From a virus: a stretch of 31,009 bases of DNA. A program made the translations under genes and the position numbers. The notes below the pieces were generated by a model. The model saw nothing but the letters and a program-made list of their open reading frames with translations, ran no database searches and was not told the origin of the DNA. Shown one piece after another: positions 1 to 31,009 of the stretch. The first letter of the stretch is position 1. Every line of letters starts with the position of its first letter. The stretch is from positions 1 to 31,009 of the IMG/VR virus record IMGVR_UViG_3300034736_000139. One strand, 5' to 3'.

Positions 1-231
1 TATTTATTTGAATACCGCCAAATGAAAACTGTGATGATTGTAATGCAAAATCATCCTGTGATGTGCCGTTGAAAACTTCCATTTCCATTGTTAAACGTTC
101 ATAAACCTGATTATTATCCAATAAAAACGTACCATACCATGCACAATCATCCTCTGTATTTGCAACAAATCCCTGTTTTGATCCGCCAATTTGTGTGATA
201 TTTTGCCCATGATCTAAAAAACCAAAATTGG
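1..231. repeat. Terminal direct repeat, left copy
   Basis: The first 231 bases are repeated at 30779-31009. The only difference I find is C at 128 against T at 30906, which is a silent third-position change (Thr ACG/ACA) in the minus-strand gene. The repeat lies wholly inside a coding sequence and contains no sign of a cos or att site. The simplest reading is assembly overlap of a circular or circularly permuted genome, with a unit length of 30,778 bp. Confidence 0.95.
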
Positions 232-1534
232 TTGTTAAACCTAATGCACCGCCAACAGGCGGATCACATTTTAATTGCCCACCAAATGCCAAAAAATTAA
301 TTTCATCAACTGTTACCCACAAATAAAATAACCGATCACCATCATCACGGTTTTCCATTAACGTGGTAAACATTGCATTTGGTGTAAATGTCAATGTTAC
401 CTTTACCTGCCCACCGCCAATTGCAACACTGTTTACTGTGATTGTATATAATGCACCCAAATAATTTGGATCATTGTTTGGTGATGATTGGTAAATTGCT
501 CCAATTGGTGCCAATGATGATGTAGATAACATCATTGTAATGTTATTCTGTGAGTATGTTTTGTTTTTGTAATAATTATCATCAATTGAAACATAACACG
601 CACCAATACCCATTTGTGGGATTGTTATTTCTGATGAATCAATTATTACCTCATGAACAGATGGCACACAGTAATCCAATTCAGGGATGTTTTGTACCAT
701 TGTTGCAGGTGAATAACCAACATTAAATTTTTCATTAAACCATCCAGTATTTGCAATTTCATCATAAATTAATATTGATGGCGGATGCACATCCTGTGGC
801 ATTGGACTCCAACTAAATTGTGCAAATAGTTTTAAATAACCTGCCTGTGCAAACCATGATTGATCATAAACACCTGATTGCACAATGGAACAGTTTAATT
901 CATATGAATTAAAACCATCATTTGTTGTGCCTGATCTGTAAATTGAAACGTTATTAATTAAAAATTGCCCTGATTGATTTGGTATCACCTGCCCTGATGT
1001 AGATCCGCCAACAGGCATATTGTTTAAATTATCAAACAAAACACGTGTTGGCTCACCATCAATTAAACTCAATGAATTACCAATTTGACCTGATAACGAA
1101 TGATTAATTAAAAATTCAAGGTTTGAATATGGTTTTGGTGTTGGATCTATGGTTGAATTTATTACCGTAACAACCATCTGTTCACCATTTGTTACATCAT
1201 ACCAACTGGTTGATCCACCTGCCAAATCCAAATGTGTATCATCAACATATGTTACATCTTTAAATTGGCTATATCCTGCACCGTTTGAATCCCATTTTTG
1301 TAATCTTACTTTATCACCAACCCTGAAACCCTCATCCAACCATGATACCGCAGGTGATGTGATTTGTTGCAATGAAACATCAAGTGATAATGGATTATCA
1401 ACACTGGATACCCTCATTGCGGTACGCACAAACCATTTACAAAAAATTTTATCACCTGCATTTGCAGTGTATTGATTGTATTGATACCCTAAATTATTAT
1501 TATTAAAATATTGATTAGTTATTTGTATTGGCAT
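1..1534 (-). CDS. Tail protein, N-terminal two thirds (gene continues at 30778 across the circle junction)
   Basis: This is the 5' part of a gene cut by the window edge. It starts at ATG 1534-1532 (MPIQITNQYFNNNN) and stays open to base 1. Joined in frame to 30778-29988 it gives 775 codons including the stop, a 774-residue protein. The start overlaps the end of the preceding 79-residue gene by 20 bases. The product is rich in Asn, Ser, Thr, Gly and aromatic residues and looks beta-rich, with no signal peptide or catalytic motif I recognise. Its place between the baseplate-like protein and the fibre-like protein suggests a structural part of the tail tip, perhaps receptor binding. I cannot assign a family. 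Confidence 0.85.
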   Translation of the reverse strand, partial: MPIQITNQYFNNNNLGYQYNQYTANAGDKIFCKWFVRTAMRVSSVDNPLSLDVSLQQITSPAVSWLDEGFRVGDKVRLQKWDSNGAGYSQFKDVTYVDDTHLDLAGGSTSWYDVTNGEQMVVTVINSTIDPTPKPYSNLEFLINHSLSGQIGNSLSLIDGEPTRVLFDNLNNMPVGGSTSGQVIPNQSGQFLINNVSIYRSGTTNDGFNSYELNCSIVQSGVYDQSWFAQAGYLKLFAQFSWSPMPQDVHPPSILIYDEIANTGWFNEKFNVGYSPATMVQNIPELDYCVPSVHEVIIDSSEITIPQMGIGACYVSIDDNYYKNKTYSQNNITMMLSTSSLAPIGAIYQSSPNNDPNYLGALYTITVNSVAIGGGQVKVTLTFTPNAMFTTLMENRDDGDRLFYLWVTVDEINFLAFGGQLKCDPPVGGALGLTTNFGFLDHGQNITQIGGSKQGFVANTEDDCAWYGTFLLDNNQVYERLTMEMEVFNGTSQDDFALQSSQFSFGGIQIN

Positions 1535-1754
1535 GGCTGTTAATTATGGTTTGTATTTTGTCAATATCACCTGTTTTAATTGTTTTCATTATTTTATTTA
1601 CATGGGCCTGATGTTTCACAACCTGTTCACGTTGATCCTGCGGTAATTGATTCAATGCACTGTTTTGTTGTTTGATTAATTTGCCCAAATTCACGGTTAA
1701 ATCACCAATCAGATTGTTTGTTTCATCAATTATTTTTTTGGTTTTATTGTCCAT
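1515..1754 (-). CDS. Small coiled-coil protein in the tail operon
   Basis: A 79-residue, highly polar protein beginning MDNKTKKIIDETNNLIGDL. Heptad-like spacing of Leu, Ile and Val, many Gln and Asn, and no membrane segment suggest one long helix or coiled coil. It starts two bases after the stop of the 571-residue tail protein and overlaps the start of the 774-residue tail protein by 20 bases, so it is translated within the tail operon. I do not recognise a family. A small structural or assembly role in the tail tip is inferred from position only. Confidence 0.75.
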   Translation of the reverse strand: MDNKTKKIIDETNNLIGDLTVNLGKLIKQQNSALNQLPQDQREQVVKHQAHVNKIMKTIKTGDIDKIQTIINSHANTNN

Positions 1755-1756
1755 TT

Positions 1757-3472
1757 TTAATCATTTATTACTGTTGTTAATACTTTGCCTGTGGCATAAT
1801 CAAACGGTATTTTATATGAAATAATGGCCTGTGATGTTTCATTATTAAACCGTATTTTGATTATTTCACAGTTTGTTCCATTGATTTCAGCAAAATTGTT
1901 GTATAGCAAATTTACAAAATCTGCCGTTCTCATCCGCACTGGTGCATCATTTATTATTTTATAACCGTTTAATTGTATTTGATTTATATAATGATAATTA
2001 TTATACAGGCCCTTTGCACCCAGTATATCAACATAATTTGATGGTTGTTTACCGCCAATTTGCCACAATATTTTTGTTTTACTGTAAAACTGTGATCCAA
2101 TCTGTGTAACTCCAATACGGTTTGTAATCTGTGATGCAAATGATGTACCGCCACCAAATACACCTGTGATGTTATCCACAATATCAAAAAACCCCTTTGC
2201 GAAATCCTCAATCCAATTCAAATTGTTTTTACGTACACCCAATGCAAACGGTATATTTACATCATTTAAACCCTTAATGCACACCAAATCCTGATTAATT
2301 ACATTTAAACCCTCTGTGTTATATTCTGCATCTGTTGGATCAAAAAAATCAACCGTGTGAAAATCTGCATAATCAATTTGATAATGAATGTAATACCGTT
2401 TCCAAATTGCATCTGTATTAAATTCAAATTCACCCTGCATATCATCCTGCATGTTTAATGCAGGTAAAATGTTGTTTGATGTATTACCATTCCAAAAATC
2501 CCTGCGTTCAATCTGCACCTCACCATTGAATACACGTGTGTGTGCATTGTATGTTGTTTCAATTGCATCAATTAATGATCCCAGTGTTGGTGTTGAATCC
2601 ATTGCCGTTGGATACCCTTTTGTAAATGCAAAATTTAAATCATTTTCAATGTAATCAACAACAGATTTTTTTTCTTTTATTAATGGAACAGGCATTATTG
2701 TTAAACTGTTTAATTGATTTAACAATGTTGAATTTAATGTGTAACCCAAATATGTACATCCTGCCTGTATTAAATTTTTAACTGTTGCACCTTTGTAATA
2801 CCTTACTTGTGGAAATAATAACTCAAACATTTGTTGGGCCAATTTTATAACTGCAACCAATAATGATGCGGTATAAATAACCTGTGCAACAAATTTCAGT
2901 GATAATGTTATTATTTCACCAATTGGCGGTGCAGGCGGTAAACCAATGTTTGGTGTTACCGCCTCAATAATGTTTGATGCCTGTGTTACCAAATCCTTTA
3001 CACTTTGCACTAATGCATTTGTCATGGTATATAATGAAATGGAAATTGTTAAACCACTCATTAAAACATCATCTTTAACAATCAGGTATGGGATTTGTAC
3101 CATTGGAAAATTAACACCTTTTTCCGCCATTAATTCAAATGATGTACCGTTTGCATTATCAAAAAAATTATCATATGCACCCCTTTTTTTTATTTTAACC
3201 TCAATTTCATGATCACGAATAATTGCGGATTCAGTTAAATCAACATAATACTCCAATGATATTTGATTGCCCATTTCAATGCGGTATGGTATGCCCTCAA
3301 ATAAACCCTGTGATGCAATCCAATCCTGTATGATTTTCAAACCCTCACGTGGCAAAATGATTTTATCTGCATCAATTTGCAATATTGTTGGATCACCGCC
3401 AAAATTTGATGTTAAACCAAATTCCAAAACATTACGTGGTGCAACCTCAATATCATTTAAAAAATGTTTCAT
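1757..3472 (-). CDS. Tail tip or baseplate protein
   Basis: A 571-residue protein immediately downstream of the tape measure gene, the slot where siphoviruses encode distal tail and tail-associated (baseplate hub) proteins. The N-terminal ~130 residues look beta-rich (FGLTSNFGGDPTILQI). A hydrophobic stretch near residues 180-220 (GEIITLSLKFVAQVIYTASL) could be a helical hairpin or membrane-interacting segment. The rest is beta-rich with many aromatic and Asn residues. Its ATG follows the tape measure stop with no gap, which implies translational coupling. The family is not recognised; a Dit/Tal-like role is inferred from synteny. A hub that contacts the host membrane would fit the hydrophobic segment, but that is speculation. 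Confidence 0.8.
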   Translation of the reverse strand: MKHFLNDIEVAPRNVLEFGLTSNFGGDPTILQIDADKIILPREGLKIIQDWIASQGLFEGIPYRIEMGNQISLEYYVDLTESAIIRDHEIEVKIKKRGAYDNFFDNANGTSFELMAEKGVNFPMVQIPYLIVKDDVLMSGLTISISLYTMTNALVQSVKDLVTQASNIIEAVTPNIGLPPAPPIGEIITLSLKFVAQVIYTASLLVAVIKLAQQMFELLFPQVRYYKGATVKNLIQAGCTYLGYTLNSTLLNQLNSLTIMPVPLIKEKKSVVDYIENDLNFAFTKGYPTAMDSTPTLGSLIDAIETTYNAHTRVFNGEVQIERRDFWNGNTSNNILPALNMQDDMQGEFEFNTDAIWKRYYIHYQIDYADFHTVDFFDPTDAEYNTEGLNVINQDLVCIKGLNDVNIPFALGVRKNNLNWIEDFAKGFFDIVDNITGVFGGGTSFASQITNRIGVTQIGSQFYSKTKILWQIGGKQPSNYVDILGAKGLYNNYHYINQIQLNGYKIINDAPVRMRTADFVNLLYNNFAEINGTNCEIIKIRFNNETSQAIISYKIPFDYATGKVLTTVIND

Positions 3473-6400
3473 TTAATTAATTTTGTACCTGTTATAAATT
3501 ATTTTTTTACCATTGGTTGTTGTTTTAACAACCTGCATTGCACCATCAATAATGCGTTCCAATTCAATATTTGAAACAGGTTTGTTTTTAATGGTTTTTT
3601 CCAATGATTCTAAACGTTCAACAACACGTTCATCAGATTTCGCAATTATTGTTTGATGTATTGCAGGATCAATCACACCTGTTTGATGCCTCAATGCCAG
3701 TTTTGCCAAATCTTCATTGCTAATATTACCAACCATTGCGTTTTGTTTCTTTGTCAAAACACGTTCATTTGGATGCAAAATTGCATGAAAACCACCCCTG
3801 CCATCAACACCTGATCCATTTTTGCCTGTATCCTCAATCCCATCCTCAAAAAACGGTAAATTCTGCACAAATTGTGTTAATAGTGTAATATCAGTGAATG
3901 TTTTTAACAATGGATTTTCAACATCGGGATCCTCACTGTTTCGCAAATATGCCTGCAATGCATCAGATGCCAATGCAATACGTTGTTTGCGTTTTTCCAT
4001 TTGTTCTTTTTTCCTGTTACTTTCAGCAATCAATTTTGCCTCTGTTGCCAATGATTGTTGGGCCTGAATGTTACCATTTTTTGCCAATTCCTGATATGTA
4101 TTATATCGTTCCTGTGCTTTGTTTATTTCCTCATCAATTTTGGAAATCCTTTTATCTGCAAAAAAGTTAAACGCATCAGTTAATGATTGAATAATACTGA
4201 TTTGATCCGCCAATAAATCTTTTTGTGATGTTAAAACTGCCTTATTTTCATCATCAACATTTTTGCGTTTTAATTTATTTAATTCAATTTCAAGATCCAA
4301 TGTATCTTTGCCATATTTTTTGTATTGCAAAATGCGTTCTTCTAATATTTTTATATTAAAATCTTTCATTTCCTTTGCAATATCTTCATCAGATTTTTTG
4401 GATTCCAGTAAACTATTTTCAAAACTTTTTACCCTGCGTTCCTGTATTGCATCATATGCCACCAAACGCAATTCATCAACTTCATTTAATTTTTCATTTA
4501 CTGATGTATTAATTTCAACAATTTTATCCGCACTTTCTTGTTCAACAACGGCAATTTGTTTATTTAAAACTTTGCGGTTTGCAATTTCCTCTGTTACCAA
4601 ATCCGCCTGCATTTCTTTTAAATTTGCATCTAATTTTGCACGTTCTTTTTTGGTTAATTTATTGTTTTCATTTTTCTTTTTAAACTCTTTATTTAACGCA
4701 TTGTTTAACAACACAAAACGTTCATTATGTTTATTTGTTAAAACACGTATTTCCTCATCCGCATCCGCCTGTACATCATCCTTTTGTTTTTGGCCTGATA
4801 AACCAATTAACGCATTAACATCCGTTAAATCAACTGTTTGCCCTCTCTCAATACGTAAATCAATAATTTCCAATTCCTTTTCAATCAATTTATCTAATTC
4901 AGCAATTTCACGTTCACGTGCAGAATCCTGCAATCCTGCATTCATTGCCCTGATTGATTCACGTACTTTTAAAATTTCTTTGTACAAATCCAATTGATCA
5001 CGCAAATCAACGTTTATTGGTGAACGTTTTGTTTTTGTTGGTGTTGGTGTTGTTGTTGTTGTTGTTGTTGTGCCACCTGCAACTGCGGTAACTGCATTTG
5101 CCTGCATCATTGCAACCAGTGATGTTTTTATAACTCCTTTTTGTGCGTTTAATGCTTTTAAAACTTTGTCATTTTCAACCGCCTGCCTTGCCAAAACTCC
5201 TTTTGTACCCTCATAATTTCCAAACCCCTGCAAAAATTCTGTAAATGCATTTTGGCCCCATGCGTTTTCAATACGTGCCTGCAATCCCAATTGTTCCGCC
5301 TCTAATTTTGCAATTTCACCTGCAATTACTCCAAATTGCGTGCGTTTTTCTTCTAACATTATTTTATCCTCAATATTTTTTAAAATATCCTTTTGTACTT
5401 TGTCCAACTCTTTTAAAAACTTTGTTTCATCCTGTATGTTGGTTAATGTTGTGCCGTATTTTTTATTTAAATCAGTAATTAATTTTTCACGTTCACCATT
5501 TGTTTTGTTTGCACCTTTGATTGCAGTAACCAAAACATCCAATTGATCTGATTCCTGTGCCATTTTAACTGCGGAATCCGTTGATGATTGTTGCAATCTT
5601 TCATTTATTTTTTCTAATTGATCACCTGCGGTATTAACAATTGTGAATGCCTCATATAATTTGTACAGGGCCAATATTATCAAACCAAACGCATTTGCCA
5701 TTAATGCTTTGCCCAGTGATGCAAATGCGGTTTTAAGGCCATTCACACCTGCACGTGCTACAAATAAACCTTTTGCCATCAAACCTGATTGTGTGCCTGC
5801 CATTGCCATTGTTGATCCCATTAAACGTGTTGCACCTGCGGATAAACCAACAACAATTTTGTATTGTATCCATGCCTTTGTTAAACCAACAACAACATCC
5901 AATATTGTTTCCAAATTATCTGCCAAAAATTTTATACCAACTTTTAAAATATCACCAACACCGCCTGCCTCATTTGCTTTTAAAATGTAACCATCCCATG
6001 CGGATGTTAATAAATCCAATGATCCGCCCAACGTATTCAATTGCATATCTGCCATGATCTGTGTTGCACCTGCGGAATCATACAATGCATTTGTTAATGT
6101 TTCAACATTGTATGTGTTTGATGCCAATACTGTACCAATTGTTGCACCCCTTTTACCGAATAATTCCAATGCGGTTGCGTTTTTATTTGTACTGTTTTGA
6201 ATCAGGCCCATTGCCTCATCAAATGTCATTCCTGATTTGGTTAATTCCAAAAATACATTACGCAATCCTGTTCCTGCGGTTGATGCATCAATACCGTTAT
6301 CGGTTAATGTACCCAGTAATGCGGTTGTTTCCTCAATATTTAACCCTGCACTTTTGGCAACTGGTGCCACATTACCCATTGCCGTACTGAATTTCTGCAT

Positions 6401-7468
6401 ATCCAATGATGAACTGGAAAATGATTTACTCATTACATCAGTTACACGTGCGGTTTGTTCTGTTGATAAACCAAATGCACGAACTGTTGCACCAACAACT
6501 GTTGCGGATTCTGCCAAATCTGTGCCTGTTGCACTTGCCAAATCCAATGTTGCTTTTGTTACGTTTGATATTTCAGATTGTGAAAAACCCAATTTTGCAA
6601 ATTCTGTTTGCAGATTTGAAACCTCTGTTGCGGTAAAACGTGTTGTGGATCCATACTTCATTGCATCATCCGTTAAACCTCGCATGCCCTCACGTGTAAC
6701 ACCCAAAACAGATGCCAAATTTGCACTTGCCTGATCAAATTCCTTTACTGTTTCAAATACATTACGTATTATCATTGCACCGCCCATTGCGAGGCCCAAA
6801 GATGCAAACGCACCTGATAATTTACCCAATGCACCCCTGTAATTTCCAACATTTCGGAAATTATCACCAACAGTTTTATCCAATTTTTTCAATTGTTTAT
6901 CACCTGAACGTGCGGATCTTGTTACTTTATCAAACTGCATTTGCAATTTTCTGTACTCTTTTGTGTTCTTTTTACCTGCCTGTTCTAATTTTAACAATTC
7001 TGCACCTAAACGTTTGGATTCATTTTTTTGATCACGTGTTGCCTTTACAAGTTTTTTGTACGCATTTGTTTCCTGATCCAGTAACTTTTTTTGCCTCTGT
7101 GATTGTTTCAACAAACGTTCCTTTTCTTGTGATTCCATTTTGGATGTACGAATTTTATCCTGTTGCAACCGTTCCAATTCACGTTCCGCCTGTATCTGTG
7201 CCTTTACGGCCTGTGATTTTGCTTTATCAACCTGCACTGATTGTTTCATTGTGGCATCTGCCTGTGCAACGGCTTTGCTCATTTTATTGATGCCCTCTGT
7301 TGATTTTTTCAATGATGAATTTAACGTTTTGGATATTGTTGTTGCGGTTTTTTTCAACCCAACATTCATTTTATCCAATTCAGTTAATGTTTTTTTTGCG
7401 GAATCCCTGATTTCTTTGTACAAATCTGATTCTGCAATATCACTCCTTTTTATTTGCCCACTTGCCAT
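3473..7468 (-). CDS. Tail tape measure protein
   Basis: At 1331 residues this is the longest gene. It sets tail length and travels in the tail tube. Residues 1-215 are a Lys/Gln-rich coiled coil. A Gly/Ala-rich hydrophobic patch follows (LSGAFASLGLAMGGAM). Residues about 240-405 match the phage tail tape measure core (PhageMin_Tail type), with FDQASANLASVLG, FTATEVSNLQTEFAKLGFS and a Gly-rich segment. A second hydrophobic segment lies near residues 590-606. A poly-Thr linker near 799-807 is encoded by a GTT-rich tract around 5049-5074 on the plus strand. Residues about 880-1190 are again coiled coil. At roughly 1.5 angstrom per residue a tail near 200 nm would be expected. The gene overlaps the preceding one by 29 bases. 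Confidence 0.95.
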   Translation of the reverse strand: MASGQIKRSDIAESDLYKEIRDSAKKTLTELDKMNVGLKKTATTISKTLNSSLKKSTEGINKMSKAVAQADATMKQSVQVDKAKSQAVKAQIQAERELERLQQDKIRTSKMESQEKERLLKQSQRQKKLLDQETNAYKKLVKATRDQKNESKRLGAELLKLEQAGKKNTKEYRKLQMQFDKVTRSARSGDKQLKKLDKTVGDNFRNVGNYRGALGKLSGAFASLGLAMGGAMIIRNVFETVKEFDQASANLASVLGVTREGMRGLTDDAMKYGSTTRFTATEVSNLQTEFAKLGFSQSEISNVTKATLDLASATGTDLAESATVVGATVRAFGLSTEQTARVTDVMSKSFSSSSLDMQKFSTAMGNVAPVAKSAGLNIEETTALLGTLTDNGIDASTAGTGLRNVFLELTKSGMTFDEAMGLIQNSTNKNATALELFGKRGATIGTVLASNTYNVETLTNALYDSAGATQIMADMQLNTLGGSLDLLTSAWDGYILKANEAGGVGDILKVGIKFLADNLETILDVVVGLTKAWIQYKIVVGLSAGATRLMGSTMAMAGTQSGLMAKGLFVARAGVNGLKTAFASLGKALMANAFGLIILALYKLYEAFTIVNTAGDQLEKINERLQQSSTDSAVKMAQESDQLDVLVTAIKGANKTNGEREKLITDLNKKYGTTLTNIQDETKFLKELDKVQKDILKNIEDKIMLEEKRTQFGVIAGEIAKLEAEQLGLQARIENAWGQNAFTEFLQGFGNYEGTKGVLARQAVENDKVLKALNAQKGVIKTSLVAMMQANAVTAVAGGTTTTTTTTPTPTKTKRSPINVDLRDQLDLYKEILKVRESIRAMNAGLQDSAREREIAELDKLIEKELEIIDLRIERGQTVDLTDVNALIGLSGQKQKDDVQADADEEIRVLTNKHNERFVLLNNALNKEFKKKNENNKLTKKERAKLDANLKEMQADLVTEEIANRKVLNKQIAVVEQESADKIVEINTSVNEKLNEVDELRLVAYDAIQERRVKSFENSLLESKKSDEDIAKEMKDFNIKILEERILQYKKYGKDTLDLEIELNKLKRKNVDDENKAVLTSQKDLLADQISIIQSLTDAFNFFADKRISKIDEEINKAQERYNTYQELAKNGNIQAQQSLATEAKLIAESNRKKEQMEKRKQRIALASDALQAYLRNSEDPDVENPLLKTFTDITLLTQFVQNLPFFEDGIEDTGKNGSGVDGRGGFHAILHPNERVLTKKQNAMVGNISNEDLAKLALRHQTGVIDPAIHQTIIAKSDERVVERLESLEKTIKNKPVSNIELERIIDGAMQVVKTTTNGKKIIYNRYKIN

Positions 7469-7889
7469 ATTCCTGTATTATTGTATAATATTCAACAACT
7501 GTTGTTTCTTTTAAATTTACTTTATAACCCAACCATTTTGATAAATGTAAACATGTTGTTTCAATGCTTTTACCATCACCAAAATTAACATTTAAACGTT
7601 CAATTTTTGCATCAACAATTTCAATCTCTGTTAATTTAAAACGTTTATTTGTTTGCACATATAAACATTGCAATTTTGCTTTTTGTTGCAACAATTTCAT
7701 GTACCGTTCAAACTGTTTTGATAAACCAAACCGTGCCAAATACTGATCATACAATTTATCATATTGTATTTGGTTGCCTGTTTCATCATCAATCAGATTA
7801 ACATTAACATACTTTAAAAATCCATCACTGCATTTTTGCCAGTGATACATGGGCATTTCATCAATTGATTCCCAATATTTTACGTGCAT
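7440..7889 (-). CDS. Possible tail assembly chaperone
   Basis: About 149 residues from ATG 7889 (MHVKYWESIDEMPMYHWQKC). The frame is open to an upstream ATG at 7943, but that would overlap the preceding gene by 83 bases, so I prefer 7889 (29-base overlap); ATG 7856 is another option. The protein is soluble and mixed alpha/beta, with a C-terminal half rich in Lys, Glu and Tyr. It sits directly before the tape measure gene and overlaps it by 29 bases, which is the usual place for tail assembly chaperones. I see no slippery heptamer of the classical G/GT frameshift type. The function is inferred from position only. Confidence 0.7.
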   Translation of the reverse strand: MHVKYWESIDEMPMYHWQKCSDGFLKYVNVNLIDDETGNQIQYDKLYDQYLARFGLSKQFERYMKLLQQKAKLQCLYVQTNKRFKLTEIEIVDAKIERLNVNFGDGKSIETTCLHLSKWLGYKVNLKETTVVEYYTIIQEYGKWANKKE

Positions 7890-8301
7890 ATTTAATGTAC
7901 TGTTGCCTGATTTGTTCCGCATATATTTCCAAATTCTGTTCATCTAATCCCAAAATATTATTGTTCCACCATGATTGATCCTGCATTACTGATGCATCTG
8001 CATTAATTAAAATGCTATCTTTTAGCACTGTAATAAACATTGATTGATAAAAAGCACCTGTATCCTTTAATGTGTACGGTGTTCCTGCACGTTTCATTGG
8101 ATTTATCTGTTCCGTAAATGGTGAATACAATCCAATAACTTCATCAAATTTATTCACACCACGTTCAAACAACTGATCCTGCCTGATAAGATTTAACACC
8201 AAATTTTTGATTTGTGTTGTGTTTGCCTCATACCATGCCAACGCATCATCCAATGTTAATGCCTTATTTAATTGTTGTTCGATCAATGTATTTCCAATCA
8301 T
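7861..8301 (-). CDS. Conserved-looking phage protein upstream of the tape measure module
   Basis: A 146-residue protein starting MIGNTLIEQQLNKALTLDDAL. A central segment, NPMKRAGTPYTLKDTGAFYQS, has the look of a conserved phage motif that I associate with Bacteroidota phage tail regions, but I cannot name the family. It lacks signal peptide and membrane segments. This is the first gene after the terminator at 8341-8370. A TAAATTTG promoter box lies only four bases before its ATG, so the transcript may be leaderless. It probably opens the tail-length operon; a tail completion or chaperone role is inferred from context. Confidence 0.75.
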   Translation of the reverse strand: MIGNTLIEQQLNKALTLDDALAWYEANTTQIKNLVLNLIRQDQLFERGVNKFDEVIGLYSPFTEQINPMKRAGTPYTLKDTGAFYQSMFITVLKDSILINADASVMQDQSWWNNNILGLDEQNLEIYAEQIRQQYIKYARKILGIN

Positions 8302-8305
8302 ATTT

Positions 8306-8313
8306 CAAATTTA
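8306..8313 (-). promoter_or_regulatory. Bacteroidota-type -7 promoter box, tail operon
   Basis: On the minus strand this reads TAAATTTG, matching the TAnnTTTG -7 consensus of Bacteroidota. Four bases separate it from the ATG at 8301, so the transcript should have almost no leader. I see no clear -33 TTTG partner, which lowers confidence. Confidence 0.5.
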
Positions 8314-8340
8314 CGAAATTTTAAGTGTTTTTATATAATA

Positions 8341-8375
8341 AAAAAAAGGGATGTAAACAAATACATCCCCTTTTT
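8341..8375 (-). terminator. Rho-independent terminator after the major tail protein unit
   Basis: A perfect 8-bp stem, GGGATGTA (8348-8355) with TACATCCC (8362-8369), has a 6-nt loop. A/T runs on both sides (seven A before, five T after a C on the plus strand) give a U-tract on the minus transcript. It lies 19 bases past the stop at 8394 and separates the head/major-tail unit from the tape measure unit. It could work in both directions. Confidence 0.9.
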
Positions 8376-8393
8376 AATATTTAAAACCATAAG

Positions 8394-8576
8394 TTAAACA
8401 GATTTTTTCACTGATTTCCTGTTTACTTTTTTAGGATTGCACAATTTGTATGCCTGTTTTACTGTTTCACTATTCAAATAATGAAATTGTTTTAATGCAT
8501 CTTTTTGTGTTAAATCTTTTAAAACATCAACCCTGAATGTGGTTTTTCCAACCGTGATATATTCTGTTTTTCCCAT
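8394..8576 (-). CDS. Small basic protein following the major tail protein
   Basis: A 60-residue protein (MGKTEYITVGKTTFRVDVLK) with a strongly basic C-terminus (NPKKVNRKSVKKSV). It starts three bases after the major tail protein stop and is the last gene before the terminator at 8341-8370, so it is co-transcribed with the tail tube gene. There is no membrane segment or recognised domain. A minor tail or tail-assembly role is possible from position; the function is unknown. Confidence 0.75.
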   Translation of the reverse strand: MGKTEYITVGKTTFRVDVLKDLTQKDALKQFHYLNSETVKQAYKLCNPKKVNRKSVKKSV

Positions 8577-8579
8577 GAT

Positions 8580-9488
8580 TTATGCAGTTATTGTATTAAC
8601 AAATCCCTCAAAACCAGTTTTTGCAACTGATAATTTAAGGTTTACAGATGATGCCAATCCTGCACTGGTATAATCAACAATGTACGTGCCATCTGGCCCC
8701 TCTGTAACTGCATCAATTGTAACTGTTGTGCCTGCATCAACATTTTCCAACAACCAATCAGATGATGCCGTTGCACCTTTGTACAGAATTGGATTGTATG
8801 CCGTTCCGTAATCTAAATTTGCAGAAACGGTAATTGCCGTTGTTGTTGCACTTGCAACAGTTAATTCAACATCAAGTAAACCCTCTAAACTGTTAAAATC
8901 CAAACTTGCTTCCTCTGCCGTGATCATTTTCATTGTTGATTCATCAAACAACCTGTAAAAATCAAATCCTAGCATGATTTTTTGTACGGTTGCATCTGTT
9001 GCAAACATAAATTTTGGATCCCATGAATCGTTGTCCACTGGTATTGGGTATAAAAATCCGTTCACTTCTGATCCGATTAAATCACCCTCAACATCAACAA
9101 TGTAAATTCCAAACTGCACACAACGTGATGCCATTAATTTACCCAAAAATGTTGGTGTTGAATCATCCTGCCATAACTCACCTGCAAAGGATCTCACACC
9201 TTGACGCAAATATGCTTTACGGCCACTGTTTGCCTCCTCAAATAAGGAATCCGCTTTTGGTAATTCTACATTTTCAAATTTCGGTAATGGAAACCAACGT
9301 TTTGATGCATCCGCCTCATTAACGTAATCACTCCATGTTGGTATTGATGCACTTAAATCAATACCGTTTTTTGTACCATCATTTGCCGTTAAAGGCACTA
9401 AAATTAGGGAACTTGTTATTCCCTGAACAGGTACACAGTTTGGTACTCCTGTGTTACTTAAACCTGCATTACAATCACATGATTTCAT
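8580..9488 (-). CDS. Major tail (tube) protein
   Basis: A 302-residue protein. The N-terminus is Cys-rich (MKSCDCNAGLSNTGVPNC). The middle is beta-rich and includes FAGELWQDDSTPTFLGKL and FGIYIVDVEGDLIGS. The C-terminal ~100 residues (ELTVASATTTAITVSANLDYG onward) look like a small Ig-like beta domain, a common decoration on siphovirus tube proteins. It lies between the connector genes and the tape measure region, the expected place for the tube protein, and I see no other candidate of suitable size. Assignment rests on synteny and fold impression rather than a catalytic motif. Confidence 0.75.
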   Translation of the reverse strand: MKSCDCNAGLSNTGVPNCVPVQGITSSLILVPLTANDGTKNGIDLSASIPTWSDYVNEADASKRWFPLPKFENVELPKADSLFEEANSGRKAYLRQGVRSFAGELWQDDSTPTFLGKLMASRCVQFGIYIVDVEGDLIGSEVNGFLYPIPVDNDSWDPKFMFATDATVQKIMLGFDFYRLFDESTMKMITAEEASLDFNSLEGLLDVELTVASATTTAITVSANLDYGTAYNPILYKGATASSDWLLENVDAGTTVTIDAVTEGPDGTYIVDYTSAGLASSVNLKLSVAKTGFEGFVNTITA

Positions 9489-9530
9489 ATGTTTATTTTT
9501 TTAATTAATTATTATTTTATTTAAATTCTC

Positions 9531-10226
9531 TTAACACTTACAATTTGCACGGTATTTACTCAACGTAATATTCAATGAAACACCTGATAAATTGGCATCC
9601 AATATGTTTTCAACTGCACCCTGATCCGTTTCTACACCAAAACGTGAAAATGTTTTGTAAGTAAATTCATCAACAGTTTTAAACATCCTTAAACGTTCAA
9701 CCGTTTTAATAAACTCATGCATCAAATTACCCATTGGTGTAACCACTTGTTTACGGTGATCTGCGGTGTAATATTGTGATGGATCCGTTTCATCTAAAAA
9801 AAACAGATTTGTAACAATATCACGTGCAATGGCGGATTCCCTGCCGTATCCTGTTTCACTGATTATTTCCAATAACCAAATCAACGGCAATTTTTCCTCT
9901 AAATTATTTGTTGCAATTGTCCATTCACGGTTTGTTGCCAACTTTGTACCTGTAATAAAAAACGGTTTTTGCAACGTGCAAACACCATCCAAATTAATCA
10001 CAGGATCTGTAACAACCAACTGTGTTGCAATTATCCATTCATCAACCTGTACATCATTAATTAAAAACACAACACCATTTGAATCAGTAATTGTTTTACC
10101 AACTCTGGCCCATTTTGTATGGCAAAAATATGTTTTGCCATTCATTGCATTGTATTCACCATCAATTTTGCAATTGATTTGATCAATGATTTCCTGTATT
10201 TCAATGGTTGCATCTATCATATCCAA
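9531..10226 (-). CDS. Neck/tail connector protein candidate
   Basis: A 231-residue soluble protein (MDMIDATIEIQEIIDQINC) ending in YRANCKC. It overlaps the preceding connector gene by 10 bases and is followed after 42 bases by the major tail protein gene. In HK97-type modules this slot usually encodes head-closure or tail-terminator proteins. There is no recognised motif. Pairs such as TKWARVGKTITDSNG and LPLIWLLEIISETGYGRES suggest a beta sheet packed on helices. The function is inferred from order only. Confidence 0.7.
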   Translation of the reverse strand: MDMIDATIEIQEIIDQINCKIDGEYNAMNGKTYFCHTKWARVGKTITDSNGVVFLINDVQVDEWIIATQLVVTDPVINLDGVCTLQKPFFITGTKLATNREWTIATNNLEEKLPLIWLLEIISETGYGRESAIARDIVTNLFFLDETDPSQYYTADHRKQVVTPMGNLMHEFIKTVERLRMFKTVDEFTYKTFSRFGVETDQGAVENILDANLSGVSLNITLSKYRANCKC

Positions 10227-10738
10227 TACGTTGTTACTTTACTATGCCCATTATATTTTGGGTAATCTCTTGAATTGTTGCAAATAAATTGTTGAATTGC
10301 ATGATACGTAAACACTCCCTGATTATACCGTGTGTAAATCTGTTGTGAAAGTGTTGATATATTTTTGCTATTTTCACCAACTGGTGCAACATTTCCTGAT
10401 ACCCAAACCTGATTTATTTGATCCTTTAAGTATTCAAAATAAATGAATCCTTTGATCATATCAACCATACCATCACTGATAATAATATTACAATTGCCAC
10501 CCTCATGCATAAATGCATTGTAAATTGCCAAATACACTGGATCCTGTGGTACAAAAGTTATGGGATCTAAATCCGCCACAAACAAATTATACAAATCAAC
10601 ACCCAACAATTCTGCCAATAATCTGTTTGTGTACAGATCAATGTAACCGTTGATTTTTTGTTGTTCATAAATGCCTGTTGCCAATTCCCATTTACCTTTG
10701 CCAAAATCTGCGTATGTGATATTTAAAACGTTTGCCAT
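10217..10738 (-). CDS. Head-tail connector protein (gp6-like position)
   Basis: A 173-residue, mostly helical protein (MANVLNITYADFGKGKWELA). It resembles Bacteroidota phage proteins annotated with DUF6712-type domains in the head-tail connector slot; this match is from memory and unverified. Aromatic helices such as MIKGFIYFEYLKDQINQ are typical of adaptor proteins that bind the portal. It lies two genes downstream of the major capsid protein and overlaps the next gene by 10 bases. A perfect hairpin (10759-10786) sits just before its start. Confidence 0.7.
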   Translation of the reverse strand: MANVLNITYADFGKGKWELATGIYEQQKINGYIDLYTNRLLAELLGVDLYNLFVADLDPITFVPQDPVYLAIYNAFMHEGGNCNIIISDGMVDMIKGFIYFEYLKDQINQVWVSGNVAPVGENSKNISTLSQQIYTRYNQGVFTYHAIQQFICNNSRDYPKYNGHSKVTTYWI

Positions 10739-10758
10739 TGTAATTTTATGGTTTTATA

Positions 10759-10786
10759 ACTGCATCATTTTTTAGGTGATGCAGTT
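10759..10786. terminator. Perfect 10-bp hairpin between capsid-side genes
   Basis: AACTGCATCA (10759-10768) pairs exactly with TGATGCAGTT (10777-10786) across an 8-nt loop. The arms include the TGA stop of the minus-strand gene ending at 10765. The T-run follows the hairpin on the plus strand, while on the minus strand the downstream bases are ATAAAACC. In the sense transcript it is therefore a poor terminator, more likely an mRNA-stabilising or attenuating structure; as a terminator it would stop antisense transcription. Confidence 0.65.
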
Positions 10787-11103
10787 TTTTTAATTGATTT
10801 TTTAACTTTCACTTTTGATGGTGCCACCTTTTTTTTAACAACTGTTGCAGGTTTTTCAGGTTTTGGATCAATTGTTTCAATAATTTTCACCCTGCCTGTA
10901 TGCCCTAAACTGCGTTTTTTCTTTTTAGATTTGCACCCCTCACATTCGTTTTCCTTATGATCATCACAATCACCAATGCAATCATCATTTGGTGCCATAC
11001 TGGCAATACCATTTGATAACAAATATTGTGATGTGTTACCGCTTGCATCAATAATTTGATCCTTTTTTAACGTTCCCCAATCTTTTAATATTTTTAATTT
11101 CAT
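10765..11103 (-). CDS. Cys-cluster, Lys-rich protein in the head operon
   Basis: A 112-residue protein. The N-terminal ~38 residues (KILKDWGTLKKDQIIDASGN) look like a small beta domain found near capsid genes in many phages. A Cys cluster follows (CIGDCDDHKENECEGC), which could bind a metal. The C-terminal third is a Lys/Pro/Val-rich basic tail (KKKVAPSKVKVKKSIKK), probably disordered and able to bind nucleic acid. It lies 30 bases after the major capsid gene. Possible roles are head decoration or head completion; neither is shown by sequence. The stop codon is inside the hairpin at 10759-10786. Confidence 0.75.
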   Translation of the reverse strand: MKLKILKDWGTLKKDQIIDASGNTSQYLLSNGIASMAPNDDCIGDCDDHKENECEGCKSKKKKRSLGHTGRVKIIETIDPKPEKPATVVKKKVAPSKVKVKKSIKKTASPKK

Positions 11104-11133
11104 AATGATTGTTTTAATCTGTTAAACAAATGT

Positions 11134-12372
11134 TTATTTTGTGATTGCAGTTAATGCCGTTGCAATATCAGTTACTTTCATAAATGCATCTTGATGTACC
11201 GCAGGCACAAAAAATTGGATTCTCTGTAATGCTTTTACAGTAACAATTTCATGCTCAAAATTATCATTGTTTTCATAACTGAAATCAACGGTTACACCTT
11301 GACGATCTAAAATTTGGCCCTTGCGTGAATCTAAAACGTAAAGTGAATTTGGTGAAACCAACGGTGATGTGATCACACGCATTCCATTCAACACTGAATC
11401 ACCTGATGCCACAAAGTTTGGTAAAAGGTAATCACCGTTTGCATTTTTTTGGTGCATGAATTTAACCCAATCATTGTAATTCATAATGATTGTATCTGCA
11501 TCATATGCCATTTCCTGCCCAAACGTGTATATCTGTGCTTTCATTGCACCTGTTAATTCTGCCAACGTTGCACTTGTAAATGCCCCAGTAAATGGTGCCA
11601 ATACATTTGCAGGATCAAATATTGATGCAATTGAATCAATCGAAACAATATCTGTTGCACCGTTTAAAACTGCACTATCTGCCTTTAATCTGATTGATGA
11701 TGATACAAGATTTTCAATTTCTGATGTTACAAAACTGTAATCATCCATCATATCAATACAAACATCAACATAATCACGAACTTTTGCAATCTGTACTGTT
11801 TTGGTTTGCCATTCAACTGTTGTATCAGTGTTATTTGTTGCACAATTTACAACAACACCTGCATCCCTTGTTACGGTTTTCTGCTCTCTGTACTTGATGT
11901 ACTCTGTTTCAACATTTGTTTTTCTGAACAAATCTGTAATTCTCGTTTCTGATCTGTATGGAATATCAAATGTTTCATTGATCAATTGGCCATAAACATC
12001 ACCACGTAATGCACCCAAATTAATTGGATCAATTTGTGCCTTTAATGATAAAGAAACAACACCTGATTTTTGTTTGATCAGTTTTTTTAATGCATCTGAT
12101 TTTTCAACAATCATATCCTTAATGGATTTTTTTGCCGTTGTTGCATTTGTTTTGTTGCCCTCTTTTAATGCATCAATTGTACTTTCAAGATCTGCAAATT
12201 TTTTCTGTAATTCATCAGATTTGTTTGCAGATTTCAATGCATCCAATTCATTTGATAATTCAGTTTTTAGTGTTGCAACATCATTTGATGATGCAAAACC
12301 GTTTGTTTTTTCAGCAATTTTTGCCTCAAATTTTTCAATCACCTGTTCAGGTGTTAATGGTGTATTTGCCAT
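11134..12372 (-). CDS. Major capsid protein, HK97 fold, with N-terminal scaffold domain
   Basis: A 412-residue protein. Residues 1 to about 100 form a charged coiled coil (DVATLKTELSNELDALKSA) like the HK97 delta domain, which acts as an internal scaffold. From about residue 115 the sequence looks like an HK97 capsid body: GALRGDVYGQLINETFDIPY, then a beta-hairpin E-loop region with VNCATNNTDTTVEWQTKTV, the spine helix SEIENLVSSSIRLKADSAVL, and P-domain strands near the C-terminus. The prohead protease gene lies 44 bases upstream, and cleavage between the coiled coil and body is expected. I see no clear HK97-type cross-linking Lys/Asn pair. Confidence 0.93.
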   Translation of the reverse strand: MANTPLTPEQVIEKFEAKIAEKTNGFASSNDVATLKTELSNELDALKSANKSDELQKKFADLESTIDALKEGNKTNATTAKKSIKDMIVEKSDALKKLIKQKSGVVSLSLKAQIDPINLGALRGDVYGQLINETFDIPYRSETRITDLFRKTNVETEYIKYREQKTVTRDAGVVVNCATNNTDTTVEWQTKTVQIAKVRDYVDVCIDMMDDYSFVTSEIENLVSSSIRLKADSAVLNGATDIVSIDSIASIFDPANVLAPFTGAFTSATLAELTGAMKAQIYTFGQEMAYDADTIIMNYNDWVKFMHQKNANGDYLLPNFVASGDSVLNGMRVITSPLVSPNSLYVLDSRKGQILDRQGVTVDFSYENNDNFEHEIVTVKALQRIQFFVPAVHQDAFMKVTDIATALTAITK

Positions 12373-12416
12373 TTTTTTTAGTTTTTAGTATTAATAATTT
12401 ATTTAATTAAGATTTT

Positions 12417-13205
12417 TTAATTTGTTTTCACTTGAAAATAATCATCAAATCCACTCCAATTAAATGTTTGTTCAACTTTTTGTTTAACGGCCAATTGTTC
12501 TTTGTTGAACGGATCGGTGTTTGCAACATCAATTAAACGTGCATTTAAATATTTTAATTTCATTTCCAAATCATATAAACGTTCATCCGTACCTTTGCCA
12601 CTGGTAATTGCTTTCACAATGATGTTCATTTGATCAGTTAATGATTTTTGTATTGTTTGTTTTTCCTGTACTGTTTTAAAAACATCAATTGTGTTTGCAT
12701 ATTGGTTTGCACCAAATGTTACTGCGGATCCTTCCCACAATTTTAATTCCTTTATTTCAAAATATCCTGTTGATGGATCAGGATCATCCGCATCCTTTTT
12801 TTCAACCTCAACAAAATTTGTTTTATCTGCAATGTATTGAAATCCAATACTGTGTTCCGTAATAATTCCATCCTGATAATCACGCAATGCATCATCACCC
12901 TTTGATGATGTACCCAATTTACCAACTGCAAACAATCCTGTTTCATCCTCTTGTAATGATGTAAATGTACCAATTTGATGCTCCCAATCGTGATGCCTTA
13001 AAAATGCAATTTGCCTGTTGGATCCTGAATTTACACCCCTATCATTCAGGGATTTTTTAAATGCACCTTTGCGTATTAAATCATTATCTGAATCAATTGT
13101 ATCAAATACAGATAAATAAATTGCCACCTCACGTGCAGATAAATCAATATCTTTTATCTGTGATGTTGCCTGTTTGATGTTGTACGTTGAAAATGGTTTT
13201 TCCAT
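12417..13205 (-). CDS. Prohead maturation protease (HK97 family, U35)
   Basis: A 262-residue serine protease that cleaves the scaffold domain from the capsid during head maturation. The family pattern is clear: VFDTIDSDNDLIRKGAFKKS, a catalytic His in FLRHHDWEHQIGT (residues 71/72), the catalytic Ser in ITEHSIGF (Ser119), and the LWEGSAVTFGAN segment near residue 153. The C-terminal ~80 residues are helical and charged. It is the first gene of the minus-strand head operon. Its ATG is seven bases from a TAAATTTG promoter box that is back to back with the portal promoter, so the leader is very short. Confidence 0.92.
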   Translation of the reverse strand: MEKPFSTYNIKQATSQIKDIDLSAREVAIYLSVFDTIDSDNDLIRKGAFKKSLNDRGVNSGSNRQIAFLRHHDWEHQIGTFTSLQEDETGLFAVGKLGTSSKGDDALRDYQDGIITEHSIGFQYIADKTNFVEVEKKDADDPDPSTGYFEIKELKLWEGSAVTFGANQYANTIDVFKTVQEKQTIQKSLTDQMNIIVKAITSGKGTDERLYDLEMKLKYLNARLIDVANTDPFNKEQLAVKQKVEQTFNWSGFDDYFQVKTN

Positions 13206-13212
13206 AATTATG

Positions 13213-13220
13213 CAAATTTA
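13213..13220 (-). promoter_or_regulatory. -7 promoter box for the head operon
   Basis: Reads TAAATTTG on the minus strand, matching the Bacteroidota -7 element. Seven bases separate it from the protease ATG (13205). It shares the 63-bp divergent intergenic region with the portal promoter box at 13236-13243. Confidence 0.6.
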
Positions 13221-13223
13221 TAT

Positions 13224-13245
13224 AACAAAATTAGTTAAATTTGTT
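13224..13245. promoter_or_regulatory. Imperfect palindrome between divergent late promoters
   Basis: Arms AACAAAATTA (13224-13233) and TAAATTTGTT (13236-13245) pair at 9 of 10 positions around GT. The site covers the portal -7 box and the upstream side of the head-operon promoter, so a bound protein could control both directions. The half-site ACAAAAT...ATTTGT resembles the early palindrome at 20609-20631 but with wider spacing. Confidence 0.4.
13236..13243 (+). promoter_or_regulatory. -7 promoter box for the portal gene
   Basis: TAAATTTG on the plus strand, 25 bases before the portal ATG at 13269, leaving a leader of about 20 nt that ends in an A-rich run. This is the only plausible plus-strand promoter I see, and it is needed because the portal is the only plus-strand gene. 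Confidence 0.6.
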
Positions 13246-13268
13246 CAAATATATTAAAAAAAAACATC

Positions 13269-14465
13269 ATGGCAAACGATTTTTGGACTTCAATATTTGG
13301 ATGGTCTAACCAAAACAGTGATAAATTTATGCAATACCTGAACAATAACCAACAAAGTTATTACGGTACAAAGGATGCGGTTTGGGTAGATACCAACAAA
13401 CCATTTGAACTGTATTTGCAGGTGCCTGAATTAAGAACTGTAATTGATAAACGTGCATCAATGATGGCATCAGGATTGCCAGTTTTAAAAAATTCAGATG
13501 GTGAAATTGTTACTGATCATCAATGGGTACAGGATTTAATTGCAAAACCAAACCCAACACAATCATGGTCTGATGTTATTTATTCACTTTCAGTTAATGA
13601 TGGATTGTTTGCAAATGCATTTGCATATTGCCCAAAACGTTCATTTGATATACGTAATTTAATTGTGCCATTGCCATCATCAAAAGTTAAATTAAAACTT
13701 TCAGGCCGTTATTTAGATCAAATGGAAACAGGCGGAATGATCGAAAATTATCAGTTTTATTATGATGGTAAAAAATATGAAACAATTGAAATTGATGATA
13801 TGGTTTACATCAATACACCTGATGGTATTCATTTGGTGAATCCACGCAACAGGATTGAAACCCTGCGTTATCCATTATCAAACATCATTGCACAGTACAA
13901 AAAACGTAATGTGTTATTAGAAAATTTATCTGCAATTGGTATTTTATCATCAAATCAATCAGATCTTGGCGGATCATTACCAATGGATCCCAAAGAAAAA
14001 CGACAAATACAACAGGATTGGATAAAACGTAATTCAGATCAGATTGTAATTACTGAATCAAATGTTGATTGGACTCCAATGTCATATCCAACAAAACAAC
14101 TGATGTTATTTGAGGAACTGGATGCAGATAAAATGGCAATCATTGATGCGTATGGTTTATCACAATACCTGTTTGCATCATCAAAAGGTGCAACGTTTAC
14201 CAATGTTTTTGAAGGTATGCGTATGACCTATCAGGATACAATTATACCTGAAACAGATCAATTGTATGCAACACTTTCACATCAATTGGGCCTAACAGAT
14301 CAGGGATTGAAATTGTGTGCAGATTTTTCACATGTTGCCGTACTTCAAAAGGATCAGGTTTTGCAATCTGATGCAATGGATAAACGTGCAAATGCAGTTT
14401 TAAAAATAATTCAATCAGGTGTTGAATTATCTGATGATGAAAAACGTGCGTTGTTGGGCATTTAA
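13269..14465 (+). CDS. Portal protein (HK97 type)
   Basis: A 398-residue portal monomer that would form the dodecameric DNA channel at the capsid vertex. Family features are ELRTVIDKRASMMASGLPV near residues 54-72, VQDLIAKPNPTQSWSDVIYS near residue 90, the DGIHLVNPRNRIETLRYPLSN region with helix NIIAQYKKRNVLLENLSAIG, and the C-terminal TFTNVFEGMRMTYQDTIIPE segment. It is followed 9 bases later by the convergent end of a small minus-strand gene. It is the sole plus-strand gene in the genome, although neighbours TerL and prohead protease are its normal operon partners on one strand. Codon use (TCA, ACA, GCA, CGT) matches the rest of the genome, so a local inversion is more likely than recent import. 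Confidence 0.93.
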   Translation: MANDFWTSIFGWSNQNSDKFMQYLNNNQQSYYGTKDAVWVDTNKPFELYLQVPELRTVIDKRASMMASGLPVLKNSDGEIVTDHQWVQDLIAKPNPTQSWSDVIYSLSVNDGLFANAFAYCPKRSFDIRNLIVPLPSSKVKLKLSGRYLDQMETGGMIENYQFYYDGKKYETIEIDDMVYINTPDGIHLVNPRNRIETLRYPLSNIIAQYKKRNVLLENLSAIGILSSNQSDLGGSLPMDPKEKRQIQQDWIKRNSDQIVITESNVDWTPMSYPTKQLMLFEELDADKMAIIDAYGLSQYLFASSKGATFTNVFEGMRMTYQDTIIPETDQLYATLSHQLGLTDQGLKLCADFSHVAVLQKDQVLQSDAMDKRANAVLKIIQSGVELSDDEKRALLGI

Positions 14466-14474
14466 ATACGGTTA

Positions 14475-14594
14475 TTAAAATTTACCCCAACCTGAATGTA
14501 TCATTGATTTTATGCGTTCCTGTTCAATGTACATCATGTACAAATGAAAACGTTTAAATGCCTGAATAACTTTATTTATTTGTTTTCCTTTCAT
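14475..14594 (-). CDS. Small basic protein convergent with the portal gene
   Basis: A 39-residue reading frame from ATG 14594 (MKGKQINKVIQAFKRFHLYM) to TAA 14477-14475, ending IHSGWGKF. It is preceded by AAAGGAAAG, one of the few purine-rich ribosome-site candidates in this genome. The sequence is basic and amphipathic, with no recognised family. An upstream ATG at the next AAAGGAAA repeat stops after four codons, so 14594 is the start. It fills the gap between portal and the 58-residue membrane protein. Support is the ribosome site, clean frame and lack of any other feature here; it could still be spurious. Confidence 0.5.
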   Translation of the reverse strand: MKGKQINKVIQAFKRFHLYMMYIEQERIKSMIHSGWGKF

Positions 14595-14616
14595 TTACTT
14601 TCCTTTCATTTCCTTT

Positions 14617-14661
14617 GTTGAATCATGTTAAATTATGTTCAACACATGTTAAACACATGTT
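14617..14661. repeat. Helically phased ATGTT repeats with a palindrome
   Basis: ATGTT occurs four times at 14625, 14635, 14646 and 14657, spaced 10, 11 and 11 bases, within an AT-rich intergenic stretch. It includes the imperfect palindrome TTCAACA (14638-14644) CA TGTTAAA (14647-14653). The same palindrome type occurs twice at 22885-22921 in the replication initiator gene. Phased repeats of this kind are typical of protein binding sites such as operators or origin iterons. Confidence 0.5.
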
Positions 14662-14836
14662 ATTTATTTAAATCAAAAATCTGTGGTTGTTGAACATTCA
14701 GTGTATCATGTACATTGTTTTTGTTTACTGGTTTACACTGATCAATAATGTAATTAAATTGAATTAACAACAGGATCATGCATATTGCAAATGCCAACAT
14801 TAACCAATGCACTGGATGCCATTTTTGTTTTATCAT
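14660..14836 (-). CDS. Small single-pass membrane protein
   Basis: A 58-residue protein from ATG 14836 (MIKQKWHPVHWLMLAFAICM). One transmembrane helix spans residues about 10-31, followed by a polar tail with one Cys (IDQCKPVNKNN). The frame is open further upstream through the hairpin at 14860-14883 into the end of TerL (to 15016), but that region would be untranslated after the terminator, so I choose 14836. No family is recognised. Size and topology fit a pinholin, an inner-membrane lysis accessory or a superinfection factor; none can be preferred. Confidence 0.55.
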   Translation of the reverse strand: MIKQKWHPVHWLMLAFAICMILLLIQFNYIIDQCKPVNKNNVHDTLNVQQPQIFDLNK

Positions 14837-14854
14837 GGCATAAATATAATCAAA

Positions 14855-14890
14855 AAAAAATGCAGGTATTTTCCAACCTGCATAAAAAAC
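14855..14890 (-). terminator. Terminator hairpin downstream of TerL
   Basis: A perfect 8-bp stem, ATGCAGGT (14860-14867) with ACCTGCAT (14876-14883), 8-nt loop. On the minus transcript it is followed by nine U, and on the plus strand by ATAAAAAAC. It lies about 80 bases past the TerL stop, so it probably ends the packaging transcript. Confidence 0.85.
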
Positions 14891-14939
14891 ACCATGATCA
14901 CTATTAATAAACTGATGGTTTTTTAAAACCTTAATGTTA

Positions 14940-14947
14940 CAAATATA
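14940..14947 (-). promoter_or_regulatory. Possible -7 box just after TerL
   Basis: Reads TATATTTG on the minus strand, matching TAnnTTTG. A start near 14935 would give an RNA of about 75-80 nt that ends at the strong hairpin at 14855-14890, with no reading frame of note. It could be a small RNA gene or a chance match in AT-rich sequence. Confidence 0.35.
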
Positions 14948-14961
14948 ACAATTCAGGCCCT

Positions 14962-16317
14962 TTAACGTAAATGTTTGAACATTGATTGTATAAACATTGA
15001 TAAACCTGCAATACAATCAGGTGCATCATCATTTTTATTTTTACCCTCTTTACTAAATGATAAAATATTATCAATAAACCTGATTGATTGTGGCACATCA
15101 TAACGCACAAAATTAAATCTATTTAACACAAATGCGGAATGCATAATGATTCGTGTTATTTTATTCTGTGTATTTGCCACCTGTAATATTCGTGTGTTGG
15201 TATTGCGTTGTAATTCACGTGCAAACATTGCACCCATACTGTTTGATTCAACACGGCAATAATTGGCATTCCATTTATCCAACAGGGATGCAACCATTGG
15301 TATTGTAACATCCGTGTTTGATCGGTCAAATACATAATCAACAATGTACACCTGATCACCTACAATGGCCCCAATGGCACATGCAGTGTAATCATTTCCT
15401 GTATCTGAAACATCAACATATCCAATGCAACCCTCAATTTTATCCTTTATTTCATCCAATTCATCAGGATCCACAATGTTTATTTCACCAAATAACATTC
15501 CTTTCAGATCCATTGGTTGTTGTTGGTATTCTGCCAACCAAATTTCCTTTGCGGTTTTTTTTCTTTTATCAATGTATTCATCTGTACTCATAACCGCACT
15601 GCAAAATGATTGATCATTTTCATCCAATGCCTGTACCATAATTGATTTATCATATGCACCCTGTGCCATTTGATACCCAATTACATCATTAACAACCCAA
15701 CGTGTGCCAATATCAATGCGTTTACATCCTGTTTCAAACCGTGAATCATGTGTTGCCTGTTTCCACTGGATCACACGTGCATTCATATTATCATTCATGG
15801 CATCATCAATACCCCTGTATAGATCATCCGTAATGGCAACCATTGATGCACCAAATCCAATGATTGTTCCGCCAACACCTGCACCGAAATAACCAACCTG
15901 TTTTGAACTGTTGGTGTTCCATCCCTGCAAATTTGCTTTATCAGATGATAAACATACATCAGGAAATATTGTTGTGAATTTTTCTGATTTCACAATATCA
16001 CGTACATCATATGAAAATTTTGTGTACAGTGTTGCCGTGCATGTGTTACGCATTACTGATTCTGTTGGATGATTACCCAACACCCATGCACAGTAAATTG
16101 ATGTGATGTATGATTTTCCTGCACGTGGCGGTAATGAAACAGATAATGATTTAATTTTATCATCTGTAATATCCTGCATTGCATCCGCCACCTCATGCAA
16201 AAATTCACGTTCCGCAAAAAATTTAGGATCATAAAATTTGCAAAATTGCCAAAAATCACGTTTGCACAACTCATAATACAAATACAAATTTATTAAATCT
16301 GTTTTATTTTTTCCCAT
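14962..16317 (-). CDS. terL: Terminase large subunit
   Basis: A 451-residue DNA packaging motor and nuclease. The ATPase domain has Walker A LPPRAGKS (residues 62-69) and a Walker B-like MVAITDDL (159-166), a variant ending in Asp-Asp rather than Asp-Glu. The C-terminal RNase H-like nuclease has candidate metal ligands D302 (GYVDVSDTGND), E357 (RVESNSMG) and D434 (NDDAPDCIAG). The gene overlaps terS by 14 bases. Its length is usual for short large terminases of Bacteroidota siphophages. The packaging mode (cos or pac) cannot be read from sequence alone; apparent circularity is compatible with either. Confidence 0.95.
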   Translation of the reverse strand: MGKNKTDLINLYLYYELCKRDFWQFCKFYDPKFFAEREFLHEVADAMQDITDDKIKSLSVSLPPRAGKSYITSIYCAWVLGNHPTESVMRNTCTATLYTKFSYDVRDIVKSEKFTTIFPDVCLSSDKANLQGWNTNSSKQVGYFGAGVGGTIIGFGASMVAITDDLYRGIDDAMNDNMNARVIQWKQATHDSRFETGCKRIDIGTRWVVNDVIGYQMAQGAYDKSIMVQALDENDQSFCSAVMSTDEYIDKRKKTAKEIWLAEYQQQPMDLKGMLFGEINIVDPDELDEIKDKIEGCIGYVDVSDTGNDYTACAIGAIVGDQVYIVDYVFDRSNTDVTIPMVASLLDKWNANYCRVESNSMGAMFARELQRNTNTRILQVANTQNKITRIIMHSAFVLNRFNFVRYDVPQSIRFIDNILSFSKEGKNKNDDAPDCIAGLSMFIQSMFKHLR

Positions 16318-16747
16318 TTTTCAGGTGTTCACGTATTTCATCCGTTGTTAAATCAGAAAAATCAGGCCTGTTGGTTTGTAAATTAACATCCTGCCGTTCA
16401 ACATATCCACGTGATCGCATTTTACATTTCATATAAAAAATGGTTGCGGTTGTATTGCCATCTTTTATTTGATCGTGCAATTGTGATTCAACCATATCAT
16501 GTGCGTGTTCAGCAATATCAATTACCTGTTCAGCATAATGATCATCAGTTTTGATCCACTCGTAATGTGTTGATCTGTTTATACCAACTGCACTGCATGC
16601 GGTTGATATGATGCCCAATGATGCAATTAATGCCTCAATCATTGCACCCTTTTTTATAGTGTTGGATTTTGTTGCTTTTTTAACAACAGGTTTGGCCCTT
16701 TTTTTTGTGGGTTTTGCTTTTACTTTTGGTTTGGGTTTTATTGCCAT
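16304..16747 (-). CDS. terS: Terminase small subunit
   Basis: A 147-residue protein that recognises phage DNA for packaging. A strongly basic Lys/Pro-rich N-terminus (residues 1-33) is followed by a helix-turn-helix (IEALIASLGIISTACSAVGI then NRSTHYEWIKTDDHYAEQV), the homeodomain-like fold of small terminases. A helical oligomerisation region follows (AHDMVESQLHDQIKDGNTTA). The C-terminus (DLTTDEIREHLKNGKK) probably contacts TerL. It begins five bases after the stop of the 118-residue membrane protein and overlaps terL by 14 bases. Confidence 0.9.
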   Translation of the reverse strand: MAIKPKPKVKAKPTKKRAKPVVKKATKSNTIKKGAMIEALIASLGIISTACSAVGINRSTHYEWIKTDDHYAEQVIDIAEHAHDMVESQLHDQIKDGNTTATIFYMKCKMRSRGYVERQDVNLQTNRPDFSDLTTDEIREHLKNGKK

Positions 16748-16752
16748 GCCGT

Positions 16753-17109
16753 TTAAAATATCAGGTTAAACAATATGATTATACCTGCAACCATTGCAAT
16801 GCGTATAAACGTTAATTTTAAACTGGATGGCTCAATTAAATACAGTTTAAATGATGCATGTGTTGCATGCGGTAAAAATAAATGTATAAACCGATCAATA
16901 CTGAACAATAAAAACATTACTGGTAAAAATGCAATACCCAATATTTTTTTCCAAATGGGTAATTTTTTTACTGTTTCATTTCTTTTGTTTTTGATTGCCT
17001 CAATTTTTTTATCAAATGCATCATCAATTTTTTTTACCTTTGTTGGTTTTGCTTTTTTCATTTCTTTAATTGCTTTGCGTGTTAAACTTCGTTTTTGTTG
17101 CCTGTTCAT
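16753..17109 (-). CDS. Basic two-helix membrane protein upstream of TerS
   Basis: A 118-residue protein from ATG 17109 (MNRQQKRSLTRKAIKEMKKA). Residues 1-50 are strongly basic and helical. Two transmembrane segments follow at about 53-75 (ILGIAFLPVMFLLFSIDRFI) and 99-118 (LTFIRIAMVAGIIILFNLIF). An upstream start at 17175 is open but lies above the TATATTTG promoter box at 17114-17121 and inside a hairpin, so I reject it. It is first in the packaging unit. No family is recognised; host membrane interaction or superinfection exclusion are guesses. Confidence 0.65.
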   Translation of the reverse strand: MNRQQKRSLTRKAIKEMKKAKPTKVKKIDDAFDKKIEAIKNKRNETVKKLPIWKKILGIAFLPVMFLLFSIDRFIHLFLPHATHASFKLYLIEPSSLKLTFIRIAMVAGIIILFNLIF

Positions 17110-17113
17110 TTTA

Positions 17114-17121
17114 CAAATATA
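17114..17121 (-). promoter_or_regulatory. -7 promoter box for the packaging unit
   Basis: TATATTTG on the minus strand, four bases from ATG 17109. The geometry is the same as at 8306-8313 and implies a nearly leaderless mRNA for the membrane protein-terS-terL unit. Confidence 0.55.
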
Positions 17122-17129
17122 ATAAATTA

Positions 17130-17173
17130 GAAAATGGGATGCATTTACATGGTGTTTTAACCATCTGCACCCC
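17130..17173 (-). terminator. Two-tier stem-loop between early and packaging units
   Basis: The outer stem GGGATGCA (17136-17143) pairs with TGCACCCC (17166-17173) with one G-U wobble. The inner stem ATGGT (17149-17153) pairs with ACCAT (17160-17164), closing a 6-nt loop. It lies between the stop of the early unit (17228) and the packaging promoter. The U-run after it is weak (AUUUUCUAAUUU), so it may be a terminator or a structured leader of a transcript starting near 17190. Confidence 0.6.
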
Positions 17174-17195
17174 ATTCACATAAAACATAACATTT

Positions 17196-17203
17196 CAAAT
17201 TTA
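17196..17203 (-). promoter_or_regulatory. Possible -7 box upstream of the two-tier stem-loop
   Basis: TAAATTTG on the minus strand, 25 bases past the early unit stop. It would start an RNA beginning near 17190 that runs through the stem-loop at 17136-17173 toward the packaging genes. AT-rich context makes chance matches possible. Confidence 0.4.
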
Positions 17204-17227
17204 CAATATTTTTTATTTAAAACACGT

Positions 17228-17542
17228 TTAATGCGGTGAAAATGGTTTTACACGCAATACACCCACATTATCAATTTGGCCGTTTAAATAGGCATCAAAT
17301 GCCCTCTGCAATGATCCTTTGTTGGTTTTACACATAACATTGTTCATGCGTTCACTGTATTCAATTAAATTAACAGATGCATTTGCCCTGTTGCAAAATT
17401 TATGCATATCAGTTATGGTAAAAAATCCGCCCTGAATACTGCAATTTGGTTTTGATAACAGGTATGTACACATTTCATCAAATGTTTTTGGCACCTGATT
17501 GTTGTGATGATGGGCCTGATCCTGTAAATTAATATCATTCAT
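17228..17542 (-). CDS. Small early protein of unknown function
   Basis: A 104-residue soluble protein (MNDINLQDQAHHHNNQVPKT). It has four Cys spread through the sequence and an internal helix pair (HKFCNRANASVNLIEYSERM). The last base of the upstream stop is shared with its ATG region, so the two are translationally coupled. No domain is recognised. It is the last gene of the early unit that begins at 18564. Confidence 0.7.
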   Translation of the reverse strand: MNDINLQDQAHHHNNQVPKTFDEMCTYLLSKPNCSIQGGFFTITDMHKFCNRANASVNLIEYSERMNNVMCKTNKGSLQRAFDAYLNGQIDNVGVLRVKPFSPH

Positions 17543-17934
17543 TATTCTATAATATCAGAAATTGATTTTTCAACCGTGCCTGTTCCGTTGCACTGATCAC
17601 ATTCTATTTCCTTATAACAACCCCCACAACATTCATTTGATTGATCATGGCAATTCATAACCTCAACAAAACCCTCACCATAACATTCATCACAATCCCA
17701 TCCAATGGAATCATCATTGTGTTCCAATTCATGTGATAAAAATGTATCAACAGATTGATCAGTAAATTTAACGGTGTGTTCTGTAACCTTTGTTTTTTGC
17801 ATTCCACTGGATTGCACATAAACAACTGTTATTATTTCAGAATCAATAACCAAACCAATTTGGTTTGTTTTTAATACCATTACCTGATCATGCAGATCAA
17901 TAATGTTTGGGCCTGTGTGATGATTGTTTTCCAT
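17542..17934 (-). CDS. Early protein with DnaJ-type zinc-finger motifs
   Basis: About 130 residues from ATG 17934 (MENNHHTGPNIIDLHDQVMV). The C-terminal third carries CDECYGEGFVEV, a Cys/His-rich linker ending CCGGC, and CDQCNGTGTV. These are CxxCxGxG motifs as in the DnaJ cysteine-rich domain, enough ligands for one zinc finger. The N-terminal half is a small beta region (VLKTNQIGLVIDSEIITVVY). The frame opens further to 17967, but that ATG lies inside the terminator hairpin, so I use 17934. It may bind unfolded protein or nucleic acid; partner unknown. Confidence 0.75.
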   Translation of the reverse strand: MENNHHTGPNIIDLHDQVMVLKTNQIGLVIDSEIITVVYVQSSGMQKTKVTEHTVKFTDQSVDTFLSHELEHNDDSIGWDCDECYGEGFVEVMNCHDQSNECCGGCYKEIECDQCNGTGTVEKSISDIIE

Positions 17935-17952
17935 AATTTGTACGGTTATATT

Positions 17953-17982
17953 AAAAAAAATGGGCATGTATTACCATGCCCA
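17953..17982 (-). terminator. Hairpin terminator, copy 1 of a 21-bp identical element
   Basis: The stem TGGGCATG (17961-17968) pairs with CATGCCCA (17975-17982) over loop TATTAC, followed on the minus transcript by eight U. It is 12 bases past the stop of the 189-residue gene. Bases 17961-17981 are identical, loop included, to 24471-24491. It probably sets the ratio between the first early gene and the genes after it. Confidence 0.85.
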
Positions 17983-17994
17983 GTGTTTTATTGA

Positions 17995-18564
17995 TTAAAA
18001 TGATGGATCACGGTATTGTTGCATGGTACCAAAAATAATTGAAACCTTTGAAAAATTCTTGTATTCTTTTGTTACACCATCAATGATCATCATTTTATTG
18101 TAATAATTATCTGCATTTGGATCCTCATATAAATGTTGGAATGATTCAATTCCGCAATCTTTCAATAAAATTTCTGTTGATCCCCAACCGTATTGTTTAT
18201 CATATTTTTTCCATAATGATTTGATGATTTCAACAGAATACCCAACAGATCCCCAACATTGTTTTTTGTTACTCCATTCCAATGTTTGCGTGTAATTTTC
18301 TGTGTTTGATTCGTATGTGTAACGTTCATCACCGTATGATGTACCAATATTTTTTGCATCCATTTTGCGGATCACACATTGCATTCCATTATCTGAAACC
18401 TCAATTACTTCGTGTGCCTCACGATCTGAATACATCAGGATTGTTGCACCCTCACCAACAACTGGTAATGTATCATTATTTCCCATCATTTGGTTAATGA
18501 ATCCACCTGCAACACCTACTTTGCGTGATTGTCTTTTTACTGAATTTACTGTTAAATTGCTCAT
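17995..18564 (-). CDS. Early protein behind the operator and 46-nt leader
   Basis: A 189-residue protein from ATG 18564 (MSNLTVNSVKRQSRKVGVAG). The central segment GEGATILMYSDREAHEVIEVS followed by CVIRKMDAKNI resembles uncharacterised phage proteins with a small beta fold; I cannot name the family. The C-terminal half is mixed alpha/beta with many aromatic residues. An apparent upstream TTG start at 18612 lies in the leader hairpin and is rejected. Its promoter region carries the palindrome at 18620-18642, and the gene is followed by the hairpin at 17961-17982, so its dose seems tightly controlled. Confidence 0.75.
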   Translation of the reverse strand: MSNLTVNSVKRQSRKVGVAGGFINQMMGNNDTLPVVGEGATILMYSDREAHEVIEVSDNGMQCVIRKMDAKNIGTSYGDERYTYESNTENYTQTLEWSNKKQCWGSVGYSVEIIKSLWKKYDKQYGWGSTEILLKDCGIESFQHLYEDPNADNYYNKMMIIDGVTKEYKNFSKVSIIFGTMQQYRDPSF

Positions 18565-18610
18565 AATCAATGTTTTATGTTTTTTAATACTGCGGTTGCC
18601 TCGTTGCAAC
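18565..18610 (-). promoter_or_regulatory. 46-nt leader with 5' hairpin, copy 1
   Basis: The expected transcript starts near 18610. Its first 16 nt can fold as GTTGC-AACGAG-GCAAC (5-bp stem, 6-nt loop), and it ends AAAACATTGATTATG at the start codon. Copy 2 at 24791-24836 has the same length, an identical first 17 nt and nearly identical last 14 nt, with a diverged middle. A stabilising 5' stem or a binding site for a regulator is likely. Confidence 0.65.
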
Positions 18611-18614
18611 AATA

Positions 18615-18622
18615 CAAATATA
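18615..18622 (-). promoter_or_regulatory. -7 promoter box, early unit 1
   Basis: TATATTTG on the minus strand, four bases upstream of the GTTGCAAC that opens the leader. It overlaps the end of the palindrome at 18620-18642, so a bound protein would block RNA polymerase. Confidence 0.6.
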
Positions 18623-18642
18623 TATAAATTTAATTTATATAT
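18620..18642. promoter_or_regulatory. AT-rich palindromic operator, site 1
   Basis: A perfect inverted repeat: ATATATAAATT (18620-18630), centre T 18631, AATTTATATAT (18632-18642). It is 21/23 identical to site 2 at 24844-24866, with related sites at 23320-23342 and 20609-20631. It lies between the HTH gene and the gene it would control, directly upstream of and overlapping the -7 box. Confidence 0.65.
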
Positions 18643-18656
18643 GACTATTGAAACAT

Positions 18657-18700
18657 AAAAAAAACACTTTTACCCTATATTTTTTTTTAATACAGGGTAA
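18657..18700 (-). terminator. Terminator after the HTH gene
   Basis: The 12-bp stem TTACCCTATATT (18670-18681) pairs with AATACAGGGTAA (18689-18700), with one G-U wobble in the minus transcript, over a 7-nt loop. An eight-U run follows after five bases. It lies 20 bases past the HTH stop and isolates the recombination unit from early unit 1. Confidence 0.85.
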
Positions 18701-18720
18701 TCATGGTGTGTATAATGCAA

Positions 18721-18948
18721 TTATTTGTTGATCAGATCACCAATTTTTTGCACTGTGGTTAAATTCAAACCACGTTCATTATTCAGGAACATGTACATTT
18801 GGTTTGGATGCACTGCACATTGTTTTGCAAATGCATGTACAGATAAATTGTTTTCCGTGATGTAATGATTGCAGATTGCACGTACATCCGACACCAAATA
18901 TTTTAATTGTTCTGATTTAATCGGTTTAATTTTGTTTTTCGTTTCCAT
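18721..18948 (-). CDS. Small helix-turn-helix DNA-binding protein
   Basis: A 75-residue protein (METKNKIKPIKSEQLKYLVS). Residues about 36-73 read as an XRE/Cro-type helix-turn-helix: LSVHAFAKQCAVHPNQMYMF for the helix, turn and recognition helix, then LTTVQKIGDLINK. There is no dimerisation or protease domain, so it is more Cro-like than CI-like. It is the last gene of the unit starting at 20582 and sits beside the palindromic site at 18620-18642. I infer that it binds the shared early palindromes and autoregulates through the 20609-20631 site; nothing in the sequence proves this. Confidence 0.8.
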   Translation of the reverse strand: METKNKIKPIKSEQLKYLVSDVRAICNHYITENNLSVHAFAKQCAVHPNQMYMFLNNERGLNLTTVQKIGDLINK

Positions 18949-18957
18949 AAATTGTTT

Positions 18958-19347
18958 TTAAAATGGTAAATCACCATCTGATGATCCCTGTGATTCATTA
19001 AAATCCTGTGCCGTTTCACTCATTGGTTTAACCTTTGGTGCCTTTGGTGTTGGTAATGGCATGCCACCAACTGTTGCAATTTTCCATCCCTGTAATGTAT
19101 TGAAATACATTGTATCACCTGTTTTTGGGTTTTCCCATGCACGGCCACGTAAATTAAAATCAATTTCAACTTCCATTCCCTGCACCAACATCCCTGATTC
19201 ATCAACCAAATCATTAACAAACTGCACCTGTATTGATTGCGGATAATCACCGCCAGTGTTTACAATTACATCACGTTTTCTGAATGAATTTGATATTTCA
19301 ATTTCCTCTTTTACTAATTCAATTGTACCATTTAATTTAAATTCCAT
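18958..19347 (-). CDS. SSB-like OB-fold protein (DUF3127 type)
   Basis: A 129-residue protein. Residues 1-95 form a small beta barrel-like domain (MEFKLNGTIELVKEEIEISN, FRKRDVIVNTGGDYPQSIQV) that I match from memory to DUF3127, a Bacteroidota single-stranded DNA-binding family. A Pro/Lys linker leads to an acidic tail ending SSDGDLPF, the typical SSB tip that recruits partner proteins. It sits between Gp157 and the HTH gene, downstream of the annealing protein, and probably coats single strands during replication and recombination. Confidence 0.8.
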   Translation of the reverse strand: MEFKLNGTIELVKEEIEISNSFRKRDVIVNTGGDYPQSIQVQFVNDLVDESGMLVQGMEVEIDFNLRGRAWENPKTGDTMYFNTLQGWKIATVGGMPLPTPKAPKVKPMSETAQDFNESQGSSDGDLPF

Positions 19348-19358
19348 TTTTCCTGTTT

Positions 19359-19850
19359 TTATTTGATTTGTAAATTTTTATTTGTAATTAATTCCGCACC
19401 ATCAACTGTGGCACCGCCTTTTATGGCCCTTTTGATTTCCATTTTATCAATTTTTGTTGTGATAATTTGGGTAATAAATTGTTTATCAATTGCATTTTCA
19501 TCAGTTATTTCAACTGATTGTGATGATCTGAATGAAATTTTTGATATTGGTGTTTCAATAACATCCATTTCAAATTTTTGCATTGCATCAGATAATGCGT
19601 TTTCCAAACGTTCGGTTGCGTTTTTACGCACCTTTTTAATGGCTTGTAAACGTTTTATTTCTGCATCAACAATATCATTATCATATTTCATTGCACGGAT
19701 CACCTGTGCGTATCCTGATGCCTTTTGTTTCAATTGTGATTCCGTGATTTGCAATTGATCCTGCAATTCATCAGTTAATTCACCGCCATTTGCAATCAAT
19801 TCATTTACGATTAATTGCATATCATTTGATATTTTAAATAAACTACTCAT
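19359..19850 (-). CDS. Siphovirus Gp157-like protein
   Basis: A 163-residue protein. The N-terminal half is helical and coiled (LQDQLQITESQLKQKASGYA). It continues with RAMKYDNDIVDAEIKRLQAI and a beta region (PISKISFRSSQSVEI), ending in a basic segment. This layout is characteristic of the Gp157 family, often linked to recombination or replication in siphoviruses and sometimes to resistance against host phage defence; its biochemical role is unsettled. It begins three bases after the annealing protein gene and is 11 bases ahead of the SSB-like gene. Confidence 0.85.
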   Translation of the reverse strand: MSSLFKISNDMQLIVNELIANGGELTDELQDQLQITESQLKQKASGYAQVIRAMKYDNDIVDAEIKRLQAIKKVRKNATERLENALSDAMQKFEMDVIETPISKISFRSSQSVEITDENAIDKQFITQIITTKIDKMEIKRAIKGGATVDGAELITNKNLQIK

Positions 19851-19853
19851 GAT

Positions 19854-20582
19854 TTATTGTTTTAAAGATTTGTTAATTTCTGTTGCATGATCAATCTGTG
19901 ATTGTAAAAAATCAACCAATGTGTTTTCCTGTGGCACCGTTAAATCAAATGTTTTACGCAAATCATCCTCATGGTATGCACCATTTTTGATGGCCTGTAA
20001 TGCATCATCAAAACGTTTTGCATTAATTTTTTTCTTTGTTTCAACCTTTGGTTTTGGTTTTTCAGGTGCAGGTGCAGGTGCAGGTGCAGGTGCAACATAT
20101 CCATCAGGCAAATCCTCACCTGCATAAATATAAATGCCCAATCCAAACATTGCCAAATTTTTAACCAAACAACGCATTAATGCTTTGTTAATATCCATCA
20201 TGGATGCAGGTGCAACAGTTATTGTTTTACCTGATCTGAATGTAATTTGGTATTCATCACTTTTTTGTGCATTGTTTGAATTATCCATTACTGGCAACCA
20301 CATATCATGTGATTCACCGCCTGTTGTAACACGTGTTTGCACTAAAATACCAAACTGATCAACCATGTACGGTTTATTTGTTTCAGGATCTTTGATGATC
20401 TCATAATTGGCATCAGGGCAATGTTTTTTAAATTCAGACCATGCCCATGCCCATGATAAATATGTGAAATTGTTGCGTTTTTCTGTGTTTGCATTAACGT
20501 TTAATGCAGATAATTTTGCAAACAACGGTTGTTGTTTTTCTGTTGTTGCACGTGGTTTACGTGCGGTTTTTTTCTGTTCCAT
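19854..20582 (-). CDS. Single-strand annealing protein (DUF1071 / Sak3 type)
   Basis: A 242-residue recombinase. Residues about 18-160 match the DUF1071 pattern: LFAKLSALNVNANTEKRNNF, TYLSWAWAWSEFKKHCPDA, GILVQTRVTTGGESHDMWLP and MMDINKALMRCLVKNLAMFG. A linker of five Ala-Pro repeats follows near residue 165, encoded by five CAGGTG hexamers at 20063-20092. The C-terminus is a small helical domain (FDDALQAIKNGAYHEDDLRK). It should pair complementary strands in recombination-dependent replication. No partner 5'-3' exonuclease gene is evident. It is first in its unit, behind the palindromic site at 20609-20631. Confidence 0.85.
   Translation of the reverse strand: MEQKKTARKPRATTEKQQPLFAKLSALNVNANTEKRNNFTYLSWAWAWSEFKKHCPDANYEIIKDPETNKPYMVDQFGILVQTRVTTGGESHDMWLPVMDNSNNAQKSDEYQITFRSGKTITVAPASMMDINKALMRCLVKNLAMFGLGIYIYAGEDLPDGYVAPAPAPAPAPEKPKPKVETKKKINAKRFDDALQAIKNGAYHEDDLRKTFDLTVPQENTLVDFLQSQIDHATEINKSLKQ
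20063..20092. repeat. CAGGTG hexamer repeat (Ala-Pro linker)
   Basis: Five exact tandem copies of CAGGTG on the plus strand, in frame, encode the Ala-Pro linker between the annealing core and the C-terminal helical domain. A short tandem tract like this can vary in copy number by slippage without breaking the frame, changing linker length. Confidence 0.9.
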
Positions 20583-20608
20583 TTTTGTTATGTTTTATAT
20601 TTCTGCTA

Positions 20609-20631
20609 ATATACAAAATAAATTTGTATCA
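20609..20631. promoter_or_regulatory. AT-rich palindromic operator, site 4
   Basis: Arms ATACAAA (20611-20617) and TTTGTAT (20623-20629) are perfect, with a 5-nt AT centre. It matches site 2 at 19 of 23 positions. It lies 29 bases upstream of the annealing protein ATG. A second, shorter site (TAAATT T AATTTA, 20636-20648) is centred 22 bp further upstream and overlaps the ninG stop codon. Confidence 0.5.
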
Positions 20632-20645
20632 ACTGTAAATTTAAT

Positions 20646-21206
20646 TTATTTAACCTGTAATTGTTTTATTTTCTGTTTATAAAATTCAATTTTTTGTTCA
20701 ATTTGATCAACCGATAATTCAAGTTTATGCCATCTGTGATCATCCAAATACATTAACTGATCAGGTGTAATGCGTTCCGTGATCCGCAAACGGTATTCAT
20801 GTGCATTTGATCCCCTGTGTTTATTGCACCGCACACATTGCCCAAAACAATTGTTTTCATGAAACCGCAAAAATGGGTATCGTGATTTTTCCCAAAAATG
20901 CCCTGCATCATATTTACTGTTTTCCAATGATGTACCGCATGAAATACATCCCTTTTTTACATCACGGATCCTGATAAATTTATTGAAATACTTTTGCAAT
21001 TTATTTTTCCATTCTGTTGGTGTTGTTAATTCCAACCGCTTTGCCTTTGTTTCTTTTTTATCCTGTATCTGTTTTATCTTTTTTTCCTTTTGGCTTTTAA
21101 CACTGGCATGTTTTAATGCACATTGCCATCCGCACACAATTTGTTTTTCATTTTCAGGATAAAAATCATCTTTGCAAACTTTGCATTTTTTGTTTTTTTG
21201 TTTCAT
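20646..21206 (-). CDS. ninG: NinG/Rap-like recombination nuclease
   Basis: A 186-residue protein of the lambda NinG (Rap) family, which processes branched DNA in recombination. The N-terminal zinc-binding CKVC and CGWQC pairs (residues 8-29) are followed by a Lys-rich helix. A second CISC pair lies near residue 88, then YDAGHFWEKSRYPFLRFHEN and NCFGQCVRCNKHRGSNAHEY, the HNH-like core with its Cys and His ligands. It starts directly after dnaB and is last in the initiator-dnaB-ninG unit. Confidence 0.9.
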   Translation of the reverse strand: MKQKNKKCKVCKDDFYPENEKQIVCGWQCALKHASVKSQKEKKIKQIQDKKETKAKRLELTTPTEWKNKLQKYFNKFIRIRDVKKGCISCGTSLENSKYDAGHFWEKSRYPFLRFHENNCFGQCVRCNKHRGSNAHEYRLRITERITPDQLMYLDDHRWHKLELSVDQIEQKIEFYKQKIKQLQVK

Positions 21207-22547
21207 TTAAAATGGGTTTTGTTCCTGATATTGTTCAACAGGTTTTGTATTATTAAAATCAGGCATTTGCAGATCATCACCCCATGTTGATGTTGATAAT
21301 TCAACAACCATTGGCACAATCCCTGTTTCACCCTCACGATTTTTTGCAATTAAAAACTCACCTTTGCCCTGTGTACTCATGCCCTGATCATCCTGTGTTT
21401 CACCGTAATATTCTGCACGGTGTAAAAATGCAACAACTGATGCATCCTGTTCAATTTCACCTGATTCCTTTAAATCAGGTAATGATGGCCGTTTACCTGT
21501 TTTTGCAGAATCACGTGATAATTGGGCCATTGCAATGCACGGTATTTCAACACTCATGGTTAAACGTTTAATATCATTTGATATGCGTGTAACCTCTGTG
21601 TATCTGTTTTCAGTTTTTTCAGGTATTATTTTTTGCATATAATCAACCATGTAAACATCCAATCCTGTTGTATTTTTTAACTCTGTAACTTTGCGTGATA
21701 TATCCGCAACCTTTTGTGATCCATCAATAAAAGTTAAATTATCCCAACCCTTTGATGATTGCACTGCATAAATGTGTTTTAATTCATCTGTTGAACATTG
21801 GCCCAGTTTAATTTTATTTGAATCAATACCTGTTATTGTTGCCAACATCCGCCTCATAATTTGTGCATTGCTCATTTCCAATGAAAATACACATACTTTT
21901 TTATTCAAATCAAATGCCATTTGTTTTGCACAGGATACCAACCATGCAGTTTTTCCCATTGCAGGCCGACCACCAACAACCATAACATCAATGTTTTCTA
22001 ATATAATTTTATTGTATGTGCCATCCCAACCCAACTGCAAACCAAATTCAACACCATTTTTTGCATCATTGTGCCGTGATATTACATTTTGAATTATCTG
22101 ATCATTTGTTTCACCTGATTTCACACCAACATCCAACAACATTGATTTGGTTTTATCACATAACTGTATTACATCATCAGGTGAAAAATTTGGTGATTCC
22201 ATTTTTTGTATAAAATCACGTGCAAATTTATTCACTTCATTAATCTGATATTGAAAATTTACAGTATTCATCAATGATTCAATCCGAATGTATGGAACAT
22301 CCGTTGTTGCCAGTGATGTTTGATATACTGCATCTTTGGATAAACGGTTGTTTTCACGTAAAACATCAGTTACTGTAACAATGTCAATTCCACGTTTTTG
22401 CTTTGTTAATTCACCAATTGCAAAATACCAATCTTTGTGTATTTGCAACATGTTCCATTCAGGTTTTATCAATGGGTAATATTCGTTTATTACTTCCTGA
22501 TTATGGATAAATAAATGCCCATAAATCTGCGTTAATTCTGTAACCAT
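21207..22547 (-). CDS. dnaB: Replicative DNA helicase (DnaB family)
   Basis: A 446-residue hexameric helicase that unwinds the replication fork. The N-terminal helical domain (residues ~1-150) is followed by the RecA-like motor: Walker A GGRPAMGKTAW near residue 190, VCVFSLEMSNAQIMRRMLA, Walker B LDVYMVDYMQKI near 300, then IAMAQLSRDSAKTGKRPSLP and LKESGEIEQDASVVAFLHRA, and an arginine-finger region (IAKNREGETG). The C-terminus is a short flexible tail. It follows the initiator by 10 bases, and the initiator probably loads it, as in lambda O/P systems. No phage DNA polymerase or primase is visible, so host enzymes are needed. Confidence 0.95.
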   Translation of the reverse strand: MVTELTQIYGHLFIHNQEVINEYYPLIKPEWNMLQIHKDWYFAIGELTKQKRGIDIVTVTDVLRENNRLSKDAVYQTSLATTDVPYIRIESLMNTVNFQYQINEVNKFARDFIQKMESPNFSPDDVIQLCDKTKSMLLDVGVKSGETNDQIIQNVISRHNDAKNGVEFGLQLGWDGTYNKIILENIDVMVVGGRPAMGKTAWLVSCAKQMAFDLNKKVCVFSLEMSNAQIMRRMLATITGIDSNKIKLGQCSTDELKHIYAVQSSKGWDNLTFIDGSQKVADISRKVTELKNTTGLDVYMVDYMQKIIPEKTENRYTEVTRISNDIKRLTMSVEIPCIAMAQLSRDSAKTGKRPSLPDLKESGEIEQDASVVAFLHRAEYYGETQDDQGMSTQGKGEFLIAKNREGETGIVPMVVELSTSTWGDDLQMPDFNNTKPVEQYQEQNPF

Positions 22548-22557
22548 GTGTTATGTT

Positions 22558-23295
22558 TTATTTTGTTGGTGTGTATTTGTTTGATTGTTTTGATTCACTA
22601 AATGCATACTGATCCAATGTTTTGGGCCTTGCAAAATATTCCAATGTACAATATTTAAAATTGTTTTGTTTATGGAAATCATCAGATTTGCACACACTCA
22701 TTGCCTTTGCAATTTCAATTGTTGTGTATCCATCATTTACCCGTGCGGTAAATTTTTGTTTTACTGATGGTGAAAATACACGGCATTTTTTACTAAACGT
22801 ATCATTGAAAAATACCAATAATTTATCAAATTCAATTTTATTTGATTTACTTTTATTTTCTTTTATTTCCTTTGTTGGTATTTGTTCAACAGGTGTTAAA
22901 CTTTGTTCAACATGTGTTGAAAGTAATGCACGTTTTTCTGCACTTTTTTTACCTGCCATACTGCGTTTTTCAATAACTGATGCACGTTTTTCCATGTTGT
23001 TTAATACACGTTCAGAATAAAAACAATCATTATCTGATTTTAATATTTCACAATCATCAATCAAACAATGTATCATTTTTTCAACCTCAACTGGATCCAC
23101 TTTTAATTGAAAACCAATTGCGGTAAAAATATATTTTTTTAATGGTAATTTTTTTTGTTGATCCTCATGCAACATTTCAATGATCCGCCAAAATACACCG
23201 TATCCTGATGCACCAAACATTGATAAAAATGCCTGAATTTTGGGATCTGATGTTGTTGAATAATCATGTGAAAAATAAAATGTATCTTTTTTCAT
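22558..23295 (-). CDS. Phage replication initiator (Lin1244-type N-terminus, Phg_2220-type C-terminus)
   Basis: A 245-residue protein. The N-terminal ~95 residues (DTFYFSHDYSTTSDPKIQAF, SMFGASGYGVFWRIIEMLHE) match the winged-helix Lin1244/Lin1753-like domain found in phage replication proteins. A low-complexity linker follows, containing HVEQ and PVEQ. The C-terminal ~80 residues (VFSPSVKQKFTARVNDGYTT, NNFKYCTLEYFARPKTLDQY) match the conserved phage C-terminal domain Phg_2220_C. It should bind the origin and recruit DnaB. The linker DNA holds two tandem palindromes (22885-22921), echoing lambda, whose origin lies in the O gene. Family names are from memory. Confidence 0.85.
   Translation of the reverse strand: MKKDTFYFSHDYSTTSDPKIQAFLSMFGASGYGVFWRIIEMLHEDQQKKLPLKKYIFTAIGFQLKVDPVEVEKMIHCLIDDCEILKSDNDCFYSERVLNNMEKRASVIEKRSMAGKKSAEKRALLSTHVEQSLTPVEQIPTKEIKENKSKSNKIEFDKLLVFFNDTFSKKCRVFSPSVKQKFTARVNDGYTTIEIAKAMSVCKSDDFHKQNNFKYCTLEYFARPKTLDQYAFSESKQSNKYTPTK
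22881..22922. repeat. Two 21-bp direct repeats, possible origin iterons
   Basis: Repeat units 22881-22901 and 22902-22922 are identical at 18 of 21 positions, seven codons each. Each contains a palindrome TTCAACA-NN-TGTTRAA (22885-22900 with one mismatch, 22906-22921 perfect). Centres are 21 bp apart, two helical turns, on the same DNA face. The position inside the initiator gene linker is that of a lambda-type origin. Confidence 0.5.
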
Positions 23296-23319
23296 GGTGT
23301 TATGTGTTATGTTTTATGT

Positions 23320-23342
23320 AAATACAAATTTAATTTATTTTT
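23320..23342. promoter_or_regulatory. AT-rich palindromic operator, site 3, with -7 box
   Basis: AAATACAAATT (23320-23330), centre T, AATTTATTTTT (23332-23342); 9 of 11 pairs match. Inside it, 23325-23332 reads TAAATTTG on the minus strand, a -7 box 29 bases from the initiator ATG (23295). The site would control the initiator-dnaB-ninG unit. Confidence 0.5.
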
Positions 23343-23343
23343 T

Positions 23344-23832
23344 TTAATTATTGTTTAACAATTCGTTTAAATCAAATTTTGTTGTTAATGCTTTTTTAAT
23401 ATGTATCTGTTCCATTGAATAACCATGCACTTTTGCATTCAAAACGTTTGCATATTTTGGCATTAATATGTTACCCTGTACAAAATCAAATCCCTGTGGT
23501 GTGATCCTGTACATTCCTGCAACATCATGATCAGGTTGAATCAATTTAAAATAAACTAATTTTTGCCAATCTGCACGTTGTGATGGTGTGATGTTTTCCG
23601 CATTCAAAATATCAGTAAATTTTGAATACTGATTTTGATTTTTGCGTTGATGTATTACAAATTTAATCAGGCAATATGCCATTGTTGATGCCAATTTACG
23701 TTTGTACATTTGCACCCTTTGATTACATGCAGGGCAATAACAACCATCTTTGTAATTATCATTTAAATACTGTTTAATCTGTGCCAGTGTTGCCGTTGGT
23801 ACATGCACATGCATGTTTGTTTCATCATTCAT
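23344..23832 (-). CDS. Early protein with a CxxC zinc motif
   Basis: A 162-residue protein (MNDETNMHVHVPTATLAQIK). CYCPACNQRV near residue 32 is a short zinc-ribbon-like Cys motif. The following region (LIKFVIHQRKNQNQYSKFTD, SQRADWQKLVYFKLIQPDHD, GMYRITPQGFDFVQG) has the look of a winged-helix domain with a beta wing. A DNA-binding role is therefore likely. It is the last gene of the unit starting at 24790 and lies just before the initiator promoter, so it may help replication or transcription. No family assigned. Confidence 0.75.
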   Translation of the reverse strand: MNDETNMHVHVPTATLAQIKQYLNDNYKDGCYCPACNQRVQMYKRKLASTMAYCLIKFVIHQRKNQNQYSKFTDILNAENITPSQRADWQKLVYFKLIQPDHDVAGMYRITPQGFDFVQGNILMPKYANVLNAKVHGYSMEQIHIKKALTTKFDLNELLNNN

Positions 23833-23833
23833 A

Positions 23834-24067
23834 TTATATTTTTTTTGGTGTTTTATTCATTTTTGATTGATAAACCATGCATTGATTACCATCAATAAAT
23901 TCAATTGTGTATGGTATTTCCTCAACATTCCAAACATGGAAATCAAATTTTTCTGCATAAAAAAAGTAAAAACCCTCTGATGCTTTGTTGTGTATTTTGT
24001 ACAATTGTTTCATCAGATCATTTTGATCCTCATAATACAATTCAATATTAATTTTTTTCAATGCCAT
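23834..24067 (-). CDS. Small early protein, unknown
   Basis: A 77-residue protein (MALKKINIELYYEDQNDLMK) with alternating beta and helical segments and many aromatic residues, ending in a basic tail (KMNKTPKKI). It overlaps the preceding 48-residue gene by 20 bases and is followed one base later by the zinc-motif gene. No membrane segment or recognised domain. Small alpha/beta early proteins like this are often host-takeover factors, but nothing here shows a target. Confidence 0.7.
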   Translation of the reverse strand: MALKKINIELYYEDQNDLMKQLYKIHNKASEGFYFFYAEKFDFHVWNVEEIPYTIEFIDGNQCMVYQSKMNKTPKKI

Positions 24068-24194
24068 CCCTGTGTGCTTTAAATTTTAAATAATGGGCCA
24101 AATTAAATGATGTGCGTATTACATCACTGTTTTGTTTTGTGTTCCAAAACCGTATGCACGATTTTTCACGGTGTGTTAAAAATGGAATTTTCAT
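24048..24194 (-). CDS. Very small early protein, unknown
   Basis: A 48-residue basic protein from ATG 24194 (MKIPFLTHREKSCIRFWNTK). An upstream in-frame start at 24251 would overlap the preceding gene by 46 bases and add an unlikely N-terminus, so I choose 24194. It overlaps the next gene by 20 bases. There is no recognised domain. The tight packing in the early unit is the main support that it is real. Confidence 0.6.
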   Translation of the reverse strand: MKIPFLTHREKSCIRFWNTKQNSDVIRTSFNLAHYLKFKAHRDGIEKN

Positions 24195-24205
24195 GTTTTT
24201 AAATT

Positions 24206-24445
24206 TTATAATTGAATAAATCTGTAATGGCCGTGCGGATTCAAACCGCAATAAACCTCATTTAAATCATCATCATTGTTAATATCAAAATAAAACGTTA
24301 AATATTTATTTTTTAAGAAATCACCATTTTCATCAATAACATCACCACACCCATCAACCCTGTACGAATCAACCTGCAATTCAAATGGAAATGTTTTTTT
24401 AATTGATCTTTGTGCCATCTGTAAATAATTTGTGTAACTACTCAT
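24206..24445 (-). CDS. Small early acidic protein, unknown
   Basis: A 79-residue protein (MSSYTNYLQMAQRSIKKTFP). The C-terminal half is acidic and beta-like (DENGDFLKNKYLTFYFDINN). It starts 26 bases after the hairpin at 24471-24491, in the same position relative to that hairpin as the 130-residue gene has to the hairpin at 17961-17982. Function unknown; no membrane segments. Confidence 0.7.
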   Translation of the reverse strand: MSSYTNYLQMAQRSIKKTFPFELQVDSYRVDGCGDVIDENGDFLKNKYLTFYFDINNDDDLNEVYCGLNPHGHYRFIQL

Positions 24446-24470
24446 AATATTTGTTTTATAAAATTAATAA

Positions 24471-24491
24471 TGGGCATGTATTACCATGCCC
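24471..24491. terminator. Hairpin, copy 2 of the 21-bp identical element
   Basis: The stem GGGCATG (24472-24478) pairs with CATGCCC (24485-24491) over the same TATTAC loop as copy 1. Unlike copy 1, the long T-run lies on the plus-strand side (24494-24501), and the minus transcript continues AUUAUUAAUUUUAU. It may therefore act as a weak terminator or attenuator in the sense direction. Confidence 0.75.
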
Positions 24492-24499
24492 TGTTTTTT

Positions 24500-24790
24500 T
24501 TAATATTTTGATAAACCCAATAATTGTAATGCCTCACGTTCTTTTTTGTATGTTTTGTATGATTTACCTGAATTACGAAAATATTTTTCAGAAAACATCA
24601 ATGTATCACAATCATCATCAGTGTAACCCTCAAACCAAAACCATACATCAACATTACCAAAACCAAAATATGTTTTTTGATGATTTTTTAACCCAATTGA
24701 ATCACCAAACCTGTTAAATGCAACAGTAAATAATTCAAATTCAAATCCTTTGTTTGTAACTGCGTTGTGTAATTCTTGTAATGTGTTCAT
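24500..24790 (-). CDS. First gene of the early region, behind operator and leader
   Basis: A 96-residue soluble protein (MNTLQELHNAVTNKGFEFEL). It is acidic and aromatic-rich in the middle (YFGFGNVDVWFWFEGYTDDD), with a basic C-terminal helix (KSYKTYKKEREALQLLGLSK). It is not similar to the 189-residue protein that carries the same leader. It is first in its unit and controlled by the palindrome at 24844-24866, so it is probably among the earliest proteins made. No family recognised. Confidence 0.75.
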   Translation of the reverse strand: MNTLQELHNAVTNKGFEFELFTVAFNRFGDSIGLKNHQKTYFGFGNVDVWFWFEGYTDDDCDTLMFSEKYFRNSGKSYKTYKKEREALQLLGLSKY

Positions 24791-24836
24791 AATCAGTGTT
24801 TTAAGTAATTAATTGATGTGGTTGCCTCGTTGCAAC
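24791..24836 (-). promoter_or_regulatory. 46-nt leader with 5' hairpin, copy 2
   Basis: It matches copy 1 (18565-18610) in length and in its first 17 nt (GTTGCAACGAGGCAACC), and ends AAAACACTGATTATG at the start codon. The GTTGC/GCAAC arms give the same 5-bp stem and 6-nt loop. The middle of the leader is unrelated between copies, which argues for selection on both ends. Confidence 0.65.
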
Positions 24837-24840
24837 GGTG

Positions 24841-24866
24841 TAAATATACAAATTAAATTTATATAT
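24841..24866. promoter_or_regulatory. AT-rich palindromic operator, site 2, with -7 box
   Basis: ATATACAAATT (24844-24854), centre A, AATTTATATAT (24856-24866); 10 of 11 pairs match. A TATATTTA near-match to the -7 box (24841-24848, minus strand) lies four bases upstream of the leader, the same spacing as at 18615-18622. The layout of box, leader and palindrome is the same as at site 1. Confidence 0.6.
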
Positions 24867-24910
24867 ACAATAAAACATGATAAATTTAATTTTATTTTTA
24901 TTTGTAGATA

Positions 24911-24939
24911 AAAAAAGGCATTGCGTAAACAATACCTTT
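24911..24939 (-). terminator. Terminator after the lysis cassette
   Basis: AAAGGCATTG (24914-24923) pairs with CAATACCTTT (24930-24939); in the minus transcript the single mismatch becomes a G-U wobble, giving a 10-bp stem, 6-nt loop and a six-U run. A second hairpin (TGCCGTT 24946-24952 with AACGGCA 24979-24985, 26-nt loop) lies between it and the endolysin stop. Confidence 0.85.
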
Positions 24940-24988
24940 AAAAATTGCCGTTAGGTTTTGCAACCAATGATGAACAGGAACGGCATTT

Positions 24989-25612
24989 TTATGCGTTTTT
25001 AGGCACAAACTCATTAATCAGGCAATATGTAACATTGTTTTGCCTGTTGGTTTTTAAACGTTCTTTAAATACGTTTAACCATTTTATGTATTTGATCCTT
25101 TCGTTTGTTACTTGACACCCTGCACTGTTCCATCCAATAAACCATTTGATCACTGCATTGTACCATTTAAATGTATTTGTGTGAAAATTTATGCCAAAAT
25201 AACCAGTAACAATTGGCCCAATTTCATCATTTTTATCATCATTGTTGCCATCCCTGTATCCCTGCACAGGATAAACCTGCCGTAATTCATGGCCACGTGT
25301 TGCCCTATAAACGTATTTCCACATGTTATGGTGCCACATATCAGATTTCAGTACAAATGCACCGTGTTTATTATATTTTTTATAACCGCCCTTTAATGCA
25401 GGTAAACCACAATTTGTGGTGCCTGTTAAAACATCAACACATTTATAATGATTAAATATGTAAAATTTATCATCATAAATATTTGGTGTATCCTCGTTTG
25501 AACGTACACCCAAAATCCAAACACCGTTGGGTATTGATCTGTAATTTTGTAATGATTTTACATGATCCAACAATTGATCATCCGTGTAATTTCGCACCCT
25601 TGTATGTTTCAT
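24989..25612 (-). CDS. Endolysin with an L,D-transpeptidase-like active site
   Basis: A 207-residue protein from ATG 25612, which overlaps the spanin stop as TGATG; a GTG at 25615 is also possible. Key signatures are YFGINFHTNTFKW (His144) and WNSAGCQVTNERIKYIKWLN (Ser163, Cys166). The H...S-x-GC pattern is that of YkuD-like peptidases, also seen in phage peptidoglycan hydrolases. No signal peptide is present, so release depends on the holin. Synteny after holin and spanin supports a wall-degrading role. Substrate and exact family are inferred. Confidence 0.75.
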   Translation of the reverse strand: MKHTRVRNYTDDQLLDHVKSLQNYRSIPNGVWILGVRSNEDTPNIYDDKFYIFNHYKCVDVLTGTTNCGLPALKGGYKKYNKHGAFVLKSDMWHHNMWKYVYRATRGHELRQVYPVQGYRDGNNDDKNDEIGPIVTGYFGINFHTNTFKWYNAVIKWFIGWNSAGCQVTNERIKYIKWLNVFKERLKTNRQNNVTYCLINEFVPKNA

Positions 25613-26055
25613 CACGTAAATTTATAAATTAATCTTAAACCTAAAAATACCAATAAAACAATAAACACCCATTTCAACCATGATTTAAATTGATCAAACC
25701 AATGATCCTTTTGCACATAATATTTCACAGGAATGTTCCGTGTAACTATTTTTTCAACGTAAATTGTATCACATTTTGCATCAATATAAATGGAATCATG
25801 CACCGTAAACATTTTAATTTTTAATTGTTCTTTGGTGATGTACACCGTATCCATTAACATGTTTGTTTTAAATACTGTATCAACTTGAATTTTTGGAATT
25901 TCAAAACGCAATGTATCTGTTAATTTTACACTATCTGTTTGATGTAAAAATGGGTATTTTTTTACTAAACGTGAATGCCTGTACACTGGTGAACATGATG
26001 ATAAACAAAAAAAGATCAATATTAAAACAATAGATATGTGTTTAATTTTGATCAT
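25612..26055 (-). CDS. Probable unimolecular spanin (lipoprotein with C-terminal membrane anchor)
   Basis: A 147-residue protein. The N-terminus is a lipoprotein signal, with a hydrophobic core (ISIVLILIFFCL) and lipobox LSSC, so Cys21 would be lipidated in the outer membrane. Residues about 40-115 are beta-rich (RFEIPKIQVDTVFKTNMLMD, DTIYVEKIVTRNIPVKYYVQ). A single transmembrane helix at residues 126-143 (WLKWVFIVLLVFLGLRLIYK) would anchor the other end in the inner membrane. This double anchoring is the layout of u-spanins such as T1 gp11, which fuse the two membranes at the last step of lysis. It overlaps the holin by 4 bases (ATGA). Confidence 0.8.
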   Translation of the reverse strand: MIKIKHISIVLILIFFCLSSCSPVYRHSRLVKKYPFLHQTDSVKLTDTLRFEIPKIQVDTVFKTNMLMDTVYITKEQLKIKMFTVHDSIYIDAKCDTIYVEKIVTRNIPVKYYVQKDHWFDQFKSWLKWVFIVLLVFLGLRLIYKFT

Positions 26056-26282
26056 TTGTTTTTATCTTTTAATATGTTTTGATATGATGCAATGCCCATC
26101 AGGGCCAAAACAAATCCCAATAATTCCGCCAAAACTGTGGTTAAATTTTCACTGTTTACATATCTGATCACCGCATATGTTGCCAAAAATAAAACAGTAT
26201 AAATTGCCAAAAATCGTTTTGATGATTCAGGTGAATTTGAACGTATTAATTTTTTAATGTACAACCATGCCCTGTTGATCAT
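26052..26282 (-). CDS. Holin (two transmembrane helices)
   Basis: A 76-residue protein with a basic N-terminus (MINRAWLYIKKLIRSNSPES) and two predicted transmembrane helices at about residues 24-42 (FLAIYTVLFLATYAVIRYV) and 47-69 (LTTVLAELLGFVLALMGIAS), ending in a charged tail (KDKNK). Size, topology and position before spanin and endolysin fit a class II holin. The start is one base after the preceding stop. Confidence 0.75.
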   Translation of the reverse strand: MINRAWLYIKKLIRSNSPESSKRFLAIYTVLFLATYAVIRYVNSENLTTVLAELLGFVLALMGIASYQNILKDKNK

Positions 26283-26283
26283 T

Positions 26284-26580
26284 TTATTTTAAAGTTTTTT
26301 TTGCCAATGCAATCACCAATGAATTTACATTATCTGATAAAACACCAACATTGGTTGTTAATGTGTGCAATTCCAAACGTGTGCGTTCCTCAATGCGTTT
26401 AATATCATTCATCTGTTGTTGTTGCACCAACTCAATTTTGCCTTTGTTTTTACCCACTTCAATTGTTGCACGTTTTACATCTGAAATTAACCGTGAAATA
26501 AAAAATCCTATTGTACCCAACATCAAAAACAACAATGTGCCTGATAAACTAATTACAAATTTTGCCGTTTCTTGATCCAT
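26284..26580 (-). CDS. Membrane-anchored coiled-coil protein of the lysis cassette
   Basis: A 98-residue protein. One N-terminal transmembrane helix (residues 8-32, FVISLSGTLLFLMLGTIGFF) is followed by a coiled coil to the end (KNKGKIELVQQQQMNDIKRI, TNVGVLSDNVNSLVIAL). Proteins with this build are common beside holins and may act as holin partners or antiholins; an alternative is a tail-linked or haemolysin XhlA-like factor. It is the first gene of the lysis unit, with a TAAATTTG box 28 bases upstream. Confidence 0.7.
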   Translation of the reverse strand: MDQETAKFVISLSGTLLFLMLGTIGFFISRLISDVKRATIEVGKNKGKIELVQQQQMNDIKRIEERTRLELHTLTTNVGVLSDNVNSLVIALAKKTLK

Positions 26581-26608
26581 GTATTCTAATTTTTAATTAT
26601 GATTTTAA

Positions 26609-26616
26609 CAAATTTA
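26609..26616 (-). promoter_or_regulatory. -7 promoter box for the lysis unit
   Basis: TAAATTTG on the minus strand, leaving a leader of about 25 nt before ATG 26580. Just upstream is a perfect palindrome, AACAATTGTT (26617-26626). It lies in the 52-bp gap between the 757-residue tail gene and the lysis genes, the widest gap in the distal late region. Confidence 0.5.
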
Positions 26617-26632
26617 AACAATTGTTGTGAAT

Positions 26633-28906
26633 TTAAAAGTATGTTCTTTGATCTTTTGTACGATCAGAAACAACACATTTAACAATTGCCTTTCTTTGTG
26701 ATAAATCAATATAATTAATTTCAGGTGTATTAAATACAATAACTGGCAAATCCTGATACCTGTAACTGTGGTTTACAATATTGTAATCAGAAATGTACAT
26801 TTCATTTTCAGATAACAAATACAAATCAACTAATTTACGTGTAATATCATCCATTGCAGGATCCGTTGTAATTGTGTATTCATTTAAATTTTGCCTGATT
26901 ACAGATTTCATTGTTCGATCCTGATAAATTAAATTATCAATTTCCATGTTTGGTTGCCTTTCACCAATGTATCCATAAAAACGCAATGAATCCTCAACAT
27001 TTGAATCCGTAAAATTGATGCCCTCAATTGCCTGCACTAAATTAAATTTTACACGCACACGTGCGGTTTGATTTGCAATTTGAATATTAAATTGTTTTAA
27101 ACTGTAAATACCCCAAACAAAATTTGAAATTACACCTGATATGTTATATTCAACTTTCCACGTGTAACAACCTATGCCCTCATTTATTAAAACCTCTTTC
27201 CAAAATATTGTTGCATAAAATGCGTTTGGCTCATTTACAAATGGGGTTTTTGTTGGTTGATAATTTGTTTCAACTCCATCTTTGTAAAGTTTAAATTCAA
27301 CATTATCCTGTGGATCTGATAATTTACACCATGCACTGTTTACATCATTTTTATATGTTTCATCACTGAATGGATCTGCCAATACCAAAAATGTTTCACA
27401 ACATGAAAATAACCATCCTTTGTCTTCTTCTTCAAACACTACTGGAAACCTGATTGCATCATAAAATTTTTCAATTCGATCCTCTAAATAATCACAATCA
27501 TTTTCTGCACAATCAATAATATTAATATTTGCGGAAAATATTTTATTACCCTCTGGTGTATTTGTGTACAGGCCGTATGGGCATGGATCACAATTCTCAA
27601 AATTTGGTACACCCAACAATGCCAAAACAACACCATTACGTGGATCTGTACTGTTGCATTCATCCAATGATACGGCCCATTGGCAACTACCATCAGGATT
27701 GATATTTAACCAAATGTAAAAACATTTACCAGGATCCAATGGATATGGTGTACTCCAAAATGCAAACCCATTGTATCCGCCTGCGGTATCTGTTAAATCA
27801 ACCTGTGTTGGTGTTGAATCATTATAATTTTGATAAATAAACCCAACACATGGGCATGGATTTGGGCAATCAACACCCTCTGTTTTAAATGTTATTAATT
27901 TATTAAATGCCGAATTTGGCGGTCGATCCCAGTTTTGGGATTGATCAATTTGTTCCCTAACATCAAATGCAGATATTATAATTTCACCACTTACATTTGA
28001 TGATGAATTTGCAATCCTAAATTCAAAACCTGATGATGGAACTGAATTTGCCGTTAAAACAATTGTATTGTATTGATTTGCAACAATTGGTAAATTGGTT
28101 AATGGAAATGCACTTGTTCCACTCATTATCAACCTGTTGTTGCTTAATGTATTTGTAAAAACAAAATATTTTATTTCATATGTTTTACCAACGGTAATAT
28201 CAGGAACGACCTGTGATAAATATTGTGTTGATCCATCACCAAATGATTGGATGCGTGATTGGCTTTGAATTACCCAATCTAGCCCAATATCCCAATCCGC
28301 ACCGCCCTGTGAAAATGTACCGTTTAATATTAAATTTGGCGGTACAATATATTCTGCAATTGGGCATGTATCCTGTGTTTTTAAATCTACATAAACCGTG
28401 TTTTGTTCATTGTTTAATAAATCTGAACAATACCATTGATTACCATCATAATAAATAACTAAATTTAAACCGTTGTATTCAAATACAAAATGTTTTCTGC
28501 CATTTACAACAAAATAATTATATGATGTAATTGTTTGTTCAGGAAAATCATCCGCCTCAATTGTTAATTTTAAACATGGGCAATCAACAACACATTCTGC
28601 AATCATGTATCCACTCCAAAATGCCTGTGCATTTGGCGGATCCCAAATACCCTGCCCATTTATGCCATTTGGTGGGCATGTTGTTTGTAACTCACTTTTA
28701 GTATTTCCAATTAAATTTGTTGGATCACCAACCTGTGGTGATATTATCCATTGGTTTGAATCTAATTTATACCAAATGAAATATGTATTACCATCTGATC
28801 CTGTAAATTCAAAATAATCAGATCCATTAAATGATCCTGCGGTATTTAATTCAATTGTGGTTGCAACTGCATTTACTTCATATGTTAAATTGATACAACA
28901 GGCCAT
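26633..28906 (-). CDS. Multidomain Cys-rich tail protein with a carbohydrate-binding-like module
   Basis: A 757-residue protein. Three related Cys-rich modules share an aromatic strand pair: YFIWYKLDSNQWIIS (~residue 42), HFVFEYNGLNLVIYYDGNQW (~134) and CFYIWLNINPDGSCQWAVSL (~400); several are joined by CPC motifs. Between modules two and three, residues about 197-320 (LILNGTFSQGGADWDIGLDW, YLSQVVPDITVGKTYEIKYF) resemble a CBM4/9-type carbohydrate-binding jelly roll. The C-terminal ~280 residues look like a conserved structural domain of Bacteroidota phage tails (IYQDRTMKSVIRQNLNEYT). It is probably a receptor-binding or baseplate-peripheral protein recognising surface glycan. Confidence 0.75.
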   Translation of the reverse strand: MACCINLTYEVNAVATTIELNTAGSFNGSDYFEFTGSDGNTYFIWYKLDSNQWIISPQVGDPTNLIGNTKSELQTTCPPNGINGQGIWDPPNAQAFWSGYMIAECVVDCPCLKLTIEADDFPEQTITSYNYFVVNGRKHFVFEYNGLNLVIYYDGNQWYCSDLLNNEQNTVYVDLKTQDTCPIAEYIVPPNLILNGTFSQGGADWDIGLDWVIQSQSRIQSFGDGSTQYLSQVVPDITVGKTYEIKYFVFTNTLSNNRLIMSGTSAFPLTNLPIVANQYNTIVLTANSVPSSGFEFRIANSSSNVSGEIIISAFDVREQIDQSQNWDRPPNSAFNKLITFKTEGVDCPNPCPCVGFIYQNYNDSTPTQVDLTDTAGGYNGFAFWSTPYPLDPGKCFYIWLNINPDGSCQWAVSLDECNSTDPRNGVVLALLGVPNFENCDPCPYGLYTNTPEGNKIFSANINIIDCAENDCDYLEDRIEKFYDAIRFPVVFEEEDKGWLFSCCETFLVLADPFSDETYKNDVNSAWCKLSDPQDNVEFKLYKDGVETNYQPTKTPFVNEPNAFYATIFWKEVLINEGIGCYTWKVEYNISGVISNFVWGIYSLKQFNIQIANQTARVRVKFNLVQAIEGINFTDSNVEDSLRFYGYIGERQPNMEIDNLIYQDRTMKSVIRQNLNEYTITTDPAMDDITRKLVDLYLLSENEMYISDYNIVNHSYRYQDLPVIVFNTPEINYIDLSQRKAIVKCVVSDRTKDQRTYF

Positions 28907-28943
28907 AATTTATTTATTTTTTAATGTTTTTTTTATTCTAATT

Positions 28944-29975
28944 TTAACCAATCACTTTAATTTGCCAATCAATTTGCCTCAATACAGATGATACCTGAAA
29001 AACACGGCCCTCAACATCATCTGAATGCCAACATTCCTGTTGAAACAATGGAATTGCACCCTTTGGTTGTGGCTCCTCATAATTTAAAATTGGCCTGATT
29101 GAAACGTTAAACCTCATATGATTGTTTTTGGCGGTAATTGCAGGCCAAATTTTATATTGTAACCCCACATTGTTCATGTTTTCAGTGAATGTTGGATAAT
29201 TTACAGTATTGGCAATTGATGCACTTGCAATAAATTCCCAACCTGCAACACCCATTGGTAATGGTAATAACTCAATAAACCAAAAACCATCAGGAATACT
29301 AAATTTAAATATAAAATAATCATTTTCAAAATAATCAACCGTATCAACATTCCATTGTTGTGCATTAATTTTTTCATTGTTTTGAAAATTAATTGAATTA
29401 TTCAATGTATTACGTACAATTTGGATACCATCACCAACCAAATCAATTGCACCTGTTAAACTTTCAACACTTGTTACACCTGTTTGCGGTGCATCAATCC
29501 ATTGGGCAAAACCTGCACCGTTTGTTGATAAAATTTGCCCTGTTGATCCATCTGCCAATGGCAATTTGTATTTATCATTTATTTTCAAATATCCACCCTC
29601 AATTGAAATAATAGGATTGTTGTTTGCAGTGTTTGCAATAACAAATGATGTAAATGAATCACCTGTTGGTACATTAATTTTAAAACATGTAGATTCAGTG
29701 TTTAATGCAGTAAATTCAAGAGTTTTGAAATCCAACATTTTAAAATAATGTGTACCTGCAACACCTCTGATTGTGCGATCACTGGTAACACTTGCATCAT
29801 CAGTGTAAATTGTTTTTACATTTGGTGCAGGTATTGATGCAATAATTCCTGCCTTTATTGTTGATCCCAATATTTTTTTTGATTCATAACCTGTACCGTT
29901 ATAAAAATCAATATCATAAAAATCATCATCATTAAATGTTTGTGCCTCGTTTTGATAATTGTGTATTTGTGCCAT
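28944..29975 (-). CDS. Tail fibre-like protein
   Basis: A 343-residue protein. The N-terminal ~110 residues may attach to the tail (MAQIHNYQNEAQTFNDDDFY). A short repeat-like segment, LPLADGSTGQILSTNGAGFAQW (near residue 137), is a motif often seen in fibre shafts of Bacteroidota phages. It is followed by a turn-rich stretch (VTSVESLTGAIDLVGDGIQI) and a C-terminal beta-rich domain of about 150 residues that could be the receptor-binding tip. It starts 12 bases after the 774-residue tail gene. Confidence 0.75.
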   Translation of the reverse strand: MAQIHNYQNEAQTFNDDDFYDIDFYNGTGYESKKILGSTIKAGIIASIPAPNVKTIYTDDASVTSDRTIRGVAGTHYFKMLDFKTLEFTALNTESTCFKINVPTGDSFTSFVIANTANNNPIISIEGGYLKINDKYKLPLADGSTGQILSTNGAGFAQWIDAPQTGVTSVESLTGAIDLVGDGIQIVRNTLNNSINFQNNEKINAQQWNVDTVDYFENDYFIFKFSIPDGFWFIELLPLPMGVAGWEFIASASIANTVNYPTFTENMNNVGLQYKIWPAITAKNNHMRFNVSIRPILNYEEPQPKGAIPLFQQECWHSDDVEGRVFQVSSVLRQIDWQIKVIG

Positions 29976-29987
29976 AATTTTATTTTT

Positions 29988-31009
29988 TTATTGTGCTAAT
30001 GTTTTTATTGCGGTTAATAAACCACTGGTTGTTTTTAAAACTCCATCCGTTGTGCGTTTACTGTTGGTGTTTAATGTTATTGGGCATCCTTTTATTTTTG
30101 TTGTAAATTTAGCACCATTTGCCAAATTAATTATATCAGGATTAAAAAAACATTCAATTTGTGCCACATTTTGTGATGGATATGTTATTACCATCTGCAC
30201 ACCGTTAATTGGTCTTAATGGATTTGATAAATCATTATCAAATGGTAAAACTGAACTGCATATTGTACGTGCGGTTGATTCAAATGGCTCAACAGTAATC
30301 ATGGCCCATGTATCATTTGGATCCCATGCCTGCCCATTATTAATGGTATGTGTTGCCACAATACGCATTGTTTCACCAATTGCAATAACCTGTACATTTT
30401 GCCCTGTGGATTCAATAAACATTTGAATATCCTGATCAATAACCGTTGATGAATCATACGGTAAATCACGTATTACATTACTGTTAATAAATGCCAATCC
30501 ATCTTTTATCAGTGATATTTTAAAACGTATTTCCCATGCAGGAATATCATCATATTGCTCCCAATTTCTGTTTTGTGTTGGATAAAAATCTGTTGATGCA
30601 TTTTGTTGTTGCAACCAATATTGCCAGTTTAATAAAAATGGGTAATAAACAGATACACCATATTGCGTTGCCGTATCCATTGATGGTACACGTTTAAATA
30701 ATGCGTTTATTTTTGCACTGTTTGATGGTAATGTTGATACAATTGGCAATGTTTGATTGATTAAATATTGCCCTGCATTATTTATTTGAATACCGCCAAA
30801 TGAAAACTGTGATGATTGTAATGCAAAATCATCCTGTGATGTGCCGTTGAAAACTTCCATTTCCATTGTTAAACGTTCATAAACCTGATTATTATCCAAT
30901 AAAAATGTACCATACCATGCACAATCATCCTCTGTATTTGCAACAAATCCCTGTTTTGATCCGCCAATTTGTGTGATATTTTGCCCATGATCTAAAAAAC
31001 CAAAATTGG
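29988..31009 (-). CDS. Tail protein, C-terminal part (5' end continues at base 1 side of the circle)
   Basis: The frame is open from base 31009 to the stop at 29988. Bases 30779-31009 duplicate 1-231, so the unique part is 29988-30778, which continues the gene starting at ATG 1534. The apparent Met at 30899 used by a simple start search is not a methionine codon (TTG, FLLDNNQ context) and is internal. The C-terminal region is beta-rich (LLNWQYWLQQQNASTDFYPT, WEIRFKISLIKDGLAFINSN) with no recognised family. See the entry at 1-1534 for the whole protein. Confidence 0.85.
   Translation of the reverse strand, partial: NFGFLDHGQNITQIGGSKQGFVANTEDDCAWYGTFLLDNNQVYERLTMEMEVFNGTSQDDFALQSSQFSFGGIQINNAGQYLINQTLPIVSTLPSNSAKINALFKRVPSMDTATQYGVSVYYPFLLNWQYWLQQQNASTDFYPTQNRNWEQYDDIPAWEIRFKISLIKDGLAFINSNVIRDLPYDSSTVIDQDIQMFIESTGQNVQVIAIGETMRIVATHTINNGQAWDPNDTWAMITVEPFESTARTICSSVLPFDNDLSNPLRPINGVQMVITYPSQNVAQIECFFNPDIINLANGAKFTTKIKGCPITLNTNSKRTTDGVLKTTSGLLTAIKTLAQ
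30779..31009. repeat. Terminal direct repeat, right copy
   Basis: A copy of bases 1-231 with one mismatch (T at 30906 against C at 128). It closes the genome into a 30,778-bp circle. The single silent difference suggests strain heterogeneity in the source or a base error. Confidence 0.95.

Follow-up and report, generated by a model that had tools for sequence, protein, structure and literature searches.

A portal gene inverted within the head module of an uncultured phage lineage, beside a palindromic candidate promoter

Head modules of described phages and of the window

Few parts of tailed phage genomes keep their gene order as well as the head and packaging module, which is commonly regarded as a single operon. 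The portal, the ring that admits DNA into the virus head, usually shares its strand with the large terminase subunit (TerL) and the prohead protease in HK97-fold modules, although this is no defining requirement of such modules. Among the phages of Flavobacteriia, the Forsetiviridae (Freya and Danklef), the Assiduviridae (phi19:1) and Muminvirus all have the order TerS-TerL-portal-protease-major capsid protein (MCP), with the portal co-directional with its neighbours. A different layout is found in phage P2, where the portal and TerL genes (QP) diverge from the scaffold and capsid genes (ONML), the late promoters pP and pO lie back to back and an annotated activator site is placed between them. 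Divergence of portal and capsid is thus already known, and P2 is a partial precedent for the arrangement described here.

With respect to promoters, two sets of published observations are relevant. The Bacteroidota -7 box has the consensus TAnnTTTG and lies at -12 to -5 (PMC9723704; PMC7366714 for the box), and the bidirectional promoters of Escherichia coli described by Warman, Grainger and colleagues use one -10 element for both directions, with start distances of 10, 18 or 23 bp (PMC12825309).

The window analysed here, the whole 31,009-nucleotide stretch of DNA, contains TerL, portal, prohead protease and an HK97-type MCP in the usual order, each identified by a family match (Table 1). This order is the same as in the flavobacterial phages named above, of which Freya, Danklef and phi19:1 have some of the nearest cultured portals (about 25-27% identity). 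The strands depart from the usual HK97-fold (Caudoviricetes) module: the portal is on the plus strand, whereas TerL and the protease are on the minus strand. The initial annotation of the sequence had claimed that the portal alone is flipped while the gene order is kept, and the family matches bear this out, since TerS and the MCP are on the minus strand as well. It had also assigned every other gene to the minus strand; four long plus-strand open reading frames that were compared with PHROG have no match there (Table 1), so that the portal is alone on the plus strand as far as this has been tested. Its remark that the portal ends nine bases from a small convergent gene was accurate too (portal stop at 14465, end of the 39-aa gene at 14475), and this small gene is conserved in relatives. 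Across the window the sign of the GC skew switches only over the portal gene.

The group to which this phage belongs is a large one and consists of uncultured viruses. Its host is probably a member of the Bacteroidota, as judged from the promoter type and the nearest cultured relatives; searches of bacterial genomes for relatives found none.

The likeness to P2 is that the portal is transcribed away from the scaffold/protease and capsid genes and that a shared site lies between the promoters. However, the P2 portal forms one operon with TerL, whereas the portal of the window is inverted by itself and converges on a TerL gene carried by the opposite strand. P2 was also absent from the relatives found by sequence. 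We found no description of a portal inverted alone, and repeatedly, between TerL and the protease in the part of the literature that could be searched. An essential gene in the middle of the module that has been flipped repeatedly in place amounts to a natural experiment on the need for portal-capsid co-transcription, and the 63-bp gap next to it offers a compact candidate bidirectional promoter for the Bacteroidota.

Table 1. Features of the head module in the window, and genes at the portal/TerL junction of relatives
Feature	Position	Strand	Remarks
MCP	11134..12372	-	Phage_capsid 8.9e-18
Prohead serine protease	12417..13205	-	Peptidase_S78 4.5e-19; divergent from portal
Protease-portal gap	13206-13268		63 bp
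Palindrome CAAAATTA-GT-TAAATTTG	13226..13243	.	18 bp; two back-to-back TAnnTTTG boxes, 2 bp apart; proposed bidirectional promoter
Predicted -7 box of protease/capsid operon, TAATTTTG	13226..13233	-	predicted +1 near 13221
Predicted -7 box of portal, TAAATTTG	13236..13243	+	predicted +1 near 13248
Portal	13269..14465	+	398 aa; PF04860 (Phage_portal) E=1.7e-26; phrog_2662/12; three PHROG portal families
39-aa gene	14475..14594	-	convergent with portal; conserved in L002, L005, L007, L010, L011
59-aa small gene, probably membrane	14660..14839	-	conserved in relatives, 31-100% identity; hydrophobic stretch judged by eye
Possible small RNA	14851-14947	-	between TerL and 59-aa gene
TerL	14962..16317	-	phrog_38 4e-74; convergent with portal
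TerS	16304..16747	-	phrog_4102 1.7e-7
Four long open reading frames	4263-4997, 6237-6734, 6712-7290, 29959-30426	+	no PHROG match; opposite minus-strand genes
Gene with SGGKTSSYMA motif	L005:5270-6112	-	about 280 aa
Gene with SGGKTSSYMA motif	L010:7578-8420	-	about 280 aa
Gene with SGGKTSSYMA motif	L011:8639-9511	-	about 280 aa
Unrelated gene at junction	L012:1702-2328	-	208 aa

Orientation of the portal among relatives

Comparison with related phages, which the initial annotation had suggested, gave the same inverted arrangement without exception: in 14 of 14 close relatives (58-100% portal identity) the portal is opposite to TerL, the protease and/or the MCP. These relatives were drawn from 14 different IMG/VR metagenome datasets, and such agreement excludes chance or an assembly error. 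Wider profile searches returned 256 portal matches, including repeated fetches of some contigs. They comprise 154 distinct portal DNA sequences, with an inverted portal in 64 and a co-directional one in 90, counts that reflect the reach of the searches and are no census. The directions of TerL, protease and MCP had zero disagreements in about 254 loci; the portal is therefore the only one of these genes that flips.

Both misassembly and a phase-variable switch had been raised at the outset. Nothing favours either of them but the oddity itself. No portal cluster at ≥93% identity mixes the two orientations, and the closest inverted/co-directional pair has only 81% protein identity; each lineage keeps one orientation, and over short times this does not change as it would with a phase switch. 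We found neither the near-identical genomes in both orientations nor the flanking repeats of a phase-variable cassette, and the statement in the initial annotation that inverted repeats do not flank the segment agrees with our search, which gave no convincing ones. Together with the agreement of the 14 independent datasets, this makes an assembly error or a phase-variable inversion extremely improbable, and we reject both as refuted for the lineage by its relatives.

Nearly all members of the window's clade are inverted on the portal tree, but the co-directional lineages L027 and L240 are nested inside it, as is a third, L264, in another branch. The nesting of L027 and L240 is repeated by both the TerL tree and the protease+MCP tree; that of L264, whose contig has no TerL, is repeated by the protease+MCP tree. 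Each of the three trees requires 3-4 orientation changes, and a single clade for all the inverted portals is rejected (AU p=1e-61). In the portal and TerL trees, two distant inverted relatives (L121 and L122) stand apart from the main group, on long branches that leave their exact placement unsure. The isolates of the outgroup (Polaribacter phages Freya and Danklef, Cellulophaga phi19:1 and Flavobacterium mumin) are co-directional, which makes the inversion the derived state; the unannotated gut records in which both the portal and a neighbour were found are co-directional as well. The ancestral state was most likely co-directional; the inversion arose at least twice and was followed by one or two reversions. 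The inverted orientation is old and inherited, and it has switched more than once in the course of evolution.

A horizontal swap of the whole head module was considered as the source of the co-directional cases, but is not favoured because the TerL and protease+MCP trees place L027 and L240 as the portal tree does. Strand composition was also tried as a clock for the flip; the 4-fold sites of the portal resemble the coding strand of other genes and hence carry no dating signal.

The palindrome between portal and protease

The initial annotation had given the portal a promoter of its own, back to back with that of the head operon. Both starts are indeed preceded by a match to the Bacteroidota -7 box (Table 1), and comparison among lineages supports this pair strongly. 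A TAnnTTTG box is found 5' of the portal in 28 of 37 inverted lineages (shuffle mean 4.2) and in 28 of 33 co-directional ones (shuffle 2.5), so that in both orientations the portal usually comes with a predicted promoter of its own. The protease behaves differently: 28 of the 35 inverted lineages have a box 5' of it, but only 7 of 33 co-directional ones (Fisher p=2e-6, a generous value since the lineages are related). All three reverted lineages have the protease box, vs 4/30 of the basal co-directional lineages (p=0.006), as would be expected of descendants of inverted ancestors. A scan for sigma-70 promoters gave nothing above shuffles, as expected with a Bacteroidota-type phage.

The gap of the inverted lineages follows the pattern CAAAnnTA-nn-TAnnTTTG, with a spacing of exactly 2 bp in most of them. 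The palindrome is exact in 18 of 35 inverted lineages and has at most one mismatch in 24 of 35; shuffled gaps gave 0.01 exact palindromes and 0.07 with one mismatch, and there is no other copy in 547 kb of representative loci. Variation is confined almost wholly to the two centre bases and the flanks, with little or none in the columns of the boxes, but twelve palindrome columns served as the search pattern and only the remaining columns are independent evidence; conservation within one clade also partly reflects descent. A scan of viral contigs found at least 119 stretches with the palindrome. Among the matches listed, 5 of the 6 stretches carrying this portal family have it at the portal-protease junction, and just one of the 113 others has it in a divergent gap; on these matches it is peculiar to the portal-protease gene pair and is no common bidirectional promoter.

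As in the bidirectional promoters of prokaryotes, core elements for both strands stand in one short symmetric site, here a predicted pseudo-symmetric core promoter read both ways. It is not of the E. coli type, in which the -10 element is shared and the starts are separated by 10, 18 or 23 bp; here there are two complete, non-overlapping TAnnTTTG boxes and predicted starts about 27 bp apart.

The reading that we favour, with a confidence a little above even, is that the portal is a self-promoted cassette whose inversion would have been tolerated because a compact, symmetric, divergent promoter could serve both the portal and the capsid operon. Its observed parts are the orientation and its conservation, the repeated changes of state and the boxes with their fixed spacing. 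The portal would be a self-contained expression cassette with its own promoter, and in the large lineage of the window this cassette would have been turned round without leaving its place between TerL and the protease. The portal and the protease-capsid operon would then start back to back, and one element, in which 2 bp separate two -7 boxes for the housekeeping sigma factor of the Bacteroidota, would serve both starts: RNA polymerase bound in one direction would produce portal mRNA and, bound in the other, protease-capsid mRNA. We infer that the boxes are active promoters. With a symmetric promoter, expression would hardly depend on which way the portal points; this could ease flips, so that the gene might turn again, and further flips are seen, comprising at least one inversion and one or two reversions. 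However, the basal co-directional lineages have one box and lack the full palindrome, so that the symmetry may have followed from the flip instead of having caused it.

A likely effect would be that the level of portal mRNA is set separately from that of capsid mRNA. Virions contain 12 portal subunits vs hundreds of capsid subunits, and the earlier suggestion that the inversion uncouples portal dose from capsid dose is possible and would fit separate transcription units. One could go further and propose that the twin -7-box promoter, being symmetric, lets an essential head gene change its direction reversibly in evolution, and that competition for RNA polymerase at this site sets the portal:capsid mRNA ratio. 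If true, gene orientation would be a tunable part of virion stoichiometry, but we regard this as speculative and improbable. The E. coli bidirectional promoters that have been tested are too weak for competition between directions (PMC12825309), which calls for caution with regard to polymerase competition.

The symmetry of the site can also be explained in another way. The palindrome could be bound by a dimeric phage regulator, either a repressor or a late activator, and by overlapping two separate promoters could place both under its control. The perfect dyad and the fixed spacing speak for this reading, and P2 has its annotated activator site between the divergent portal-terminase and capsid promoters. 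In L046, L062, L072 and L249 both outer G/C have been lost symmetrically (TAAAAATACGTAATTTTA), a change that suits a regulator palindrome as well as it suits two -7 boxes. In the gaps of L062 and L249 the core TACGTA also recurs in steps of 10 bp (CAAATTTACGTAAAAATACGTAATTTTA), an arrangement that resembles tandem half-sites for a binding protein. However, the palindrome is unique in the window and the other late genes are without it. Moreover, conservation covers exactly the columns of TAnnTTTG, and the central two bases are free to vary. On balance we consider a regulator site unlikely.

Perhaps, instead, the inversion is a neutral accident: illegitimate recombination would have turned the gene around, promoters would have been acquired on each side from need, and the arrangement would have persisted by descent, with no dosage role and no help from symmetry. 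Most of the inverted lineages do belong to one clade, and repeats or a recombinase at the ends of the segment were not found. The second inverted lineage (L121, L122) has divergent boxes and manages without the palindrome. On the other hand, the state has changed repeatedly, involving always exactly the portal and never another head gene, and the palindrome is strongly constrained while its flanks drift. A purely neutral origin therefore seems rather doubtful to us.

The portal/TerL junction

The other end of the inverted gene has its own peculiarities. In relatives, accessory genes have been inserted where portal and TerL converge (Table 1). Three relatives carry there a protein with an SGGKTSSYMA motif that presumably resembles PAPS reductase-type enzymes, L012 has an unrelated gene at the same place, and L034, L036 and L039 have about 3 kb at the junction. 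In the inverted lineages L043, L045, L047, L048 and L050, the 3' ends of portal and TerL overlap convergently, by up to about 20 bases, so that their transcripts would be mutually antisense.

The junction of the window may also encode a small RNA (Table 1). The candidate has a TAnnTTTG box, a hairpin and a strong terminator hairpin with a T run; a search of Rfam with it gave no match. It is conserved in L002, L005, L007, L008, L010 and L011, and in the last of these a few paired changes keep the first hairpin.

Follow-up and report, generated by a model that had tools for sequence, protein, structure and literature searches.

A promoter module heading accessory-gene slots in a group of phages, and a candidate small RNA complementary to their start-site motif

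Two promoter-leader cassettes in a 31,009-nucleotide stretch of viral DNA (hereafter the window) are copies of an operon-head module that belongs to a whole group of phages, and are not a bespoke leader switch. The module consists of a Bacteroidota-type promoter, a 5'-terminal 5-6-5 hairpin, an A-rich start context and a closing hairpin; the 5' hairpin is an optional part. Comparison of close relatives indicates that the cassettes head accessory-gene slots, which are filled, refilled or empty. We consider it probable that each cassette is an operon-head module at an accessory slot whose leader motif would be read by a trans-acting RNA repressing replication and recombination genes. The phage is uncultured and probably infects Bacteroidota. 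Neither a close cultured relative nor a host turned up among named phages and GTDB genomes, where the one genome hit was a MAG contig.

Both copies, called P1 and P2 here and first described in an earlier note, are real, lie on the minus strand (as do all features given below) and far exceed chance expectation. There are exactly two copies of the 17-nt leader start GTTGCAACGAGGCAACC, at 18610-18594 and 24836-24820, where 0.05 matches with up to three mismatches would be expected. An AT palindrome occupies the promoter spacer; it is perfect at P1 (18620-18642, 11/11 pairs), with a core, TAAATTAAATTTA, kept beside -7 boxes across relatives, and has 10 of 11 pairs at P2 (24844-24866). The -7 boxes, TATATTTG at P1 (18615-18622) and TATATTTA at P2 (24841-24848), precede GTTGC by 4 nt. 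Each leader is 46 nt long, with nucleotides 1-17 identical and the last 14 alike at 12 of 14 positions, and the 15 nt between them have diverged to 8/15. The first genes, presumably early, encode 189 amino acids at P1 (17995-18564) and 96 at P2 (24500-24790) and are unrelated (BLASTP E 3.7). The shared closing hairpin GGGCATG-GTAATA-CATGCCC is identical in both copies (17962-17981 and 24472-24491; none in 100 shuffles), its length being 20 bp and not 21 as first described. At P1 it is followed by T8 and resembles a terminator (17961-17982); at P2 it has no T run. Exact matches to the hairpin in L003, L005 and L007 were judged to be chance because no promoter module adjoins them. Further terminator-like hairpins lie upstream of P1 (18670-18700) and of P2 (24914-24939).

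Such resemblance might simply reflect recent duplication or recombination of promoter segments, with a leader hairpin that has no function of its own. Closing-hairpin loops are indeed alike within some genomes (two GTAATA loops each in the window and G004, three GTAAAA loops in G002), and one leader middle is common to the third cassette (P3) of G002 and to P2 of G003. Recent duplication would, on the other hand, hardly leave a perfect 17-nt start beside so diverged a middle, nor explain stems of different sequence and the same geometry in G008 and G033; we regard it as unlikely.

The cassette is not limited to two early genes. The same operon-head promoter is found throughout the group, in up to six copies per genome, with 48 sites of the module in 453 kb versus 7 in reversed controls. 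In Flavobacterium, transcription starts 4-5 nt after the motif TAHHTTTG (PMC6847099). P1 matches this sigma-ABfr -7 element of Bacteroidota and P2 is one base off, and the distance from -7 box to GTTGC in both agrees with a predicted start 4-5 nt downstream. The -33 TTTG is present at some sites of G008 and indistinct at P1; it is likewise weak in Flavobacterium promoters (PMC6847099). A sigma-70 promoter scan gave fewer matches than in shuffles and was uninformative.

At the predicted transcript start of P1, placed by the 4-nt spacing from the -7 box, lies the 5'-terminal hairpin GTTGC-AACGAG-GCAAC (18595-18610), with its counterpart at P2 in 24821-24836. In 4 of 17 leader classes a stem of different sequence encloses a 6-nt loop at this position, compared with 0.075 in shuffles; in other lineages, G008 and G033 among them, the sequence differs while place and geometry are unchanged. 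This recurrence, together with a 3' end belonging to a start-codon motif that a trans RNA appears to read, fits the earlier proposal that the RNA ends are under selection. The 3' end is nothing special to cassettes: numerous genes without a cassette have a similar start context. The 5' hairpin is altogether missing from many leaders. G028 and G029 keep the promoter, the 189-residue gene and the terminator with a hairpin-less leader, which speaks against a leader-based control requiring the hairpin; leaders varying beside a conserved gene is, in part, the pattern that the earlier note had itself named as contrary to its reading. The closing hairpin does not belong to a fixed set either, being found also without promoter, leader or gene.

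Another possibility is that the 5-6-5 dyad (+1 to +16) or the AT palindrome serves as a DNA operator for a phage repressor, perhaps the helix-turn-helix protein encoded at 18721-18948. The core TAAATTNAATTTA adjoins the -7 box at 29 promoter-strand sites and at 0 in the reversed control, and the protein is kept in distant relatives. Nevertheless, AT-rich motifs at -18 and -28 are common in Flavobacterium promoters (PMC6847099), the dyad is imperfect at two positions, both of them G-U pairs that RNA tolerates, and dyads within one genome (G008) are unlike one another, so that we give the operator little credence. Still less probable is a nut- or put-like antitermination site in the leader hairpin, by which polymerase would pass the hairpin after the first gene. 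A terminator-like hairpin does separate the first gene from the rest of the operon, and the next gene matches Q-like antiterminators very weakly (E 0.054). However, G028 and G029 have the terminator and no leader hairpin, G003, G004 and L122 have the terminator with neither promoter nor leader there, and the closing hairpins of P2 and P3 have no U tract. For want of an association between leader hairpin and terminator, antitermination was rejected.

The P1 slot is filled in the window, G001, G002, G028 and G029, holds other genes in G008 and G009 and is empty in G003, G004, L122 and L131. A third slot, P3, is vacant in the window (20583-20645) and occupied within the close clade in G002 only, where it holds a promoter, a leader, a 97-residue gene and a hairpin. 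The content of P2 is swapped in G003, a C5-methylase gene included. The accessory gene at P1 has a homologue with 77% identity in a 60.5-kb phage contig with otherwise different neighbours, which points to horizontal acquisition, and the 96-residue gene was found in this clade only. Pfam and PHROGs assigned mostly no family to the 96-residue, 97-residue and other slot genes, and none to the 96-residue gene itself; an AlphaFold model of the 96-residue protein from four sequences (pLDDT 57) was of too low quality for searching by fold. The slot anatomy marks the sites at which exchangeable genes close to the promoter are carried in these phages; some of these genes may act against host defence, and one slot holds a C5-methylase gene. 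Phage morons are accessory genes with their own promoter and terminator. The P1 unit resembles them in having a preceding terminator-like hairpin, a promoter of its own by consensus and a following terminator-like hairpin, in being present or absent among close relatives, and in carrying a gene known also from another phage; P2 and P3 differ in heading core operons, with closing hairpins devoid of U tracts and downstream genes that depend on read-through. We saw no evidence of lysogeny. Early regulatory sequences of archaeal viruses place one strong promoter before many unrelated small accessory genes (PMC11065993), a likeness to the common promoter described here, but that promoter is archaeal and the anti-defence function, which was tested there (PMC11065993), is a candidate function here.

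About 1.4 kb downstream of P1 lies an unannotated locus for a candidate small RNA (17191-17124), syntenic in relatives. It opens with GUUAUGUUUUAUGUG, its free 5' end being GUUAUGUUUUAUGU, followed by a strong hairpin. Nearly every copy has a -7 box some 4 nt upstream, TAAATTTG in the window (17196-17203), and the U tract is clear in G008, G028 and G029 and weak in the window. No Rfam family reached its gathering score in a scan of the window. We discarded a short reading frame (ATGTTT...) at the RNA 5' end, since neither its frame nor its length is kept among the sequences.

The complement of nucleotides 1-10 of this RNA recurs at three other places in the genome, in each case 2-10 nt before the start codon of a gene: the replication initiator, DnaB helicase and the Sak annealing protein. 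The predicted targets are perfect complements of 14 nt before the replication initiator (23306-23319; gene 22558-23295), 12 nt before DnaB (22550-22561; gene 21207-22547) and 12 nt before Sak (20587-20598; gene 19854-20582). In predicted duplex energy, replication initiator, Sak and DnaB rank first of the 37 genes in the window. Across seven genomes, 27 of 28 non-self occurrences of the nt 1-10 complement lie no more than 10 nt upstream of a start codon. Where the RNA 5' end reads GAUGUUUUG or GUUUAUGUU in other lineages, the start-site motif is altered correspondingly, to CAAAACAUC and AACAUAAAC. When matches of 9 nt are tabulated by seed class, the three main seeds have 20, 10 and 5 within their own class and 0 in the other two; A-rich start regions inflate chance complementarity, and against permuted seeds, the control for this, the total is 37 to a mean of 1.7. 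In the GATGTTTTG lineage, an Erf annealing protein and an exonuclease resembling RecE are among the targets. G010, G012, G017 and G027 have a similar RNA and no 9-nt targets, and the seed match in G023 is 8 nt. As for the cassettes, ACATAAAACAT in the P1 leader (18570-18580) is an 11-nt complement of RNA nucleotides 4-14, which makes the P1 gene a likely target; the P2 leader is unconvincing (predicted duplex -8.8 kcal/mol, z -1.2), and its gene is not a likely one.

The start motif could also be a mere translation-initiation context of Bacteroidota, and the RNA-like element a cis-acting leader or terminator of the gene at 16753-17109. A-rich contexts raise initiation in Flavobacterium (PMC6847099), several lineages have the element in front of that same gene, and its 5' end and 3' part are predicted to pair with each other in G008 and G022. 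A generic context, though, would neither shift with the 5' end of the element (GATGTTTTG/CAAAACATC, GTTTATGTT/AACATAAAC) nor stop precisely at its predicted nucleotide 1. Furthermore, an IMG/VR scan for the RNA 5' pattern, used as a negative control, yielded 24 unrelated contigs with a chance copy, and start-site matches in none. The cis explanation is in our judgement a doubtful one.

We lean, with some reserve, towards a trans-acting RNA of 60-90 nt that would jointly repress the replication and recombination genes and the P1 gene; on this reading, seed and motif have changed together at least twice between lineages. Anatomy, slot turnover, complementarity and lineage covariation are read from the sequences; we infer that transcription and repression take place, when they do, and what the 5' hairpin is for. 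A host-sigma promoter (TAnnTTTG, with the AT palindrome in the spacer) would start the transcript at GTTGC, and its first 16 nt would fold into the 5'-terminal hairpin, most likely shielding the message from 5' decay. The A-rich leader would end in the start-codon context, and the hairpin closing the first gene would end or stabilise part of the transcript, the remainder arising by read-through, while the slot genes turn over. The leader 3' end belongs to a start-site motif found throughout the phage, and in most of these phages this motif is exactly complementary to the small RNA 5' end. The RNA would cover the start regions of the P1 gene and of genes for replication and recombination and thereby repress translation, possibly serving as a switch from early to late. 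Bacteroidota do not use Shine-Dalgarno sequences. If the proposal is true, one phage RNA coordinates translation of a replication gene set by base pairing in such a group, as a switch turning off phage replication genes. Provided that the RNA works as proposed, the early-to-late switch is directly testable with two point mutations, and lineage covariation offers a route to such RNAs from sequence alone.

The nearest functional analogy, and only that, is RegA of T4, a single factor that competes with ribosomes for the start regions of numerous early mRNAs of the phage (PMC3014915); RegA is a protein, and the factor proposed here a base-pairing RNA. The SAS/ESAS sequences of cluster K mycobacteriophages are likewise a repeated start-associated motif before unrelated genes, sometimes with an upstream inverted repeat, and no complementary RNA is described for them (PMC3203893). 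They differ in being a 13-bp GGGATAGGAGCCC with a Shine-Dalgarno core, absent from the leaders on direct reading, and their inverted repeats lie next to the start codon, not where the transcript begins. OOP of lambda, sar of P22 and c4 of P1/P7 are short phage RNAs pairing with phage mRNA (PMC12197685), and thus share with the candidate RNA a phage origin, small size and, in its case predicted, pairing. They act at one or a few sites (PMC12197685), whereas here each 5' seed matches 2-7 separate start regions, with which it co-varies between lineages.

Two cassettes on the minus strand of the window, P1 and P2, each comprise a promoter, a hairpin leader, a first gene (189 aa in P1, 96 aa in P2) and a closing hairpin of GGGCATG type. 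All elements named in the earlier note are present in the sequence. The AT palindrome is real (11/11 pairs at P1, 10/11 at P2), the leader start and the closing hairpin are exact repeats (expected matches 0.05 and 0, respectively), and the two 46-nt leaders are identical over their first 17 nt, agreeing at 8/15 positions further in and at 12/14 of the last ones. The two first-gene proteins show no relation to each other. The cassette belongs to a known kind, exchangeable gene slots at operon heads.

A terminase search, reaching down to ~63% identity, collected 80 related loci. In the window and the IMG/VR records G001 (3300023276_000101) and G002 (3300035322_000070), P1 consists of terminator, promoter, hairpin leader, 189-aa gene and GGGCATG hairpin. 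G028 (3300028844_004770) and G029 (3300017719_000227) carry the promoter and a 189-aa homologue, with a leader devoid of the 5' hairpin and a closing hairpin that is altered yet paired (GGGCAGG/CCTGCCC). Only the closing hairpin is left in G003 (3300000928_000628), G004 (3300048103_000270) and locus L122; G008 (3300031673_000460) and G009 (3300025690_000444) hold other genes, and L131 nothing. The third slot, P3, lying before Sak (20583-20645, minus strand), shows no more than a promoter remnant in the window. In G002 it contains a complete cassette whose gene encodes 97 aa, in G008, G031 and G022 (3300021185_003295) a different 97-98-aa gene, and in G034 a 60-aa gene. The 96-aa gene of P2 is found in the window, G001, G002 and G004. 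In G003 it is replaced by others, among them a C5-cytosine methylase (L095, about 8460-9160; Pfam E 3.4e-7), possibly an anti-restriction gene. A homologue of the 189-aa gene also resides in a 60.5-kb contig, where other small genes surround it; at L138 850-2050 of this contig, two of these small genes have GGGAGGGCA...-type hairpins and a repeated leader, aactaaaaaggaaggagaat, behind them. Hairpins of an AGGGGG...CCCCCT family, lacking a U tract, follow several promoter-proximal genes in G008 (L099/L100), G009 (L101) and G034 (L148), paralleling the GGGCATG hairpin of the window clade. Directly after the P1 terminator lies a cysteine-rich protein (17542-17934, minus strand) with very weak likeness to Q-type antiterminators (E 0.054).

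A promoter matrix covering spacer and -7 box matched at 48 sites over 453 kb, six of them in G008, versus 7 in reversed sequence; as the matrix was trained on part of these sites, the count measures spread and is no independent test. The core TAAATTNAATTTA adjoins the -7 box at 29 sites (control 0), with spacing differing by a few bases. Flavobacterium promoters ordinarily carry AT-rich motifs at -18 and -28 (PMC6847099), so that an operator may exist here but is not required.

The 16-nt 5' hairpin, a GTTGC stem-loop at the leader start, occurs at six loci of related IMG/VR contigs and, by chance, in three unrelated ones; a 5' hairpin of any kind is absent from many leaders. Beyond the window clade, the same position is occupied by stems of different sequence, 5-6 pairs long and closed by a 6-nt loop: TGTTGA/TCAACA and TGTTGT/GCAACA in G008, ATAGC/GCTAT in G033. 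Such positional stems occur in 4 of 17 leader classes, the window's included, versus a mean of 0.075 in shuffles (4 never reached in 5000); the geometry tested is that of the window's own hairpin, so that the three outside cases form the independent part. From general knowledge of 5'-terminal stem-loops, the simplest reading is that the hairpin would protect the 5' end of the message.

The 3' part of the leader also recurs away from the cassette, since AAAACA or AAACAT lies within 30 nt of the start in 17/37 window genes. Flavobacterium does without Shine-Dalgarno sequences and favours upstream adenines (PMC6847099); the phage start motif, AAAACATAAC immediately before the start codon, is more specific than this preference. 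Upstream of the small gene 16753-17109, a promoter-like TAAATTTG stands 4 nt ahead of a candidate small RNA (17191-17124, minus strand), which opens with GTTATGTTTTATGTG and continues into a strong hairpin (z -4.1 in the window, up to -7.2 in relatives). Its nt 1-10 are perfectly complementary to the start motif. Apart from the element's own copy, the window holds this 10-nt complement at three places, ahead of the starts of the replication initiator (by 10 nt), DnaB (by 2 nt) and Sak (by 4 nt), and 27/28 occurrences in seven representatives lie at start sites: 3/3 in the window, 3/3 in G029, 6/6 in G008, 7/7 in G022, 3/4 in G013 (3300033571_003572), 2/2 in G014 (3300012666_000098) and 3/3 in G015 (3300034018_000748). 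The complementarity mostly goes no further than the candidate's predicted nucleotide 1, as would fit contact at the RNA level. At the start codon of the neighbouring gene stands TATATTTG-TAAA-ATG (17107-17121, minus strand; TATATTTG-TATT-ATG in G028/G029); the -7 box, separated from the ATG by precisely 4 nt, suggests a leaderless message.

The P1 leader is complementary to nt 4-14 of the candidate (11 nt, -11.3 kcal/mol, z -2.8, rank 5 of 37 genes); pairing is predicted over 13 nt for the P1 leader of G002 and 14 nt for the 189-aa homologue of G028, and none that is convincing for the P2 leader. The candidate would thus explain the conserved 3' end of the leader for P1 and P3, that of P2 being left as plain start context. 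The proposal that the leader acts as a switch is supported in part.

Seed and start motif vary together. In G013 and G014 the candidate starts with GATGTTTTG and the commonest 9-mer of start regions is CAAAACATC, the predicted targets including an Erf annealing protein and a RecE-like exonuclease; in G015, G018 and G019 it starts with GTTTATGTT, and AACATAAAC precedes the starts. Own-class matches total 37, versus an average of 1.7 for seeds with permuted letters (37 never reached in 4000 trials); reassigning classes reached 37 in 6/5040 arrangements, all ties from classes without matches. Targets of 9 nt are lacking in G010, G012, G017 and G027, the G023 match spans 8 nt only, and start-site matches are absent from 24 unrelated contigs in which the RNA 5' end recurs by chance. 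Among known kinds, the candidate would be a variant of phage antisense RNA. No description of it was found in the literature, which is weak evidence, most subscription journals lying outside the search.

TAnnTTTG promoters and a DUF3127 protein point to Bacteroidota as host group; a host of the window phage was looked for and none was found. The single GTDB match of the terminase, contig L200 in a MAG labelled Rhodobacteraceae, is probably a binned phage contig and no evidence of host. Because an identical 231-bp direct repeat ends the 31,009-base virus record (1-231 and 30779-31009), the map is probably complete and circular; such ends fit a complete circular or a terminally redundant genome. 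Nearly all genes lie on the minus strand, the exception being the portal gene (13269-14465, plus strand), beside the terminase genes.
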